In this document: positions 1-64,000 of the stretch, piece by piece
How positions within the stretch are numbered: position 1 is the first letter of the stretch
How the letters are laid out: each line of letters starts with the position of its first letter
Origin: Pseudomonadota bacterium
Lineage (GTDB): Bacteria; Desulfobacterota; Binatia; UBA9968
Assembly (NCBI GenBank): GCA_021324155.1
Contig: JAJPJQ010000031.1
Span: forward strand, 62,001 to 126,000
Direction: 5' to 3'
Length of the DNA stretch: 64,000 nucleotides
The notes under the pieces: model-generated
What the model was told of the DNA's origin: nothing
Databases searched by the model: none
The model's input: only the letters and a program-made list of their open reading frames with translations
Program-made: the position numbers and the translations under genes

Positions 1-72
1 TTTTCACTGGGAAAATTCGCTCAGAAAATCGTTTAGATACAACTTTCTTTTTCTTAAAAATATTTTCGCACG

Positions 73-1620
73 ATGGCACACTCGTTGCTTCGATATTTAT
101 CGGGTCGACCGGTCGCAGCCCTCTCCGCAGACATGAAACTGACGATTTACCGCAAACTGGTTCTCGGCTTTACGATCGTCATCGGCATCGTTATCGCAGC
201 GCAGGCGTATATGCTTTACGAGCTGCACGCACTGTCGGAAGAGGCGCAGACGACCCTGACGTTGGAAGTTCAGTCGCTCGATATCTCCAAGCGGCTGAGA
301 ACCCTGCTGGACGACGAAGAAAGCTACGCGCGAAAATACCTCATCACCGGAGACCCGGTCTATTTCAAGCTTTTCAAGGACAGCTCGAGCGAATTCCAGC
401 GACTGCTCTCGTCCCTGGTCACGACGGAGGCGAAACGCGGCGAGATTCTGCATCAGGTAGCCCAGCGGCACCATTCGTTCGCGCTCTCGCTCCCCGTAAT
501 CGACTCGGAGAATAAAAAGCTACTGGGGCCGCTCCAAGCCTCGGACCAGGAGGAGCGGCAAGATCATATCGATTTTATCGACCGGTCGCTCAAAGGGCTC
601 ATCCGCTTGAATCAGCTTTCGATCGACAGCGCGATGTCGACGTTCGTCGAGGCCACGCAGCGCTCGATGCTCGTCGCCGTCTCGCTGACTCTGCTGACGA
701 TCCTCGTGGCCTCGGCCGCCGCGTGGATCATCTCGCGCACGATTACGCGTCCCATCGCGAGACTCGTACGCGCAACACAGGAAATCGCCCGCGGCCGCTT
801 CGAGCCGATCCGGATCCGGTCGCACGACGAGACTCGGCTGCTGGCCGAAGCCGTAAACGACATGGGCGCGCAGATCAAGAAGGCGAACGACGCCAAGGCC
901 GATCTCATGCACGAAATCATCCACGAGCTCCGGAATCCACTGCAGGTGATCTTCTTCGCCCGCAACCTTCTTGCCGAGCAGGAGCTGGGCGATATCAACG
1001 GCAAGCAGCTCGAAATGCTCGAGCTCATCGGCTCGAACGCCGATAAGCTCATGAACTTCACCGATCAGTTTCTCGATCTCGCGAAGTCCGACGCGGGCAT
1101 GATGGAGTACCAGCGGCGGCCCGCCGACGTGTCGGCGCTCGTCGCCCGCGCCGTGGACGAGGCGCGCCCGGTCGCTTATTCCAAGAACATCGCGATCAAG
1201 CTCATGGCCGAGCCGGTGCCGCAGACCGTGGCGGACGGCGCGAAGCTGGGGCAAGTGTTCGCGAACCTATTGAGCAACGCGGTCAAGTACACCGAGACAG
1301 GCGGCTCGATCGGGGTTGCGGTTTTCTGCGTCGATCGCAAGGTGTACGTCGCCGTCAAGGATTCCGGCATCGGCATCGCCGCCGACGAGCTGCCCAAGCT
1401 CTTCACGAAGTTCTACCGCGCAAGCAATTCCACTAATACGGAGGCGAAGGGCACCGGCATCGGGCTCGCGCTCGTGAAGACGATCGTCGAAGCTCACGGC
1501 GGGACGATCTCCGTATCGAGCAAGCTCGGGGAAGGATCGACGTTCGTCGTCGAGCTGCCGCTGGCGCATACCGGGGAGACGGCGGTGTCGCCGAACGGCG
1601 CGGAACACGCGGAACAATAG
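73..1620 (+). CDS. Membrane sensor histidine kinase (HAMP-HisKA-HATPase)
   Basis: This is an inner-membrane two-component sensor kinase of 515 residues. A first membrane segment lies near residues 25-48. An extracytoplasmic helical region resembling CHASE3/four-helix sensors follows (about 50-195), then a second membrane segment (about 198-220), HAMP, a dimerisation/phosphoacceptor helix with HELRNPL (His284) and an ATPase domain. The N box (NLLSNAVKYT), G1 (DSGIGIA) and G2 (GTGIGLAL) are all intact. A second in-frame ATG at 133 (MKLTIYRK) directly precedes the first membrane helix and could be the true start; neither ATG has a clear Shine-Dalgarno. No response regulator is adjacent, so the kinase appears orphan and its signal cannot be read from the sequence. 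Confidence 0.9.
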   Translation: MAHSLLRYLSGRPVAALSADMKLTIYRKLVLGFTIVIGIVIAAQAYMLYELHALSEEAQTTLTLEVQSLDISKRLRTLLDDEESYARKYLITGDPVYFKLFKDSSSEFQRLLSSLVTTEAKRGEILHQVAQRHHSFALSLPVIDSENKKLLGPLQASDQEERQDHIDFIDRSLKGLIRLNQLSIDSAMSTFVEATQRSMLVAVSLTLLTILVASAAAWIISRTITRPIARLVRATQEIARGRFEPIRIRSHDETRLLAEAVNDMGAQIKKANDAKADLMHEIIHELRNPLQVIFFARNLLAEQELGDINGKQLEMLELIGSNADKLMNFTDQFLDLAKSDAGMMEYQRRPADVSALVARAVDEARPVAYSKNIAIKLMAEPVPQTVADGAKLGQVFANLLSNAVKYTETGGSIGVAVFCVDRKVYVAVKDSGIGIAADELPKLFTKFYRASNSTNTEAKGTGIGLALVKTIVEAHGGTISVSSKLGEGSTFVVELPLAHTGETAVSPNGAEHAEQ

Positions 1621-1680
1621 GCTTCTCCGCCGCCCGCGAATTTGCTATCGTGCACGGATTGCGGCGCCAGTCGCATTCGG

Positions 1681-2337
1681 ATGACCGACGAGCAAATCCA
1701 CAGCGCGATTCGCATCCTGCGCCGCGAAGTGCCGAAATGGCAGACGCCTATCGTCACGCTCGTGGCGGAAAATTCCGAGAGCCCGTTTCAGGTCCTGATC
1801 TCCTGCATCCTGAGTCTCCGCACGCAGGACACGACGACGGCCCAGGCGAGCCGGCGGCTCTTTGCGCTCGCGGACACGCCCGAGACGATGGCGCGGCTCT
1901 CCGTGCCCAAGATCGAGAAGGCGATCTTTCCCGTCGGCTTCTATCACACCAAGGCGAAAGTCATCCGCAACATCTGCCGGACACTGCTGAAGGATTACGG
2001 CGGTAAAGTCCCAGACGAGATCGACGAGCTGCTGAAACTGAAAGGCGTCGGCCGCAAGACCGCCAACCTCGTCGTCACGCTGGGCTATCGCAAGCCCGGC
2101 ATCTGCGTCGACACGCACGTGCATCGCATCTCGAATCGCTGGGGGTACATCCGCACGAAAAATCCGAAAGAAACCGAATTCGCGCTACGCGCGAAGCTGC
2201 CGAAGCGCTACTGGATCGAATACAACGATCTTTTGGTCACGTTCGGGCAGCATTTGTGCCGGCCGATCTCACCGCTGTGCAGCCAGTGTCCGGTGCGAAA
2301 GTATTGTGCGCGCATCGGAGTTACGCTAAGCCGGTAA
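1681..2337 (+). CDS. nth: Endonuclease III (DNA glycosylase/AP lyase)
   Basis: Base-excision repair enzyme that removes oxidised pyrimidines and cleaves the abasic site. The 218-residue product has the helix-hairpin-helix LKGVGRKTAN with catalytic Lys126, the catalytic Asp144 in VDTHVHR, and the C-terminal [4Fe-4S] cluster pattern C-x6/7-C-x2-C-x5-C (CRPISPLCSQCPVRKYC). Length matches the family. The frame stays open upstream to a TTG at 1642, but homology begins at the ATG at 1681 (MTDEQIH), which I take as the start. It follows the kinase gene by about 60 bases on the same strand and may be read through from it. Nothing unusual is visible. Confidence 0.95.
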   Translation: MTDEQIHSAIRILRREVPKWQTPIVTLVAENSESPFQVLISCILSLRTQDTTTAQASRRLFALADTPETMARLSVPKIEKAIFPVGFYHTKAKVIRNICRTLLKDYGGKVPDEIDELLKLKGVGRKTANLVVTLGYRKPGICVDTHVHRISNRWGYIRTKNPKETEFALRAKLPKRYWIEYNDLLVTFGQHLCRPISPLCSQCPVRKYCARIGVTLSR

Positions 2338-2398
2338 TACTAAGAAAGTTTCGAGTTGGGGTTTCGAGGCTCGGACTTCTTATCTCGAAGTAGAAAAG

Positions 2399-3613
2399 AT
2401 GCCATTAGCTTCACCACACTTCGCACACAACATCGAGTTGGTGGGCTACCACGATCTGAACCGCAAGCCCGCCTTCAAGCTCGCGATGCAGGAGAAAAAC
2501 GGCCGCTGGTATTTGTATGCCGCGCATCTCTGGCACAGCGGCTGGAGCGTGCTCGACGTGACCGATCCGGCCGCGCCGGAGTACGCCGCCTTCGTCGCGG
2601 GACCGGAGAACACCTGGACGATTCAGGTCCAAGTGGCCGACGGCAAGATGATCACGGCGCTGGAGCGCATCGCCCCGGGCTGGGGCGGCCAGGACGGCAA
2701 GCCTTTCGCGGAAGGATTTTACCTCTGGGACGTCGAGCAGCCAACGAAGCCGCGTCGGCTAGGCCACTATCGAACGAACAGCACGGGAACGCACCGGAAT
2801 TTTTATGACGGCGGCAACCTGGTCCATGCGGCCGGCGGCGCGCCGGGCTATGACGGCAAAGTCTATCACGTCGTCGATATCGCCGACCCGTCGAATCCGA
2901 AGCAGGTCGCTTTCTTCGCGCTCGAAGAGCAGCGGCGCGACGCGGCGAAGTCAGGCGCGAAATTCTCCCTCCACGGCCCGGCGCACATCGAAGGCGACCG
3001 CGCCTTTCTATCTTACGGCGACGGCGGCGGCATCATTCTCGACGTCGCCGATATGCAGCATCCGCGAATAGTGAGCCGGCTCGCGTTTCAGGGACTGTGC
3101 AGCCGGCAGGGAATCCACACTTACATCCCGCTGCCGCGGCGGAACCTCGCGCTCATCAACGACGAGGCAATCGCCGAGAACGGCGACGAGAATCTGAACC
3201 TCGCCGGCATCGTCGATATTGCGAATGAAAGTGAACCGCGGCTGATCTCGCTGTTTCCGCTGCCGGCTCCGCCCGAGGAGAGCGGGTTTAAGAATTTCTA
3301 CAAAAAAGGCGGCCGGTTCGGCCCGCACAACCAGCACCACCCGAACCACCAGGCATGCCTCGAGGACCGCGACGACCTCGCCTATCTCACCTATTTCAAC
3401 GCGGGGCTGCGCGTCTACGACATCCGGGACGCGCGCGCGCCGAAAGAGATCGCGTATTTCATTCCGCCCGATCCGAAAGAGCGGATCGGCACCAAGCCGA
3501 GCAAGCTCGTCCCACAGGTCGAAGACGTTCTAGTCGACCGCCGCGGCTTTATCTACATCAGCGAAAAGAACCAGGGAATTTTTATCCTGCGACTGAACCA
3601 GGTCTGGGCATAA
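2399..3613 (+). CDS. LVIVD-repeat beta-propeller protein
   Basis: This 404-residue protein is built from repeats of the LVIVD type, each carrying a core like W-S-V-L-D-V-T-D-P or V-Y-D-I-R-D-A-R-x-P-K-E. They are spaced along the whole length and predict a beta-propeller. No signal peptide is evident at the chosen ATG (MPLASPHFAHN), so the protein looks cytoplasmic unless the start is wrong. LVIVD proteins are widespread in bacteria and have no established reaction. The conserved blocks HNIELVGYHD, GTHRNFYDGG and FGPHNQHHP, rich in His and Asn, suggest a metal or ligand site on one face. It ends 4 bases before a convergent minus-strand gene. The family call is firm; the function is unknown. 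Confidence 0.7.
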   Translation: MPLASPHFAHNIELVGYHDLNRKPAFKLAMQEKNGRWYLYAAHLWHSGWSVLDVTDPAAPEYAAFVAGPENTWTIQVQVADGKMITALERIAPGWGGQDGKPFAEGFYLWDVEQPTKPRRLGHYRTNSTGTHRNFYDGGNLVHAAGGAPGYDGKVYHVVDIADPSNPKQVAFFALEEQRRDAAKSGAKFSLHGPAHIEGDRAFLSYGDGGGIILDVADMQHPRIVSRLAFQGLCSRQGIHTYIPLPRRNLALINDEAIAENGDENLNLAGIVDIANESEPRLISLFPLPAPPEESGFKNFYKKGGRFGPHNQHHPNHQACLEDRDDLAYLTYFNAGLRVYDIRDARAPKEIAYFIPPDPKERIGTKPSKLVPQVEDVLVDRRGFIYISEKNQGIFILRLNQVWA

Positions 3614-3617
3614 GGCG

Positions 3618-3950
3618 CTACTTCTTTTCCGGCCTCAGCGTTTCGGGAAAGTAGCGAGACGGCGACCAGACATTGACGACGAAGTTGCGGCAGCCCAGGA
3701 TGCGCAGCTCGCGCATGATGCGGATGTAGTCCGGGGAATCGATGTAGTCGCGCCAGGCGTCGAGCGTCTCGAAGTCGATTGTGATAGCGACTTGCGGGGT
3801 GACTTCCAGCGGGTTGCGATAGTTGCGGACTTCGACGACGCCGCGATGCGCGAGCGTTGTCGGCAGCCAGTCGTTTTTCGCCTTGTTGGCGTAGATCGTG
3901 AGGTTCGCCTTCTGATCCGGCAGATCCCACTGTACGACGAAGTGAACCAT
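3618..3950 (-). CDS. Small protein, probable dimeric alpha/beta-barrel fold
   Basis: This 110-residue protein starts MVHFVVQWDLPDQ and alternates short strands and helices in a beta-alpha-beta-beta pattern typical of ferredoxin-like dimeric barrels (EthD/ABM type). A central block (VAITIDFETLDAWRDYI) and a C-terminal strand (FVVNVWSP) fit that fold. Its stop faces the propeller gene. Its start lies 2 bases downstream of the SDR stop, so it is the last gene of a minus-strand set with the SDR and the LigA/LigB-like dioxygenase. That setting suggests a role in aromatic or ring-compound breakdown, such as an isomerase or monooxygenase-like step. The fold is inferred from pattern only and no catalytic residue can be named. 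Confidence 0.6.
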   Translation of the reverse strand: MVHFVVQWDLPDQKANLTIYANKAKNDWLPTTLAHRGVVEVRNYRNPLEVTPQVAITIDFETLDAWRDYIDSPDYIRIMRELRILGCRNFVVNVWSPSRYFPETLRPEKK

Positions 3951-3952
3951 GA

Positions 3953-4744
3953 TTATTGGATCGCGCGCACGAGCCCGCCGTCGACCTGAATCGTCGCGCC
4001 GGTGATGTAGCTCGCGCGATCCGATCCTAAAAAGACAATCAAGTCGCCGGTCTCCTCCGCTGTGCCGTAGCGGCCGAGCGGCACCTCGCCGGTCATCTGC
4101 TTGTTGACCTCATCAATCGAGATTTTCATGCGCTCGGCGCGCGCCGCGTTGAGCTTCTTGGCGCGCTCGGTGTCGATGCGTCCCGGGCAAACATTGTTGA
4201 CGGTAATATTATCTTTGGCGAGCTCGCGCGAGAGCGTCTTTGCCAATCCAATCGCGCCGCTGCGCACGCCGTTGGAGAGAACAAGGCCGGCGATGGGCTC
4301 CTTGACGGCATACGATGAGATATTAATGACGCGCCCGCCGCCAACTTTGCGCATGTGCGGCACCGCTTCGCGCGTGAGTCGGACAGCGCTCATGAAATTG
4401 AGGCGGAAGGCGTTCTCCCAGTCCTCGTCGGTGAATTTCATGAAGTCGCCGGGCGGCGGACCGCCGGCGTTCGTAACGACCACGTCGAGACGGCCGAACT
4501 TTTCGACGGTCGCGGCGACGAATTTTTTGATGTCTTCCGCTTTCGACATGTCCGCCGCGAGCGCCAGCACATCGCCGCCGGTCTTGCGCCGGATCGCCTC
4601 CGCGGTCTCCTTGAGCGGCCCGTCGCCGCGCGCGCAGATCGCGACTTTCGCCCCTTCGCGCGCAAACCCCATCGCCGCAGCGCGGCCGATTCCCTGGCTC
4701 GCCCCCGCCACAAGCGCGACTTTTCCTTTTAATCCGAGATCCAT
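3953..4744 (-). CDS. Short-chain dehydrogenase/reductase with altered catalytic site
   Basis: This 263-residue protein has a Rossmann fold of the FabG-like SDR type. The cofactor glycine motif GASQGIGRA is near residues 14-22, NAG is near 92-94 and the catalytic-Ser region is INISS. The C-terminal half is standard (NNVCPGRI, ITGATIQVDGG). The active-site YxxxK is missing: the aligned stretch reads LSNGVRSGAIGL, putting Ser at the Tyr position and Arg at the Lys position. A FabG-like subgroup lacking the canonical tetrad is known (I recall it as BKR_like_SDR_like), so this is a recognised variant and not a sequencing error. It is the middle gene of a minus-strand set downstream of the LigA-like subunit. 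Its substrate is unknown. Confidence 0.85.
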   Translation of the reverse strand: MDLGLKGKVALVAGASQGIGRAAAMGFAREGAKVAICARGDGPLKETAEAIRRKTGGDVLALAADMSKAEDIKKFVAATVEKFGRLDVVVTNAGGPPPGDFMKFTDEDWENAFRLNFMSAVRLTREAVPHMRKVGGGRVINISSYAVKEPIAGLVLSNGVRSGAIGLAKTLSRELAKDNITVNNVCPGRIDTERAKKLNAARAERMKISIDEVNKQMTGEVPLGRYGTAEETGDLIVFLGSDRASYITGATIQVDGGLVRAIQ

Positions 4745-4770
4745 TCACTCTCCCCCGCTGCTCTACCCGG

Positions 4771-5016
4771 CTACTTTTGACTCCAGTAAATGTTCCGCTG
4801 AAATTCCGGATTGAGACGCAGCACATACAGCGCCAGCATCCCGTGCGCGCCGAGCTGCCGCAATTTCCGCGGATCGCCCTGCTTGATCGCCTCTGTCTCG
4901 TCCGCGCTCAGCTCGTAGCGGCCGAGCGCGCGATCGAGATCGCCCGTCGCCCGTTCGTAGGCTTCGCCGTCCATTTTGAGATCGAAAAGGAAGCGGTTCA
5001 GATGATAGCTGCTCAT
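4771..5016 (-). CDS. Extradiol dioxygenase small (LigA-like) subunit
   Basis: The protein has 81 residues and begins MSSYHLNRFLFDLKMD. The core YHLNRFLFDLK followed by a helical bundle with GAHGMLALYVLRLN is characteristic of the LigA-type small subunit or domain of class III extradiol ring-cleaving dioxygenases. The small subunit caps the active site of the LigB-type catalytic subunit, which is encoded just upstream on the same strand (5114-5977). The pair is therefore arranged catalytic subunit first, small subunit second, SDR third. The likely role is meta-cleavage of a catecholic or related substrate; the exact substrate cannot be told. Confidence 0.8.
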   Translation of the reverse strand: MSSYHLNRFLFDLKMDGEAYERATGDLDRALGRYELSADETEAIKQGDPRKLRQLGAHGMLALYVLRLNPEFQRNIYWSQK

Positions 5017-5113
5017 TCGATTAAAAAAGGTTTTGGGTTTCTAGTTTCGGGTTTTTAGAATCGAGGCTCCAATATTAGCCGCTTTTCTCGAAACTCGGAA
5101 CTCGCCACCCGAA

Positions 5114-5977
5114 CTATATCTTCCAGCTGACGAATCCCCACCCCGTCGCGACGTGATCGGGCATGTAGAACGTCTCCTTCGCCTTGGCGTCGCCCACACT
5201 CCCGATCGCGACCATCCAGTTGAGAAATTCCGAATCCCCGGCCTTGCAGATCTCCTCGACCGAGTACTCCGCCAGCGACCGGCCTTTTCCTTCGCGCAAA
5301 ATCTCCAGCAGCTTGTGATCGAAGCTCGTATCGATCTCGCCGATGCGCGGCGAGCCGGGAAAATGCGACAGGCCGCCGGTCGCGAGAATCGCGACGCGCT
5401 CTTTCCAGCCGTCGGCGACCTTGCGGATCAGCTCGCCGACCTGAAAACAGCGCCGCGGCGTGGGAATCGGCTCGACCCAGGTATTCACGTAAATCGGCAG
5501 AATGGGAATTTTCGGCTCCGGCAAAAGGAAATGCAGCGGCACCGTTTGTGTGTGCTGCAGCTCGATGTATTCGCCGAACGCGAAATCGATGCCCGCGTCG
5601 ATGCCCGCCTTCAAAATCGCTCTGCCGAGCTCCTTGCCGTTGCGATAGCGGAAGCGATGGCGCGTGAACTGGCCTTTCACTTCATCGGCGAGCGTCACGA
5701 AGAACGTCGGAATATTGTTGTAAGCGAAATTGACGAACTGATCGTTGGCCACGACGATCAGGACCTCGGGGCGCGCGGCTTCGAGATCGGCGCGCAGCGC
5801 CGCGTACGCCTTCTCGGCGTCGCGCCGGAGCTTCTGCTGCGCCTCCAGCGATGGCTTCGTGGAGGCCGCCTGCGGCGCCATGCGGTAGTGGAGCATCATG
5901 AACTCGTCCCATTCCGCTCCGGGCTCCAGCAGAATGTTCGGCGCGTGGCTGGCGGCTATGGCGGCGACAAAAGACAT
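5114..5977 (-). CDS. Class III extradiol ring-cleavage dioxygenase, catalytic (LigB-like) subunit
   Basis: This 287-residue protein is of the LigB/protocatechuate 4,5-dioxygenase family. It should bind non-heme Fe(II) and open a dihydroxylated aromatic ring next to the diol. The N-terminal AASHAPNIL supplies the first metal-ligand His. The central block VLIVVANDQFVNFAYNN, the GGLSHFPGSPRIGEID segment carrying the catalytic His, and the C-terminal HVATGWGFVSW all follow family order. It lies about 100 bases upstream of the LigA-like subunit. The intervening DNA holds an AT-rich, TTTCG-rich stretch but no gene. Substrate specificity is not deducible. Confidence 0.85.
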   Translation of the reverse strand: MSFVAAIAASHAPNILLEPGAEWDEFMMLHYRMAPQAASTKPSLEAQQKLRRDAEKAYAALRADLEAARPEVLIVVANDQFVNFAYNNIPTFFVTLADEVKGQFTRHRFRYRNGKELGRAILKAGIDAGIDFAFGEYIELQHTQTVPLHFLLPEPKIPILPIYVNTWVEPIPTPRRCFQVGELIRKVADGWKERVAILATGGLSHFPGSPRIGEIDTSFDHKLLEILREGKGRSLAEYSVEEICKAGDSEFLNWMVAIGSVGDAKAKETFYMPDHVATGWGFVSWKI

Positions 5978-6067
5978 GTGAATTCCCTACCGAATCGACG
6001 AGCGATGAGCTCATCGAGAAACAATCAAACTTGCGCTTTCAGGTCAAGCGATGCGGATTCGCTAAAG

Positions 6068-6595
6068 CTACAAGCCGGCTTTCGCAAAGTCATAGGACGA
6101 GGGAATCGAAACCGGCTCCTTGCCGTAAACGATCGCGATCTGCATGTGATTTTCGAGCTCGAGTTGATCGAGATGCTTGTTGACGCGCTTGCCATTGACG
6201 AAAATCTTCGGCGCGTCCTTGCGCTCGGGAGTGCCCGCCGCGGTTGTCTTCCATAGCTCGAAGAACGGCGCCAGCGTGAAGGCGCGCTTTTTCGGCGCCT
6301 CGATGTGAATGATGCCGCTGTCGTCGTGCGTGTGCATCCAGTAGAGGCATTTTTGCGCCGGCAGAATACCGATCATCGCCGGCACCGTCCGCGCGGCGCC
6401 GTCGACGAAGACATCGACATGCGCGTGGATGTGAAAGTCGCCGTATTCCTGGCGCTCGCACTGGATGCCGGCGATCGGCCTGCCGTCGGCGGCGGCGAGC
6501 GCCGGCGCAATTGTCCCCGCAGCGGCGATCAGCCCGGCCGAGAGAACGACGGTCATTAAGGTGACAAGCCGAATCGGTGTCGATTTTGCCAGCAT
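6068..6595 (-). CDS. Secreted protein of unknown function with conserved His motifs
   Basis: I do not recognise a named family for this 175-residue protein. It has a clear Sec signal peptide (MLAKSTPIRLVTLMTVVLSAG... with cleavage likely after ALAAA, about residue 36). The mature part is short and beta-rich. It carries two striking His clusters, HIHAHVDVFVDG and YWMHTHDDSGIIHIE, which look like a metal or ligand site, and a single Cys pair near the N terminus and in QKCLYW. It lies upstream of the LigB-like gene on the same strand and downstream of a cytochrome c gene. A periplasmic metal-binding or redox-accessory role is a guess from composition only. Confidence 0.6.
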   Translation of the reverse strand: MLAKSTPIRLVTLMTVVLSAGLIAAAGTIAPALAAADGRPIAGIQCERQEYGDFHIHAHVDVFVDGAARTVPAMIGILPAQKCLYWMHTHDDSGIIHIEAPKKRAFTLAPFFELWKTTAAGTPERKDAPKIFVNGKRVNKHLDQLELENHMQIAIVYGKEPVSIPSSYDFAKAGL

Positions 6596-6732
6596 ATTTT
6601 TCCTCGGTGCGTGAATGTCGAAACCCCGACACTATACTTGCTTCCATGCGCGCGAGGCAAGCTGGGGTACGCGACAGGGATCGGCGGGTCAATCCGCGAT
6701 GATCGTGTAAAGGCGCGGCGATCCTGCTCGAT

Positions 6733-7158
6733 TTACTCGAGCGACTTGAGGTAGGCCACAACGGCGCGCGCGTCTTCGCGCGTCATTCGATACTGCGGCA
6801 TCGGCGGATTGGGCGCGCTGCCGTTGCGGTTGATTCCTTTGGTCAGCAGGCGCACGCCTTCTTCATCCGCATAACCGGGCAGACCGGCGATATTCGGCGC
6901 CTTCGTCGCCCAATGCAGGTTCGGATAAGGCGGTGCATCGACGGAGATCGCCGCGCCGCGAAGATACTCACTTTCCAATAACTTGCCTTCCTCATCCCGG
7001 GGCGTATGGCACTCGGCGCATTTTGCGACGCCGTCGACGATATATTTGCCGCGGTCGGTCGAAGCCGCGCCGGCCGCGTTTCCACTGCCGCGCCCGAGAA
7101 TCACGAACGAGAGAATGATAATGGCAAGTAAAAGGACGGCGGGTCGAAGATAAGCCAC
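6733..7158 (-). CDS. Membrane-anchored monoheme cytochrome c
   Basis: This 141-residue class I-type cytochrome c begins with an uncleaved-looking N-terminal anchor (about residues 5-24). The heme-attachment motif CAECH follows at residues 47-51, and a late Met-containing loop (NPPMPQYRM) probably supplies the axial Met. It resembles the small cytochrome c domains that feed electrons from periplasmic dehydrogenases. It is separated from the downstream secreted protein by about 140 bases and from the upstream substrate-binding protein by about 75 bases, all on the minus strand. Its partner dehydrogenase is not visible in this window. Confidence 0.85.
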   Translation of the reverse strand: MAYLRPAVLLLAIIILSFVILGRGSGNAAGAASTDRGKYIVDGVAKCAECHTPRDEEGKLLESEYLRGAAISVDAPPYPNLHWATKAPNIAGLPGYADEEGVRLLTKGINRNGSAPNPPMPQYRMTREDARAVVAYLKSLE

Positions 7159-7234
7159 AATTATTCATTCTCAATGCGCGGACGTGATTTCAATCGGGCG
7201 TTTTCCCGGTTTTTTTTCGCATTACCGTACGTCG

Positions 7235-8191
7235 TCATTTTTTCTGGAGCTCTTTGAGAATCGAATAATCCGCGAGCTTCGACCTATCGACAGTCGTCGC
7301 GCGCTTGTCCACATAGGTCATCATCTTGACGAGATTGTCGACCGCCGCCTCCGGCGGCACCAGATCGACGGTCGCACGGGCGCGCATCTCGTTATAGGTA
7401 TGCTCGAGCGTCTCCTTGTCGTCCACGCCGATCGCGCGCTTGAGCACGTCAAGCGACCCTTCGCGGTTGGTCATCATGTACGCGGTCGCTTCGAGATACG
7501 ATTTGACGAAGCGAACCCACTTCGGCCGGTTGGCTTTCAACGAAGCGACGGTAACGGTTATGGGTCCGTTCATGAAAGGCGTGAGCTTGCCTTTGACGAG
7601 GAAAAGTCCCATCTGCCTCATCTTCGGCTCGAACGCGAAGTCGACCGGCGCCGCGTCAACCCCGCCGCGGAGCAGCGCCGCGAGTCTTTCCTGCGAGCCG
7701 CCGAGCTGAAGCAGCGTCACGTCTTTCGATGTATTAAGTCCGGCGTCTTCGAGCATGACGCGGAGAATCAGTGAGGATTTCCCACCCAAGCGGTTGATGC
7801 CGATCTTCTTGCCTTTGAGCTGCATGAGGTCGTCGATCTTTTCCTTCGTCACCATCGTGTACGACACGTGATTGTCCCAGCTGCCGAGCGAGACGACCGG
7901 GATACCTTGTATGTTGGACTGAATGAGGCCGGTCGGCGCGCCGGAGGTCGCGTCGATGTCGCCGGAAATAAGAGCCTGATAGGTGGTGGGCTCGCTGTTG
8001 ATGCGGATGAGCTCGGCGCGCAAGCCGTTCTTTTCCAAAATGCCTTTCTGCTGCGCGATGAAGACAGGGAATGAAACCGTCGGAAACAGCGGCACGCCGA
8101 CGCGAATCGTCTCTTGAGCGAAGGCCGCCGTCGCGAGGGACAGTGCAATAACAATAGAGATGGCGACTGCACAGACTCTAGAGCTGTTCAT
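7235..8191 (-). CDS. ABC transporter substrate-binding protein, NitT/TauT (NMT1/SsuA-like) type
   Basis: This 318-residue periplasmic binding protein has a Sec signal peptide (MNSSRVCAVAISIVIA...AFAQ). The mature part begins ETIRVGVPLFPT and includes VFIAQQKGILEKNGL, GDIDATSG and KGKKIGINRLGG, the usual NMT1/SsuA lobes. I place the start at 8191 because a strong GGGAGGGG Shine-Dalgarno sits about 6 bases ahead of it; the frame is open 10 codons further upstream without a better site. No permease or ATPase gene is adjacent, so it is an orphan binding protein of the sort common in soil bacteria with expanded families. The ligand is unknown. Confidence 0.85.
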   Translation of the reverse strand: MNSSRVCAVAISIVIALSLATAAFAQETIRVGVPLFPTVSFPVFIAQQKGILEKNGLRAELIRINSEPTTYQALISGDIDATSGAPTGLIQSNIQGIPVVSLGSWDNHVSYTMVTKEKIDDLMQLKGKKIGINRLGGKSSLILRVMLEDAGLNTSKDVTLLQLGGSQERLAALLRGGVDAAPVDFAFEPKMRQMGLFLVKGKLTPFMNGPITVTVASLKANRPKWVRFVKSYLEATAYMMTNREGSLDVLKRAIGVDDKETLEHTYNEMRARATVDLVPPEAAVDNLVKMMTYVDKRATTVDRSKLADYSILKELQKK

Positions 8192-8314
8192 GGCCCCTCC
8201 CCTTCTTCCCATTGAGAACATGATAAGCTCGCTATTACACCGTCATGGCATTTGCAATGAGGAGTTTAGCGGATCGTAACTTGATCACCCCGGCTGGTGT
8301 TATAGGGTGGACGT

Positions 8315-9553
8315 ATGACGATCGGCGGCGCGGGAGAGTCGAAGTCTATACTTAACGCGCCCACGCCGTGTGTGCTGGCGATAAACTGCGGCTCGTCGAG
8401 CATCAAATTCGCGCTATATACCGCCATTGCCGAGTTGACTCTTCTGTTTTCCGGAAAAATCGATCGCATTGCGTCGCCGGACGCGGCGTTAACGTCCCAA
8501 CGGATAGGCGAAGAAAAACAGACGAAATCGATTGAAGCGCCGGATCACGGCGCGGCGGCTGCCGTGCTGATGGATCATCTAGAAAAGCGCCTCGAAGGCT
8601 GTCTTCTGCGTGCGGCCGGTCACCGTGTCGTCCACGGCGGGCCCGAGCACCGCCAGCCCGAGCGTGTGACGGCACAATTGATCGCAGATCTTCGGCTGCT
8701 GGAGCCTTACGACCCCGAGCACCTGCCGTCCGAAATCCGATTAATGGAGGCCCTCGCGGACCGGCATCCCGACTTGCCGCAGGTGGCTTGCTTCGATACC
8801 GCCTTCCACGACTCGCTGCCACGCGTCGCGCGCCTGCTGCCGATTCCCCGCCGATTCGAGGCGAAAGGCGTCCAGCGATACGGCTTTCACGGATTGTCAT
8901 ATGCATATCTTATGGAAGAGCTGACGCGCGCAGGCGGCACCGAAGCTGCAAACGGCCGCGTCGTTTTGGCCCATCTCGGCAACGGCGCGAGCCTCGCGGC
9001 GGTACGCGACGGCAAATGCATCGATACGACCATGGGCTTCACGCCCGCGGCCGGCCTGCCGATGAGCACGCGCGCGGGCGATTTGGACCCCGGGCTGGTC
9101 GGCTATATGGCGCGCGAAGAGCGCATGACCGCCGAGCGGTTTCACGACATGGTGAATCGCGAGTCCGGTCTTTTAGGCGTCTCCGAAATCAGCGCGGACA
9201 TGCGCACGTTGCTGGAGCGCGAAAGCACGGATGTTCGCGCCGCGGAAGCGGTCGCGCTCTTCTGTTATCAAACGAAAAAATGGATCGGCGCGTTTTCCGC
9301 CGCGTTGAACGGACTCGACACGCTGGTTTTCGCGGGCGGCATCGGCGAGAACGCCGCCGCGATTCGCAAGCGCATCTGCGCGGAGCTCGATTTTCTCGGC
9401 GTTCAACTCGACGAGACAAAGAACCGATGCGGCGCGCAGGTGATCTCACCTGCCGGGAGTCGGGTCACCGTGCGCGTCATCCGCACCGACGAAGAGGTGA
9501 TGATCGCGCGCGCCGTGTGCCGGCTGCTCGGCCTTGCAACGAAAGCGATATGA
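8315..9553 (+). CDS. ackA: Acetate kinase
   Basis: This enzyme interconverts acetyl phosphate + ADP and acetate + ATP. The 412-residue protein has the N-terminal [15 protein letters not shown], the central [24 protein letters not shown] and [24 protein letters not shown], and the C-terminal [13 protein letters not shown], all standard for AckA. Its stop overlaps the phosphoketolase start (ATGA at 9550-9553), so the two are translationally coupled. Together they convert xylulose-5-P or fructose-6-P through acetyl phosphate to acetate with ATP gain. It is divergent from the substrate-binding protein across a 120-base gap. Confidence 0.96.
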
Positions 9554-12003
9554 ACGGGGTGTTTATGCCTGAGACCGTATCCGACGAGTTGTTGCGCAAA
9601 ATCGACGCCTATTGGCGCGCGGCGAATTATCTTTCCGTCGGCCAGATCTATCTCTATGATAATCCGCTGCTCAAAAAGCCTCTCGCGAAAGAGCATATTA
9701 AGCCGCGGCTCCTCGGCCACTGGGGCACGACGCCCGGCCTTAACTTCATCTATGTTCACCTGAACCGCGTCATTCGTGAGCGCGATCTTGACATGATCTA
9801 CATCACCGGCCCGGGCCACGGCGGTCCGGCCGTCGTCGCAAACGCCTATCTCGAAGGAACCTACAGCGAAGTCTATCCCAACATATCGGCCGACGAAGAA
9901 GGCATGAAGAAGCTCTTCAAGCAGTTCTCTTTCCCCGGCGGCATCCCCAGCCACGCCGCCCCGGAGACGCCCGGCTCGATCAACGAGGGCGGCGAGCTGG
10001 GGTATTCGCTCGCGCATGCGTACGGCGCGGCGTTCGACAACCCCGACCTGATCGTCGCGTGCGTCATCGGCGACGGCGAAGCCGAGACCGGGGCGCTGGC
10101 GACCAGCTGGCATTCGAATAAGTTTTTGAACCCAGCGACCGACGGCGCCGTGCTGCCGATCCTCCACCTCAACGGCTATAAGATCGCCAATCCGACGGTG
10201 CTCGCGCGCATCAGCCGCGAAGAACTGGAGCAATTGCTCCGCGGCTACGGCTACACGCCCTATTTCGTCGAGGGCCGAGAGCCCGAAAGGATGCATCGGC
10301 TGATGGCGGCGACGCTCGACGAAGTCATGGACGACATTCGGCGGATTCAGACCGACACCAGAAGCCGCGGCGCGACGATCGAGCGGCCGCGCTGGCCGAT
10401 GATCGTGCTGCGGAGTCCGAAGGGTTGGACGTGTCCCAAGGAGATCGACGGCAAACGGATCGAAGACTACTGGCGCTCGCACCAGGTCCCCATGGGCGAG
10501 ATGCACAGCAACCCGGCGCACGTCAAAATTCTCGAACAGTGGATGAAGAGCTACAAGCCGGAAGAGCTGTTCGACAAGGACGGCCGACTCCGCGCCGCGC
10601 TCGCGGAGCTCCCGCCCAAAGGCGACCGACGGATGAGCGCCAACCCGCATACGAACGGGGGTCTCTTGCTGAAAGAGCTTCGACTGCCGGATTTTCGCGA
10701 CTACGCGGTCAAAGTTTCCTCGCCGGGCGCGGCGACCGCCGAGGCGACCCGCGTCATGGGACGATTCCTGCGCGACGTGATGAAGCTCAACTCGACGCGC
10801 AAAAATTTCCGGGTCTTCAGCCCCGATGAGAATAATTCCAATCGCTGGCAGGACATCCTCGAAGTCACTGAGCGCGCCTGGCTGGCGCAGCGCTTCGACT
10901 ACGATGACAAGCTCGCGCCGGACGGGCGCGTGATGGAGATGTTGAGCGAGCATCAGTGCCAGGGCTGGCTCGAAGGCTATCTCTTGACGGGGCGCCATGG
11001 CTTTTTCTCGTGCTACGAAGCCTTCATTCACATCGTCGACTCGATGTTCAACCAGCATGCGAAGTGGCTCAAAGTATGCAACGACATTCCCTGGCGGCGG
11101 CCGATCGCATCGCTGAATTATTTGTTGTCCTCGCATGTGTGGCGGCAGGACCACAACGGCTTCAGCCATCAAGACCCAGGCTTCATCGATCACGTCGTGA
11201 ATAAAAAGGCGGAGGTGGTGCGCGTCTATCTGCCGCCCGACGCCAATTGCCTTCTTTCGGTCACCGATCACTGCCTGCGCAGCCGGAACTACGTGAACGT
11301 GATCGTCGCCGGCAAGCAGCCGGCGCCGCAGTGGCTCGACATGGATCAGGCAGTCAAGCACTGCACCGCCGGCATCGGCATCTGGGAATGGGCGAGCAAC
11401 GATTCCGGGGGCGAGCCGGACGTCGTCATGGCGTGCTGCGGCGACGTGCCGACGCTCGAGACGCTGGCCGCGGTCGAACTGCTGCGCGATCACATTCCCG
11501 AGTTGAAAGTGAGAGTCGTCAATGTGGTCGACCTGATGACCCTGCAATCGCCCAGCGAGCACCCGCACGGTTTGAGCGACCGCGATTTCGACGAGCTATT
11601 CACGAAAAATAAGCCTGTCATTTTCGCGTTCCACGGCTACCCGTGGCTCATTCATCGCCTGACGTACCGCCGCACCAATCACGACAATCTCCACGTGCGC
11701 GGCTACAAGGAAGAAGGCACGACCACCACGCCGTTCGATATGTGCGTGCTGAATGACCTCGACCGTTATCATCTCGTCGGCGATGTGATCGACCGCCTGC
11801 CGCAGCTGGAAGCGAGGGCGGCATACGCCAAGCAAGCGATCCGCGACGCGCTCCTCGAGCATAAGCAATATATTTACGAGCACGGCGAGGATGCGCCCCA
11901 TATTCGCGAGTGGACGTGGGGACACAAAAAAATGCGCGGCCATGTCGACTCGACCGAAAGCGACAACGTCGACGCCGGCGTCGAAGCGCCGGTGCGCAAT
12001 TGA
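9550..12003 (+). CDS. xfp: Phosphoketolase (xylulose-5-P/fructose-6-P)
   Basis: This thiamine-diphosphate enzyme splits xylulose-5-phosphate (and often fructose-6-phosphate) with phosphate into acetyl phosphate and glyceraldehyde-3-phosphate (erythrose-4-phosphate from F6P). The product is 817 residues, normal for the family. Signature regions are [12 protein letters not shown], the ThDP site [39 protein letters not shown], and [18 protein letters not shown]. The start at 9550 overlaps the ackA stop by 4 bases; a second ATG at 9565 is also possible. The frame is open far upstream within ackA, but that extension has no homology and is rejected. The product acetyl phosphate feeds AckA directly. 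Confidence 0.96.
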
Positions 12004-12005
12004 TT

Positions 12006-13109
12006 TCAGCGAGAGTCGCGACGCCTCGGATTCGGCGCTACTGGAACGGTGTTCCCTGAAGCTCTGTTGTGCGAGAAATTGCGACGGTACTCCATCGGTG
12101 TGGAGCCCGTCCAGCGTTTGAACGCGCGGTTGAATGCGCTCAGTTCGGAGTAGCCGAGCAGAAAAGCGACTTCCGTCAGCGTGTGCTGAGAGTCTTTCAA
12201 ATAGTTCTGTGCGAAGTGATATCGCGTATCGTCCAAGAGGACCTGAAATTCCGTGCGGTGATCTTTAAGCGTCCTCTGGAGCGTTCGCGCGGTCATCCCA
12301 AGCCGCTTCGCAACCGTCGCGAGTCTGCAATCGCCGTTACGCATGCTATCGGCGACGGCTTTGCGCACCGACGAGAGAAAGCCGTTTTCGGGCGGCATTT
12401 CCTCCAAAACCTGATCGAGGTAACGCTTGAGCGTCGGATAAAGATACGGATCGGCGGCCGGAACATCGCGCTTGAGAAACTCGGGATCGACGACAAACGC
12501 ATTCGTTTCGTGGCCGAATGAAACCGGCGCGCCGAAGACCCGGGTATGCTCGGAGTCCCGTGGCGGCGGATCGTGCGCGAATTGGACTTCGAGCGGAGCC
12601 CAGCGGCTGCCTACCATCATCCTGAGAATATTCAAAGCCTCCGTCATAAAGCATTCGCTGCTTTGCCGGCAGATCCGCCGCCAGTCGTCCCCCACGCTTT
12701 GCAGCGATTGCCGGATGAAAGATCGATTGCCTTCGTGCGTACAGTACCAGTCGGAAGCCTGGTTCCGAACTTTGGCGTAGCGCCCGGCGTTTTCGACGGC
12801 GGCTTCGATGGTGGGCGAGTTCAAGAGCACATAGGCCAGCGGTCCGAAGTATCTCGGATCGCGGGTTGCGCCCCAATGAAGGCCGAACGCTGCGTCGCCG
12901 GTAGACCGGGCGGCTTTGTTTAAAATCTCGGCATGTACGGCAACCGGGATGAACCCTTCCCTGTTGGAGAACGTCTGGCGATTCAGTCCCACGGATAGAA
13001 GAATCTGATCCGGGTTGCCCCCCGCCGCCGCGATGAAATCGAGTAATCCGGGGGGAGTCACCGAGACAGCAAGAGATATCAGCGGCTCTTTGCGTTGCCT
13101 CGTTTCCAT
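12006..13109 (-). CDS. AraC-family transcriptional regulator (OruR/arabinose-binding-domain type)
   Basis: This 367-residue regulator has an N-terminal effector/dimerisation domain of the Arabinose_bd kind (about residues 20-215) found in OruR/ArgR-like AraC proteins. A C-terminal double helix-turn-helix (about 255-345) follows, with RLGMTARTLQRTLKDH and EVAFLLGYSELSAFNRAFKRWTGSTPMEYR. It converges on xfp with only 2 bases between stops, so transcription read-through must be handled without an intervening hairpin. Upstream of its start lie repeated GTCAA/TTGAC half-sites that could be its own operator. The controlled genes are not identifiable; the phosphoketolase pair is one candidate by position only. 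Confidence 0.88.
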   Translation of the reverse strand: METRQRKEPLISLAVSVTPPGLLDFIAAAGGNPDQILLSVGLNRQTFSNREGFIPVAVHAEILNKAARSTGDAAFGLHWGATRDPRYFGPLAYVLLNSPTIEAAVENAGRYAKVRNQASDWYCTHEGNRSFIRQSLQSVGDDWRRICRQSSECFMTEALNILRMMVGSRWAPLEVQFAHDPPPRDSEHTRVFGAPVSFGHETNAFVVDPEFLKRDVPAADPYLYPTLKRYLDQVLEEMPPENGFLSSVRKAVADSMRNGDCRLATVAKRLGMTARTLQRTLKDHRTEFQVLLDDTRYHFAQNYLKDSQHTLTEVAFLLGYSELSAFNRAFKRWTGSTPMEYRRNFSHNRASGNTVPVAPNPRRRDSR

Positions 13110-13496
13110 CCTATCTTCCCGTAGCCACTAGCTGACGCGCCTGTCAATGCTTTGACGCGGAAAGTCAAGACAAAGTCCATTGCAACCGCTATAAATCAGG
13201 CTTTGGCGTGATGAGCGTTTTCTATTCACTACACCGAACGACCCGAGCCCGTCGCCGCGTTATCAGATTCTAGTAACTCTAAGGCACCTGACGCCGGTCG
13301 CTGCAAGCAGCCGGCCGCCAGAAAACCGCTTGAATATGAACGATAAAGTCGCATTGGTCTGCGGCCGCGACATCGACCACTACGGCAATTGTTGGTCGTC
13401 GCATCCGCAGCTTTCAATCAGGGCTATCGCGTGCGCCCGCGCTCGAATGGCTCGCCGGAAAACCCTGTTAATGAACTCGATCTGAGGAGTTTGAAG
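13110..13496. other. Intergenic region between AraC-type gene and small Cys-rich gene
   Basis: Apart from the half-site cluster at 13143-13168, I find no gene, RNA or repeat here. Short open frames have no recognisable start signals or homology. Confidence 0.5.
13143..13168. promoter_or_regulatory. Repeated inverted half-sites upstream of the AraC-type gene
   Basis: Three half-sites alternate in orientation: GTCAA at about 13143-13147, TTGAC at 13152-13156 and GTCAA at 13164-13168. TTGAC-N7-GTCAA is a perfect inverted repeat. They lie about 35-60 bases upstream of the regulator start codon, where an autoregulatory operator would be expected. Function is inferred. Confidence 0.35.
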
Positions 13497-13763
13497 ATGG
13501 AAACGTACTGCAGCAACGATTCGGCGATTGTTCATGGAAGCTGTCCCGATAAGTGTAAAGCCGGCGCTCAGCAACGCCGAATCAGCGAGAATCAATGGAG
13601 CCGGATTTCCGCCAAAGCACGCAACGAGATCGCCGCTTGCCGCGGAGATGGGCTCATCTGCACCTACTGTGGCTGCTGCTATATTCGGCGAGGCGTCTTC
13701 ACCCGCCGCTTGGGTATGCTGATCGCCGGCAACTGGTATTCCATCCTGTTCCCCGGTTTATGA
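13497..13763 (+). CDS. Small Cys-rich protein, possible zinc ribbon
   Basis: This is an 88-residue open frame starting METYCSNDSAIVHGSCPDKC. An AGGAG Shine-Dalgarno sits 7 bases before the ATG. Cysteines are grouped as C (residue 5), C-x3-C (SCPDKC), a lone C in AACRGDG and then CTYCGCC, which resembles the knuckles of a zinc ribbon. The middle (ENQWSRISAKARNEIA) is helical and the C-terminal part (GVFTRRLGMLIAGNW) looks like a strand pair. I do not recognise the family. Good ribosome binding site and ordered cysteines favour a real gene; short length is the main doubt. It precedes the sigma-54 activator gene by about 80 bases on the same strand. Confidence 0.5.
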   Translation: METYCSNDSAIVHGSCPDKCKAGAQQRRISENQWSRISAKARNEIAACRGDGLICTYCGCCYIRRGVFTRRLGMLIAGNWYSILFPGL

Positions 13764-13841
13764 AGATTAAGCGCTCTCGGGCTTCCCAAACGATTGTGAT
13801 GGTGGTATGGCGGTCTTTGACTTCGGCTTTCGGTATTTTCT

Positions 13842-17468
<3,627 letters not shown>

Positions 17469-17490
17469 TTACTCCCCACGGTGCCCGCGA

Positions 17491-17507
17491 TATCTCACAG
17501 TGAGATA
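17491..17507. promoter_or_regulatory. Perfect palindrome, candidate upstream activator site 1
   Basis: TATCTCAC-A-GTGAGATA is a perfect 8-1-8 inverted repeat centred about 144 bases upstream of the predicted sigma-54 transcription start. It has no T-tract, so it is not a typical terminator. The spacing suits an enhancer-binding-protein site. Confidence 0.5.
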
Positions 17508-17543
17508 GGCAGATCCCGCGAACTTTCGTGGCTTCATGGCTTT

Positions 17544-17562
17544 TCCACAGGGTCCCTGTGGA
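17544..17562. promoter_or_regulatory. Perfect palindrome, candidate upstream activator site 2
   Basis: TCCACAGGG-T-CCCTGTGGA is a perfect 9-1-9 inverted repeat centred about 90 bases upstream of the predicted sigma-54 start. No U-tract follows. It differs in sequence from the palindrome at 17491, so at most one may bind the Fis-type HTH; this one could alternatively be a weak terminator of the activator gene. Confidence 0.45.
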
Positions 17563-17616
17563 TAGCCTGTGAATAATCCCTCTTAGTAATTCATTAGTTA
17601 ATACCTAAATCATTTT

Positions 17617-17632
17617 TGGCATCTTAATTGCG
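17617..17632 (+). promoter_or_regulatory. Sigma-54 (-24/-12) promoter
   Basis: TGGCAT-N5-TTGCG places GG at 17618-17619 and GC at 17630-17631 with exactly 10 bases between, as sigma-54 requires (consensus TGGCAC-N5-TTGCW). The predicted start is near 17643. That gives a leader of about 16 bases with a GGAGG site at 17646-17650 before the ATG at 17659. The preceding gene encodes a sigma-54 activator. Confidence 0.75.
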
Positions 17633-17658
17633 GATAAATTACGCCGGAGGGCCATTTT

Positions 17659-18462
17659 ATGTCTACGATCGGCGCCTTTTCCGGCAACGGCCATACCTCG
17701 CATATGCCCGCCGCAAAGTCTCTCCGAACACGGAATGTCGTTAATGGGTCTCTGCCGCAGCAGATCAAACAGGCGTTAAGGACTGTCAAAACCTATAACC
17801 GTACCGCCGGGGGAACGCTGAGAACGGAACTGGACCGTGTCAGGCAAAATGAGCGGCAGGAGATCGCCAGCCGGCTCCACGACAGCATCGGCCAGGACCT
17901 CATATTAGCGAAGATGAAGGTGGACCGTTTGAAAAGCCTGCTGCCGGAGAATTACGCAGGCCTCGCGAAGGAGATTTCCGAACTCATCGGACGCAACATT
18001 GGAGACACACGGACGCTGATCCGCGAGCTTTCAGTAGAGTCGCTTTCGGGCGGCGATTTCAGGCAGACGTTAGACTCGTTGGCGACAGAGATCCAACTCA
18101 AATACCGTCTGACCTGCGCTGTCGAATCAGAGGAGGCGCCGCCGTGGCTGGGAAACGACCTGCGCAGGATGCTCGGCCAGGTCATTCGCGAACTTCTCGT
18201 CAACGCCGCGAAACATGCCGCGGCCACGCGAGTGAAAATAGTTTTCGAATCCTGCGCTCAGTCGATTCGCGTCCAGGTCGTCGACAACGGACGTGGCTTT
18301 GACACCCGCGTCGTTTCGTGGCCGCGTTCGGACGCGGGTGGATTCGGTCTGTTCAGTATCCGTACCCGGCTGGAGCGCGCCGGCGCGACGTTCTCCGTCG
18401 AATCGCGGCGCGGCGCCGGCACGACAGCGACGATCATTTTACCTTCGCACGGTGTCGCTTAG
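17659..18462 (+). CDS. Soluble NarX/DegS-type histidine kinase without an obvious sensor domain
   Basis: This 267-residue HisKA_3 kinase has a phosphoacceptor helix RLHDSIGQDLILAKMK with His74. The HATPase domain has an N box (ELLVNAAKHAAAT), a G1-like VVDNGRGFD and a G2-like GFGLFSIRTRLE. Only about 60 residues precede the dimerisation helix; they are basic and contain no membrane segment or recognisable input domain. Sensing must therefore come from partner proteins or from control of its expression. The regulator gene follows after 8 bases, preceded by AGGAG, so the pair is an operon. A sigma-54 promoter lies immediately upstream, linking kinase supply to the MASE1/PAS activator. Confidence 0.88.
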   Translation: MSTIGAFSGNGHTSHMPAAKSLRTRNVVNGSLPQQIKQALRTVKTYNRTAGGTLRTELDRVRQNERQEIASRLHDSIGQDLILAKMKVDRLKSLLPENYAGLAKEISELIGRNIGDTRTLIRELSVESLSGGDFRQTLDSLATEIQLKYRLTCAVESEEAPPWLGNDLRRMLGQVIRELLVNAAKHAAATRVKIVFESCAQSIRVQVVDNGRGFDTRVVSWPRSDAGGFGLFSIRTRLERAGATFSVESRRGAGTTATIILPSHGVA

Positions 18463-18470
18463 GAGCATTG

Positions 18471-19112
18471 ATGGCGCCAAGAATTGTAATCGCCGACGAC
18501 CATCAATTACTGCGCGCGGGGCTTAGATCGCTTCTGGAAGATCAAGGTTTCGAGGTCGTCGGAGAATCGGAGAACGGTCGCGGCGCCGCTAATCTTGTCC
18601 GCAAGGTCAAGCCTGACGCGTTGATCATCGATATCAACATGCCAATCCTGAACGGCATCGAAGCAACCCGGCTCGTCCGAAAGCAGGCTCCTAACGTGAA
18701 AGTCATCGTGCTCTCGATGCTCGCCGACAGCCGCTCTATTTTTCAGGCGCTCGCCGCCGGGGCTTCGGGCTATCTATTGAAAGACGCCGCCTTCGACGAA
18801 ATGGTGCTGGCGCTGAAAGCGGTTCTGCGGGGACAAACATTTTTGAGCCCCGGGGTCGCGCATGTCGTCGTGCAGAACTCACTCGCCTTAGCTCCGGCCG
18901 ACATGGAGAAGTGCTGCTCGATTTCGGGCAGAGAAAGGGAGGTCCTTCAGCTCGTCGCCGAAGGAAGACCTACTCGCGAAATCGCTGCGGTGCTTTTTAT
19001 CAGCGTCAAAACCGTCGAGACTCACCGCAAGCAGATCATGGACAAGCTCAATGTCCACAGCGTCGCCGAGCTGACGAAGTATGCCGTTAGGGAAGGCATT
19101 ACTTCGCTCTGA
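18471..19112 (+). CDS. NarL/FixJ-type response regulator
   Basis: This 213-residue regulator has a receiver domain (ADD near residues 8-10, phosphoacceptor Asp54 in LIIDINMP, conserved Lys in LLKDAAF) and a LuxR-type HTH (SGREREVLQLVAEG, TREIAAVLFISVKTVETHRKQ). The start at 18471 (MAPRIVIADDHQ) has an AGGAG site; the longer frame upstream overlaps the kinase and is rejected. It is probably the cognate partner of the kinase 8 bases upstream. It is closely similar to the second regulator at 19256, which suggests a local duplication. Confidence 0.92.
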   Translation: MAPRIVIADDHQLLRAGLRSLLEDQGFEVVGESENGRGAANLVRKVKPDALIIDINMPILNGIEATRLVRKQAPNVKVIVLSMLADSRSIFQALAAGASGYLLKDAAFDEMVLALKAVLRGQTFLSPGVAHVVVQNSLALAPADMEKCCSISGREREVLQLVAEGRPTREIAAVLFISVKTVETHRKQIMDKLNVHSVAELTKYAVREGITSL

Positions 19113-19152
19113 TCCCGGACTCAGGAAAAACGAAATTACAATCAGGCTTACT

Positions 19153-19178
19153 CCGATAGGGGCATGCCCCTGCATCGG
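19153..19178. promoter_or_regulatory. Strong hairpin between the two response-regulator genes
   Basis: The inner palindrome AGGGGCATGCCCCT (19158-19171) is flanked by CCGAT (19153-19157) and ATCGG (19174-19178), which pair across a 2-base bulge. No T-run follows on either strand. It could be an operator, an attenuator or an RNA structure limiting read-through from the first to the second regulator. Confidence 0.4.
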
Positions 19179-19255
19179 TTATATGCTATGGATGCGCGCC
19201 GGATCCCCCGCCGCCATAGTCAGGGCGGAAGCCGTCAGTGTTTTCGCGGCAACCT

Positions 19256-19906
19256 ATGGTGAAAAGCGTCCTCATTGCGGACGATCACAAGATCATGCGG
19301 GAAGCTTTGCGCTCGCTGCTTGCGAGAAACCGGGCTTTTACATGCGTTGGCGAAGTCGATGACGGACTTCAGGCCGTGGAAGTCGCCAAGGAGCTGCAAC
19401 CCGATATCGTCATCATGGATCTGATCATGCCGAGGCTGAACGGGATCGAGGCAACGGCACAGATCAAATCGGAGCTGCCGAAAACCGCGGTTGTCGTTTT
19501 GTCCTTTCACGCTCCGAGATCTCACGTCACCCAGGCGCTCCAAGCCGGCGCGACGGCATACCTGCTGAAAGACGCAGCCTTCGACGAGCTGCTGACCGCG
19601 CTGAAAGTCGTCTCGCGCGGCGGCGTTTACGTGAGCGCCGAAGTCGCCAAATCGGCCGGGTTGGGAGCGGAGATCGCCGGTTCTCTGGTCGACAATCTTG
19701 CGACGAGCCATCGTCTGACGAAACGCGAATTGGAAGTGTTGCAGTTGATCGGAAACGGAATACCGACGAAAGAAATCGCGGCGAAACTCGAAATCAGCGT
19801 GAAAACCGTGGAGACGCACCGCAAGCAGATCATGGACAAGCTCGGCATACGAACTGTAGCCGGATTGACAAAGTACTGCATTCGCGAAGGACTCGTTTCG
19901 CTCTAG
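19256..19906 (+). CDS. NarL/FixJ-type response regulator, second copy
   Basis: This 216-residue regulator has a receiver (ADDHK, Asp55 in IVIMDLIMP, Lys in LLKDAAF) and a LuxR-type HTH (TKRELEVLQLIGNG, TKEIAAKLEISVKTVETHRKQIMDKL). It closely resembles the regulator 140 bases upstream, above all in the recognition helix, so the two may bind related sites or compete. The start at 19256 (MVKSVLIADDHK) is chosen over a GTG at 19238 because homology begins there; neither has a strong ribosome site. No separate kinase accompanies it, so it may share the upstream one. Confidence 0.9.
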   Translation: MVKSVLIADDHKIMREALRSLLARNRAFTCVGEVDDGLQAVEVAKELQPDIVIMDLIMPRLNGIEATAQIKSELPKTAVVVLSFHAPRSHVTQALQAGATAYLLKDAAFDELLTALKVVSRGGVYVSAEVAKSAGLGAEIAGSLVDNLATSHRLTKRELEVLQLIGNGIPTKEIAAKLEISVKTVETHRKQIMDKLGIRTVAGLTKYCIREGLVSL

Positions 19907-19913
19907 CGCGCCG

Positions 19914-20183
19914 ATGCTGTTAAGAATCGCACTATTAAGTTTCGCCGTCGCGGCGTCGGTCGTCGCGACGGCATGCGATACACCGTCGCCCGCTTCTCCG
20001 CCCGCCACGCCGCAGGTTCGGCCTCACGATCAAAGCGCCGAAAACATCGTGGCTTTATTTATGGCGCTGCGCAAAGAGAAAATCGAACGGCCGCAGGAGA
20101 GCGAAGCCAAGCACGCCGCCGACGCGAAGAGAACCAAAACCAATTCTGAACCTGCCGCGGAAAAACTTGAAAAAGCCGGATGA
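19914..20183 (+). CDS. Small putative lipoprotein
   Basis: This 89-residue protein has a hydrophobic N-terminal signal (MLLRIALLSFAVAASVVATAC) whose end fits a lipobox with Cys21 as the acylated residue. The mature part is short, low in complexity and rich in Ala, Pro, Lys and Glu, with a single amphipathic stretch (ENIVALFMALRKEK). It starts 8 bases after the second regulator stop and may be co-transcribed. No family is recognised; the lipoprotein call rests on the signal alone. Confidence 0.5.
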   Translation: MLLRIALLSFAVAASVVATACDTPSPASPPATPQVRPHDQSAENIVALFMALRKEKIERPQESEAKHAADAKRTKTNSEPAAEKLEKAG

Positions 20184-20359
20184 TGTAGTTCTGCCGCCGT
20201 AACGGCACAGCCCCTAAGGATTTTAGCAATAATAAATCAGGCACTGCCCGATTCCGCCGCGCGACGCGTTTCTTTACTCTGGTGCTAACACATCGACCGG
20301 ATCACGGCGCCGCCGGCTAGACATCCTTCACAGCCTCTCACGCGCGCCGAGGAGTGCCT

Positions 20360-21331
20360 ATGCGATCAACAACGAATGCCTCTGTAGCGATCAGCCCGTC
20401 GAAATCGCCCTTCGCCAATATGGTTTGGGTTCCCGGCGGAACTTTTCTGATGGGATCGAACCGGCACTACGCCGAAGAAGCGCCGGCGCACAGCGTCACC
20501 GTCGACGGCTTTTGGGTTGACCAGTACTCCGTCACCAATGAGGATTTCCGCCGCTTCGTCGAAGCCACCGGCTACATCACGGTGGCCGAGCGCCCGCCCG
20601 ATCCGGCGGATTACCCCGGCGCAAAACCCGAACTACTGGTGCCGGCGTCGGTCGTATTTCGCAAGCCGCCGGCACCGGTTGATCTCCGGGACTGCTTTCA
20701 ATGGTGGAGCTATGTTCCCGGCGCCAACTGGCGCCATCCCGAGGGACCTTCGAGCACGCTCAAAGATCGCTGTCGCCATCCCGTGGTGCACGTCGCCTAC
20801 GAAGACGCCGTCGCCTATGCCGAATGGATCGGAAAGGAACTGCCGACCGAAGCGGAATGGGAATTCGCCGCGCGCGGCGGCCTCGAGGGTGCGGAATTCG
20901 TCTGGGGCGACGAGTTCGCGCCGGGTGGCAAGTACATGGCGAATACATGGCAAGGCCGCTTCCCGTGGGAGAATCTCAAGAACGACGGCTTCGAAGGCAC
21001 GGCGCCTGTCGGGAGTTTTGCGCCCAACGGCTTCGGTCTTTACGACATGGCCGGCAACGTCTGGGAATGGACGACGGATTGGTACCAGCCGCATGCGCAA
21101 GCCGTGCATTCCTGCTGCGCGAGCATCAACCCGCGCGGTGGCGACCGCGACCAAAGTCACGATCCGATCGCCGCCGGCGGCAGTATCCCACGGAAAGTCA
21201 TGAAAGGCGGATCGTACCTGTGCGCGCCGAACTATTGCCGGCGCTACCGGCCGGCGGCGCGCATGGCGCAGCCGGTGGACACGTCCACTTGCCATCTCGG
21301 CTTCCGCTTAATCGCGCGGGCACGACAATAA
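20360..21331 (+). CDS. Formylglycine-generating enzyme (SUMF1/FGE family)
   Basis: Enzymes of this family oxidise a Cys in type I sulfatases to formylglycine using copper and O2. The 323-residue protein opens with MVWVPGGTFLMGS and the central ELPTEAEWEFAARGG and NVWEWTTDW. It keeps the paired active-site cysteines in GGSYLCAPNYCRRYRPAAR (C-x4-C as in true FGEs), followed by HLGFRL. The Cys pair argues for a catalytic FGE and against a generic SUMF-fold domain. I place the start at 20360 because GAGGAG lies 5 bases upstream. No sulfatase gene lies in this window, so its client is elsewhere. Confidence 0.85.
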   Translation: MRSTTNASVAISPSKSPFANMVWVPGGTFLMGSNRHYAEEAPAHSVTVDGFWVDQYSVTNEDFRRFVEATGYITVAERPPDPADYPGAKPELLVPASVVFRKPPAPVDLRDCFQWWSYVPGANWRHPEGPSSTLKDRCRHPVVHVAYEDAVAYAEWIGKELPTEAEWEFAARGGLEGAEFVWGDEFAPGGKYMANTWQGRFPWENLKNDGFEGTAPVGSFAPNGFGLYDMAGNVWEWTTDWYQPHAQAVHSCCASINPRGGDRDQSHDPIAAGGSIPRKVMKGGSYLCAPNYCRRYRPAARMAQPVDTSTCHLGFRLIARARQ

Positions 21332-21634
21332 CTTTGAGCGCTCCGCGGCAGGATAACTTGACACCGACACGGCGGTCAAGGAATTTTAGAAAATTCATTA
21401 TCGAATATGTGTGTGGATTGTTCCGCGCCCCAAACGGTGCGCAAAAGCGTGTCGTGTGGCTCGAGTTCGCGCGCTGCGCTCGTCGCCGCGCTCACCTTCC
21501 AACTCGCCGCCCGCATCGCAACCACATCGCCTGGGAACGAGTCGGGCGCCTCGGCGCGATATGCCCAAGGCCGCGAGGCGTGAAATAAAAGGGATGAACA
21601 CGATTCACTTCAAACATTAACAAGGAGTCGCAGA
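21332..21634. other. Intergenic region upstream of the DUF1254 gene
   Basis: No convincing gene. A frame from ATG at 21405 encodes about 60 residues with two early cysteines but lacks a ribosome site and homology. An AAGGAG site near the right end belongs to the DUF1254 gene. Confidence 0.45.
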
Positions 21635-23056
21635 ATGAGCGCACCAACCGAAATCGTCCAACGCAAGCCGCAGCGCGGCGCGACACTGTACCCGTTCGAG
21701 CACGGTTTTCCCACGAAGGAGGCGACCGAGCGCGCCCGCGACGACGCGGATTTCCAGCGCGCCGTGACCGCCTACCGCTTCTGGTACCCGACCGTATCGT
21801 GCGAAGGCATGTTCAACGCCAACACCTCGATCGGAGCGCGGGACAACGAGAGCATGATCGTGATGTCGGCCGGACCGCGCCAGGTCTTTTTCACGCCGAA
21901 TTCCGACACCCCCTACGCGGCCGCGATCGTTGATCTAAAGGATGGACCCTATGTCGTCGAGATGCCGCCGGGGCAGCTTGTCGGCCTGGTGGACGATCAT
22001 CATCAAGGCTGGATTCTGGATATGGGACTGCCCGGCCCCGCCGGCGCGAAAGGCGGCAAGCATCTGATCCTGCCGCCCGGCTACAAAGGCAAGCCGCCCG
22101 ATGGCTATTTCACCGGGCAATCGTCTTCGAGCAAAGTCTTCGTCGCGCTCCGCTCGCTGCCGATCAAAGGCAACGTTACGGCGGCGCTGGGCTCGCTCCG
22201 CGCGGTCAAGATTTACCCGCTGGCAGACGCGGACAATCCGAAACCGATGAAGATGATCGATGTCACCGAAAAAGCGGTTGACGGCACGTGCCTGCGCTGG
22301 GAGGACAACCTCCTATATTGGGAGAAGCTGCACGAGGTCATCGACGCCGAGCCGCTCGTGGCGAAATTCCTGCCGATGTACGGCGAGCTCGCCGCGCTGG
22401 GCATCCAGAAAGGCAAGCCCTTCGCACCGGACGCGCGCATGAAGCGCATCCTAGAGAAAGCGGCGAAAGCCGGCCGCGATCAAATGCTCGTCTCGGCCTT
22501 CGCCAGCGCCCGCCCGGATCGCTTGGCGTGGAACGACCGCAAGTGGGAGTGGGCGGGGCTCGTGCCGGAGAGCGCCGACTTCGAGACCGAGAGCGGAATC
22601 GATCTCGAGGCGCGCGACCGTTGGTTCGCGCAGGCGATCGTCACGTCGCCCGCGATGTTCTGCCGCTCGATCGGCGCCGGTTCGTTATACTGGCTCGGCG
22701 ACCGCGACGCGAAGGGCGCTTTCGTCAACGGCGCCAAGACCTACAAGCTGAACGTGCCGCTGCCGGTGCCGGCCGGTCTCTTCTGGTCGGTGACGGTGTA
22801 CGACGCAGAAACGCGCTCGGAGGTGCAAACGCCGCAAGACAAAGCGGCGCTGCGGTCGCTCTTCGAGCTTAAAGACACCGGCAAAGCGAAATCGGTCGAT
22901 CTCTATTTCGGTCCCAAGTCTCCCGGCACCTATGAGAGCCGATGGATCCAGACGATCCCGGGCAAAGGATGGTTCAGCTACTTCCGCGTCTATGGCCCTG
23001 AAGAGCCGGCCTTCGATGGCTCGTGGAAGCCCGGCGATTTCGAAGAGGTGAAATGA
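21635..23056 (+). CDS. DUF1254/DUF1214 domain protein
   Basis: This 473-residue protein matches the DUF1254-DUF1214 arrangement. The N-terminal half carries the FNANTSIGARDNESM-type and FFTPNSDTPYA blocks, with the conserved pattern around VDLKDGPYVVEMPPGQ. The C-terminal half ends with the DUF1214 signatures WSVTVYDAETRSEVQTPQ and VDLYFGPKSPGTYESRWIQTIPGKGWFSYFRVYGPEEPAFDGSWKPGD. No signal peptide is visible, although many homologues are secreted. An AAGGAG site sits 9 bases before the ATG. The biochemical role of the family is not established to my knowledge. Confidence 0.85.
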   Translation: MSAPTEIVQRKPQRGATLYPFEHGFPTKEATERARDDADFQRAVTAYRFWYPTVSCEGMFNANTSIGARDNESMIVMSAGPRQVFFTPNSDTPYAAAIVDLKDGPYVVEMPPGQLVGLVDDHHQGWILDMGLPGPAGAKGGKHLILPPGYKGKPPDGYFTGQSSSSKVFVALRSLPIKGNVTAALGSLRAVKIYPLADADNPKPMKMIDVTEKAVDGTCLRWEDNLLYWEKLHEVIDAEPLVAKFLPMYGELAALGIQKGKPFAPDARMKRILEKAAKAGRDQMLVSAFASARPDRLAWNDRKWEWAGLVPESADFETESGIDLEARDRWFAQAIVTSPAMFCRSIGAGSLYWLGDRDAKGAFVNGAKTYKLNVPLPVPAGLFWSVTVYDAETRSEVQTPQDKAALRSLFELKDTGKAKSVDLYFGPKSPGTYESRWIQTIPGKGWFSYFRVYGPEEPAFDGSWKPGDFEEVK

Positions 23057-23142
23057 GCCGCCGGCCATTCGCCTGAGCCGCCCATGGGGGGCTTGTCAAG
23101 AATGCAATCTGGTCGTTAACTCCTTATAGGGAGGCAATTCCT

Positions 23143-23952
23143 ATGAAGAGACCAGCCATGCTATTGGTTTTGGTGCTGCTGGCCGGGATAACAGTCAGCA
23201 TCTCACCCCCGGCAGTACATTCGGCCGCACAGGGCAAGATCGACATCAACAGCGCGTCGGCCGACGAGCTGATGTCGCTCAACGGCGTCGGCGAAGCGAC
23301 GGCCAAAAAAATCATCGCCGGACGCCCTTACTCTTCCGTAGATGATCTCGCGAAAGCGGGCGTTCCGAAGAGCACGATCGGCAAAATCCGTTCGCAGGTT
23401 ACCGTCGGCTCGGCGGCGAAATCATCTTCATCCCAATCCGCCAAATCCACGGCGGCGCCGGAGAAAAAATCGAAAGAACAGGCAAAGACCTCCCGCCCCG
23501 TCGATCTCAACCGCGCGAGCGAAGCGGAGCTTGAAGAGTTGCCGGGCGTTGGCCCGGCGACGGCGAAGAAGATCATCGCAGGGCGTCCCTACAAATCCGT
23601 GGAAGATTTGGAAAAGGCCGGCGTCTCCAAGAGCACGGTCACGAAGATTCGTCCGCACGTTACGGTCAGCGGTCGCGGCTCGCCGTCGGCGGAGATCCCT
23701 TCGACGCCTGAGCGCTCGGGTACGGCCTCGCCTTCTTCACCGGAACGCGCGACCAAATCCGCCAAAAGCACAGGAACCGACGTCGCCCAGGCTCCGCCGC
23801 GCAAAGGCATAGTGTGGGTGAACACGGACTCCGGCATTTATCACTACGAGGGCGACCGCTGGTACGGCAAGACGAAGGAAGGGAAATACATGAGCGAAGC
23901 CGACGCGAAAGCAGCCGGCTATCGTGCGTCGAAAGAGGGCCCGGCGAAGTAA
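23143..23952 (+). CDS. Secreted protein with two ComEA-like helix-hairpin-helix domains
   Basis: This 269-residue protein has a signal peptide (MKRPAMLLVLVLLAGITVSI...AVHSAA) followed by two nearly identical HhH units. The first is near residues 27-85 (DINSASADELMSLNGVGEATAKKI). The second is near 123-175 (DLNRASEAELEELPGVGPATAKKI). They are joined by a Ser/Lys-rich linker. ComEA-type HhH domains bind double-stranded DNA without sequence specificity, often in DNA uptake. The C terminus carries an extra small domain (KGIVWVNTDSGIYHYEGDRWYG) seen in other secreted HhH proteins. No other competence gene is nearby, so a DNA-uptake role is only suggested. Confidence 0.8.
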   Translation: MKRPAMLLVLVLLAGITVSISPPAVHSAAQGKIDINSASADELMSLNGVGEATAKKIIAGRPYSSVDDLAKAGVPKSTIGKIRSQVTVGSAAKSSSSQSAKSTAAPEKKSKEQAKTSRPVDLNRASEAELEELPGVGPATAKKIIAGRPYKSVEDLEKAGVSKSTVTKIRPHVTVSGRGSPSAEIPSTPERSGTASPSSPERATKSAKSTGTDVAQAPPRKGIVWVNTDSGIYHYEGDRWYGKTKEGKYMSEADAKAAGYRASKEGPAK

Positions 23953-24128
23953 TCGTCCACCGTAACCGAACTCCGAACGACCGCGCTAGCTCGATCGCAA
24001 GGACTTTCGTAACGCCGCGCGCAGCGCAAGTCAGCGGGGCAGCGCGAGCCGTAGCGGGGGCGGGGGCCGCGACGGCGGAGGAGAAGGCGGCGGCCGACGC
24101 CGTAAAAAAGCATCAAGGAGATCAGCCT

Positions 24129-24766
24129 ATGTATCGCCGTAACATCCGGTTTAAAGACCCCAAGCCGCTCGAGATCATGATTCGTATGCTGTGGATCCTG
24201 GCGCTGGCGCTTCTCGCCGCGCAGATCGCGCTCGGCGCGGGACCGAAGCAGAAAAGCTACGCTTCGGAAGAAGACGCGGTGCAGGATCTCGTGGCCGGCG
24301 TGAAGGCGCACGACAAAACAGCTCTCCTCGCCACTTTTGGCGCCGACGCCGAGCCGCTGATCGCGAGCGGCGACGCCGTCGCCGACCGCAATGCCGGCGA
24401 GCGCTTTGTTAAAGCCTACGATCAATCGCACACGCTCACCGGCTCGAACGATGCGAACACGATCCTGGAAGTCGGCAGGGACCGCTGACCGTTTCCGATA
24501 CCGATCGTAAACGGACAACGACGGCTGTCGCTTCGACGCTGGAGAAGGCAAGGAAGATATCCTCAACCGCCGCATCAGCGGCAACGAGCTCGACGTTATC
24601 CAGGTCTCGCTCGCCTATGTCACGCGCAGCGCGAATATTACCGCCGCACGACAGGATCGTCTTTCAAAAAGATCTCGGGTCGACTACCCCCGCGGCGGCC
24701 GCGGCGATGACGAAATTCAATCCGGACAAGAGCTGGGAAGCGGTAGAAGACCAGCGCAACTCCTAA
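24129..24766 (+). pseudogene. Decayed DUF2950 gene (nonsense, frameshift and internal deletion)
   Basis: The intact 5' part (24129-24485) has a good AAGGAG site, a signal peptide and the DUF2950 N-terminal pattern (SYASEEDAVQDLVAGVKAHDK, SGDAVADRNAGERFVKAYDQ). A TGA at 24486-24488 falls where the family has Trp before PFPIPIV, and PFPIPIVNG continues in the same frame after it. Near 24525 one extra base shifts the frame; the next recognisable block is CRFDAGEGKEDILNRRI, then QVSLAYV. The large middle of the family is missing. The C-terminal block VFQKDLG...AAMTKFNPDKSWEAV then ends at the TAA at 24764-24766. Three independent lesions make a sequencing error unlikely. A 119-residue N-terminal fragment could still be translated. 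Confidence 0.8.
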
Positions 24767-24854
24767 ATATCCACAGACGGGGACGATAAACCGAAACGAT
24801 ATCGATCACGTCATGGTCCTTGGCCTGCGAATGAAAATCGATTTCTAAAGTCGG

Positions 24855-25361
24855 CTATGGCCGAGCCCCGGCGCGCTCATGGACTCGGCGGCTGGACAAC
24901 GAGCTCGGGGCGTTCACGTGCGCGCCTTCATCGACGCCGATGCCGAGACGATCGACGAGCTCGCCGCCAAGCCAGCCCGTCACCAGCGCTAGGCCGGCCC
25001 CGACGAACGAGAGGACTAACGCGATCGTATCCGGGGTATCGGGAAGGCCCCGGTGGCGCAGCCACCAGCTGCCGGCGAACAGCAGCAGTACAACAACGTT
25101 CCCGGCACCGTGCCACAAACCTATGGCTCTTGCGCGCGTGCCGCGCGGGATTGCGAACCAGTCGATCCAGCCGAACGGCGCGGCGACAAGGCCGCCGATG
25201 ATTCCCAGACCTATCATCCAATACGACGCCGTCGCGGCGCTTGGCGGACCCCCGAACAAATAGATCAGGTCGCAGATAACCCCGGTGGCGAGAAGCCCCA
25301 ATGGGAAAACGATCAGCATTTGATGCGCCGGGTGGCCGAGAAACTTAGCTCTGCTATCCAT
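24855..25361 (-). CDS. DUF2231 family membrane protein
   Basis: This 168-residue protein has about four membrane helices and the N-terminal family pattern LGHPAHQMLIVFPLGLL. A GWIDWFAIP loop and WHGAGNVVVLLLF in a later helix follow. DUF2231 proteins are small integral membrane proteins of unknown function, sometimes beside cytochromes. The C-terminal tail after VTGWLGGELVDRLGIGVD is polar. It lies 14 bases downstream of the small membrane protein gene on the same strand and is probably co-transcribed with it. Confidence 0.8.
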   Translation of the reverse strand: MDSRAKFLGHPAHQMLIVFPLGLLATGVICDLIYLFGGPPSAATASYWMIGLGIIGGLVAAPFGWIDWFAIPRGTRARAIGLWHGAGNVVVLLLFAGSWWLRHRGLPDTPDTIALVLSFVGAGLALVTGWLGGELVDRLGIGVDEGAHVNAPSSLSSRRVHERAGARP

Positions 25362-25375
25362 ATAATATTCCCTTG

Positions 25376-25696
25376 CTAGGATGAGTATCCGACGCCGCCG
25401 CGATGGGACCGATCATGACCTTCGAGCTTCACCATCTTGTTGTAAAGCCCGATAATCAGCAACGTCGGCACCCATTGCGCGACGAAGTTGCCCCACTTGC
25501 CGCGCCCGGAGAGCTGGAACAGCAGCGATAGACCCATCGCTCCGACCGCGACGGCGAGATAGGCCGACGACGGTACGGCGGCCGTGTACTTCTCAACCGT
25601 TTTAGTGAACTCGTCTTCACTCGGCTCCGGCGCGTGTCTCTGCGCCTGTTCCAAATATTCTTTCCCGGTCTCCATGTAGTCCTTGCCAGTCTCCAT
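25376..25696 (-). CDS. Small membrane protein of unknown function
   Basis: The start at 25696 is fixed by a near-perfect AAAGGAGG site a few bases upstream; the frame extends 64 codons further but without a start signal. The 106-residue product has a charged N-terminal helix (METGKDYMETGKEYLEQAQ, with a short METGK repeat). Two membrane segments follow (about residues 45-62 and 72-88), then a basic tail. I do not recognise the family. It is the first gene of a two-gene minus-strand unit with DUF2231. Confidence 0.65.
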   Translation of the reverse strand: METGKDYMETGKEYLEQAQRHAPEPSEDEFTKTVEKYTAAVPSSAYLAVAVGAMGLSLLFQLSGRGKWGNFVAQWVPTLLIIGLYNKMVKLEGHDRSHRGGVGYSS

Positions 25697-25911
25697 TGTT
25701 ACCTCCTTTGCGAGAGAAACATCTAATAAAACTCTTACGAGGAGAACACAGAGCGTCAACTCGCATAAATCATCGATGAGTATTAACGAATAACCGGCGC
25801 CATGTTTACGCAGGTCGGTAATTACTCGGGTACGCAGTCTGGACTCCGCGCGGGCGGCCTTGAAGCTGCTTTCATTGACAGCGGACATTCAACCGGTTAA
25901 ATCCGCTTGAC

Positions 25912-27318
25912 ATGCCCGTCAAAAACGTGACCGCGCGGATCGCCGACTTCGTGGCCGCCACGCGGTTCGAAGACCTTCCGCCCGCCGTCGTAGAGGCCGC
26001 GAAAGAACACATTCTAGACGGCATCGCGACGATGATCGCCGGCGCGCGCGAGGACGCAAGCGTCCATATCCGCCGGTATGTGGCGAAGCTCTGCGGGGCG
26101 TGCGAAGCTACGATTATCGGAACGAGCGTCAAAACGGCGGCGCGCTACGCCGCGCTCGCCAATGGCGTCGAGGGCCACGTGCTCGATTACGACGACACGC
26201 AGCTCGCGACTTCGGCGAAAATTCCTTTCGGCCAGCTCACGCATCCGACGACGCCCGTTCTGGCCGCCGCTTTAGCGGTCGCGGAAAAATTATCCTCGCG
26301 CGGAAAAGATTTGCTCGCCGCATACATTATCGGCGTCGAGGTCGCCTGCCGGCTCGCGGACGCGATCGATCCGCGCCATTACCTCGACGGCTTCCATCCG
26401 ACCGGCACGATCGGCGTCTTCGGGGCCGCCGCCGCGTCGGCCCGCCTCGCCGCCCTCGACGCCAAGCGCATCCGATGGGCGCTCGGCCTGGCCGGGACGT
26501 TTTCCGCGGGCGTACGCGCGAACCGCGGCAGCATGGCGAAAGCGCTGAACGCCGGCCGCGCCGCCGAGAACGGCGTCGTCGCGGCGGAGCTCGCGCGCCA
26601 GGGATTTACCGCGGCGGAAAATATTTTCGAGGCGCCCATGGGTTTTTTCAGCGCCGCGTCGCGCAACCACGTCGCAGCCGCGCGGCTCAAGCTCGGCCGG
26701 CCGTTTTTTTTCAACGCGCCGGGAATCGCGGTCAAGCGCTATCCCTGCGCCGGCGTCCTCCATTCGCTGCTCGATGCCGCGATCGATCTCTCGGTGCGGC
26801 ATGATATCGACGCCGGTTTGGTGGAAAAAATCACCGCGACCCTGGGCAAGGTTTCTGCGGGGCCGCTCGTTTACGATCGGCCTAAGACCGGCCTGCAAGG
26901 GAAATTCAGCGCGCCGTTCTCCGTCGCCGTCGCGCTTGTCGAGCGCGCGGCCGGGCTGCGCCAGTATGTGGACGGCAAAGTGTCAAATCCCGCGGTAGAA
27001 GCATTAATGCGCAAAGTCGTATTTATACGCGATCCACGCCTCGACGCCGCCGGATTCGAACACGCGCGCGCGACGCTCGAAATACGGCTCCGCGACGGGC
27101 GCTCCTACCGCGCCGCGTCCCGACCGCCTAAGGGGCATCCGAAGAAACCGCTCTCACGCCGAGAGCTGGAAGACAAATTCCGCGAATGCGCCGGCGGCGC
27201 TCATTTGGACGGCCGACCGATTCAGCGTATGATCGACACCGTGCGGTCGATCGAAAACGTGCCGTCGGTCTCGGCGATGATGGCGGATTTCCGCCGGGCA
27301 TCGGCCAAAACAAAGTGA
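25912..27318 (+). CDS. MmgE/PrpD family protein
   Basis: This 468-residue protein belongs to the 2-methylcitrate dehydratase-like family, which includes PrpD, cis-aconitate decarboxylase and iminodisuccinate epimerase. Family marks include HVLDYDDTQ, the HPTTPVLAAALAVAE helix, GFHPTGTIGVFGAAAA, FSAGVRANRGSMAKALNAGRAAENGVVAA and VKRYPCAGVLHSLLDAA. The C-terminal lid domain follows. It is first of four plus-strand genes with very short gaps (4-61 bases). The operon context with a malonate-type decarboxylase, a cyclase and a quinone reductase suggests breakdown of a substituted di- or tricarboxylate. The substrate is not deducible. Confidence 0.88.
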   Translation: MPVKNVTARIADFVAATRFEDLPPAVVEAAKEHILDGIATMIAGAREDASVHIRRYVAKLCGACEATIIGTSVKTAARYAALANGVEGHVLDYDDTQLATSAKIPFGQLTHPTTPVLAAALAVAEKLSSRGKDLLAAYIIGVEVACRLADAIDPRHYLDGFHPTGTIGVFGAAAASARLAALDAKRIRWALGLAGTFSAGVRANRGSMAKALNAGRAAENGVVAAELARQGFTAAENIFEAPMGFFSAASRNHVAAARLKLGRPFFFNAPGIAVKRYPCAGVLHSLLDAAIDLSVRHDIDAGLVEKITATLGKVSAGPLVYDRPKTGLQGKFSAPFSVAVALVERAAGLRQYVDGKVSNPAVEALMRKVVFIRDPRLDAAGFEHARATLEIRLRDGRSYRAASRPPKGHPKKPLSRRELEDKFRECAGGAHLDGRPIQRMIDTVRSIENVPSVSAMMADFRRASAKTK

Positions 27319-27322
27319 TGCG

Positions 27323-28042
27323 ATGTACGGCAAGCGCGCGCGCATAGGACGCATCTCCCCTTCCCCCGAGACCGCCGGCGCCGAAGAGTGGCGGCGATCG
27401 CTGCCTCCGGACGTTTGTCTGGTCGAAACGCGCACGCTGATTCACGACGTCACGGCCGAAGGCCTGGCGGAGATGATCAAGCAGGTCGAGCGCGCCGCGC
27501 GCGAGCTCGCCTCGGCGGAAGTTAAGGTGATCCTTCAGGCCGGCACCGCCGCCGCGTTCTTTCGCGGCATGGGGCATGACGCCGATCTCATCCGGCGCAT
27601 CACCGCGGCAACGGGAATTCAAGCGACCACCAGCATGACGGCCGTCGTCGACGCGCTACGCGCGCTGGGAATTCGCCGGCCGGCGATCGCCACGCCGTAT
27701 ATCCGCGAGATGGACGAGAAATTATCGGGCGTGCTGCGGCAATCCGGCTTCGAGATCGCCGCGATCGAAGGCCTCGGCATCCGGCGCAGCATCGACATGG
27801 GCGCGCTCGAGCCTGAGGCCGCCTACCGCCTCGCGCGCGAAGTAGTCGCCGACGCGAAAACACCCGACGGCATTCTTATCTCGTGCGGAAATTTGCGCAC
27901 GTTCGAGATTATCGAGCCGCTGGAAACCGAGTGCGGATTGCCGGTCGTCACCAGCAATCAAGCGGGCTTGTGGCGCGCTCTGCGGCTCGCCGGCATCGAC
28001 GATCGGATCGCGCACCTGGGCCGGCTGCTCGAGAGCTATTGA
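27323..28042 (+). CDS. Arylmalonate decarboxylase-like / Asp-Glu racemase superfamily enzyme
   Basis: This 239-residue protein belongs to the Asp/Glu racemase superfamily. Key positions fall at the same numbers as in Bordetella arylmalonate decarboxylase: Gly74 and Thr75 (QAGTAA), Tyr126 (TPYIRE) and a single catalytic Cys188 (SCGNL). Racemases and maleate isomerases have a first Cys where Gly74 sits, so a cofactor-free malonate decarboxylase is the best reading. The dioxyanion-hole Ser76 is Ala here, which may change specificity. The gene starts 4 bases after the MmgE/PrpD stop. Maleate cis-trans isomerase-like activity is the main alternative. Confidence 0.75.
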   Translation: MYGKRARIGRISPSPETAGAEEWRRSLPPDVCLVETRTLIHDVTAEGLAEMIKQVERAARELASAEVKVILQAGTAAAFFRGMGHDADLIRRITAATGIQATTSMTAVVDALRALGIRRPAIATPYIREMDEKLSGVLRQSGFEIAAIEGLGIRRSIDMGALEPEAAYRLAREVVADAKTPDGILISCGNLRTFEIIEPLETECGLPVVTSNQAGLWRALRLAGIDDRIAHLGRLLESY

Positions 28043-28103
28043 AGAAAAACCCGCGGCGATTTATGCATCAATACTGGACAAGTCAAATTACCGGGAGGCA
28101 GCT

Positions 28104-28805
28104 ATGCGCATCGTCGATTTGAGCATGACCGTAGAAGAATGCGATTCGGCGCCGTTCGCGCCGGACGAGACCTATTTCAAATTAAAACCGTACATCAATT
28201 GGGATGAAAAAGGCTTCGTCTCCAATTTCGTCGAGATGACGGTGCACGCCGGAACGCACATCGATTCGCCGCACCATTTCTTCCGCGACAAGCCGTCCAT
28301 CGAGCGGCTGCCGCTCGAGCCTCTCGTCGGCAACGGCGTCGTCCTCGATCTCACGTTCAAAGGCTCCGCCGGCGCGCGCATCACGCCCGAGGATCTCGAC
28401 CGCGCCGAGCAGGCGCTGGCGGAAAAAGGCGTTAAGATCGAGGCCGGCGGTATTTTACTGCTGCGCACGGACTGGCCGAAAGGCCATACGACGACCGATC
28501 CCAAATGGTGGAACGATTCGCCCTGTCTCACCAAAGAAGCGGCGCAGTGGCTCGTGAAGAGAAAGCCCGCCGTGATCGGCTTCGATTTCGCCCAGGAGGA
28601 AAAGGGCAGCGACTACAAGACCGCCGACGAGATTCTGACGAGCGGGATGCGCGTCCATAAAATCATTCTGCCGAACGTCACCTGCCAGATCGAGAATTTG
28701 ATCAATCTCGACCAGATCGGCCCCACGGCGAAGATCATCGCGCTGCCGGCGAAATGGAAGACCGAATCGGCGCCTGCGCGCGTGATCGCGTTGATCGAAA
28801 ATTGA
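28104..28805 (+). CDS. Cyclase family (kynurenine formamidase-like) metal hydrolase
   Basis: This 233-residue protein has the family metal motif HxGTHxDxPxH (HAGTHIDSPHHFF, about residues 48-60) and the later GFDFAQEE segment, then HKIILPNVTCQIENLINLDQI. The family hydrolyses amide or ester bonds in small acyl compounds (for example N-formylkynurenine, isatin). GGGAGG lies 5 bases before the ATG. It is third in the MmgE operon and 7 bases before the quinone reductase. The likely role is ring or amide opening in the same catabolic route. Confidence 0.85.
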   Translation: MRIVDLSMTVEECDSAPFAPDETYFKLKPYINWDEKGFVSNFVEMTVHAGTHIDSPHHFFRDKPSIERLPLEPLVGNGVVLDLTFKGSAGARITPEDLDRAEQALAEKGVKIEAGGILLLRTDWPKGHTTTDPKWWNDSPCLTKEAAQWLVKRKPAVIGFDFAQEEKGSDYKTADEILTSGMRVHKIILPNVTCQIENLINLDQIGPTAKIIALPAKWKTESAPARVIALIEN

Positions 28806-28812
28806 TCGACGC

Positions 28813-29802
28813 GTGAAGGCGATCCGCGTTCACGAGCTCGGCGGCCCCGAGGTGCTGCGCTACGAAGAGGTCGCGGCGCCCGACTCGGGACCGCGCGAGG
28901 CGCTGATCCAAATCGCGGCGGCGGGCGTCAATTATCTAGACATCTATTATCGCTCCGGATTCCACTGGGGCGGCCACCACGCCCGCGCGCTTCCTTATAC
29001 TCCCGGCGCGGAGGCGTCCGGAACGGTCGTCGCCGTCGGTGCGGAAGTCACCGAGGCCGCGGTCGGCGATCGCGTCGCGTACGGCATTTCCAACGGCCAA
29101 GGCGCCTACGCCGAATTCGCCGCGGTTCCGTCGTGGCACCTGATCAAATTGCCCGCCACGATCGATTTCGAGACTGCCGCCGCGGTCATGCAGCAAGGCA
29201 TGACCGCCCACTACCTCGCCGACAGCACCTTTCCGCTTGCGCCGGGCCACACCGCGCTCGTCCACGCGGCGGCCGGCGGAACCGGTCTATTGCTCGTGCA
29301 GATCGCGAAAATCCGCGGCGCGCGCGTCATCGCCACCGTTTCCAGCGCACAAAAAGCCGCGCTCGCGAAAGCGGCCGGCGCGGACGAGACGATCTTATAT
29401 ACCGAACAGGATTTCGCCGCGGAGGCGCGACGGCTCACGGACGGCCGCGGCGTCAACGTGGTTTTCGATTCCGTCGGCAAGACGACGTACGAAAAAAGCC
29501 TCGATTCGCTCGCGCCGCGCGGAATGCTGGTCATCTTCGGCCAATCGAGCGGGCCCGTGCCGCCTTTCGATACCGCCGTTTTGAACGCCAAAGGCTCGTT
29601 GTTCCTCTCGCGGCCGAGCCTGACGCATCACGTGGCGAATCACGCCGACGTGCTGCGCCGCGCCGGCGAGCTTTTCCGCTGGATCGAAACCGGCAGGCTC
29701 AAGGTTCACATCGGCGAGACTTTTCCCCTCGCTCGGGCGGCCGATGCGCACCGGCTGCTCGCCTCGCGCGCGACCGCCGGCAAGCTGGTGCTCGTCCCCT
29801 GA
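28813..29802 (+). CDS. Quinone oxidoreductase-like medium-chain reductase
   Basis: This 329-residue zinc-independent medium-chain dehydrogenase/reductase is of the quinone oxidoreductase (Qor) type. Marks are YLDIYYRSG, the PYTPGAEASGTVVAVG segment, QQGMTAHYL, and the NADPH site HAAAGGTGLLLVQIAK (about residues 151-166). No structural-zinc cysteines are present. Translation begins at GTG 28813, 7 bases after the cyclase stop. It is the last gene of the operon and probably reduces an enone or quinone intermediate. Confidence 0.88.
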   Translation: MKAIRVHELGGPEVLRYEEVAAPDSGPREALIQIAAAGVNYLDIYYRSGFHWGGHHARALPYTPGAEASGTVVAVGAEVTEAAVGDRVAYGISNGQGAYAEFAAVPSWHLIKLPATIDFETAAAVMQQGMTAHYLADSTFPLAPGHTALVHAAAGGTGLLLVQIAKIRGARVIATVSSAQKAALAKAAGADETILYTEQDFAAEARRLTDGRGVNVVFDSVGKTTYEKSLDSLAPRGMLVIFGQSSGPVPPFDTAVLNAKGSLFLSRPSLTHHVANHADVLRRAGELFRWIETGRLKVHIGETFPLARAADAHRLLASRATAGKLVLVP

Positions 29803-29898
29803 CGCGCATCTGCGGCAGCGCGCCTGCTGGAAGATTTCTTTTCGTTCCCGGACGCGCGTCTTTTTTACAGCGGACAAAAATTTCGTCCAAGTCTGCTG

Positions 29899-29923
29899 GG
29901 AATTTTTTCCCGCTGCGCCGGTC
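29899..29923 (+). promoter_or_regulatory. Candidate ECF-sigma promoter (copy 1)
   Basis: GGAAT at 29899-29903 and CGGTC at 29919-29923, 15 bases apart, with a T-run following GGAAT. The site lies about 50 bases before the first small secreted protein gene. The same motif precedes three other units nearby, including the ECF sigma gene. Confidence 0.65.
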
Positions 29924-29972
29924 TTCAAGGGCAGAGAGGCCGCGCAAGGCCGGAAAGGAGGTGAGAGCGAAA

Positions 29973-30281
29973 ATGCAGCTGCAAAAATCAATACTGTCGG
30001 CGCTCTGTCTGACCGGTGTCATCGGTCTCGGCGCGGCGTCGGCCCGCGCGGACGGCGTCCTCTTCAAAGAATCGCTGAACGGCGGCAACTACTGTCACAT
30101 GAAGTTCGAATCGATCCGTGAAAGCACGCTCGGGCAAAAGCAGCCCGTTCTGAACGACGAAGGATCGACCGATATCGTCGATTTCTACGGTCCCTGCGAC
30201 CACGATCCTTTGGGGAAATACGAAGTCCGCGCGCAGGAGCTCGACTCCTGGCGCAGAAGGATCGAAGACTTTAGCGAATGA
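29973..30281 (+). CDS. Small secreted protein, uncharacterised family, copy 1
   Basis: This 102-residue protein has a Sec signal peptide (MQLQKSILSALCLTGVIGLGA, cleavage near ARA/DG). The mature part is about 75 residues and contains YCHMKF and DFYGPCDHDPLGK, giving one Cys and one or two His in each cluster. A close paralogue lies at 31899-32204, matching through the signal, the YCH motif, the PVL segment and the FYGPCDHDPLGK block. I do not recognise the family. Conserved Cys/His pairs suggest a metal or heme ligand, or a disulfide. AAAGGAGG lies 11 bases before the ATG. A strong terminator follows directly. It is probably under the adjacent ECF sigma factor. Confidence 0.75.
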   Translation: MQLQKSILSALCLTGVIGLGAASARADGVLFKESLNGGNYCHMKFESIRESTLGQKQPVLNDEGSTDIVDFYGPCDHDPLGKYEVRAQELDSWRRRIEDFSE

Positions 30282-30290
30282 CCCCAGCCG

Positions 30291-30337
30291 AAAAAAAGAG
30301 AGCCTTGGGAGAGAATTCTCTCAAGGCTCTCTTTTTC
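30291..30337. terminator. Bidirectional intrinsic terminator
   Basis: Bases 30297-30312 pair with 30317-30332 to form a 16-base-pair stem with one G-U pair and a 4-base loop. A-rich sequence (30291-30297) lies on the left and a T-run (30332-30336) on the right, so it works in both directions. It separates the converging small secreted protein gene and the anti-sigma gene. Confidence 0.9.
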
Positions 30338-30355
30338 TCTTATCTGTAAGCGCCG

Positions 30356-31129
30356 CTACGACTTGACTGCCGCGGCTTCTGTTTGCAGCATATCGACGAA
30401 ATTCCGCAGATCGTTCTGCTCCAGATCGCTCACGACCCAATAGTTCATGCCGCCTTTCGTCCAGTGAAACAGGTCGTATCCTTGGCGCTCGATTATTGTC
30501 GCCGGCGATTGTTTGTCCGACGACGCCGGCCACACGAAGACATTGATGAAATGTTTCCTGCGCTGATAGACGAGCGCCGCGACGGGTCGGTTATCGATAT
30601 AGTCGAGGCGTCCGCCGATCAGCGGAAAGCCCTGCGCGGCGAAGTCTTCGACGGGCGGAGAGAAGTCGAGCTTGCCGTTGAACCACGGTTTCACCGTGTG
30701 CTTGTCGGACGAGGGCACGTCCGCGAGATGATTCGCCATCAACGAGCGGACATGTCCGGCGAGAACCTCGCGCGCGACGAGATCGTCGCCCGCGCGCCCG
30801 CGCATGAACGGCAGCACGACGAGCAGTGCCAGCGCGGCGATCGCGACCGAAGCCGCAGCGGCGAACCATCGCCGCGGCACGGTGCGCGATGGTTTTTCGG
30901 CATTGGCCTCGCGGCGGAGCGCGAAGCGGATTTTTTGTTGCAGCTCGGCCGGCGCTTTATAGCGCAGCCCGCTTCCGCCGACGGCGCGCTGGAGCGCGCG
31001 GCGCTCCTCATACCCGTGCGCGCAAAGCCCGCAATCCTGCATATGGCGCTCGATTTCGAGCCGGCCGGGCGGATCCAATTCGCCATCGAGGTAGGCGTCG
31101 AGCAAATTTTGTGCGGCTTCGCAGTTCAT
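30356..31129 (-). CDS. Anti-sigma factor with zinc-finger (zf-HC2) and one membrane helix
   Basis: This 257-residue protein has an N-terminal anti-sigma domain with the zinc ligands His29-x3-Cys33-x2-Cys36 (HMQDCGLC) and Cys3. One membrane helix lies near residues 92-110 (AASVAIAALALLVVLPFM) and an extracytoplasmic domain of about 145 residues ends with GMNYWVVSDLEQNDLRNFVDML. Homologues bind and hold their ECF sigma factor until an envelope or redox signal arrives. The start sits 1 base after the sigma stop, so the two are translated together. The extracytoplasmic domain is the likely sensor. Confidence 0.88.
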   Translation of the reverse strand: MNCEAAQNLLDAYLDGELDPPGRLEIERHMQDCGLCAHGYEERRALQRAVGGSGLRYKAPAELQQKIRFALRREANAEKPSRTVPRRWFAAAASVAIAALALLVVLPFMRGRAGDDLVAREVLAGHVRSLMANHLADVPSSDKHTVKPWFNGKLDFSPPVEDFAAQGFPLIGGRLDYIDNRPVAALVYQRRKHFINVFVWPASSDKQSPATIIERQGYDLFHWTKGGMNYWVVSDLEQNDLRNFVDMLQTEAAAVKS

Positions 31130-31130
31130 T

Positions 31131-31757
31131 CTACGCCTTCTCTTTCAGGCGCTCTGTCAGCAGGCGCTTCAGCCGCGCCCGGGCGCGCGCCAGGCGCGAC
31201 ATGACGGTGCCGACGGGCACCGCCGCAACCTCCGCGATCTCCTTGTAAGAAAGGCCTTCCAGATCGCGCAGCACGACCGCCTCCCGATACTCCGCCGGCA
31301 GCGCTTCGATCGCCTGCGTGAGCATGCGGCCGTCGATCTCCTTCGCCGCCTGAGCCGCCGGATCCCAGGCCTCGTTCTGCTCGCTGTGGATCTTTTCGTC
31401 GAACTCCGTCATCAGCTCGCGCCCGCGGTTTTGCTGCAGCCACGTGTAGCAGGTATTGCGCACGATCGTCAGCAGCCACGCGCGGGCGTTAACGCCGGTG
31501 AACGCGTCGAAAAACTTGAACGCCCGAAGATACGACTCCTGCACCATGTCTTCGGCGTCGCGCTCGTTGCGCGTGAGCCACCGGGCGATGTTATACGCGG
31601 CGTCCATGTGAGGCAAAATCGCTTCCTCGAAGCGCGTGAGTTTGTCTTTTTCCCCCACTGTAGAGACCGCTCCTGAGCCGGATCTATTCCCGCCGGGAAC
31701 TAAAAAAAGGCTGGGCTGTAAGGCTTGTCGCGGAGACTTTCCGTGAGATTGTTGCAT
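31131..31757 (-). CDS. ECF RNA polymerase sigma factor (RpoE-like)
   Basis: This is an extracytoplasmic-function sigma factor. Region 2 contains the AYNIARWLTRNERDAEDMVQESYLRAFKFFD block and region 4 contains EALPAEYREAVVLRDLEGLSYKEIAEVAAVPVGTVMSRLARAR. The full frame gives 208 residues. A GTG at about 31658 with an upstream AGGAG would give about 175 residues, nearer the usual length, so the true start is uncertain. The anti-sigma gene follows directly. A GGAAT-N16-CGGTC motif lies upstream on the same strand, which fits autoregulation. Confidence 0.92.
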   Translation of the reverse strand: MQQSHGKSPRQALQPSLFLVPGGNRSGSGAVSTVGEKDKLTRFEEAILPHMDAAYNIARWLTRNERDAEDMVQESYLRAFKFFDAFTGVNARAWLLTIVRNTCYTWLQQNRGRELMTEFDEKIHSEQNEAWDPAAQAAKEIDGRMLTQAIEALPAEYREAVVLRDLEGLSYKEIAEVAAVPVGTVMSRLARARARLKRLLTERLKEKA

Positions 31758-31807
31758 GCGTTCCGTACCGAGTCAACGAATGCCGCGCGGCGGTGCGTCA
31801 CTCCTTA

Positions 31808-31833
31808 GACCGGTCTTCCGGATAAAAAATTCC
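31808..31833 (-). promoter_or_regulatory. Candidate ECF-sigma promoter of the sigma/anti-sigma operon (copy 2)
   Basis: On the minus strand, GGAAT (31833-31829) and CGGTC (31812-31808) are 16 bases apart, with a T-run after GGAAT. The site lies about 50 bases upstream of the sigma gene start and diverges from copy 3. Confidence 0.65.
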
Positions 31834-31847
31834 CGTTCTCCCGCTGT

Positions 31848-31873
31848 GGAATTTTTTTGCGCCGTCAACGGTC
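31848..31873 (+). promoter_or_regulatory. Candidate ECF-sigma promoter (copy 3)
   Basis: GGAAT at 31848-31852 and CGGTC at 31869-31873, 16 bases apart, with a run of Ts after GGAAT. The predicted start is about 20 bases before the GTG of the second small secreted protein gene. Confidence 0.65.
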
Positions 31874-31898
31874 CGACAAGCGAAAGGAGGTGGCGCAG

Positions 31899-32204
31899 GT
31901 GAAAAACATTAAGCCACTTTTGTCTGTCTTCGTTTTAACGGGAGTCATCGGTTTAGGGGCGGTGTCGGCGGGAGCACAGGGCGTCGTCAGCAAGGTCGAG
32001 CTCGATCGAAGCGGATATTGCCATCTGAAGTTTCCCGCGATCCAAGCAAGGACGCTCGCCTCGGCGCATCCGGTCCTGAAGGATCCCGCGTCGGGCGACA
32101 TCATCGATTTCTATGGCCCGTGCGACCACGACCCCCTCGGCAAAGAAGAGATATGGGCGCAAAAGCTCGCTCAGAGGTTCCGGATGATGATCGGCCGGGA
32201 ATGA
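31899..32204 (+). CDS. Small secreted protein, uncharacterised family, copy 2
   Basis: This is the paralogue of the protein at 29973. It has 101 residues and a signal peptide (about 27 residues, ending near GAQG), then YCHLKF, PVLKD, and DFYGPCDHDPLGK. The whole mature region aligns with copy 1 without large gaps. The GTG start at 31899 follows an AAAGGAGG site. It is divergent from the sigma gene and is likely read from its own ECF-type promoter. A GC-rich hairpin lies 20 bases after the stop. No function can be named; matched expression with a propeller/cupredoxin operon hints at copper or redox work in the periplasm. Confidence 0.75.
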   Translation: MKNIKPLLSVFVLTGVIGLGAVSAGAQGVVSKVELDRSGYCHLKFPAIQARTLASAHPVLKDPASGDIIDFYGPCDHDPLGKEEIWAQKLAQRFRMMIGRE

Positions 32205-32223
32205 CGCCCACCGGCCGGATAGC

Positions 32224-32245
32224 GCCGCCGGAGCGATCCGGCGGC
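32224..32245. terminator. GC-rich hairpin with GCGA tetraloop
   Basis: GCCGCCGGA (32224-32232) pairs perfectly with TCCGGCGGC (32237-32245) across a GCGA loop. There is no T-tract, so it may be a factor-dependent or weak terminator, or an RNA-stability stem, for the second small secreted protein gene. Confidence 0.5.
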
Positions 32246-32279
32246 GGGCATACGCTTAAACGGCTTAGCGAATCAACCG

Positions 32280-32305
32280 GGAATATTTTTGCCAGTGGAT
32301 CGGTC
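32280..32305 (+). promoter_or_regulatory. Candidate ECF-sigma promoter (copy 4)
   Basis: GGAAT at 32280-32284 and CGGTC at 32301-32305, exactly 16 bases apart. It lies about 23 bases upstream of the YVTN-propeller start codon, with an AGGAGGG site between. Confidence 0.65.
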
Positions 32306-32328
32306 TTAAGGAACAAGGAGGGAATTTT

Positions 32329-33351
32329 ATGTCGAGCAACGATTATATCCACAATATCCGCGGCCGAGCCGGCCGCTGGAAGTTTTATCTAATGATAACG
32401 TTGGCGGGCTGCTTCGCGCTCGGCGCCGCAGCGCGCGCCGATGCGGCGGGGCCGAAGGCGTATATCGGCAATTTCAAAGACAACAGCGTGAGCGTCGTCG
32501 ACACCGCCGCCGGCTCGGTCGTCACGACCGTCCCGGTCTCCGCCGGGCCGCACGGTATGGCGATCACCAACAACGGCGCAACCGTCTACGTCAGCGGCGA
32601 TGGCGCTTCGTCGGTCGACGTGATCGATACGGCGAGCGACAAGGTCGTGAAAACGATCGACGTCGGCAAAACGCCGAACGGCATCGCGATTACGCCGGAC
32701 GATCGTTTGCTGCTCGTTACAGTGTACGGCGAGGACCGGCTCGATTTCGTCGATACGAAGAGCAACAGCGTCGCTTCATCCATCGCCGTGCCCAAGCCGC
32801 ACACCGTCGCGATCAGTCCCGACGGCAAGAGCGCATACGTTACGGTGCAGCAGCCCGGACAATTTGGGCTCGCGCTGATCGACATCCCCGGCCGCAAGCT
32901 CGTGCGTATCATCCCGCTCGACAAGACGCCGCGTGACGGCGAGTTCGCCTACGACGGGAAGCGCTTTTACTTTACGCAGGCTGGCGTGAGCGCCGTCCAG
33001 GTGCTCGATCCGTCATCGGACAAGGTCGTCGCGCAAATCCCGACCGGCGTCTCGCCGCACTATGTCGGCCGCACGCGCGGCATGCAGTTCGGCATCGTTG
33101 TCGTGCAGGGGCCGAGCGAACTGCTGCTGTTCGATCCGGCAACGAACAGCCCCGCGCGCAGCGTCTCCGTCGGCAAGCAGCCGCACTGGGCGACTGCCTC
33201 CGCCGACGGCAAGACCGCCTACGTCACCAATGAAGGCTCGAATGACGTGACAATCGTCGATCTCGCCAGCGGCGCCACTCGGACGGTCTCGGTCGGCAAC
33301 GCGCCGCGCAAAATCGTCGTGCAGCGTTCGGCGACGATGAAAGGAAACTAA
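32329..33351 (+). CDS. YVTN-type beta-propeller secreted protein
   Basis: This 340-residue protein has an N-terminal signal or anchor (about residues 18-38). Seven-fold YVTN-like repeats follow (for example DNSVSVVDTAAGSVVTTVPV, SSVDVIDTASDKVVKTIDVG, TPNGIAITPDD), covering the rest of the protein. Such propellers are periplasmic scaffolds or quinohemoprotein/cytochrome-like companions; no catalytic residues stand out. AAGGAGGG precedes the ATG. The cupredoxin gene starts 1 base after its stop, so the two form one unit, with a candidate ECF promoter upstream. Confidence 0.85.
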   Translation: MSSNDYIHNIRGRAGRWKFYLMITLAGCFALGAAARADAAGPKAYIGNFKDNSVSVVDTAAGSVVTTVPVSAGPHGMAITNNGATVYVSGDGASSVDVIDTASDKVVKTIDVGKTPNGIAITPDDRLLLVTVYGEDRLDFVDTKSNSVASSIAVPKPHTVAISPDGKSAYVTVQQPGQFGLALIDIPGRKLVRIIPLDKTPRDGEFAYDGKRFYFTQAGVSAVQVLDPSSDKVVAQIPTGVSPHYVGRTRGMQFGIVVVQGPSELLLFDPATNSPARSVSVGKQPHWATASADGKTAYVTNEGSNDVTIVDLASGATRTVSVGNAPRKIVVQRSATMKGN

Positions 33352-33352
33352 G

Positions 33353-33739
33353 ATGACCGCACGCACGGCCCTGCTTTCCGCCCGCTTCGCGATCGTCTCC
33401 GCGATGACCGGGCTCCTGCTCGCCGGCCTCTTCGCGCTCGCCGCGCGCGCCTCGATGGCGCGCGCGGCCGACGCGGCCGAGGGCGGCGCGAAGGTCTCGA
33501 TCGACATGTTCGCGTTCACGCCCGAAACGATCACGGTCAACCCAGGCGACAGCGTCACCTGGAGCAACGACGACGGCTCGCCGCACGGCGTCAAGTACGG
33601 CGACGGGGCGCCCGGCAACGACTATATGCTGCCGGGCGCCGCCTACACCCGGCGTTTCGACGCCGCCGGAACGTTCGATTACGCGTGCCCCATACATCCG
33701 TATATGACCGGCCGCGTCGTCGTCCGCGGCGCGCAGTGA
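33353..33739 (+). CDS. Cupredoxin (plastocyanin/azurin-like), secreted
   Basis: This 128-residue blue-copper-type protein has a signal peptide of about 40 residues. The type-1 copper ligands are visible in order: His78 (SPHGV), Cys112, His115 and Met118 (ACPIHPYM). The fold pattern FTPETITVNPGDSVTW and the C-terminal GRVVVRG match short cupredoxins. It probably carries electrons or copper in the periplasm. It is coupled to the YVTN propeller gene, so the two products may work together. Confidence 0.92.
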   Translation: MTARTALLSARFAIVSAMTGLLLAGLFALAARASMARAADAAEGGAKVSIDMFAFTPETITVNPGDSVTWSNDDGSPHGVKYGDGAPGNDYMLPGAAYTRRFDAAGTFDYACPIHPYMTGRVVVRGAQ

Positions 33740-33800
33740 CGATCGAGCGGCTCTGCCGTAACTTGACTGTCGCGATCTATTTGCTACCCTTCGGTTTGGA

Positions 33801-34121
33801 ATGATGAAGCGTTTGGCCGCTTGGCTGCTGTTTCTCACCTTTGTCCCATCGGTTGCGCTTTTCGCGGAGCCGCCGGCGCCTGACTTTTCGGCCGAAGTTA
33901 CGGCGTCGTTCAAAGCGGATCAGCAAGATCTTTCCCAGGACGACGTCAACCCTGTATCCGGCGTCCTCGGCCGGCAGCTAAGAGCGAAATCTCCGGTTAA
34001 GAGCATACTCGTTTTCACACTGGCACGGCGGGAGATTTCGCCTGCGAGTTGGATCGGCGAGCGAACGTTCTCTCCTCCCAAGTCAAGCGTTTATCAGCAG
34101 ATAAACGTCTATCGCATTTAG
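33801..34121 (+). CDS. Hypothetical secreted protein
   Basis: This 106-residue frame has a good signal peptide (MMKRLAAWLLFLTFVPSVALFA). A polar segment with ADQQDLSQDDVNPVSG follows, then a C-terminal part that looks less protein-like. I do not recognise a family. The C-terminal half may be out of frame with an ancestral gene, so a truncated or decaying gene is possible. The next 230 bases up to htpX hold nothing I can support. Confidence 0.4.
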   Translation: MMKRLAAWLLFLTFVPSVALFAEPPAPDFSAEVTASFKADQQDLSQDDVNPVSGVLGRQLRAKSPVKSILVFTLARREISPASWIGERTFSPPKSSVYQQINVYRI

Positions 34122-34355
34122 ACCCTGATCCTTTTTTAAGGCTCGACGAGCCCTCATTCGTCCTCTCGATGGTTTCCACACGGAAATCATCCGAGTTCGT
34201 CGAGCTTCGCTCGAAGATAACATTCGTCTGCGTGCAGGATTCCGTGGAGAAGCGCTCAAATGGAGCACTGGGTCCCTGTGATTTTAGTTCTTGCAGGAAG
34301 CACGGCGTATGTCTGCGCATTGCTGTTCGGTTAAAACAGAACGTTGGAGGCAAAA

Positions 34356-35207
34356 ATGATCACGATGAAAACGGTCTTTTTGATGACGCTGCTCACCGTG
34401 CTGCTGGTCGGAGCCGGGGGCATGCTGGGAGGCGAAAGCGGATTGATCGTGGCGTTCATATTCGCTCTGGTCATGAACAGTGTAAGTTATTGGTTCAGTG
34501 ATAAGATTGTTTTACGGATGTACGGAGCTCGAGAAGTCGGCTTCTATGACATCCCGAAGCTGCACCGCATCGTCGAAGACCTCGCGATGCGCGCACAGAT
34601 GCCGATGCCAAGGCTTTATGTGATTCCCGAAGAGACGCCGAACGCCTTCGCCACCGGCAGAAACGAAAGGCACGCCGCGGTCGCAGTGACGCAGGGCATT
34701 CTGCGCATCCTCGACGAAGCCGAGCTCCGCGGCGTCCTGGCGCACGAATTATCGCACGTCAAAAATCGCGATATCCTGGTCGGAACGATCGCAGCGACGA
34801 TGGCCGGCGCGATCTCTATGATGGCCAACATCGCGCACTGGGGAATGATATTCGGGTCGAGAAACGACGACCGCGAGGACGGCCATCCGATCGCGGCGCT
34901 GTTGACAATCTTCGTCGCGCCGCTCGCCGCCATGCTGGTGCAGCTGGCGATCTCGCGCAGCCGCGAGTACGGCGCCGACGCGACGGGAGCCGCGATCTCG
35001 GCGGATCCGCTGAGCCTGGCGAACGCGCTCAGAAAGCTTCACATTGGCGCGGCGCGGATTCCCATGGAAGCGAATCCGGCGACGGCCCACATGTTCATCG
35101 TGAATCCATTGACCGGCGGCGGCTTGATGAAGCTCTTCAGCACGCATCCGCCCATGGAGGAGAGAATCCGCCGGCTCGAGAGCATGGCCGGCGCTGCAAG
35201 CCGATGA
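34356..35207 (+). CDS. htpX: Protease HtpX homologue (membrane zinc metalloprotease)
   Basis: This membrane-bound M48 metalloprotease degrades damaged membrane proteins. The 283-residue protein has two N-terminal helices (residues 5-25, 30-48), [21 protein letters not shown], the zinc site HELSH at 130-134, two further membrane helices near residues 145-200, and the zinc-ligand Glu region [12 protein letters not shown] late [15 protein letters not shown] is typical. The start at 34356 follows GGAGG. It sits between the cupredoxin region and a TerC gene. Confidence 0.94.
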
Positions 35208-35254
35208 GCGACGGAGCCGCCGTATCGAAGTTTCACTGTTAAGGAGATCGCGCG

Positions 35255-36190
35255 ATGCCCGACCGGCTGTTTTTATGGATCGGCTTTAATCTTTTCGTGC
35301 TGGCGATGCTGGTCGTCGACCTCGGCATCTTCCACCGCAAGGCCCATGAAGTCTCGCTGCGCGAGGCGTTGAGTTGGAGCGTTGTGTGGATCTCTCTGGC
35401 GCTCTTGTTCAACCTCGGCATCTATCATTTCTGGGGATCGGAGAAGGCGCTTGAATTCCTTGCAGGGTACCTCATCGAAAAATCGCTGAGCGTCGACAAC
35501 ATTTTTGTCTTCCTCATGATCTTTTCCTACTTCGCCGTCCCGGCGCGCTATCAGCACCGTGTCCTCTTTTGGGGCATACTCGGAGCGTTGGTGATGCGGG
35601 CGATCTTCATCGCGGCGGGCGCCGCCCTCCTGAGCGCGTTTCACTGGATCATTTACGTGTTCGGCGGCTTCTTGATCATCACGGGGATCAAGATGCTGTT
35701 CGCGGGCGACGAGAAGCTCGAGCCCGAAAGAAATCCCGCCGTCCGCCTGCTGCGCCGCGTCATGCACGTAACGAGCGACTATCACGGACAGCGCTTCACC
35801 ATTCGGACAGACGGACGGCTTTACGCGACGCCCCTCCTGTTGGTTCTCGTGGTCGTGGAGACAACCGACGTCATCTTCGCCGTGGACTCCATCCCGGCCA
35901 TTTTCGCCGTCACGAGCGATCCGTTCATCGTCTACACGTCGAACGTTTTCGCGATCCTCGGACTGCGCGCCCTCTATTTTCTTCTGGCCGGCGTCATGGA
36001 GATGTTCCGGTATCTCAAGGTGGGATTGTCTTTCGTCCTATGCTTCGTCGGCGTGAAGATGCTGCTCGTCGACTTCTACAAGATTCCCATCGGCGTCTCG
36101 CTGGGCGCGGTGGCGGGAATACTCGCCGTATCGATCTTGTTTTCGCTGCCCTTCGCGCTCAGGAGCAAGCGCAATATCCCGCAGCATTAG
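35255..36190 (+). CDS. TerC family integral membrane protein
   Basis: This 311-residue protein has about eight to nine membrane helices and the TerC core: SLREALSWSVVWI, LAGYLIEKSLSVDNIFVFLMIF with conserved acidic residues, RVLFWGILGALVMRAIFI and VVETTDVIFAVDSIPAIFAVTSDPFIVYTSNVFAILGLRALYF. Family members are linked to tellurite resistance or to manganese export (Alx/TerC). AAGGAG lies upstream of the ATG. It follows htpX and faces the exporter gene of the NRPS/PKS cluster. Confidence 0.92.
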   Translation: MPDRLFLWIGFNLFVLAMLVVDLGIFHRKAHEVSLREALSWSVVWISLALLFNLGIYHFWGSEKALEFLAGYLIEKSLSVDNIFVFLMIFSYFAVPARYQHRVLFWGILGALVMRAIFIAAGAALLSAFHWIIYVFGGFLIITGIKMLFAGDEKLEPERNPAVRLLRRVMHVTSDYHGQRFTIRTDGRLYATPLLLVLVVVETTDVIFAVDSIPAIFAVTSDPFIVYTSNVFAILGLRALYFLLAGVMEMFRYLKVGLSFVLCFVGVKMLLVDFYKIPIGVSLGAVAGILAVSILFSLPFALRSKRNIPQH

Positions 36191-36236
36191 GACGGTTCAT
36201 TTTTCGAGGATTAAGCGTTGAACGTTCTCAGGAGGG

Positions 36237-37925
36237 TTACGTCTCTTCTTTTTCCAGACGACGGTGCTCTGGTATCGTCGGCGATTCGTAACGATCGACC
36301 CCGTCGCGGCCATTCGGCGCAGCGACGGTTCCGTAGTCGAGCTTCACGACTCGATCGGCCAAATGATAATAGCGGTCGTCATGGCTGATGACGACGACGG
36401 TTTTTCCCCTGCTCTTCAACTGCGGCAAGAGGCGCTTGTAAAAAATTTCCCGGTAATGCGGGTCCTGGTCGGCGGCCCATTCGTCGAAAATATAAATCTC
36501 GCGGTCTTCCAGAAAAGCCGTTAGGAGAGCGAGACGTTTGCGCTGTCCCTGCGACAATGCAGTCGTCGAAAGGTTGCCGTCCGAAACCCGCACTTTCGCG
36601 TCGAGTTCGAGCTCGACCAGATAGCGCGATGCGCGTGCATCGAGATCGGGACCGGAGAGCCCGAGCAAGCTGTCGAACAGGTAAAAGTCCGAGAACACCG
36701 CAGAGAAATATCGACAGTATGCCTCCCGGTCATCTTCCACGACGGGCCGTCCGTCGAGGCGGATTGTTCCCGTATGCGGACTGTACAGTCCGGTGACAAC
36801 CTTGACCAGCGTCGATTTTCCGCTGCCGTTGCCGCCGGTGATAAAGACCAGCTCGCCGCGCCGCAAGCTGAAGTTCAAAGGGCCGAGCATGAACGCGTGT
36901 CCCTCGCTGTCCGCCGGGTAAGCGAAGCTTACGCCTTCGAGATCGAGCCGCTTCCATGCGCGCACAGGCCCTGCGTCGATCTCGGCAGGCGCGCTATGGG
37001 GTCCTTCCAGCGAAAGACCGAGCGCATTCACTTTCTCGAGAGCGATCCGAGCGCGTGCGAAAATCGGCCATCCTTCCATCAGGCTCCATACCGGATTCAT
37101 CACGTACAGCATCGCGAGGACGTAACCGGTCCGCGTCTCTGTGCTGAGATTGGGAATGATACTAGTCGCGAGAAGAGTCCCGCCGATGATGCCGTAGAAG
37201 AGCACTTGAGAACACGTGTCCGCAAGCGTGTGATGGCGCACGCCGGCGAGCGCGTCGCGTCGAAGCGCCTCTGTTGCCGTGTTTATGCGCTCGGAAATAA
37301 AAGCTTCGCGTCGGGGCGCGTGAAGCTTCAATTCCTTGATGCCTTCCGTCAAGGCGCGGAAGTGCTGAAAAAGAACGTCGCGGGTGTCGCGCGCATGCTG
37401 GAGATATTTGTAGGCGCGCCCAGTCAGGACACGATAGATGACGGCGCCGATGACGATGAAAAATGTCACGCCCGCAAGCACCTTCCACGAGAGCCAGCCG
37501 AGATAGATCGCACAGCCCGCAAGCACCGCGAGATTCATCGCGAAAGACGGCACATTCTGAGCCGCCCAACCGATCATCGCGATATCGTCGGTCAAGGTCA
37601 CGAGGATTCGGGGGATTCCCACGCGCTCGAGCTCGGTCAGAGGCGCTGCGAGCACCTTCCTGCTCAGACTGCGGCATAAGTCGGAGATTGTGCGTTGAGC
37701 AAAGTCGTTGAGCAGAAGACGGGCGATCGCGTTGGTCGCCACCTTGCCGAGAACCAGACCGACGAAGCCAAGGACGAACAGAGTCTTCGATTGGCCGGGA
37801 TTGTTGAGGGCCCTGTTGACGAGCGCAATGAGCCAGGCGCTTAAGCCGCCGCCGATCAGGCCTGCGATGACTGCGGCCGCGGCCACGAGCCATGAGCGAG
37901 CGGGAACAAATGGGAAAAGGTTCAC
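36237..37925 (-). CDS. SyrD/PvdE-type ABC exporter for a peptide product
   Basis: This 562-residue half-transporter has about six membrane helices (residues 1-300) and a nucleotide-binding domain (about 330-555). It has Walker A GGNGSGKSTL, signature LSQGQRKRL and Walker B IYIFDEWAADQDP with the E-W-A-A-D sequence typical of the cyclic-peptide/siderophore exporter family (SyrD, PvdE). The long linker and family resemblance point to export of a nonribosomal peptide. It lies 7 bases after the terminal NRPS gene, as the last gene of the cluster. Confidence 0.9.
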   Translation of the reverse strand: MNLFPFVPARSWLVAAAAVIAGLIGGGLSAWLIALVNRALNNPGQSKTLFVLGFVGLVLGKVATNAIARLLLNDFAQRTISDLCRSLSRKVLAAPLTELERVGIPRILVTLTDDIAMIGWAAQNVPSFAMNLAVLAGCAIYLGWLSWKVLAGVTFFIVIGAVIYRVLTGRAYKYLQHARDTRDVLFQHFRALTEGIKELKLHAPRREAFISERINTATEALRRDALAGVRHHTLADTCSQVLFYGIIGGTLLATSIIPNLSTETRTGYVLAMLYVMNPVWSLMEGWPIFARARIALEKVNALGLSLEGPHSAPAEIDAGPVRAWKRLDLEGVSFAYPADSEGHAFMLGPLNFSLRRGELVFITGGNGSGKSTLVKVVTGLYSPHTGTIRLDGRPVVEDDREAYCRYFSAVFSDFYLFDSLLGLSGPDLDARASRYLVELELDAKVRVSDGNLSTTALSQGQRKRLALLTAFLEDREIYIFDEWAADQDPHYREIFYKRLLPQLKSRGKTVVVISHDDRYYHLADRVVKLDYGTVAAPNGRDGVDRYESPTIPEHRRLEKEET

Positions 37926-37932
37926 CTTGGCT

Positions 37933-40900
37933 TCACCTTGCCGAAGACTTCCTCAGGCACGCATCGAGGTGATCGGCCACCTGCCGGACGTGCGGCTCGG
38001 TTAACATGAGTCCAGAGTCTTCGCCGGGGATAGAGTAGACCTCCACTCCCCCGGTCGCGAAATAACTCCAGGCGAGTCTCGGATCGTTATCAGATATGAC
38101 GTTCCTGTGCTCGGCAACAAAGAGCATGAGATGACCGTCGTACGAGCGCGGCTGGTAATTCCCGAACGCTTTTAGATTAGCTTGCTCGACCACTTTTAGA
38201 TAATACTCGCTCCGGTCGCCCCTGAACGCGTCACGCTGAACGATAATCTGCTTGAGAACCTTCAAGCGGTCAATGAGATAATCGTAGCGCTGCCGGCCGC
38301 GAAGTCCGGCGAGCGTCCGAAGATAAAGTCGCAATCGGCCCCCGACAATTTGTACTGCCGCCAGCTTTCGGACATCGGCGCGGAGTCCCTTAACAGAAGC
38401 CTTTTCCGGCAGCCATGTCTCGAGTAAGGCGAGCAGAGCAACCTCCTCGCCTGCGGCACGCAGCTGCTGCGCCATCTCGTAAGCAACCGCGCCACCCATG
38501 CATGCTCCGATGAGATAGTAGGGACCTTGGGGCTGAACCTCACGAAGCTCGCGCAAGAATTCCGCGGCGATGTCCTCTACATTCGTCAACGGCTTCTCCG
38601 TCCCGCCGAGTCCGCGCGACTGTAAGCCGTAGAACGGCTGCTCGGGCCCCAAGTGCCGCGCGAGATCGTTGTAACAAAGAACATTTCCGCCGACGCCGGG
38701 GACGGCGAAGATCGGCGGCCGGCTGCCCGTCGACCGGATTGCCACGAGCGACTTCCATGAGGCCGATCCTGCGTGGTTGCGGATGATAGCAGCGAGTCCT
38801 TCGATAGTGGGTGTGCGAAACAAGGTTGCGAGCGGCAGCTTTACCCCGAGATCTTTTTCCAGTCTGATGAATATTCGGGCAGCCAGCAGTGAATGACCGC
38901 CGAGATCGAAGAAATCATCATGGGTTCCGATGCCTGTCCGCGCAAGCGCCTCCTCCCAGATTGTAATCAGCCGCCGCTCAACTTCGTCCTTGGGCTCGGT
39001 GGCTTTCGAGAGCAAATCCTTGTTCCCGTCCGGCTCCGGCAAAATGCCGCGATCTATCTTCCCGTTCGGCGACAGCGGCATGGACTCCAGAAATACGAAC
39101 TCCGAGGGAACCATATAGCCGGGCAGCTTTTGCTGCAGAAACGTCCGCAGTTCACCATTCGTCGGATTCGCATCGTGTGAGGGCACAACGTAGGCGATCA
39201 ACTGTTTATCCCGCTGCGCGCGCTCCCGCAATAAAACAACCGCCTCCCGTAGTTTCGGCTGGCGACTAAGCACGGCCTCAATCTCGCCGAGCTCGATCCG
39301 GAAGCCGCGGAGTTTGATTTGCTGATCGACGCGGCCGAGAAACTCGATACTACCGTCCGGCAGGTAGCGGCCAAAGTCGCCGGTCCTATACAGTCGCTCT
39401 CCGGGCACATCGCTGTAAGGGTGAGAAATAAACTTCTCGGCCGTCAGGTCCGGGCGGTTAAGATAACCCCTCGCCAGCCCGGCACCGCCAATGAAGATCT
39501 CTCCTACGGCGTCGACCGGAACCGGCTGGAAATAACGGTCCAACAAATAAACCTGCGCGTTGGCGATGGGGCGCCCGATCGGAATTGTCGTCGCGCCCTC
39601 GGGGACGCTCTTGACCAGATGCCATGTGGCAAACGTAGTCGTCTCGGTTGGCCCGTAAACATGCAGCAATCGCTCCGGAGCGCCATGTTTAAGGACTCTG
39701 GCAACCGCCTTGGCATCCGCGGCTTCGCCGCCGAATAACAAATGACGCAGACGCTTGAAGGCCGCGGGACGTTCTCGACTCATTTGATTGAATAACGCGG
39801 TGGTTAAGAACATCGCGGTTATTTTTTCTCGCTCGATTCGCGCTGCGAAGTCTTCCGGGGCAAGGATGACGTCGGTTGGAATGCCTACGAGCTTTGCGCC
39901 GTTTAAGAGCGCCCCCCAGATTTCAAACGTCGCCGCATCGAACGAGGAATTCGATACGTGAGCGACGACATCCGATTCATTTAAGTCGACGTAGTCGGTA
40001 TTGATCACCAAACGGCTCACCGCTCGATGCGGCACGGCGACGGCCTTGGGGGTCCCCGTCGAGCCTGAGGTATACATGACATACGCCAGATTCTCCGGTT
40101 TGGCTCCGCTGACGAGATTCTCCTCGCTCCCATGAGAGATGCCCCACGAGACGACATCCAGGCACAGGATTTCGCCGTGATATTCGGCAAATTTCTCCAT
40201 CAGCGGTTTTTGAGTCAACAGTACAGGCGCCTGGGCGTCGCCGAGCATCAAAGCGAGTCGCTCGTTCGGATACGTGGGGTCGAGAGGAACGTAAGCTCCG
40301 CCGGCTTTGAGAATCGCGAGCAGTCCGACGATCATCTCCGGCGACCGTTCCATGCAAATTCCAACTGGGACGTCGGGTCCCACTCCCCTTTTCACCAACT
40401 CATGCGCTAGCCGATTAGCCCGTCGGTTCAGTTCTCTGTAGGTTAGCTGCTTGGCATCAAAGACGACCGCCACCGCGTCAGGAGAACGCTCGACCTGCGA
40501 CTCGAAGACTTCATGAATGCATTTCTTCGCGGGATACTCCCTCTGCGTAGTATTCCACACCACCAGCAATCGATGCCGCTCGTTTTCCGTTAACATCGGC
40601 AGGCGGGAGACTCTTCGTTCCGGATCTTTGACGATACTCTGCAGCAAGGTCTGGAAATGCGTCAGCATCCGTTTGATCGTATCGCGATCAAACAGATCGC
40701 TATTGTATTCCAACGTCGCGCTTAATGCGTCGCCGGCATCGACCATGGTCATGGTTAAATCAAACTTCGCCGTGTCGGTCTCAAACGGTATTGCATGGGT
40801 TGCGACACCCGCGAGAAGTAGCGGCGCGGGCCGTCCGTTCTCAACCGCGAACATCACCTGAAAGAACGGATGATGATCCGAGCCCCGCTTCGGTCGCAGC

Positions 40901-42153
40901 TTTTCGACGAGTTTCTCGAACGGCAAGTCTTGGTGGGCGTAGGCCGCGAGCGCCGTCTGCCGCACTCGGCGTAGTAGCTCGACAAACGCCGGATCGCCGG
41001 AAACGTCCGTGCGCAAAACGAGGTCATTGACGAAGAAGCCTATCAAGGCCTCCAGCTCGACGCGATTACGACCCGATACTGGAGAGCCCACGACGATGTC
41101 GTCTTGACCCGTATAGCGGTGGAGCAGGACGGTGAACGCCGCCAACAGCGTCATGAACAATGTCGCTCCCTCACGGCGGCTCAGCGATTTGAGCTCATCG
41201 ACGACCACTTCGGAAAACGAAAAAGATTCCGACCCGCCGCGGTAAGTCTGAACAGCGGGCCGCGGCCGGTCGGTCAATAAATCCAGAGCCGGAGCATCGG
41301 CCAATTGTTTCTTCCAATATTTGAGGTGGGTCTCTAAAACTTCACCCTGCAACCACTGCCTGCGCCAAATGGCAAAGTCCGCGTACTGTACGGGGAGTGC
41401 CGGAAGAGGCGACGACTCTCCGGCCAGAAAAGTTTTGTAAAGCAGTTCAAGCTCGCGGAACAGCACACCCCACGACCATCCATCCGACGCGATGTGATGC
41501 ATCGCCAGGATCAAAATGTATTCTTCAGCGTCCAGCTTCAGCAACGTCGCCCGAAGCATCAAATCCGAAGATAGATTAAATGGACGGCCGCTTTCTTCTT
41601 CGAGTAGCCGTCGGATTTTTTGGTCGAGCCGCTCGACCGGCTCGCGGCTCAGATCGATGATTTTGAGCTCCGCCGGTCGATCGGCGGCGATCACCTGGAC
41701 GGCAAGACCATCCACCACGGCAAAAATTGTACGCAAGACCTCGTGACGGGACACAATGGTCTGCAGCGCCTTCTGCAATGCCGCGATATTGAGCGAACCT
41801 TTGAGCCGAAACGCCTTGGTAATATTGTAAAGCGCCGTGTTCGGCTCCAGCTGATCGATAAACCATAACCGCTGTTGCGCGAACGAAAGGGGCAGATCGC
41901 CGGCTCTCGACGCCGGCCGAAGCGGCGGCGCGCTCGCGTTCGCAGCGCTGCTCGTTTCTCGTAGAAAAGCCAAAATCTCGGCTTTGCGGTCTTTTAGCTC
42001 TTCCGCGAGCTCAGGAGTGAGGATTTCCTCGGGCGCATTGCAGCGCAGAAGATCGCCTTCTGCCCACAGCTCTACGTTGAGACTGCGAAGCTGAGATAAA
42101 AAATCGGCCGTTGTCACAACCGCGTCTCTCTTAGCGTGCGAATGAGCGCTCAC
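37933..42153 (-). CDS. Terminal NRPS module: docking-C-A-T-TE (thioesterase with Cys nucleophile)
   Basis: This is a 1406-residue nonribosomal peptide synthetase. In order it has a TubC_N-type docking domain (about 13-62), C domain (about 85-510, HHIASDG with His219-His220 and Asp224), A domain (about 530-1030) and carrier with LGGHSLL (Ser1088). A thioesterase follows (about 1145-1400). My alignment gives the A-pocket code D-A-F-F-L-G-V-T-F-K, close to Ile/Val-type codes. The thioesterase elbow reads GACMGG, so Cys1218 (38500-38502) stands where Ser is usual. The usual GDH catalytic-His region reads PGEDSG. The GTG start at 42153 lies 6 bases after the oxygenase stop; a GTG at 42117 beginning VTTADFL is an alternative. 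It should add the last residue and release the product. Confidence 0.93.
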   Translation of the reverse strand: MSAHSHAKRDAVVTTADFLSQLRSLNVELWAEGDLLRCNAPEEILTPELAEELKDRKAEILAFLRETSSAANASAPPLRPASRAGDLPLSFAQQRLWFIDQLEPNTALYNITKAFRLKGSLNIAALQKALQTIVSRHEVLRTIFAVVDGLAVQVIAADRPAELKIIDLSREPVERLDQKIRRLLEEESGRPFNLSSDLMLRATLLKLDAEEYILILAMHHIASDGWSWGVLFRELELLYKTFLAGESSPLPALPVQYADFAIWRRQWLQGEVLETHLKYWKKQLADAPALDLLTDRPRPAVQTYRGGSESFSFSEVVVDELKSLSRREGATLFMTLLAAFTVLLHRYTGQDDIVVGSPVSGRNRVELEALIGFFVNDLVLRTDVSGDPAFVELLRRVRQTALAAYAHQDLPFEKLVEKLRPKRGSDHHPFFQVMFAVENGRPAPLLLAGVATHAIPFETDTAKFDLTMTMVDAGDALSATLEYNSDLFDRDTIKRMLTHFQTLLQSIVKDPERRVSRLPMLTENERHRLLVVWNTTQREYPAKKCIHEVFESQVERSPDAVAVVFDAKQLTYRELNRRANRLAHELVKRGVGPDVPVGICMERSPEMIVGLLAILKAGGAYVPLDPTYPNERLALMLGDAQAPVLLTQKPLMEKFAEYHGEILCLDVVSWGISHGSEENLVSGAKPENLAYVMYTSGSTGTPKAVAVPHRAVSRLVINTDYVDLNESDVVAHVSNSSFDAATFEIWGALLNGAKLVGIPTDVILAPEDFAARIEREKITAMFLTTALFNQMSRERPAAFKRLRHLLFGGEAADAKAVARVLKHGAPERLLHVYGPTETTTFATWHLVKSVPEGATTIPIGRPIANAQVYLLDRYFQPVPVDAVGEIFIGGAGLARGYLNRPDLTAEKFISHPYSDVPGERLYRTGDFGRYLPDGSIEFLGRVDQQIKLRGFRIELGEIEAVLSRQPKLREAVVLLRERAQRDKQLIAYVVPSHDANPTNGELRTFLQQKLPGYMVPSEFVFLESMPLSPNGKIDRGILPEPDGNKDLLSKATEPKDEVERRLITIWEEALARTGIGTHDDFFDLGGHSLLAARIFIRLEKDLGVKLPLATLFRTPTIEGLAAIIRNHAGSASWKSLVAIRSTGSRPPIFAVPGVGGNVLCYNDLARHLGPEQPFYGLQSRGLGGTEKPLTNVEDIAAEFLRELREVQPQGPYYLIGACMGGAVAYEMAQQLRAAGEEVALLALLETWLPEKASVKGLRADVRKLAAVQIVGGRLRLYLRTLAGLRGRQRYDYLIDRLKVLKQIIVQRDAFRGDRSEYYLKVVEQANLKAFGNYQPRSYDGHLMLFVAEHRNVISDNDPRLAWSYFATGGVEVYSIPGEDSGLMLTEPHVRQVADHLDACLRKSSAR

Positions 42154-42159
42154 AAAGGA

Positions 42160-43041
42160 TTAAGTCTTGTCGCCGATGCAGGCCCAAAGCGATGGGGTCG
42201 AAGCGAGATTGCAGCTCGGAACCGGAATGCGGGCGCGGAACTCATCCGTGAATGTTCCGTCCACGCGGATGCTGACGGACAACCCCGGCTTCGCGTCGGC
42301 TCCGTGAAACTGATTGCAGGTATCGAACCATGCCGTATAGGACTCTACGTATCGTCTTTCGCCGGTTCTTGGGTCCAACATGTAGAACGGCTTCGTCAGG
42401 CTGGTGCGAAACCAGACGAATTCATGCAGCAAGTTAGGACGATGGTGATCCCTGTGCGCAGTCACAGGATTGCCGCTGCCGTCGTACATGATCATCATTC
42501 GCGCGGTTTCCTTGAACGGCAGCGTCCGGATGAAATCCATCAGCAGAGAGAACTCCGTCGCATCCTCGGCCGGCTCCCACAGTTTTGCCACATTCAAGTC
42601 CCAATAATTGAAGTCACGCTTCGATTTGCTTAGATAGATGATTCGCGAGCCGGGCACTTTTGCCGCCTTCGCATCGATGGTCAAATCTCCGGTATGAAAC
42701 TTTTCATCGTCCCGAGTCCGGATGTGTTTCTGGATGCGTTCGTTAAGGTAATTGTCCAAAGCCCTTAAGCGCTTAAGATCGATAAACTCGTCGAATGATT
42801 TGTAACTGGGATATGTGATACGCGGGTCGAGCTCCTCGCGGTCAATCTGCTTGTGGCGGCGTTGGAGCGCCCGGTCTTCGTTACGGATCGATCTCTCGTG
42901 CTCGATTCGATCGCGCATACGCGCGTACCTCCAGCTTACGGCGCCGACGGGATCTCGGACCAGACTGCCGAGGCGAGCCAGCAAAGTGGACTTCTTCGCG
43001 GACGTTTTCGCGTCGGTACCAAACGAGTTATCGGTTCTCAT
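42160..43041 (-). CDS. Probable 2-oxoglutarate/Fe(II)-dependent oxygenase
   Basis: This 293-residue protein has the facial-triad spacing of 2OG oxygenases: His196-x-Asp198 (TAHRDHH), His246 (CNQFHGAD) about 48 residues later, and Arg259 (SVSIRVDG) as the 2OG carboxylate ligand. Surrounding segments (FVWFRTSLTKPFYMLDPRTGE, YTAWFD) fit the jelly-roll core. It sits between the PKS and terminal NRPS genes in the same operon, so it probably hydroxylates a tethered intermediate, an amino acid or the final product. Family assignment rests on the motif pattern; the substrate is unknown. Confidence 0.7.
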   Translation of the reverse strand: MRTDNSFGTDAKTSAKKSTLLARLGSLVRDPVGAVSWRYARMRDRIEHERSIRNEDRALQRRHKQIDREELDPRITYPSYKSFDEFIDLKRLRALDNYLNERIQKHIRTRDDEKFHTGDLTIDAKAAKVPGSRIIYLSKSKRDFNYWDLNVAKLWEPAEDATEFSLLMDFIRTLPFKETARMMIMYDGSGNPVTAHRDHHRPNLLHEFVWFRTSLTKPFYMLDPRTGERRYVESYTAWFDTCNQFHGADAKPGLSVSIRVDGTFTDEFRARIPVPSCNLASTPSLWACIGDKT

Positions 43042-43078
43042 GATCGGTTCCCCTTCATGTTTGCGGTTTCATTTACCG

Positions 43079-46000
43079 TCATAACTCTATCTCTGTTCGA
43101 CCGCTCGCCGGGCCGCCGGAGGCGACGCCACGGCTTGCCCAACGGATCGTTTCGATGCGTTCCGCTAGACCGCTCACGGTTGGTTTTTCAAAAAGATCGT
43201 TCAACGGCAGATTCACTTCGAGGGCGCTGCGGATACGCGAGACTACTTGCATCGCGAGCAGCGAGTGTCCGCCCAACTCGAAGAAATCGTCGTGAATTCC
43301 CACTTGGTCGAGGCCGAATAAATTTTTCCAGATTTCGACCAGCGCCTCCTCCGTCGGCGTCGAGGGCGGGGCATAGGAGGTCGATAAATCGGGCCGGGAG
43401 TGAAGCCACGAGGGCGCCTGCGGCTGTTCTTCCGCGACCGCTCCGTTGCCCCGCAGCGATTCGAGCTTGACCCACTGGTCGATGCGAGCCTGGAGGTCTC
43501 CTGTCGAGACGACGACATGAGCGGCCCCGCCGAGGGAAAGCGCACGCCGGAAAACCTCCACGCCCTCCTCGGGCGTTAGCGCGAGCTCGGCCAGCGCTCT
43601 GCCAGGAGGCGTGCCGGTCGGTCCGCTAAAGTTCCAACTGTCGTAGTTGATGCTGATCCATGGCGCGTTCGTCCGGGCGGCGTTGCAGGCGAAGGCGTCC
43701 ATGAAAAGATTGCCGGCCGCATAAGCGCTGTAACCGAGCCCGCCCAAGACGCAGGATATCGAGGAGGTCAGCAGGCGAAAATCGAGCCGCCGTCCGCGTA
43801 AAAGTTTGTCGAGGACGAGCAGACCGTCGGTTTTCGAGCGAAACTGGTTGATGCAGCGCTCCGGCGCCGTTTCGGGTATGAGCACGCCGGCGATCGTGCC
43901 TGCGGCGTGGATCACTCCGTGGATGGCTCCGAAGCGTTGGTCTGCGAGCGCGATCGCGGCCGCCATCTGCTTTTCATCCGCGACATCCGCCGCGACGGCG
44001 AGGACTTCGGCGCCGGCTTCCTCCATCGCCTGGATTCTTCGTATCTTCATGGCGTCCGCGTCGTGGTCAGCATTCTGCAGATACCGCGCCCACTCCTCTT
44101 TTGGCGGCAAGGGAGAACGGCCGACGAGGACCAATCTGGCCTTCACGATCTTGGCCAGATATTCCGCGAGGACGAGGCCGATGTTTCCCAACCCGCCGGT
44201 GATGAGGTAAACGCCGTTGTCCTTCAGTTTCGTCTCCGCCCCGCGATTTTCTCCTACCGCTATCGGATCGAAGATTTGGATCCATCGATGGTTTCCGCGA
44301 TGGGCCACCACCAAATCCGTCGGCCCGGAGGAAAGCTCCACCATCAATCGATCCACAGCGCTATCTTCACTCCCGCCGCGAGCATCGATGTCGATGCTGC
44401 GGCAGGTTATATTCGGGTATTCTTGCGGAATGACTTTACACGGTCCGACGACGGTCGCTTTCGCGGGAGACACCGCCGCTTCGCCGTAGACTTCCTGCAT
44501 CCGGTTGGACACCACATCGATCTGGATAGCGGACGTGACATGCTCGGCCAGCGCCCGCGCTAGATACACGAGGCTGTAAAAACCGCGGGCGAGCGTCTCA
44601 TCGAAAAGTTCCTTTTCCGGAGATGCGGCAGCGTCGCTAACGCTCCACAGGTGGACGATCCGGCCCGGAAGTTTATCCTCGGCGCGCAGCTCCTGGAGCA
44701 GGAGGTTATAGTCCTGTCGCTCGCGCGGGTTGATCGTATACAAGCCCGCGCCGTTCGCCGCGAATTTTTCACCGGCGCTCACGGCGACGACGCTCCGCCC
44801 GCCGCGCCGCAGCCGCTCGACGACCGCACGGCCCACTCCCTGCTCGTCGATGAACACGAGCCAGGATGTTGTCCCATCTTCCAAGGCGACGCTCGGGAGA
44901 GGCGGGAATGCAGAGCGCTTCCACGACGGAAGGTAAAACCAATCGGCGATGTCGGGCTTTTTCCCCGACGGCGCGCGCCGATGATCGCCGCGCGAGTCCG
45001 GGCGCGCAGGCTCGATCCAGTACCGCTGCCGCTCAAACGGATACGTCGGAAGCGGGACACGCAGACGCTTCTTACCGTGGAGGTTGGACCAGTCGACCCT
45101 CACGCCTTTAAGCCAGAGTTTACCGACGGCATTGAGCAAAACGGCCTGGTCGCTACTGGCATCGCGAGGATGGCGCATGGAAGCGACGACTTGCTCCACC
45201 GACCTTCCCGCTTGCTGCCGCGCCAATGCGGTTAGAGTCTGTCCCGGTCCGACTTCCAAGAGAACGCGGCCCGGTTCGTTGAGCAGCTGCTGGACGCCTT
45301 CGGCGAAGCGGACCGCCTGACGCAGGTGCTTGGTCCAATAGTATGGATCCGCCGCGTCGGCGGCCGTGATCCAAGTGCCGGTGACATTTGAAAGATAAGG
45401 GATGGTCGGGGCGGCGCGTTTTACCTTTCTGAGTTGCTCCGCGAACGGCTCCAGCATCGGGTCCATCATCTTCGAATGAAAAGCGTGAGAGGTATGGAGA
45501 CGGCGGCTTTCCACTCCTCTGCGGCCGAGCTCCTTTTCGAATTTCTCGACCGCTTCTGTCGGTCCGGAAACGACCGACATCGATGGACCGTTCAGCGCCG
45601 CTAGGGAGAGTTCTTGCCCGAGCAGGCCCGACAGCTCTTCGCGCGACAACGGCACCGCCAGCATCGACCCCGCTGGAAGCTGATTCATCAACCGCGCGCG
45701 GGTTCCGACCACCGCCAGCGCGTCCGCCAATGAGAAAACACCCGCCAGGCAGCCGGCGACAAACTCCCCGATGCTGTGGCCGATCATGGCCTGCGGCTTG
45801 ATGCCCCAATGCATAATCAATCTGGCCAAGCAGTATTCGACGACGAAAAGCGCCGGCTGAGTCACGGCCGTTTGATTCAGCTGTTTTACGGCGCTTTCCT
45901 CGTCACCTTTGGGATACAGCACATCGCGAAGGTCGAGGCCGAGACGCGGCGCGAGGATCGTCGAGCACAAATCGATCTGCTCACGGAAGACAGGCTCGTT

Positions 46001-47677
46001 TCGGTACAGGTCCAGACCCATATTCACGTACTGCGCGCCCTGTCCGGGAAACATGAACGCAACGGGCCGCTCGCTGGATTCGCCGACTGATGTAAAAATC
46101 CGTTTCGCGTCCGATTGCTCTAGAACATTCAATGCATCTTCCCGATCGCGGCAGACCATCGCGCGGCGGTGATTAAAAACTCGGCGTCCGGTTTGAAGCG
46201 TATAAGCGGCGTCGGCGAAATTGAGCTTGGAATGCTCTTTGAGGTGTTGCAGAAGATTTTTCGTCGCCGCGTCCAAGGCGCTTGCGCTTTTTGCGGAGAG
46301 AACGATCAGCTGCCAAGCGCCGGCGTCGGAGGAAGAGGTTCGGGACGGAGCTTCCTCCATGACGGCGTGCGCGTTCGTGCCTCCGATACCGAAAGAGCTT
46401 ACCGCGGCGCGCCGCGGATTCCCGTTGCACCGCCAATCGGACAGCGAGCGACTGACATAGAAAGGGCTGTTGCCGAAATCGATCTTGGGATTGGGCTCGG
46501 AAAAATGCAGGCTCGGCGGAATCAGCTTATGTCTTAGAGCTTGCGCAGTCTTGATGACGCCCGCGACGCCGGCGGCGGTGTCGGTATGGCCGATATTGCT
46601 TTTCACCGCTCCGATCGCGCAGTAGCCTTTCTTGTCCGTCGCGGCGCGAAAAGCCTTGGTCAGGCCGGCGATCTCGATCGGATCGCCGAGCGAGGTGCCG
46701 GTCCCATGGGCCTCAATGTAGCTAACGGTGTCCGGCTCCACTTCCGCCATGGCAAGGGCCATGGAAATAACTTCGGCCTGTCCATCTATGCTGGGCGCCG
46801 TGTAGCCGATCTTCAGCGAACCGTCGTTGTTAACGGCCGTGCCCTTGATGACGGCATAAATGTGATCCCCGTCTTCTACGGCGTCGCTAAGGCGTTTCAA
46901 CACCACGACGCCGACTCCACTACCCGGCACAGTGCCTTGCGCTAGAGCGTCGAAGACGCGACAGTGGCCGTCCGGAGAAAGAATCATTCCTTCCTGGTAG
47001 AAATAGCCGGACTTTCGAGTCGAATGGATGCTGACGCCGCCCGCCAGAGAAATGTCGCAGTGATAATTCAACAGGCCCTGGCACGCTTGATGAATCGCCA
47101 CCAGGGAGGTGGAGCAGGCGGTCTGGACCGTGATTGCTGGCCCCTTGAGGTTAAGTTTGTACGCAACACGGGTAGTCAGATAGTCCTTGTCATCGAGAAT
47201 CATCATTTGAAACCAGCCCAAGGACTCCAGCAGATTCGGATTGGAATAAAGATTATCGAGGAGATATGCGTTGAGCCCTACGCCGGCGTAGACGCCGATC
47301 AAGCCCTTATACTGTTCAGGATCGTAGCCGGCGTTTTCCAGCGCTTCCCAAGAGCACTCGAGAAAGAGCCTCTGTTGAGGATCCATCGCTTCGGCTTCCC
47401 TCGGGGTGAAGCCGAAGAAAGCGGCGTCGAAGGACTCGATACCTTCGAGGATTCCTCCCGCCCTGACGTAGTTGGGCGCGTTGAAAGCAGCCGGAGATAC
47501 GCCGGCCGCCAGCAGGTCCTCGTCCGAGAAGAATGAAATACCCTCAACTCCGTTTTTGATATTGCGCCAAAATTCGTCGACGCTGCGCGCCTTGGGGAAT
47601 CGACCGGCCATGCCGATGATGGCGATGTCGAAGCCTGTCTGAGGGCTCGACATATTGGATATTGGTGTGTGACTCAT
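43079..47677 (-). CDS. Type I PKS module: KS-AT-KR-ACP
   Basis: This is a 1532-residue polyketide synthase. The KS (about 14-440) has the active Cys188 in QTACSTSL, with EAHGTGT and KSNIGHTDTAAG. The AT (about 545-860) has GHSIGEF and HAFH, which indicates malonyl-CoA. The KR (about 1130-1400) has NADPH-binding GGLGNIG and a YAAGN active site. The ACP (about 1440-1510) has LGGHSLL. DH and ER are absent, so one malonate is added and reduced to a beta-hydroxyl. KR stereotype is unclear because no LDD motif is seen. The start overlaps the stop of the preceding NRPS gene by 4 bases (47674-47677). Confidence 0.95.
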   Translation of the reverse strand: MSHTPISNMSSPQTGFDIAIIGMAGRFPKARSVDEFWRNIKNGVEGISFFSDEDLLAAGVSPAAFNAPNYVRAGGILEGIESFDAAFFGFTPREAEAMDPQQRLFLECSWEALENAGYDPEQYKGLIGVYAGVGLNAYLLDNLYSNPNLLESLGWFQMMILDDKDYLTTRVAYKLNLKGPAITVQTACSTSLVAIHQACQGLLNYHCDISLAGGVSIHSTRKSGYFYQEGMILSPDGHCRVFDALAQGTVPGSGVGVVVLKRLSDAVEDGDHIYAVIKGTAVNNDGSLKIGYTAPSIDGQAEVISMALAMAEVEPDTVSYIEAHGTGTSLGDPIEIAGLTKAFRAATDKKGYCAIGAVKSNIGHTDTAAGVAGVIKTAQALRHKLIPPSLHFSEPNPKIDFGNSPFYVSRSLSDWRCNGNPRRAAVSSFGIGGTNAHAVMEEAPSRTSSSDAGAWQLIVLSAKSASALDAATKNLLQHLKEHSKLNFADAAYTLQTGRRVFNHRRAMVCRDREDALNVLEQSDAKRIFTSVGESSERPVAFMFPGQGAQYVNMGLDLYRNEPVFREQIDLCSTILAPRLGLDLRDVLYPKGDEESAVKQLNQTAVTQPALFVVEYCLARLIMHWGIKPQAMIGHSIGEFVAGCLAGVFSLADALAVVGTRARLMNQLPAGSMLAVPLSREELSGLLGQELSLAALNGPSMSVVSGPTEAVEKFEKELGRRGVESRRLHTSHAFHSKMMDPMLEPFAEQLRKVKRAAPTIPYLSNVTGTWITAADAADPYYWTKHLRQAVRFAEGVQQLLNEPGRVLLEVGPGQTLTALARQQAGRSVEQVVASMRHPRDASSDQAVLLNAVGKLWLKGVRVDWSNLHGKKRLRVPLPTYPFERQRYWIEPARPDSRGDHRRAPSGKKPDIADWFYLPSWKRSAFPPLPSVALEDGTTSWLVFIDEQGVGRAVVERLRRGGRSVVAVSAGEKFAANGAGLYTINPRERQDYNLLLQELRAEDKLPGRIVHLWSVSDAAASPEKELFDETLARGFYSLVYLARALAEHVTSAIQIDVVSNRMQEVYGEAAVSPAKATVVGPCKVIPQEYPNITCRSIDIDARGGSEDSAVDRLMVELSSGPTDLVVAHRGNHRWIQIFDPIAVGENRGAETKLKDNGVYLITGGLGNIGLVLAEYLAKIVKARLVLVGRSPLPPKEEWARYLQNADHDADAMKIRRIQAMEEAGAEVLAVAADVADEKQMAAAIALADQRFGAIHGVIHAAGTIAGVLIPETAPERCINQFRSKTDGLLVLDKLLRGRRLDFRLLTSSISCVLGGLGYSAYAAGNLFMDAFACNAARTNAPWISINYDSWNFSGPTGTPPGRALAELALTPEEGVEVFRRALSLGGAAHVVVSTGDLQARIDQWVKLESLRGNGAVAEEQPQAPSWLHSRPDLSTSYAPPSTPTEEALVEIWKNLFGLDQVGIHDDFFELGGHSLLAMQVVSRIRSALEVNLPLNDLFEKPTVSGLAERIETIRWASRGVASGGPASGRTEIEL

Positions 47678-50600
47678 TCCTGGTGTCCCCTACGCTCGAC
47701 AGCCGCCTGCGCACGCCGCCGATTGTACATCGCCGATCGCTGCCTTTCCGCTCGATCCGCTGTTTCGGTTGATAGTCGTTGCTCCGGCGCATCGCTCAAA
47801 TACTTGGCAAGCGTGCTGATGGTCGGATAGCGGAACAGCTCGATCATCGGCACATCGCGGCGGAGTGCGGCCTGTAGCTGGCCGTGGACTTTGGCCAGCA
47901 GCAGCGAGTGGCCGCCGAGGTCAAAAAAGTTGTCGTGGATGCCGACGCGCTGAAGACCCAGCGCCGCCGCCCAGATTCCCGCGACGACTTTTTCAACTCC
48001 GGACTCCGGCTCGACGAAAGCCGACTCCAGCTCCGGCCTTGTCGTGTCCGGCGCCGGCAGCGCGCGACGATCGACCTTGCGGTTCGGCGTCAACGGCAGC
48101 GCATCCATGAAGACGAAGGCGCCAGGAACCATGTACTCGGGGAGCTTCTGCTGCAGGAAAGTTCGCAGTTCGGTCGTAGTTGGGTTGGGATCGTGCGTAG
48201 AAACGATGTATCCCACCAGCCGCTTGTCCCCGGGGACGTCCTCCCTCACGATGACGACAGCCTCGCGGACCGCAGGGTGCTCCGCCAACACGGTTTCGAT
48301 CTCGCCCAATTCGATGCGGTACCCGCGGACTTTTACCTGATGATCGATCCTGCCGAGCAGCTCGATGTTTCCGTTCGATAAATAGCGGGCGAGATCGCCG
48401 GTTCTATAGAGACGCGCTTCGGGTTCGCCGCTGAAAGGATCCGGGATGAACTTTTCAGCCGTAAGCTCCGGACGGCCGAGATAACCGCGGGCGAGACCGT
48501 CGCCTCCGATCAACAACTCGCCGGCGACCCCGATGGGCGCCAGCTGCCCGTAGCGGTCCACTATATATATATGGGTGTTGGCGATGGGGCGGCCCACTGG
48601 AATCGCGCGGTCCGCCGATTCCACGGGATGGACGGCGGACCAGATCGTCGTTTCCGTCGGACCGTACATGTTCCACAAAGAGCCGCATCGGCTTAGCAGC
48701 GCATCGGCCAATTCCGGCGGCCACCCTTCGCCGCCGCAGAGGATTTTAAGCCGTTTTTCTCCTTCCCAGCCCGACTCCACCAGCAGCCGCCAGGTAGCCG
48801 GCGTCGCCTGCATGATAGTGGCGCCGGAGCTGCCGATCGTTTTCGCAAGCTCGCGGCCGTCCGTGAGAATCTCGCGGCCGACGATCACTACCCGCGCGCC
48901 GACCGTCAGCGGCAGATAGAGCTCCAATCCCGCAATGTCGAAAGACAGAGTCGTGACGGCCAAAAGGACATCCTTGTCGGAGATCCCCGGACGCCGCCGC
49001 ATCGACTCGACAAAATTCACCAGCGCGCGGTGCGGTATTTGGACGCCCTTCGGTTTGCCGGTAGACCCTGACGTGTAGATCACATAGGCTAAATTTGCCG
49101 GGTCGGAGCTATGCGTCGGATTGTCCGCTCTCTCCTGGGCGAATTCCGTCTGGTCTGCGTCGAGACAAACCACGCGCGCTTTATGCCGCGGCAACAGGTC
49201 GAGCAATTGCAGTTGTGTCACCAGCAGCGCAAGCCCGGCGTCTTCCAGCATGACCGCCAGCCGGTCCTGAGGATACGTGGGATCGAGCGGCACATACGCG
49301 CCGCCGGCCTTCATCACGCCCAGCAGCGCCACGATCATTTCCAAGGAGCGTTCGACGAACACGCCGACCAGAACGTCCGGGCCCACTCCGAGCGTTTTCA
49401 AATAATGGGCTAATCGATTCGCGCGCGCGTTAAGTTCTCGATAAGTCAGTTGCCGATCTTCAAAGACGGCAGCAATGGAGTCCGGCGTTCGCTCCACCTG
49501 GGCCTCGAAAAGCTCGTGGAAACACTTATCCTTCGCATAATCCGCCGCGGTTTTATTCCAATCGATCAGCAACTGGCGACGCTCGGCCTCGGTCAAGATC
49601 GGCAATTGAGAGATAGGCCGCGCCGCATCGGCGACGATGCCTGTCAACAAAGTCTGAAAGTGGCCGATCATCCGCTCGATCGTGGCGTCGTCAAACAGGT
49701 CGGTGTTGTATTCGATCGTATTGCTCTGAATCGATCCGACCGATATCGCCGCGTCGTCCGCCGGCTGCCCCATGCAGAGACTCAGATCAAATCTTGCGAT
49801 GCCGGAGTCGAGGCGCACGGGAGTTAAGGTCAATCCAGGCAGCTTGGCCCGCGACCGAGGAACGTTTTGGAGAACGAACATCACCTGGTAGATCGGATGG
49901 TGATCCAGCGCCCGCCGGGGTTGCAGCTCCTCGACCAATTTTTCGAAAGGCAGATCCTGATGCGCCATCGCCTCCAGCGAAGTCTGCCGCACGCGGCGCA
50001 GCAACTCTCGGTAGCTGGGATCGCCGGAAACATCGCTGCGCAAAACCAAATTATTGATGAAGCAGCCGATCAACTTCTCGGTTTCGACGCGGTTACGCCC
50101 GGCGGTGGGAGATCCGACCACGATATCGTCTTGTCCGGTATAGCGGTGCAGCAAGACCTTGAATGCCGCCAGCAAAGTCATGAACAACGTCACACCTTCC
50201 CGCCGACTGAACTGCGCGAGGTCATCGGCGAGCGCTTTCGGCAGCGTTAAAGCCCGGCGCGCCCCGCGATAGCTCTGCACAGGCGGTCGCGGGCGATCGG
50301 TCGGCAGCTCGAGCAGCGCGGGCGCGCCGGCCAATTTTTTCTTCCAATAGTTCAAGTGGCCGTCCAGAACGTCTCCCTGCAGCAGCCGTCTTTGCCAGAT
50401 CGCGAAGTCCGCATACTGAATCGGCAGCTCGGACAGGGCCGGCGGCATCGCGGTGGAAAAAGCTTCATAGAGGACCGCGAGCTCCTGGAAGAGCAGTTCC
50501 ATCGACCATCCGCCCGAGGCGATATGATGGATCGTCAACGCCAGAACATGCTCGGCCGGGCCAAGCTTCAGCAGTAGCGGCCGCAGCATCAGATCTACCG

Positions 50601-51150
50601 TTAGATCAATCGGCCGCGCGTTCTCCTCCGAGAGCGCGCGCAAAACTTCCGCATCGCGGCCGGCGGCCGGGACGGATTCGAGGTCGATGACCTCAAGTTC
50701 GGGCGATCGGCCCTCGGCGATCACCTGCGCCGGGGCTCCATTGACAACGACAAATGTGGTGCGCAGCACCTCGTGGCGGGTGACGATCGCGGTCAGAGTT
50801 TTCTCCAATGCCTCCACGTTGAGGCGGCCCGTCAAGCGCAGCACGATGTGGTCGTTATAGACAGTGTTGTTCGGCTCGAACTGATTGAAAAACCAAAGCC
50901 GCTGCTGGGCGAACGAGAGCGGAATCGCGCCATTTTTCGCAGTCGATACAAGCGGCGTCTCAGCCACGGGAGCGGCCGTATCGCTGGTCGCGCGCAGGAA
51001 CGTAAGGATATCCTGTTTGCGTTCTTTTAACTCCGCCGCCAACTCCAGTGTCAAAACTTCTTTCGGGCCGTTACAGCGCAAGCGCTCGCCGTCCGCCCAA
51101 AGCTCCACGCTTAGGCTACGCAGATGAGAAAGAAATTCCGCTGTTGTCAC
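47674..51150 (-). CDS. NRPS module: docking-C-A(Gly)-T with altered C-domain motif
   Basis: This 1158-residue synthetase has a TubC_N-type docking domain (about 1-55), C domain (about 75-495), A domain (about 520-1010) and carrier with LGGHSLL (Ser1082). Pocket residues read by alignment are D-I-L-Q-L-G-M-I-W-K, essentially the glycine code. The C-domain catalytic motif is HHIASGG, with Gly213 where Asp is nearly invariant (GGC at 50512-50514 on the minus strand). Translation starts at GTG 51150. No epimerase or TE is present; the docking domain and the coupled PKS gene place it between the loading protein and the PKS. Confidence 0.94.
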   Translation of the reverse strand: MTTAEFLSHLRSLSVELWADGERLRCNGPKEVLTLELAAELKERKQDILTFLRATSDTAAPVAETPLVSTAKNGAIPLSFAQQRLWFFNQFEPNNTVYNDHIVLRLTGRLNVEALEKTLTAIVTRHEVLRTTFVVVNGAPAQVIAEGRSPELEVIDLESVPAAGRDAEVLRALSEENARPIDLTVDLMLRPLLLKLGPAEHVLALTIHHIASGGWSMELLFQELAVLYEAFSTAMPPALSELPIQYADFAIWQRRLLQGDVLDGHLNYWKKKLAGAPALLELPTDRPRPPVQSYRGARRALTLPKALADDLAQFSRREGVTLFMTLLAAFKVLLHRYTGQDDIVVGSPTAGRNRVETEKLIGCFINNLVLRSDVSGDPSYRELLRRVRQTSLEAMAHQDLPFEKLVEELQPRRALDHHPIYQVMFVLQNVPRSRAKLPGLTLTPVRLDSGIARFDLSLCMGQPADDAAISVGSIQSNTIEYNTDLFDDATIERMIGHFQTLLTGIVADAARPISQLPILTEAERRQLLIDWNKTAADYAKDKCFHELFEAQVERTPDSIAAVFEDRQLTYRELNARANRLAHYLKTLGVGPDVLVGVFVERSLEMIVALLGVMKAGGAYVPLDPTYPQDRLAVMLEDAGLALLVTQLQLLDLLPRHKARVVCLDADQTEFAQERADNPTHSSDPANLAYVIYTSGSTGKPKGVQIPHRALVNFVESMRRRPGISDKDVLLAVTTLSFDIAGLELYLPLTVGARVVIVGREILTDGRELAKTIGSSGATIMQATPATWRLLVESGWEGEKRLKILCGGEGWPPELADALLSRCGSLWNMYGPTETTIWSAVHPVESADRAIPVGRPIANTHIYIVDRYGQLAPIGVAGELLIGGDGLARGYLGRPELTAEKFIPDPFSGEPEARLYRTGDLARYLSNGNIELLGRIDHQVKVRGYRIELGEIETVLAEHPAVREAVVIVREDVPGDKRLVGYIVSTHDPNPTTTELRTFLQQKLPEYMVPGAFVFMDALPLTPNRKVDRRALPAPDTTRPELESAFVEPESGVEKVVAGIWAAALGLQRVGIHDNFFDLGGHSLLLAKVHGQLQAALRRDVPMIELFRYPTISTLAKYLSDAPEQRLSTETADRAERQRSAMYNRRRAQAAVERRGHQE

Positions 51151-51466
51151 GGACCCTTTACTCCGAAAGAGAAGTTTTTCTCATTCTACAAACCCGACGA
51201 ATGCGGTACGAAGTCCCTGCTCCGTAGCGGAAACGCTTTCATCAAAAATGACGCAATTAGCTAAACGACTGATTCCGATTCCGCTCACGTGCTCAAATGC
51301 TCCGTTTGATTCTCAACGGTGCACATCCCGCATTTGCGCTTTGACGCGTCACGGTCCTCCTCCACGGCGTCTTGAAAATAATTTGGGCAGTGTACTATAT
51401 CATGGACGCTTCGCATCGGGAAATACCCTGAGTTCAATAAAATTCTTACCTGAGTTTCCACCAACT
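51151..51466. other. Intergenic region between loading protein and Gly module
   Basis: No gene or strong hairpin seen. It is lower in GC than its flanks and may carry a second promoter for the downstream genes; a TATAGT hexamer on the minus strand near 51390-51400 is a weak candidate -10. Confidence 0.4.
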
Positions 51467-54400
51467 TTATGATCTTTTTTTAGCGCTCGCAGGCGGGCCT
51501 TCTCGCTGCTCCTCCGAAAACTTGCCGCGTGGCGCCAGACCTTCCGCCGCATCTCCCACGTCCCATGAGTCGCGTTCGATTTTGTTTATCGCCTCCGCTA
51601 TACCTGCCACCGTGGGACTCGCGAAGAACACATCTAGCGACAGATGGACCCCGAAGACATTGAAGATGCGAGACATCACACGGACGGCGTCGAGGGAATG
51701 TCCACCGAGCTCAAGGAAGCTATCGTGGATTCCCACTTTCTCCAACTGCAGCACTTCTTTCCATACTTCCGAGATGAGTTTTTCAGTTTCGGTTTCCGGC
51801 GCGACGAAGGGCTCACCGAGCTCCCGTCTCCCTACATCGAGCGACGGGAGGGCTTTGCGGTCGACTTTGCCGTTGGGATTGACCGGTAGACTATCGAGGA
51901 TCATAAAGTCCGCCGGTATCATGTAATCGGGAAATTTCGACGCAAGGAATTTTCTCAACGCCGCCGTTATTTCCGGACTACCGCCGTTTTTCAATACGAC
52001 ATACGCAATCAGGCGCGTTTCCCGGTTAGCATCGTCGGCAGCCACGACGACCACCTCGCTGGCGGCAGGATATTCCAGCAGCGCCGTTTCGATCTCAGCG
52101 AGGTCGACTCCATAGCCCCTTACTTTGACGCGAGAATCCTTTCGCCCGATGCACGTCAGACACCCATCGGATGACACGCGGCCGAGGTCGCCGGTTCGGT
52201 AAATCCTCTCTCTGCCGCCCGCCGGATCGGGCAGCAGAACGGATTGCGTCAAATCGGTTTCACGCCAATAACCGGGAAAAAGATAATCGCTCTTGACAGC
52301 TATTTCTCCGACTTCGCCGCGACCCATCTCGCGCCCGTCGTCGTTGAGAATAAGAACCGTTTTGCCTTCGACGGGATAACCGACCGGAACGGCGCGCTCG
52401 CCGATATCCGTCTCCTTGTCGATAAAGTAGTTGGCCACATGCATGGCCTCGGCCGACGCCAATATCTGCACCAGAACACACTGCGGAGAAAAATGTTTCT
52501 GGTAAAATTCTATATCAATCTTTTTGAGCGGTTCGCTTCCCAGCCGGATCAGGCGCAGCTTGGGGAAATTTTCTCTACCCGAAAGAGTCGCGGCGAAACT
52601 CCGAAACACCGTTGGCGACGAGATATAGATCGTGATTTCCTCGGTTCTCAACCAGCGAGAGAGATCCGCAACGCCCCGCTCCTTGATATTCCATAGATAA
52701 AGCGACGCGCCGTAAAGCAGCGCGCTGAAGATCATCATGCCACCATGAGCGCTGCTGCTCGACGCAAAGAGGATCATCCGGTCTTCCGGACCGTAACGGC
52801 ACGGATTCCCGGACGCCATCACACTGTGCAGCAGGTCCCGGTGATCGTGCATGACACTCTTGGGCTGCCCTGACGAGCCGGAGGTGTACAGGATATACGC
52901 CAGGTCACGAGGCGAAATGGAGAGTCCTAAATTTTCATTGGAGAGCTCGGGATCGAGCTCGTCGATATCGATCAACTGGCCTCCACGAAGCGCGCCGTTC
53001 GCCAAAGACACATTTTTATGGGAAGTCACGATGAGGCGGGCTTCCGTGGCTTCTAAGACATGCTGCAACCTGCCGGGTGGATTGGACGAATCGAGGGGGA
53101 CGCAAATTTTTCCCGCCTTCAGTACCCCGAGCACGGCGATGATCGCCTTCTCGTCCGCATCGACCAGCACGACGGCGGGCTCCTGTCCCGTCCCGCGCTT
53201 GGCCAGAATGGCGCGCGCCAATCGATTCGCGGCCTTGTTCAATTCGCTATAGGTGAGCGTGGACTCCTTCGTTTTGACCGCTGGGCGCCCCGCATACAAC
53301 GCGGCGATACGCTCGAAGCGTTCCGTAATCGACCGCTCAATCTCATCCTTTTGGAATTCAACAAAGGCTCCACTCGTATGATGGCATTTCGCAACGATCG
53401 CGTTTTGGGTCTTCCACTCTCCGATGCTAGCATCAAAACGATTCGTGTCGGAGACCGGACCCGGCGCGTCTTCGTTGCGCGCACTTACCGCGAGCGCAGG
53501 TTGTGAGCGCTCATCGACGATTGCTTCGGAAGCACGCTGCTCTTTCTCCAGTTTAACGACAGCAAATTTACCGGTTCGAGGATCGTTGTGGATTTGCTTT
53601 ACCCGCCGGACCTCGAATGTGGTCCGCAAGGCGCACTTCATTTGCAGTATCCGATGGAATTCCTTTCGGATCGCCGAGTCGAGATCATGACGCGCGACGT
53701 AATTAATCCGGACGCTATCGGGCCGGCGGGAAATAAACTGAAACTTTTCTATGCCTGGAACGTAAAATTCGCCTAGAACATGGTGACTGATGGAATCGCA
53801 GGCGCCGTCGTCTAGAATCACCGGTAAAGCGTCGCTTGAGCGACCGCTGATGTCGCGAATAGTTGTCGATGATACGCCGGGCGCGTTCGGGCCCAGCATG
53901 ACATGGTCGCCCAATTCGTACCGTATGATCGGCAGCGTGAAGTTATACAGGTTGGTGAGCACGACTCGGCCTGCCGCGCCTGGCGGCACAGGCCGGTTGT
54001 CATCGGCCAGAACCTCTAAAATATTCAGATCGTTCATGACGACCATGTCGCTTTGGCCGGGTTGTCTCGCAGCAATGAAGAGGGACTCGGAAGCGCTGTA
54101 TAGAACATATATCGGCGCTCCCCATGCTTCCTGAATCGTCTGCTCCATAGCGGCCGTAAGTTTATCGCCGCTGAGGAATATCTTTTGCGGACGGATACTA
54201 AGTGAGCCTTCTATCGCGAGCTCCGCCAGCATCGACACGCTCGATGCATAACCTCCGAGCTGGCACGGTTGGAATCCATTCAATTGCGACACAACATTTT
54301 GCAAAGGATCAAGCACCGAAAGAACCAGCACATCGTAAACCGCCTTCGGCATACGCACATAGGAGGATACGGCCGCAAAATGACCATGGGACGCCAGGAG

Positions 54401-54802
54401 GACGGCGACTTTACTTTTACTTGAAGAGTGATTCTCCGAGAACGTTAGACGGCCGGCCAGAGCGGTATGCGCGAGCTGCCAGGCTGTACGGTCATAAACA
54501 AAAATGCCGAGGTTTCCCGAAGAACCGGAGCTATGAACGACGATGAAATCCCGCCCGAAGTCCTGACGAGGATCGCGATTTTCATGAATCCACCGCTCCA
54601 GATCTTGTTTACTCAGTCGGGAATCACAAACAGCGGCATCAAAATTATCCATTAGCAGTGGTTTCGTAAGAAAAGGCAGGTCTCCAACTTCCACCTCGGC
54701 CAAATCTTTTTCTCGTATGCCGTGGCTGCCGTAATAGTCCCGATAAAAGGCCGAGCGCTCCCACACGTGCGTCAGCAATTTATGAAATCTTTCGTGTCCC
54801 AT
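51467..54802 (-). CDS. Loading protein: PaaK/CapK-like adenylate-forming domain fused to NRPS A-T
   Basis: This 1111-residue protein has an unusual layout. Residues 1-430 form a phenylacetate-CoA-ligase/CapK-like adenylate-forming domain with a HSSGSSGNLG P-loop, YSASES, IRYELGD and a late TGKFAVVK Lys. Residues about 490-1000 form an NRPS-type A domain (YILYTSGSSGQPKSVMHDH, RIYRTGDLGR, NPNGKVDRK). A carrier with LGGHSLD ends the protein. The position of the Asp that binds an alpha-amino group is Ala, in the stretch SSAHGGMM, so the second A domain probably takes a carboxylic acid lacking an alpha-amine. There is no C domain, so this is the starter unit. How the two adenylating domains share one carrier is unknown. 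Confidence 0.88.
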   Translation of the reverse strand: MGHERFHKLLTHVWERSAFYRDYYGSHGIREKDLAEVEVGDLPFLTKPLLMDNFDAAVCDSRLSKQDLERWIHENRDPRQDFGRDFIVVHSSGSSGNLGIFVYDRTAWQLAHTALAGRLTFSENHSSSKSKVAVLLASHGHFAAVSSYVRMPKAVYDVLVLSVLDPLQNVVSQLNGFQPCQLGGYASSVSMLAELAIEGSLSIRPQKIFLSGDKLTAAMEQTIQEAWGAPIYVLYSASESLFIAARQPGQSDMVVMNDLNILEVLADDNRPVPPGAAGRVVLTNLYNFTLPIIRYELGDHVMLGPNAPGVSSTTIRDISGRSSDALPVILDDGACDSISHHVLGEFYVPGIEKFQFISRRPDSVRINYVARHDLDSAIRKEFHRILQMKCALRTTFEVRRVKQIHNDPRTGKFAVVKLEKEQRASEAIVDERSQPALAVSARNEDAPGPVSDTNRFDASIGEWKTQNAIVAKCHHTSGAFVEFQKDEIERSITERFERIAALYAGRPAVKTKESTLTYSELNKAANRLARAILAKRGTGQEPAVVLVDADEKAIIAVLGVLKAGKICVPLDSSNPPGRLQHVLEATEARLIVTSHKNVSLANGALRGGQLIDIDELDPELSNENLGLSISPRDLAYILYTSGSSGQPKSVMHDHRDLLHSVMASGNPCRYGPEDRMILFASSSSAHGGMMIFSALLYGASLYLWNIKERGVADLSRWLRTEEITIYISSPTVFRSFAATLSGRENFPKLRLIRLGSEPLKKIDIEFYQKHFSPQCVLVQILASAEAMHVANYFIDKETDIGERAVPVGYPVEGKTVLILNDDGREMGRGEVGEIAVKSDYLFPGYWRETDLTQSVLLPDPAGGRERIYRTGDLGRVSSDGCLTCIGRKDSRVKVRGYGVDLAEIETALLEYPAASEVVVVAADDANRETRLIAYVVLKNGGSPEITAALRKFLASKFPDYMIPADFMILDSLPVNPNGKVDRKALPSLDVGRRELGEPFVAPETETEKLISEVWKEVLQLEKVGIHDSFLELGGHSLDAVRVMSRIFNVFGVHLSLDVFFASPTVAGIAEAINKIERDSWDVGDAAEGLAPRGKFSEEQREGPPASAKKRS

Positions 54803-55274
54803 AAAAATTGACTAGGCGTGCTGACTCGACCAGGGATTCATTTGCACAATCTTGCAAACCCATTGAGCGCGCGAGTCGTTGCCCCTCTGAATTCCCATAC
54901 GAGGGTCCTGAGTATAGTCCTGGAATTCAATTCCGCCGTTGCTTAAAGCATGTGCGTTGAAGTATCTAAAAAGCGTTCGAAACAACGTTCATATGATCAA
55001 ATGTTCCTTGCCATTCGCAAAAACGCACGGTGTCATACGCTTCTGCTCTCTCGCTTCGCATTTTGAACCGCCGGGGCGTTGCACTTTATCATAGGAGATA
55101 TGTCTAAAGGAATGAGCTGACTAGAAAAAATATATTTTAGCTCGAGTACGGTAAAACTTTCCGCTGGAGGAAAACGCGAAGAGAAATTCCTAAGTCAAAG
55201 GGCGCGCATTGCTAAGAAGCCACCAATTCTTGTCTGCGGCGGCCATGAAAGCAAACCATTTGCAGACTACGCAT
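54803..55274. other. AT-richer intergenic region upstream of the NRPS/PKS cluster
   Basis: This 472-base stretch is visibly lower in GC than neighbouring genes. I find no open reading frame of note and only the inverted repeat at 54841-54858. It probably holds the cluster promoter and separates the cluster from the next minus-strand block. Confidence 0.5.
54841..54858. promoter_or_regulatory. Inverted repeat upstream of the NRPS/PKS operon
   Basis: TTTGCA-N6-TGCAAA is a perfect 6-6-6 inverted repeat about 40-55 bases upstream of the loading-protein start, in the AT-richer intergenic region. It is a plausible operator for cluster expression; no regulator gene is adjacent. Confidence 0.4.
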
Positions 55275-56399
55275 TCAACCCCATACATCCTTTGCTACCT
55301 CGACGACCAGAGACAGCTTGGCAATCTCGGCGTCTGCGGTGATGTCGTTCCCGAGCACGGTGCTGGAAAAGCCGCACTGAGGACTTAACGCCAGCCTTTC
55401 GAGGGGAACATAGCGGCTTGCTTCCTCGATGCGCCGCTTGATTTCGTCGGCGCTTTCCATCTCGCCGGTCTTGGTCGTGACGAGACCGAGCACGATCTTT
55501 TTGTCTTTCGCGACGAAGCGGAGGGGCGCAAAGCTTCCAGCGCGCGGCGAATCGTATTCAAGAAAAAAGGCGTCGAGGTCGAACTCGTTGAACAGGATCT
55601 CCGCCACGGGGTCGTAGCCGCCTTCCGCCGCCCAGGCGCTGCGAAAATTGCCCCGACAGATGTGCATGCAAACGGTCATGCCGGCCGGCCGGTCTTTGAA
55701 GCATTCGTTGACGAGCTTCGCGTACGTGCGCGGCAGCCGTTCGGGGTCTTCGCCGATGCGCCGCACGCTCTGCCGCATCTTCTCATCGCAGAGATACGCC
55801 ATGTTGGGGTCGTCGAGTTGAAGGTACGTGCAGCCGAGCTGCGCCAGATCGCGGATTTCTTCGCGGTAGACGCGCGCCAGATCGGCGAAGAACATGTCGA
55901 CGTCGGGATAGGCGTTACGATCGATCGCGCCGCGGCCGCCGCGCATGTGCAGAATCGTCGGCGAGGGAATGCACTGCTTCGGTGTGCGCCGCGTGACCGA
56001 TCGCAAGAATTGGAAATTATCGGTCTCGATACCGCCGCGGCGCTCGAGGCGGCCGGTGATTTCGAAGCGCGTCGGCGTGCGCTCGATCTCCTGCTCGCCC
56101 GCCTTGAATTTGCGTGCGCCCGATTGCTCCGCCACACCCTCCCTCACGGTAACGCCGGCAAACTGCCGCAGAAAGTCGGCGTGCCAGATCGTCCGCCGGT
56201 ATTCGCCGTCGGTGATCGCCTGCAGACCGAGGTCCTCTTGCAGCTTCACCGCCGCGCGAATCGCGTAATCTTCGACTTCCCGCAGCGCCGCGCCGGAAAG
56301 CTCTCCTCTCTCGCGCTGCGCGCGAGCGCGCAGGAGTTCCGCCGGGCGCAGCAGACTGCCGACATGATCGGCTCGAAACGGAGGCGTCTCAGAGGTCAT
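55275..56399 (-). CDS. MetE-like (cobalamin-independent methionine synthase C-terminal) protein
   Basis: This 374-residue protein matches the stand-alone C-terminal-type barrel of MetE. It begins FRADHVGSLLRPAELL and carries ITDGEYRR, the QLDDPNMAYL segment and two zinc-site regions, VCMHICRGN and SPQCGFSS. Stand-alone members of this family lack the MetE N-terminal half and transfer methyl or related groups in catabolism or methionine supply. It is the last gene of the right-hand minus-strand block, with a 220-base gap to the isocitrate-lyase-family gene. The substrate is uncertain. Confidence 0.85.
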   Translation of the reverse strand: MTSETPPFRADHVGSLLRPAELLRARAQRERGELSGAALREVEDYAIRAAVKLQEDLGLQAITDGEYRRTIWHADFLRQFAGVTVREGVAEQSGARKFKAGEQEIERTPTRFEITGRLERRGGIETDNFQFLRSVTRRTPKQCIPSPTILHMRGGRGAIDRNAYPDVDMFFADLARVYREEIRDLAQLGCTYLQLDDPNMAYLCDEKMRQSVRRIGEDPERLPRTYAKLVNECFKDRPAGMTVCMHICRGNFRSAWAAEGGYDPVAEILFNEFDLDAFFLEYDSPRAGSFAPLRFVAKDKKIVLGLVTTKTGEMESADEIKRRIEEASRYVPLERLALSPQCGFSSTVLGNDITADAEIAKLSLVVEVAKDVWG

Positions 56400-56621
56400 A
56401 CGAGCATCTTACTTGGTAAGACGGCGAAAGATCGCGAGGATCCTTAACGAGCGCGCGCTCTAAGCGTCGACAAAAAAGACTTTCCACCGCCAGCTCTTTT
56501 TTATGGGTCCCTGCTCGAGCTGATAACGCATCCGGCGTGAGAGTTTTCTTCTCCGTCACGCCAAGCTCATCAGAATACGGGGCTGCTCGTGCCGCAACAT
56601 CGTAATTCGAGCACCATCGTC

Positions 56622-57521
56622 CTACACGGCGTAGCGCTTTTCCAACTCAAGAAATTCCGGCAGTCGCACCAGCGCCTCGTATTCTTTCAGTGAGGCGAGG
56701 CGATGCGCGTAATTTTTCGTGGACCCGTCGGTTTTTAAGACCGTCAACATCTCCGTCACTGCCTTTACGACCGTATAGCGCACGGCGTTGCTGCCGCCCA
56801 TTTTGAAACCCATTTGCTTGATCTCTTCCAAGGTGACGTTGCCGACGGCGATGGCTTCGTCCATGAACATGCAGTTGACCGGGATTTTAACGGCATCGCG
56901 CACGCGCTTCAGCGTGTCCAGCGTGCGCTGGCGTTGCCCTTCCTTTCGCACCCAGGGCAAGGCGACCCCGACCATATCGGCGCCGACCTCTTCGTATGCC
57001 TTGATGCGCTTGAGTGCGTCGTCCAAGCCGTTCACCGATTCCGCATCGGTGCGCGCACTGATTACAAAATCCGGATCCTCTTTCGCTTCTATGGCGGCCT
57101 GAAGCTTCTTGACTTGTTCCTTTATCGGCACGACGGGCGTGCCTCCCGGAATGAGAGCGCACTTTTTGGGAGTCACCTGGTCTTCCATGCCGATTCCGGC
57201 GACGCCGGCGCGTATGAATTCTTTAATGGTACGGGCGATGCCGAGGGGACCGCCGGAGTAACCCGTGTCGGCATCGACCATGACGGGAATCGAGACGGCC
57301 GCCGCGACGTTCTTCGCGTGATTGGCCATCTCGTTCAGCCCGATCAGGCCGAGATCGGGCAGACCGAGCATGCTGCCGCAGGTCACATTGCCCAATAATT
57401 TGACAGCGGAGAAGCCGACGGTTTCCGCGATTCGCGCCGTCAGGCAGTCGTAGACGCCCGGCGTCAAGACTATGTCGTTAGCCTTCAATAGCTCCCTGAG
57501 TTTGGTTGTCGTCTTCATGGC
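56622..57521 (-). CDS. Isocitrate lyase/PEP mutase family protein
   Basis: This 299-residue barrel enzyme belongs to the family that includes methylisocitrate lyase, carboxyphosphonoenolpyruvate mutase and oxaloacetate decarboxylase. Family marks are VMVDADTGYSGG, GIGMEDQVTPKKCA (replacing the KKCGH of isocitrate lyases) and VISARTDAE. The start at 57521 follows a GGAGG site; a longer frame upstream overlaps the next gene and is rejected. The KKCA variant means the C-C bond-cleaving substrate is probably not isocitrate. It follows the binding protein gene by 19 bases. Confidence 0.88.
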   Translation of the reverse strand, partial: AMKTTTKLRELLKANDIVLTPGVYDCLTARIAETVGFSAVKLLGNVTCGSMLGLPDLGLIGLNEMANHAKNVAAAVSIPVMVDADTGYSGGPLGIARTIKEFIRAGVAGIGMEDQVTPKKCALIPGGTPVVPIKEQVKKLQAAIEAKEDPDFVISARTDAESVNGLDDALKRIKAYEEVGADMVGVALPWVRKEGQRQRTLDTLKRVRDAVKIPVNCMFMDEAIAVGNVTLEEIKQMGFKMGGSNAVRYTVVKAVTEMLTVLKTDGSTKNYAHRLASLKEYEALVRLPEFLELEKRYAV

Positions 57522-57540
57522 CTCCTCCGAAGTTTGAGTT

Positions 57541-58566
57541 TTATAGTGCGCCAAATATCTTGCGATACTCGTCAAAGTATTTTTGAAAGTCTTTATCGGC
57601 GATGTCCGCGTCGCTGGGCACCAGATTGACTCCGTCCAACAGATGCGGGGGATTCGGTTTGACATCGCTCCGGACCGGCACACGGCCGAGCTTCACGATC
57701 ATTTCCTGGCCTTCTTTCGACAGAAAATAATCGACGAAAAGTCGCGCGGCATTCGGATTGGGGGCCTTGGCCGCAATCCCAAGGCTGTAGTGATATGAAA
57801 TGACGGGCTTCGCGCGCACCCACTCGAGCGGCGCGCCGGACGCCTTCATCAATTCGGTTCTCGGGATGTAGACAACGGCGCCGAGCTTGTGCTCACCCGC
57901 GGCTATGAGCTGCGCCACGAGCGTGTGGCCGGAGCGGAAAATAATATTTTGCGCAGCCAATCGCTTCATGAACTGGCGTCCGGCATCTTGACCCATGACC
58001 GCCAGCATGTTGGCGTACCACTCGGATTCTTCACGGTCCATGATGATTTGGCCCTTCCATTTAGGGTCCAGGAGATCGGGCCAATCTTTGGGCGATTCGG
58101 ACGGTGAAACTAATCTGGTATTGAACGCGATCGTGGCCGGATTCTGATAGAAGCTGGTCCAATAGCCTTCTCGGTCTTTGAAGCCGTCGCGGTAAAACCG
58201 CGCATGACGCATCGAGCCTTTGGCCAATAAGCCGCGCTTGACCAGCACCGTGGACGTAAACGCGCGCAGGTTGTAGACGTCCGCCTCATGCCGGCCGGCG
58301 CGCGCCTCGAGCAGAATTTTTTCCAGCAGAGTATCCGATCCGGCGCGGTACATCTCGGTCTTGATAAACGGATATTTTTTCTGAAACGCCTTGAGCATCT
58401 CGTTCGCTTCGGTGGTGCTGGTCGAGCTGTAGTAGACAACCTTCCCCTCTTTTTTGGCGCCCTCAACGAGCTTGTCCATTTCTTGGTCGGTCTGCGCCGC
58501 GGCGCTCGAGCCGAAGAGATAAACCAGCGCGTAGACCAGGCTGTGCGCAGCGAACGCCGATCTCAT
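57541..58566 (-). CDS. ABC transporter substrate-binding protein (extracellular solute-binding, iron/putrescine type fold)
   Basis: This 341-residue periplasmic binding protein has a signal peptide of about 24 residues (to SSAAAQ). The two-lobed pattern VVYYSSTSTTEANEMLKAF, NLRAFTSTVLVKRGLLA and AFNTRLVSPSESPKDWPDLLDPKWKGQI is typical of the AfuA/PotD-like group. The start ATG overlaps the LeuD-like stop by 4 bases, so it is coupled to the hydratase genes. No permease is nearby. It may supply the hydratase substrate. Confidence 0.85.
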   Translation of the reverse strand: MRSAFAAHSLVYALVYLFGSSAAAQTDQEMDKLVEGAKKEGKVVYYSSTSTTEANEMLKAFQKKYPFIKTEMYRAGSDTLLEKILLEARAGRHEADVYNLRAFTSTVLVKRGLLAKGSMRHARFYRDGFKDREGYWTSFYQNPATIAFNTRLVSPSESPKDWPDLLDPKWKGQIIMDREESEWYANMLAVMGQDAGRQFMKRLAAQNIIFRSGHTLVAQLIAAGEHKLGAVVYIPRTELMKASGAPLEWVRAKPVISYHYSLGIAAKAPNPNAARLFVDYFLSKEGQEMIVKLGRVPVRSDVKPNPPHLLDGVNLVPSDADIADKDFQKYFDEYRKIFGAL

Positions 58567-59033
58567 ACCGCCTCCCGCTTTGCAAGCGATAGCTTGAGAA
58601 AGGGAATCAAGCCGCCTTTTTCGAGTATGGCGAGGGCATGATCCGAAAACGGCGCGAAAGTTTTCACCGATCCCTTCGTCAGATTGCGAACGGTTCCCGA
58701 TTCCAAATTAACTTCGATCTCATCGCCCTCTTCGACGGCGGTGGAGATGCCCGCGCATTCGATCGCCGGCAGGCCGAGATTGATCAACGTGCGGAGATAG
58801 ATATTCGATATTGACTCGGCAAGCACGGCGGCTATGCCGGCGTCGCGCAGCGATCGAGGCGCGTCCTCGGAGCTCGAGCCCATGCCGAAATTGATTCCGG
58901 CGACGATAACGTCGCCGCGCTGAACCTTTTTATGAAACTCCGGATCGATCCCGCCCATGACGTTTTTGATATTTCCGGAGTCGATACAGTCGCCGAATTT
59001 CCAGGCTTTGCCCTGAAAAATTTTTTTATTCAC
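58563..59033 (-). CDS. Isopropylmalate-dehydratase-like small subunit (LeuD family)
   Basis: This is a 156-residue swivel-domain subunit. The GTG start at 59033 overlaps the large-subunit stop by 4 bases. The fold matches LeuD (KFGDCIDSGNI, INFGMGSSSEDAP, AESISNIYLRTLINLGLPAIE). The active-site segment reads GSSSEDAP; canonical LeuD and aconitase read GSSREHA, so the Arg and His positions are changed. That suggests a hydratase for a different hydroxy-diacid. It works with the large subunit at 59030-60310. Confidence 0.85.
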   Translation of the reverse strand: MNKKIFQGKAWKFGDCIDSGNIKNVMGGIDPEFHKKVQRGDVIVAGINFGMGSSSEDAPRSLRDAGIAAVLAESISNIYLRTLINLGLPAIECAGISTAVEEGDEIEVNLESGTVRNLTKGSVKTFAPFSDHALAILEKGGLIPFLKLSLAKREAV

Positions 59034-60310
59034 AGCAAAAACTCCCTCGGATCGACAATTTCGCCGACGACGGCGCTGGCAGCGACGGTGGCGGGGCTGC
59101 CCAGAAAAATCTGCGCGGCCCTGTCCCCCATTCGGCCGGGGAAATTTCGATTGCCCGACGATATGCAAACTTCGCCGGTGGCGAGCGATGGGCGCGTGCA
59201 GATGCCGCATTCGGATCCTGTGATGAGAACTTTGGACTTCTCGAAAATTTGCAGGAGGCCCTCCTCGCGCGCTTGAAAATAGGCTCCGTACGACGCCGGC
59301 GTCACGATCATGCGCACACCGGCATGCACGGTCCTCCCCTTCAGTATCTTGGCGGCGACGCGAAGATCTTCAATTCTCGAGTTGGAGCAGGTGCCGATAA
59401 AAGCCTGATTGATCTTCGTGCCGACAAACTCGTGGACCGGCTGTCCGTTCGACGGCACGCCGGGCGCCGCGACGAAAGGCTCCATATCCGTAAGGTCGAA
59501 GCGGAGGCGCGACTCATATTGCGCGTCGGCATCGCTTTTCACCGGAGTAAACGGCGCCGCGCTGACCTGCCTTACATATTCGATGGTCCGGTCGTCGGGC
59601 GGAAATATCGCATTCAACGCGAGACTTTCGACCGCCATGTTGCACATCGACAGCCGGCTCTCGATGGTCAGATCGGCGACCGCGCCGCCGCCGTATTCTA
59701 TCGTCTTGTTGACCGCGCCGTTGGCTCCGAGTTGAGCCATGACGCGCAAGACAATGTCCTTACCCCAGATCCACGACGGGCATTGTCCGGCGAGCTCGAC
59801 GTATATCGCCGGCGGAACTTTCAGCCAGATCCTTCCCGTAGCCAGCACGCCGACGGTCTCTGTAAATCCGATACCCGTGGAGAAGCAGGCTAGAGCGCCG
59901 TAGGTGCAGGTGTGCGAGTCTGCGCCGACGATGAATTCGCCCGGCCGGACGTGCCCTTTTTCCACCATGACGTTATGGCCGATTCCGCCTTCGTAGCCTT
60001 GATAAATCGTCGCCCCGTGCTCGCGGGAGAATTGCTTGGCGCTCTCCTGCCCTTCCATGCGCCGCGTGCTACGCGCCGGCTGTTCATCGAAGTTGACGAT
60101 GATTTTCTCCGGGTCCCACGCCTTCTGGATTCCCATGTCCTTGAGAATCTCTTTAAAGACACCGAACAGTCCTCTCGGATCCTCATTTTTCGAAAAGCGC
60201 AAATCCTTGATGTAAAGCCTGTCGATCTCGGCCTCGATCATGTCGCCCGGGCGGACGCGATCTTTGCCGGCCGCCCGCGCGCAGATTTTTTCCGTCATCG
60301 TCATTCCCAT
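59030..60310 (-). CDS. Isopropylmalate-dehydratase/aconitase-family large subunit (LeuC-like)
   Basis: This 426-residue protein of the aconitase superfamily binds a [4Fe-4S] cluster. It shows IVGADSHTCTYGALACF, FIGTCSNSRIEDLRVAAKIL with the first Cys, and GSECGICTRPS with the C-x2-C pair. Length and motifs fit the short LeuC/homoaconitase group. It forms a coupled pair with the small subunit. The specific reaction (isopropylmalate, maleate or a related acid) is not deducible, and leucine-synthesis neighbours are absent, so a catabolic hydratase is more likely. Confidence 0.9.
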   Translation of the reverse strand: MGMTMTEKICARAAGKDRVRPGDMIEAEIDRLYIKDLRFSKNEDPRGLFGVFKEILKDMGIQKAWDPEKIIVNFDEQPARSTRRMEGQESAKQFSREHGATIYQGYEGGIGHNVMVEKGHVRPGEFIVGADSHTCTYGALACFSTGIGFTETVGVLATGRIWLKVPPAIYVELAGQCPSWIWGKDIVLRVMAQLGANGAVNKTIEYGGGAVADLTIESRLSMCNMAVESLALNAIFPPDDRTIEYVRQVSAAPFTPVKSDADAQYESRLRFDLTDMEPFVAAPGVPSNGQPVHEFVGTKINQAFIGTCSNSRIEDLRVAAKILKGRTVHAGVRMIVTPASYGAYFQAREEGLLQIFEKSKVLITGSECGICTRPSLATGEVCISSGNRNFPGRMGDRAAQIFLGSPATVAASAVVGEIVDPREFLL

Positions 60311-60349
60311 CGCTCACCTCGTCTGTTGTTCTCCTCGCGCATATAAAGA

Positions 60350-61033
60350 CTAGCGTTTGTACAGACTGTCGATGCAGCCGCTCTTATCGAGCTTGCCGAT
60401 GAAGCTTGAGAATCGGGCGCCATGCCCTCTTGCCTTACATCGTCCGTGGCGACCTGGTCCAGAGTCGCCCTGAGAGCGTCCACGGACGGGCACTGCTTTC
60501 TCGGCATGACCACGCCCTTGGTCGAGATGTCATAGCTCTTCAAGCGAATCCCGGTCGAGCTTGATGTATTTACCAAGGACCTTTATCCACGCTTCTCGAT
60601 TCGTCTTCAGGAGCTGGACGGTTTCCACTTGGGACTCGACGTATTTTTTCACGGTGTCGGGCCACTCGCGGATGACCGTCTTGGAAGACATCAGCCAATA
60701 ATTGAGAGCAACCGCGCCGGCGCCGATAAAAACCGCGTCGTTCCCTTTGAGATTGCTGCGGATTATGAGCGGGCCAGCCACGTCCAGCATGGGCGCCTCT
60801 CCCGCCAGCATCGACATGACCGCCACATCGGCGCGCGTGCGGATCACCGCAGCCTCGATGCCATTCCTGGCGAAGATGCCCGCATCGTAGGCAATATAAG
60901 GAACGATCTGCGTCGGGCCGATACCGGATGAGACGATATTGAGCTTGACGGTCTGTGCACGCGCGGGCGCCGGCATGCCCGAAAACAACAGGGCGAAGCC
61001 GAGAGCGAAGAAGACAAGCGCCCGGTCGTTCAC
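60350..61033 (-). pseudogene. Decayed NitT/TauT-type substrate-binding protein gene
   Basis: From a GTG at 61033 (AAGGA site upstream) the frame encodes a signal peptide and the first lobe (VKLNIVSSGIGPTQIVPYIA, NGIEAAVIRTRADVAVM, DAVFIGAGAVALNYWLMSS). It then jumps to a C-terminal segment (REWPDTVKKYVESQ...REAWIKVLGKYI), so the middle is deleted. A frameshift near 60545 puts SYDISTKGVVMPRKQCPS in another frame, and a further shift near 60395 puts FIGKLDKSGCIDSLYKR in a third before the stop at 60350. Three lesions mark it as non-functional. It lies 5 bases downstream of coxS. Confidence 0.8.
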
Positions 61034-61037
61034 GTTA

Positions 61038-61520
61038 TTATCCTTTAGTCGAGCGGCTGGCTTCGAGAATGGACTGTGCGATCGCGCCATAGGCGCCGCA
61101 GCGGCAGATGTTGCCTGCGAGCCATTCGGCGATCTGCTCGCGCGTCGGATGCGGATTTTCCATGAGCAAACCCTTCGCCGCCATAATCTGCCCCGGCGTG
61201 CAGTAGCCGCACTGCGCGCCGATGTTGCGGACGAACGCCTCCTGAAGCGGATCGAGCTCCTCGCCGTGCGCGACGCCCTCAATTGACAGAACGGATTTTC
61301 CGTGGGTCTCGAAGGCCAAATAGTTGCACGCGCTGACCGGTCGGTCATCGACCAGCACGGTGCAAGCGCCGCACACCTCCGATTCGCAGGAGCGCTTGGT
61401 CCCGGTATAGCCCAGCCGCTTGCGGAGAAATTCGAGGAGCGTCTCGGCGACCGGCACGGTGCCGGACCACGTTTTGCCGTTGATGGTGACGGTTAAATTA
61501 AAACTACTTTGCGGCGTCAT
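61038..61520 (-). CDS. CO-dehydrogenase-type [2Fe-2S] small subunit (CoxS-like)
   Basis: This 160-residue protein is of the xanthine oxidase/CO dehydrogenase small-subunit family and carries two [2Fe-2S] clusters. The plant-type motif is CESEVCGACTVLVDD with a late C in PVSAC. The C-terminal motifs are QCGYCTPGQIM and GNICRCGAYGAI. Length is standard. It transfers electrons from the molybdenum subunit to FAD in CoxM. It is separated from the CoxM-like gene by a decayed binding-protein gene. Confidence 0.93.
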   Translation of the reverse strand: MTPQSSFNLTVTINGKTWSGTVPVAETLLEFLRKRLGYTGTKRSCESEVCGACTVLVDDRPVSACNYLAFETHGKSVLSIEGVAHGEELDPLQEAFVRNIGAQCGYCTPGQIMAAKGLLMENPHPTREQIAEWLAGNICRCGAYGAIAQSILEASRSTKG

Positions 61521-61556
61521 AGGAATAGTTCTTGTCTCCTCTCAATCGGAAGCTGT

Positions 61557-61877
61557 TTACAATTTTGGATCGCCGTGCGGCTGGCTGCCTTTGTATAAGC
61601 CGTCGATGTAGCCGGCCTTGTCCAGGTCGGCGATAAAAGTTGGGTCAACAACATTTTCCGGCTTCGACGATTTGCCTTCGGGTCGTCTTCGCTACGGCGA
61701 TATCGGCGCGCGTTCGAATCAGCGCGACTTCGAGTCCGTTCTTTTTAAAATTCCGGCTTCCTGCGCCAAGTAGGGAACGATTTGCGTCGGACTGATTCCC
61801 GAAGAGGCCACAACGACCTTGGCCGACTGAGCGTAAGTGTTGCCGATGAAGCTCGACGGACCGCAGCCGCGACATTT
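61557..61877 (-). pseudogene. Second decayed substrate-binding-protein gene
   Basis: Minus-strand fragments encode the start of an NMT1-like binding protein (TYAQSAKVVVASSGISPTQ, IVPYLAQEAGI). After a frameshift they continue KNGLEVALIRTRADIAVAK, then after a large deletion PTFIADLDKAGYIDGLYKGS to a TAA at 61557. The first part closely resembles the pseudogene at 60350-61033 (GxxPTQIVPY, NG-x-x-x-A-x-IRTRADxAV), so the two derive from related paralogues. It sits between the CoxM-like and CoxS-like genes. Confidence 0.7.
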
Positions 61878-62744
61878 TTAGGCCGCGGCTCCGTTCGCTG
61901 CTTCCAGCGCTTCGCAGATCATGACGCCCGTCATATAGAGCTTGTACTCGGCGCTGCCCATGAGATCGTCGACCGGCTGGAGCAAGTTGCCGAGCCGTTT
62001 TCTTTCCTCTTTGACGATGCGCCGCGCGTCGGAGAGCTTGGCTCCTTTGATCTTGCCCTCGAGGTCGGTCAGGCGCTGGGCTTTCGGTCCGACGCAACCC
62101 ACGGCGAGCCGCGCCTCCTCGATGGCGCCGCCGGCCGCGCGCGCGGCCGCGGCCACGCCGAGTGTCGGCCGCTGATAGCGGTGGAGGCGCCGGTAGGCGC
62201 TATTCATTCCCACCGGCAGCCGCGGTATCTCGACTTCTACGAGAAGCTCGCCTGGGCGGAGGGCGGTTGCGTACATGTCGATAAAAAATTCGGAAAGCGG
62301 GACGCGCCGCTCGCCGCCCGCGCCGCCGAGGATCACCGCGGGGTTGTGGACGAGCAGCGCGGTGCCGGGATCCGAGTGCGGGTCGTTAAAGGCGAGATTG
62401 CCGCCGAGCGTCCCCTGGCTGCGCACGCGCACGTTCGCCAGCTGAGACTCGGCGGACGCGAGCGCGGGCGCGTGCTCGCGGACGAGCGGATCGTTCTCAA
62501 GCGCGTGATGCGTCACGCAGGCGCCGACACGGAGCGTGCCGTCCTGCAATTGAATGCGATGCAATCGGTCGATCTTTTTGATGTCGATCAGAACTTCGGC
62601 CGCCACCAAGCCGTGGCGCACGAGCAGCAGAAGCTCGGCGCCGCCGGCGTAGATTCGCGCGTTCTCGCCGTGCTCGGCGAGCGCTTGAGATGCCTCCGCA
62701 ACGGTCGACGGCTGAAGAAGTTTTAACGAGCTCAACATGATCAA
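61878..62744 (-). CDS. CO-dehydrogenase-type FAD-binding medium subunit (CoxM-like)
   Basis: This 288-residue FAD-binding domain protein of the xanthine dehydrogenase/CoxM family has the FAD loops YAGGAELLLLVRHG (canonical AGGTDLL) and SQGTLGGNLAFNDPHSD. The medium-subunit C-terminal domain follows, with VGCVGPKAQRLTDLE. The ATG overlaps the CoxL-like stop by 4 bases. It passes electrons from the [2Fe-2S] subunit to a quinone or other acceptor. Confidence 0.9.
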   Translation of the reverse strand: MIMLSSLKLLQPSTVAEASQALAEHGENARIYAGGAELLLLVRHGLVAAEVLIDIKKIDRLHRIQLQDGTLRVGACVTHHALENDPLVREHAPALASAESQLANVRVRSQGTLGGNLAFNDPHSDPGTALLVHNPAVILGGAGGERRVPLSEFFIDMYATALRPGELLVEVEIPRLPVGMNSAYRRLHRYQRPTLGVAAAARAAGGAIEEARLAVGCVGPKAQRLTDLEGKIKGAKLSDARRIVKEERKRLGNLLQPVDDLMGSAEYKLYMTGVMICEALEAANGAAA

Positions 62745-64000
62745 ATCTTTCCCATGGCGCGGAGGATTTTTTCCGGCGTGATCGGCAGCGAGCGGACGCG
62801 CACGCCCAGCGCGTCGTAGACGGCGTTGCCGATGGCCGGGCCGACGGTAACGATGGAGGTCTGCGCCATTCCCTTGGAGCCGAACGGCCCCGGGCCGTCG
62901 CCTTTCTCAAGCATGGAAGAATAAAAATCCTCCGGCACGTCCTTCATGAGCGGCAGGCGGTATTGAAAAGGATCGCCGTTCTGGAATTGTCCGTCCTGAT
63001 AGACCGTTTCCTCGAACAGCGCGTGCCCGAAACCCATCACGGCGCCGCCGTCGGTCTGCGCTTTCGCCGACGGATAGTGGATCGCTTTACCCGCGTCGGC
63101 GATGATCGCGTAGCCTAAGATGCGCAGCTCGCCGGTGTCGCGATTGACTTCCAGATCGAGCGCGGCGCCGCTCGGCGCCCAGTGATCCATGCCGGCGAAG
63201 GCCGAGTCCTTCACCATCGGCGGCGCGCTGTGATAGCCGACCGCTTTCAAAACCACGCTGCCGCCGTAACAGCGGACGATGTCGGCGATGGAAAAAGCCG
63301 CCTCGCCCCAGCAGAGCTTACCGGCGATTATCCGCCACTCTTCGGGTTTGCCGCCCTTCGCCTGTGACGCGAGCGTGAACAATTCTTGCTTAAGCTGTTT
63401 GCAGGCGTTGTGCACGGCGTTGCCCATCTGCATCGTCGTGCGCTGCGCGCTGACGCCGGCGAACGGTAGGCTCACCGCCGTGTCCGGCGTGCCCACGCGC
63501 ACCTGCGATTGAGGGATCTCCAGAGTCTCCGATGCGATCACGCTGAAAAGATTGTGCGTCCCCTGGCCGATCTCGGCCGCGTTGTGCTGGATCGTCAGCA
63601 CGCCGCGAGCATCCATCGTCACGAGCGCGTAGGCGCGACCGCCGCCCATCGATCCGTGGCGCAGGCTGAGCGCCATGCCGCGCCCGCGCACCCAGGGCGA
63701 GCTACTGGCGGCCTTCTTCTCCGGCGCAAGATCGGACTTGCCGTCCCAACCGATACCCGCAATCGCTTCGCTCATCAGATCGAGATAGTCGGTGTCCATC
63801 GCCGGAGTGCCTTTACAAACATAATCGCCGCGCAGAAGAACGTTCTTCTTACGAAAGGCATAAGGGTCCATGCCGACCTGGCGTGCAACCGAATCGATCG
63901 TGCATTCGATGCCCCAGGTTGTCTGGACCTTTCCCGTTGCGCGCGTGTGCCCGGCGGGCACCTTATTGGTGTAGGCGCAGCGCCCGCGGACGCGCAGGTT
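62741..64000 (-). CDS. Molybdenum hydroxylase large subunit (CoxL-like), 5' end outside window
   Basis: The frame is open to the right edge, so only the last 420 residues are visible. They match the C-terminal part of aldehyde oxidase/xanthine dehydrogenase/CoxL proteins (GIECTIDSVARQVGMDPYAFR, GRGMALSLRHGSMGGGRAY, NAAEIGQGTHNLFSVIASE, VMGFGHALFEETVY). The segment that usually ends KGVGE with the catalytic Glu reads KGMAQ here (Gln at 62861-62863). Without the N-terminal part I cannot see the CODH active-site loop, so the substrate is unknown; CO is only one possibility. Confidence 0.88.
   Translation of the reverse strand, partial: NLRVRGRCAYTNKVPAGHTRATGKVQTTWGIECTIDSVARQVGMDPYAFRKKNVLLRGDYVCKGTPAMDTDYLDLMSEAIAGIGWDGKSDLAPEKKAASSSPWVRGRGMALSLRHGSMGGGRAYALVTMDARGVLTIQHNAAEIGQGTHNLFSVIASETLEIPQSQVRVGTPDTAVSLPFAGVSAQRTTMQMGNAVHNACKQLKQELFTLASQAKGGKPEEWRIIAGKLCWGEAAFSIADIVRCYGGSVVLKAVGYHSAPPMVKDSAFAGMDHWAPSGAALDLEVNRDTGELRILGYAIIADAGKAIHYPSAKAQTDGGAVMGFGHALFEETVYQDGQFQNGDPFQYRLPLMKDVPEDFYSSMLEKGDGPGPFGSKGMAQTSIVTVGPAIGNAVYDALGVRVRSLPITPEKILRAMGKI

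Follow-up and report, generated by a model that had tools for sequence, protein, structure and literature searches.

The window, by which we mean the whole 64-kb stretch of DNA that was analysed, carries the genes of an ECF sigma factor, an anti-sigma factor, two small secreted proteins, a secreted propeller protein and a cupredoxin, together with several promoter-like boxes (Table 1). The sigma protein (177 aa) contains Sigma70_r2 and Sigma70_r4_2 by Pfam, and a zf-HC2 anti-sigma gene lies directly downstream; the marks of an ECF (group 4) sigma factor, namely regions 2 and 4 only, a short protein and an adjoining anti-sigma gene, were thus all found. Its best NCBIfam match, NF009185, was below the cut-off. 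The anti-sigma factor has one hydrophobic segment, which was judged by eye to be a membrane segment, and the cupredoxin is of the plastocyanin/azurin type by Pfam.

The two small secreted proteins are 53% identical to each other and had no match in Pfam, NCBIfam or PHROGs. Their signal peptides were judged by eye, and an alignment of 25 members has six invariant positions, two of which are cysteines. Against the PDB, small protein 2 reached an E value of 0.09 at best, and a fold search from its predicted structure was dropped, as a mean pLDDT of 62 and a pTM of 0.45 were too low.

Table 1. Genes and promoter-like features of the sigma factor locus, in window coordinates.
Feature	Position	Strand	Basis or remarks
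ECF-type box of small secreted protein 1	29899..29923	+	N15; matrix score 17.8, rank 4
Small secreted protein 1; 102 aa, with a signal peptide judged by eye	29973..30281	+	no Pfam or NCBIfam match
Anti-sigma factor, zf-HC2, H-x3-C-x2-C, conserved C-terminal domain	30356..31129	-	Pfam; motif inspection
ECF sigma factor, probably starting at GTG 31658	31131..31658	-	Pfam, NCBIfam, start comparison with relatives
Fifth box, probably conserved self-promoter of sigma	31665..31690	-	N16; matrix score 22.5, rank 2
Sigma-70-like element TTGACT-N17-AACAAT, possible basal promoter of sigma	31748..31776	-	consensus match only
ECF-type box, probable second promoter of sigma operon	31808..31833	-	N16; matrix score 19.2, rank 3
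ECF-type box of small secreted protein 2, with the lowest matrix score among the five	31848..31873	+	N16; matrix score 8.6, rank 7
Small secreted protein 2, 101 aa from GTG	31899..32204	+	no Pfam or NCBIfam match
ECF-type box of propeller and cupredoxin operon	32280..32305	+	N16; matrix score 24.2, rank 1
Secreted YncE-like beta-propeller protein	32329..33351	+	Pfam, NCBIfam
Cupredoxin, H..C-x2-H-x2-M copper-ligand pattern	33353..33739	+	Pfam; ligand pattern

Boxes in the window and the start of the sigma gene

The initial annotation had listed four copies of GGAAT-N15/16-CGGTC, all of which were found at exactly the coordinates given, but the total is five, the extra copy lying at 31690-31665 on the minus strand. 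These five copies in the 64-kb window compare with 0.42 expected, and none of 100 shuffles reached five; when the spacing was widened to 10-22, 11 matches were found versus 3.3 expected. The T-tract that was said to follow GGAAT was borne out, in that GGAAT is followed by a T/A tract in the four listed copies, whereas the fifth box reads GGAATAGATC. A position 20-55 bases before a start codon had also been claimed, and this held for the boxes at 29899 (49 nt before ATG 29973), 31848 (25 nt before GTG 31899) and 32280 (23 nt before ATG 32329); for the 31833 box, it holds only with ATG 31757 (50 nt), the distance to GTG 31658 being 149 nt. The 31833 and 31848 copies lie back to back.

The sigma protein probably starts at GTG 31658 rather than at ATG 31757, because in the related locus L175 the stretch from the homologous TTG back to the in-frame stop contains no other start codon. 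The alternative upstream starts are one GTG 24 codons upstream in L177 and, in the window, one ATG (31757) 33 codons upstream. The -10 part of the box ends 6 nt before the NTG codon at the homologous place in the window (GTG 31658), L175 and L177, and a box with a matrix score (see below) of 15.4 or more precedes the sigma gene in seven of the eight same-family loci (the window, L175 and L177-L181) and also in L095. The eighth locus, L176, has no box before its sigma gene, which has an internal duplication; the sigma gene of L178 is also duplicated internally, and its box is 184 nt away. Judging by place and conservation, the copy at 31690-31665 is probably the conserved and main self-promoter of sigma, which would make that at 31833-31808 a second promoter of the sigma operon.

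Transcription start sites in S. meliloti lie about 9-10 nt after GTC/GTT by our own count in the part of the published promoter table considered (PMC6180224), and the transcript from 31690-31665 would therefore be leaderless or nearly so. AGGAG-like sites were found within the box spacer in the window, L175 and L177. In the window, L175, L177 and L095, the distance from the end of a TTGACT/TTGATT-N17 element to the first codon of sigma is 79-93 nt; the element of the window is a 9-of-12 match to the sigma-70 consensus, of which there are three in the region versus 1.0 in shuffles. This element could give a leadered basal transcript of sigma, in what would be a two-promoter scheme.

Promoter model and copies across the genome

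The promoter model was built from the best 80 of a larger number of sigma-relative loci, obtained by searching genome contigs with the sigma. The upstream regions of 68 loci were used, 12 (L140, L145, L152, L153, L155, L156, L157, L163, L166, L171, L173 and L174) being left out as contig ends, near-duplicates or distant relatives. Pattern-free counting of two-part k-mers found GGGA-N20-GTCT in 21 of these loci, plus overlapping variants, whereas in a single base-shuffled set no pair exceeded a count of 6. The reverse complement of GGGA-N20-GTCT was also high-ranking, and therefore divergent copies are present. Random-start EM on one strand gave differing motifs over 12 starts; since the top-scoring motif was the divergent box in reverse complement, this result was used only as a pointer.

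A matrix was seeded with GGAAT-N17/18-GTC, leaving out the genome of the window. The seed comprised 58 sites (53 unique) with a spacing of 18 in 48 sites and 17 in 10, no other spacing being allowed, and a box of seed stringency preceded sigma in 36 of the 68 loci. The matrix placed the boxes of the window at ranks 1 to 4 and 7 (Table 1), two non-sites with scores of 9.8 and 8.8 being ahead of the 31848 box. In sixty simulated 64-kb sequences the maxima had a mean of 11.9 and the largest was 18.1. Relative to these maxima four boxes stand out, with 29899 just below the largest, and 31848 is weak.

It might be that only some of the five boxes are real, the weak 31848 box, or that at 31833, having arisen by chance or decayed. 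The 31848 box deviates in having GTGGAAT and GTCC instead of GGGAAT and GTCT, besides its low score, and the 31833 box is far from the likely sigma start. Nevertheless, a GGAATTTTT box is found at a similar distance before homologous small-protein genes of G012 and L095, likewise with modest scores of 9.4-11.4, and the 31833 box itself scores 19.2. We therefore regard an incomplete set as somewhat unlikely.

A genome-wide search had been proposed as a check, and it was carried out with exact patterns only. In the 4.80-Mb genome to which the window belongs, the pattern was found 30 times, with five copies clustered at the locus, and the pattern read backwards was found 5 times. If the other 25 copies set the density, 2.4 kb would be expected to hold about 0.013 copies by our own arithmetic. 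The looser pattern GGAATWWWW-N12-14-GTC gave 30 matches in this genome, four of them at the locus, versus 8 for the reversed control. A start codon of an ORF of at least 60 aa, with a Shine-Dalgarno-like site, was present within 60 nt of four of the five copies at the locus (the exception being 31833), compared to one of the 25 elsewhere (L014).

With 25 of the 30 copies away from the locus, an exact match was not accepted as sufficient proof of a promoter. All 25 lie inside open frames of 188-992 codons, and the values for the five at the locus are 0-492 codons. A long open frame was considered as the mark of a non-promoter site and dropped, because the genome is GC-rich and four of the five locus boxes also lie in such frames, which makes this criterion uninformative.

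Linkage of the box to the sigma gene and outputs in other genomes

Within the class, a profile of the small secreted proteins matched 17 of 148 genomes, every one of them among the 25 genomes of the window's own family, and in 395 genomes drawn from the phylum the one match was the window's own genome. Of 35 small-protein genes, two were left out for too little upstream DNA. Where the contig also carries a close relative of sigma, the box was found upstream of the small-protein gene in all six cases; it was found upstream of none of the 27 others. The six linked genes (two in the window, three in G012 and one in L095) had scores of 8.6-17.8, with GTC 28-61 nt before the match, whereas the 27 others, which include two in the window's own genome and three more in G012, scored at most 4.0. 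The six are not fully independent, because the L178 and L095 boxes are identical. One of the 27 genes without a box, that of L034 (genome G022), adjoins sigma relatives of about 41% and 31% identity, the closer of which falls outside the sigma group of the window in the tree described below. The initial annotation had held that enrichment near homologous sigma factors in related genomes would support its reading, and box and sigma gene were found to go together here and in the seven of eight family sigma loci with a box.

The boxes could be ECF promoters chiefly for another sigma factor of the same genome, or be shared by several. A first survey of the genome gave 14 places where a sigma-like protein may be encoded, and S. 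meliloti ECF26 sigma factors cross-activate each other's targets in the parts of PMC6180224 consulted. We consider this improbable, given that only the locus sigma matches at E 1e-25 or better, that the box precedes sigma itself in most family loci, and that small-protein genes have the box only if a close relative of the sigma is on their contig. Recognition by the locally encoded ECF sigma, as originally proposed, is the best-supported reading because of the pattern-free k-mers, the matrix ranks and the co-occurrence of box and sigma in relatives. From the computed boxes, their positions, conservation and linkage to the sigma gene we infer this recognition, and the locus is very probably a self-regulated ECF sigma regulon made up of the sigma/anti-sigma operon, the two small secreted proteins and the propeller/cupredoxin operon.

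Across 87 loci (814 kb, near-duplicates included) there were 119 matrix hits of at least 14, in 60 loci; 45 precede a sigma-matching frame and 21 a cluster holding secreted metallophosphatases and propellers. Ten chosen downstream proteins gave, by Pfam, three metallophosphatases, four cupredoxins (one sharing a frame with a propeller and one below the cut-off), one DoxX, one metallo-beta-lactamase fold and one without a match. A copper-ligand pattern was found in 32 of the 68 loci, where some frames were clearly spurious and about two dozen plausible by eye; it was found 0 times in a control of 130 kb of the own genome, versus 650 kb searched. The phylum labels of these loci may be wrong, since most rows are metagenome bins. 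A literature search on ECF sigma factors with cupredoxin and related terms gave nothing evidently on point, which is no proof of absence.

An anti-sigma relative is present in 68 of the best 80 sigma loci, and relatives of its C-terminal domain in 62 of them. This domain, which is probably periplasmic, is histidine-rich, and His126, His134, His144 and His193 are 91-100% conserved over 56 loci. In the sigma tree, 59 of 60 rows with the domain at their locus fell in one group of 65 (97/97), together with 6 rows without it, the bootstrap being unsettled. No paper was found for three peptide sequences taken from the anti-sigma and the small proteins, which does not prove their absence from print.

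Comparison with known systems and proposed circuit

The initial annotation had called for a comparison with promoters of ECF groups, and a likeness to ECF26 was found. In the available parts of two papers (PMC6527743, PMC6180224), ECF26 promoters have a -35 GGAAT(A) and a -10 CGTC/GT, and the promoter form of this group (S. meliloti RpoE1, RpoE4 and RpoE6; Starkeya novella SnSigE) is, in those parts, like that of the boxes in the window. Among 9 ECF26 and 4 other mapped S. meliloti promoters, which make up part of the published table, eight of the nine ECF26 promoters scored at least 7.2 with our matrix and one scored -6.9, whereas all four others scored below -8. In 3000 random 39-mers, 99.9% were at 3.5 or less, and the largest score was 8.9.

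This likeness, as far as the part of the table covered goes, also bears on whether the boxes might be operators of a DNA-binding repressor or activator rather than promoters. The back-to-back 31833 and 31848 copies would fit such operators, but the bipartite form with 17 or 18 nt between the parts, the place before start codons and the resemblance to mapped ECF26 promoters argue for promoters, and we regard operators as highly improbable.

By promoter likeness, the system would work like ECF26. RpoE6, the sole ECF26 member compared by sequence, falls outside the sigma group of the window, on a branch so long (2.8) that its place is unsure, and its partner anti-sigma EcfR6 has no match to the conserved C-terminal domain of the window anti-sigma. 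ECF26 anti-sigma factors have an N-terminal domain, a membrane segment and a periplasmic C-terminus; in the window anti-sigma, zf-HC2 was seen by Pfam and the membrane segment by eye. In the excerpts of the papers, RpoE1 and RpoE4 are activated by sulfite-generating compounds (PMC3511301), and a blue copper protein, a pseudoazurin, is encoded in sorT-sorU-azu2, an operon targeted by RpoE4 (PMC3511301, PMC6180224). A sulfite response was considered and found unsupported at the locus: a sulfite-oxidising enzyme encoded next to sigma marks the sulfite-responsive subtype of ECF26, and none was found by Pfam in the ten proteins scanned at the locus and in its flanks.

A mechanism can be proposed in which the membrane anti-sigma factor holds the ECF sigma, and an envelope signal acting on its C-terminal domain frees it. 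RNA polymerase with the freed sigma would then start transcription at GGGAAT-N17/18-GTC promoters. The sigma/anti-sigma operon would be its own target via 31690-31665 and probably also via 31833-31808, with basal sigma possibly supplied by the sigma-70-like element (31776-31748). The two small secreted cysteine-containing proteins would be targets via 29899 and 31848, and the secreted propeller and cupredoxin operon via 32280, and the products may act in periplasmic redox or copper handling.

More broadly, the genomes with members of this sigma group bear the labels of about a dozen phyla, and we tentatively suggest that the group is a little-studied one in which the anti-sigma would sense periplasmic copper or redox state via the histidine-rich domain and periplasmic copper proteins would be the recurrent output; the family of the window may have recruited lineage-specific small secreted proteins, and sigma may be made from leadered housekeeping and leaderless self-activated transcripts. 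Circuits of this kind are common, the form seen here is little studied, and it has a new target family and a conserved putative sensor domain worth testing. The group thereby gains a testable promoter and target set, uncharacterised secreted proteins are tied to one switch, and the conserved anti-sigma domain offers a direct starting point for a ligand search.

The locus also resembles the actinobacterial SigR/SigH and RsrA systems. TIGR02947 (SigR/SigH) was among the better matches of the sigma and TIGR03988 (RsrA) among those of the anti-sigma, both below the curated cut-offs; M. tuberculosis SigH was the best PDB match of the sigma, and the H-x3-C-x2-C motif is present in the anti-sigma. 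RsrA is soluble, whereas in the anti-sigma of the window a hydrophobic segment is present, along with a long C-terminal domain that is conserved.

Anti-sigma protein and the adjoining repeat

Among the matches listed, relatives of the C-terminal domain of the zf-HC2 anti-sigma protein (38-67% identity) were found at 62 of the 80 loci that score best against the window's ECF sigma factor (L095-L174). Four histidines of this domain were 91-100% conserved in 56 loci. The inverted repeat listed in the table lies between the 3′ ends of the anti-sigma gene and the gene of small protein 1, and is probably a two-way terminator.

Features in the window and in locus L182
Feature	Position	Details
Anti-sigma C-terminal domain	30356-30793	SSDKHTVKPWF..GGRLDY
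Inverted repeat	30293-30336	20 pairs, A and T tracts at ends
Back-to-back box pair	31808-31873	-35 ends 14 bases apart
Two further small-protein genes, tandem	L182 (own genome, contig C41), about 5022-5650	

Candidate promoters

A divergent pair of candidate ECF promoters (boxes) comparable to that of the window (GGAAT-N15/16-CGGTC) was found at 9273 (-) and 9307 (+) of L175, a sigma-related locus in another genome; this pair is not adjoined by a sigma gene. The box was not found at the two tandem small-protein genes of L182.

Related sigma factors

The sigma factor of L095, on a contig labelled Verrucomicrobia, is 69% identical to that of the window, and the box of the L095 small protein is identical to that of L178, a locus of genome G012 in the window's bacterial family. 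The Verrucomicrobia-labelled contig probably reflects a binning error or gene transfer. The family of the L095 small protein is found elsewhere only in the window's bacterial family. Four loci in G012 show a relationship to the sigma factor of the window. In the sigma paralogues of L176 and L178, both in G012, and of L095, the N-terminal part is partly duplicated internally.
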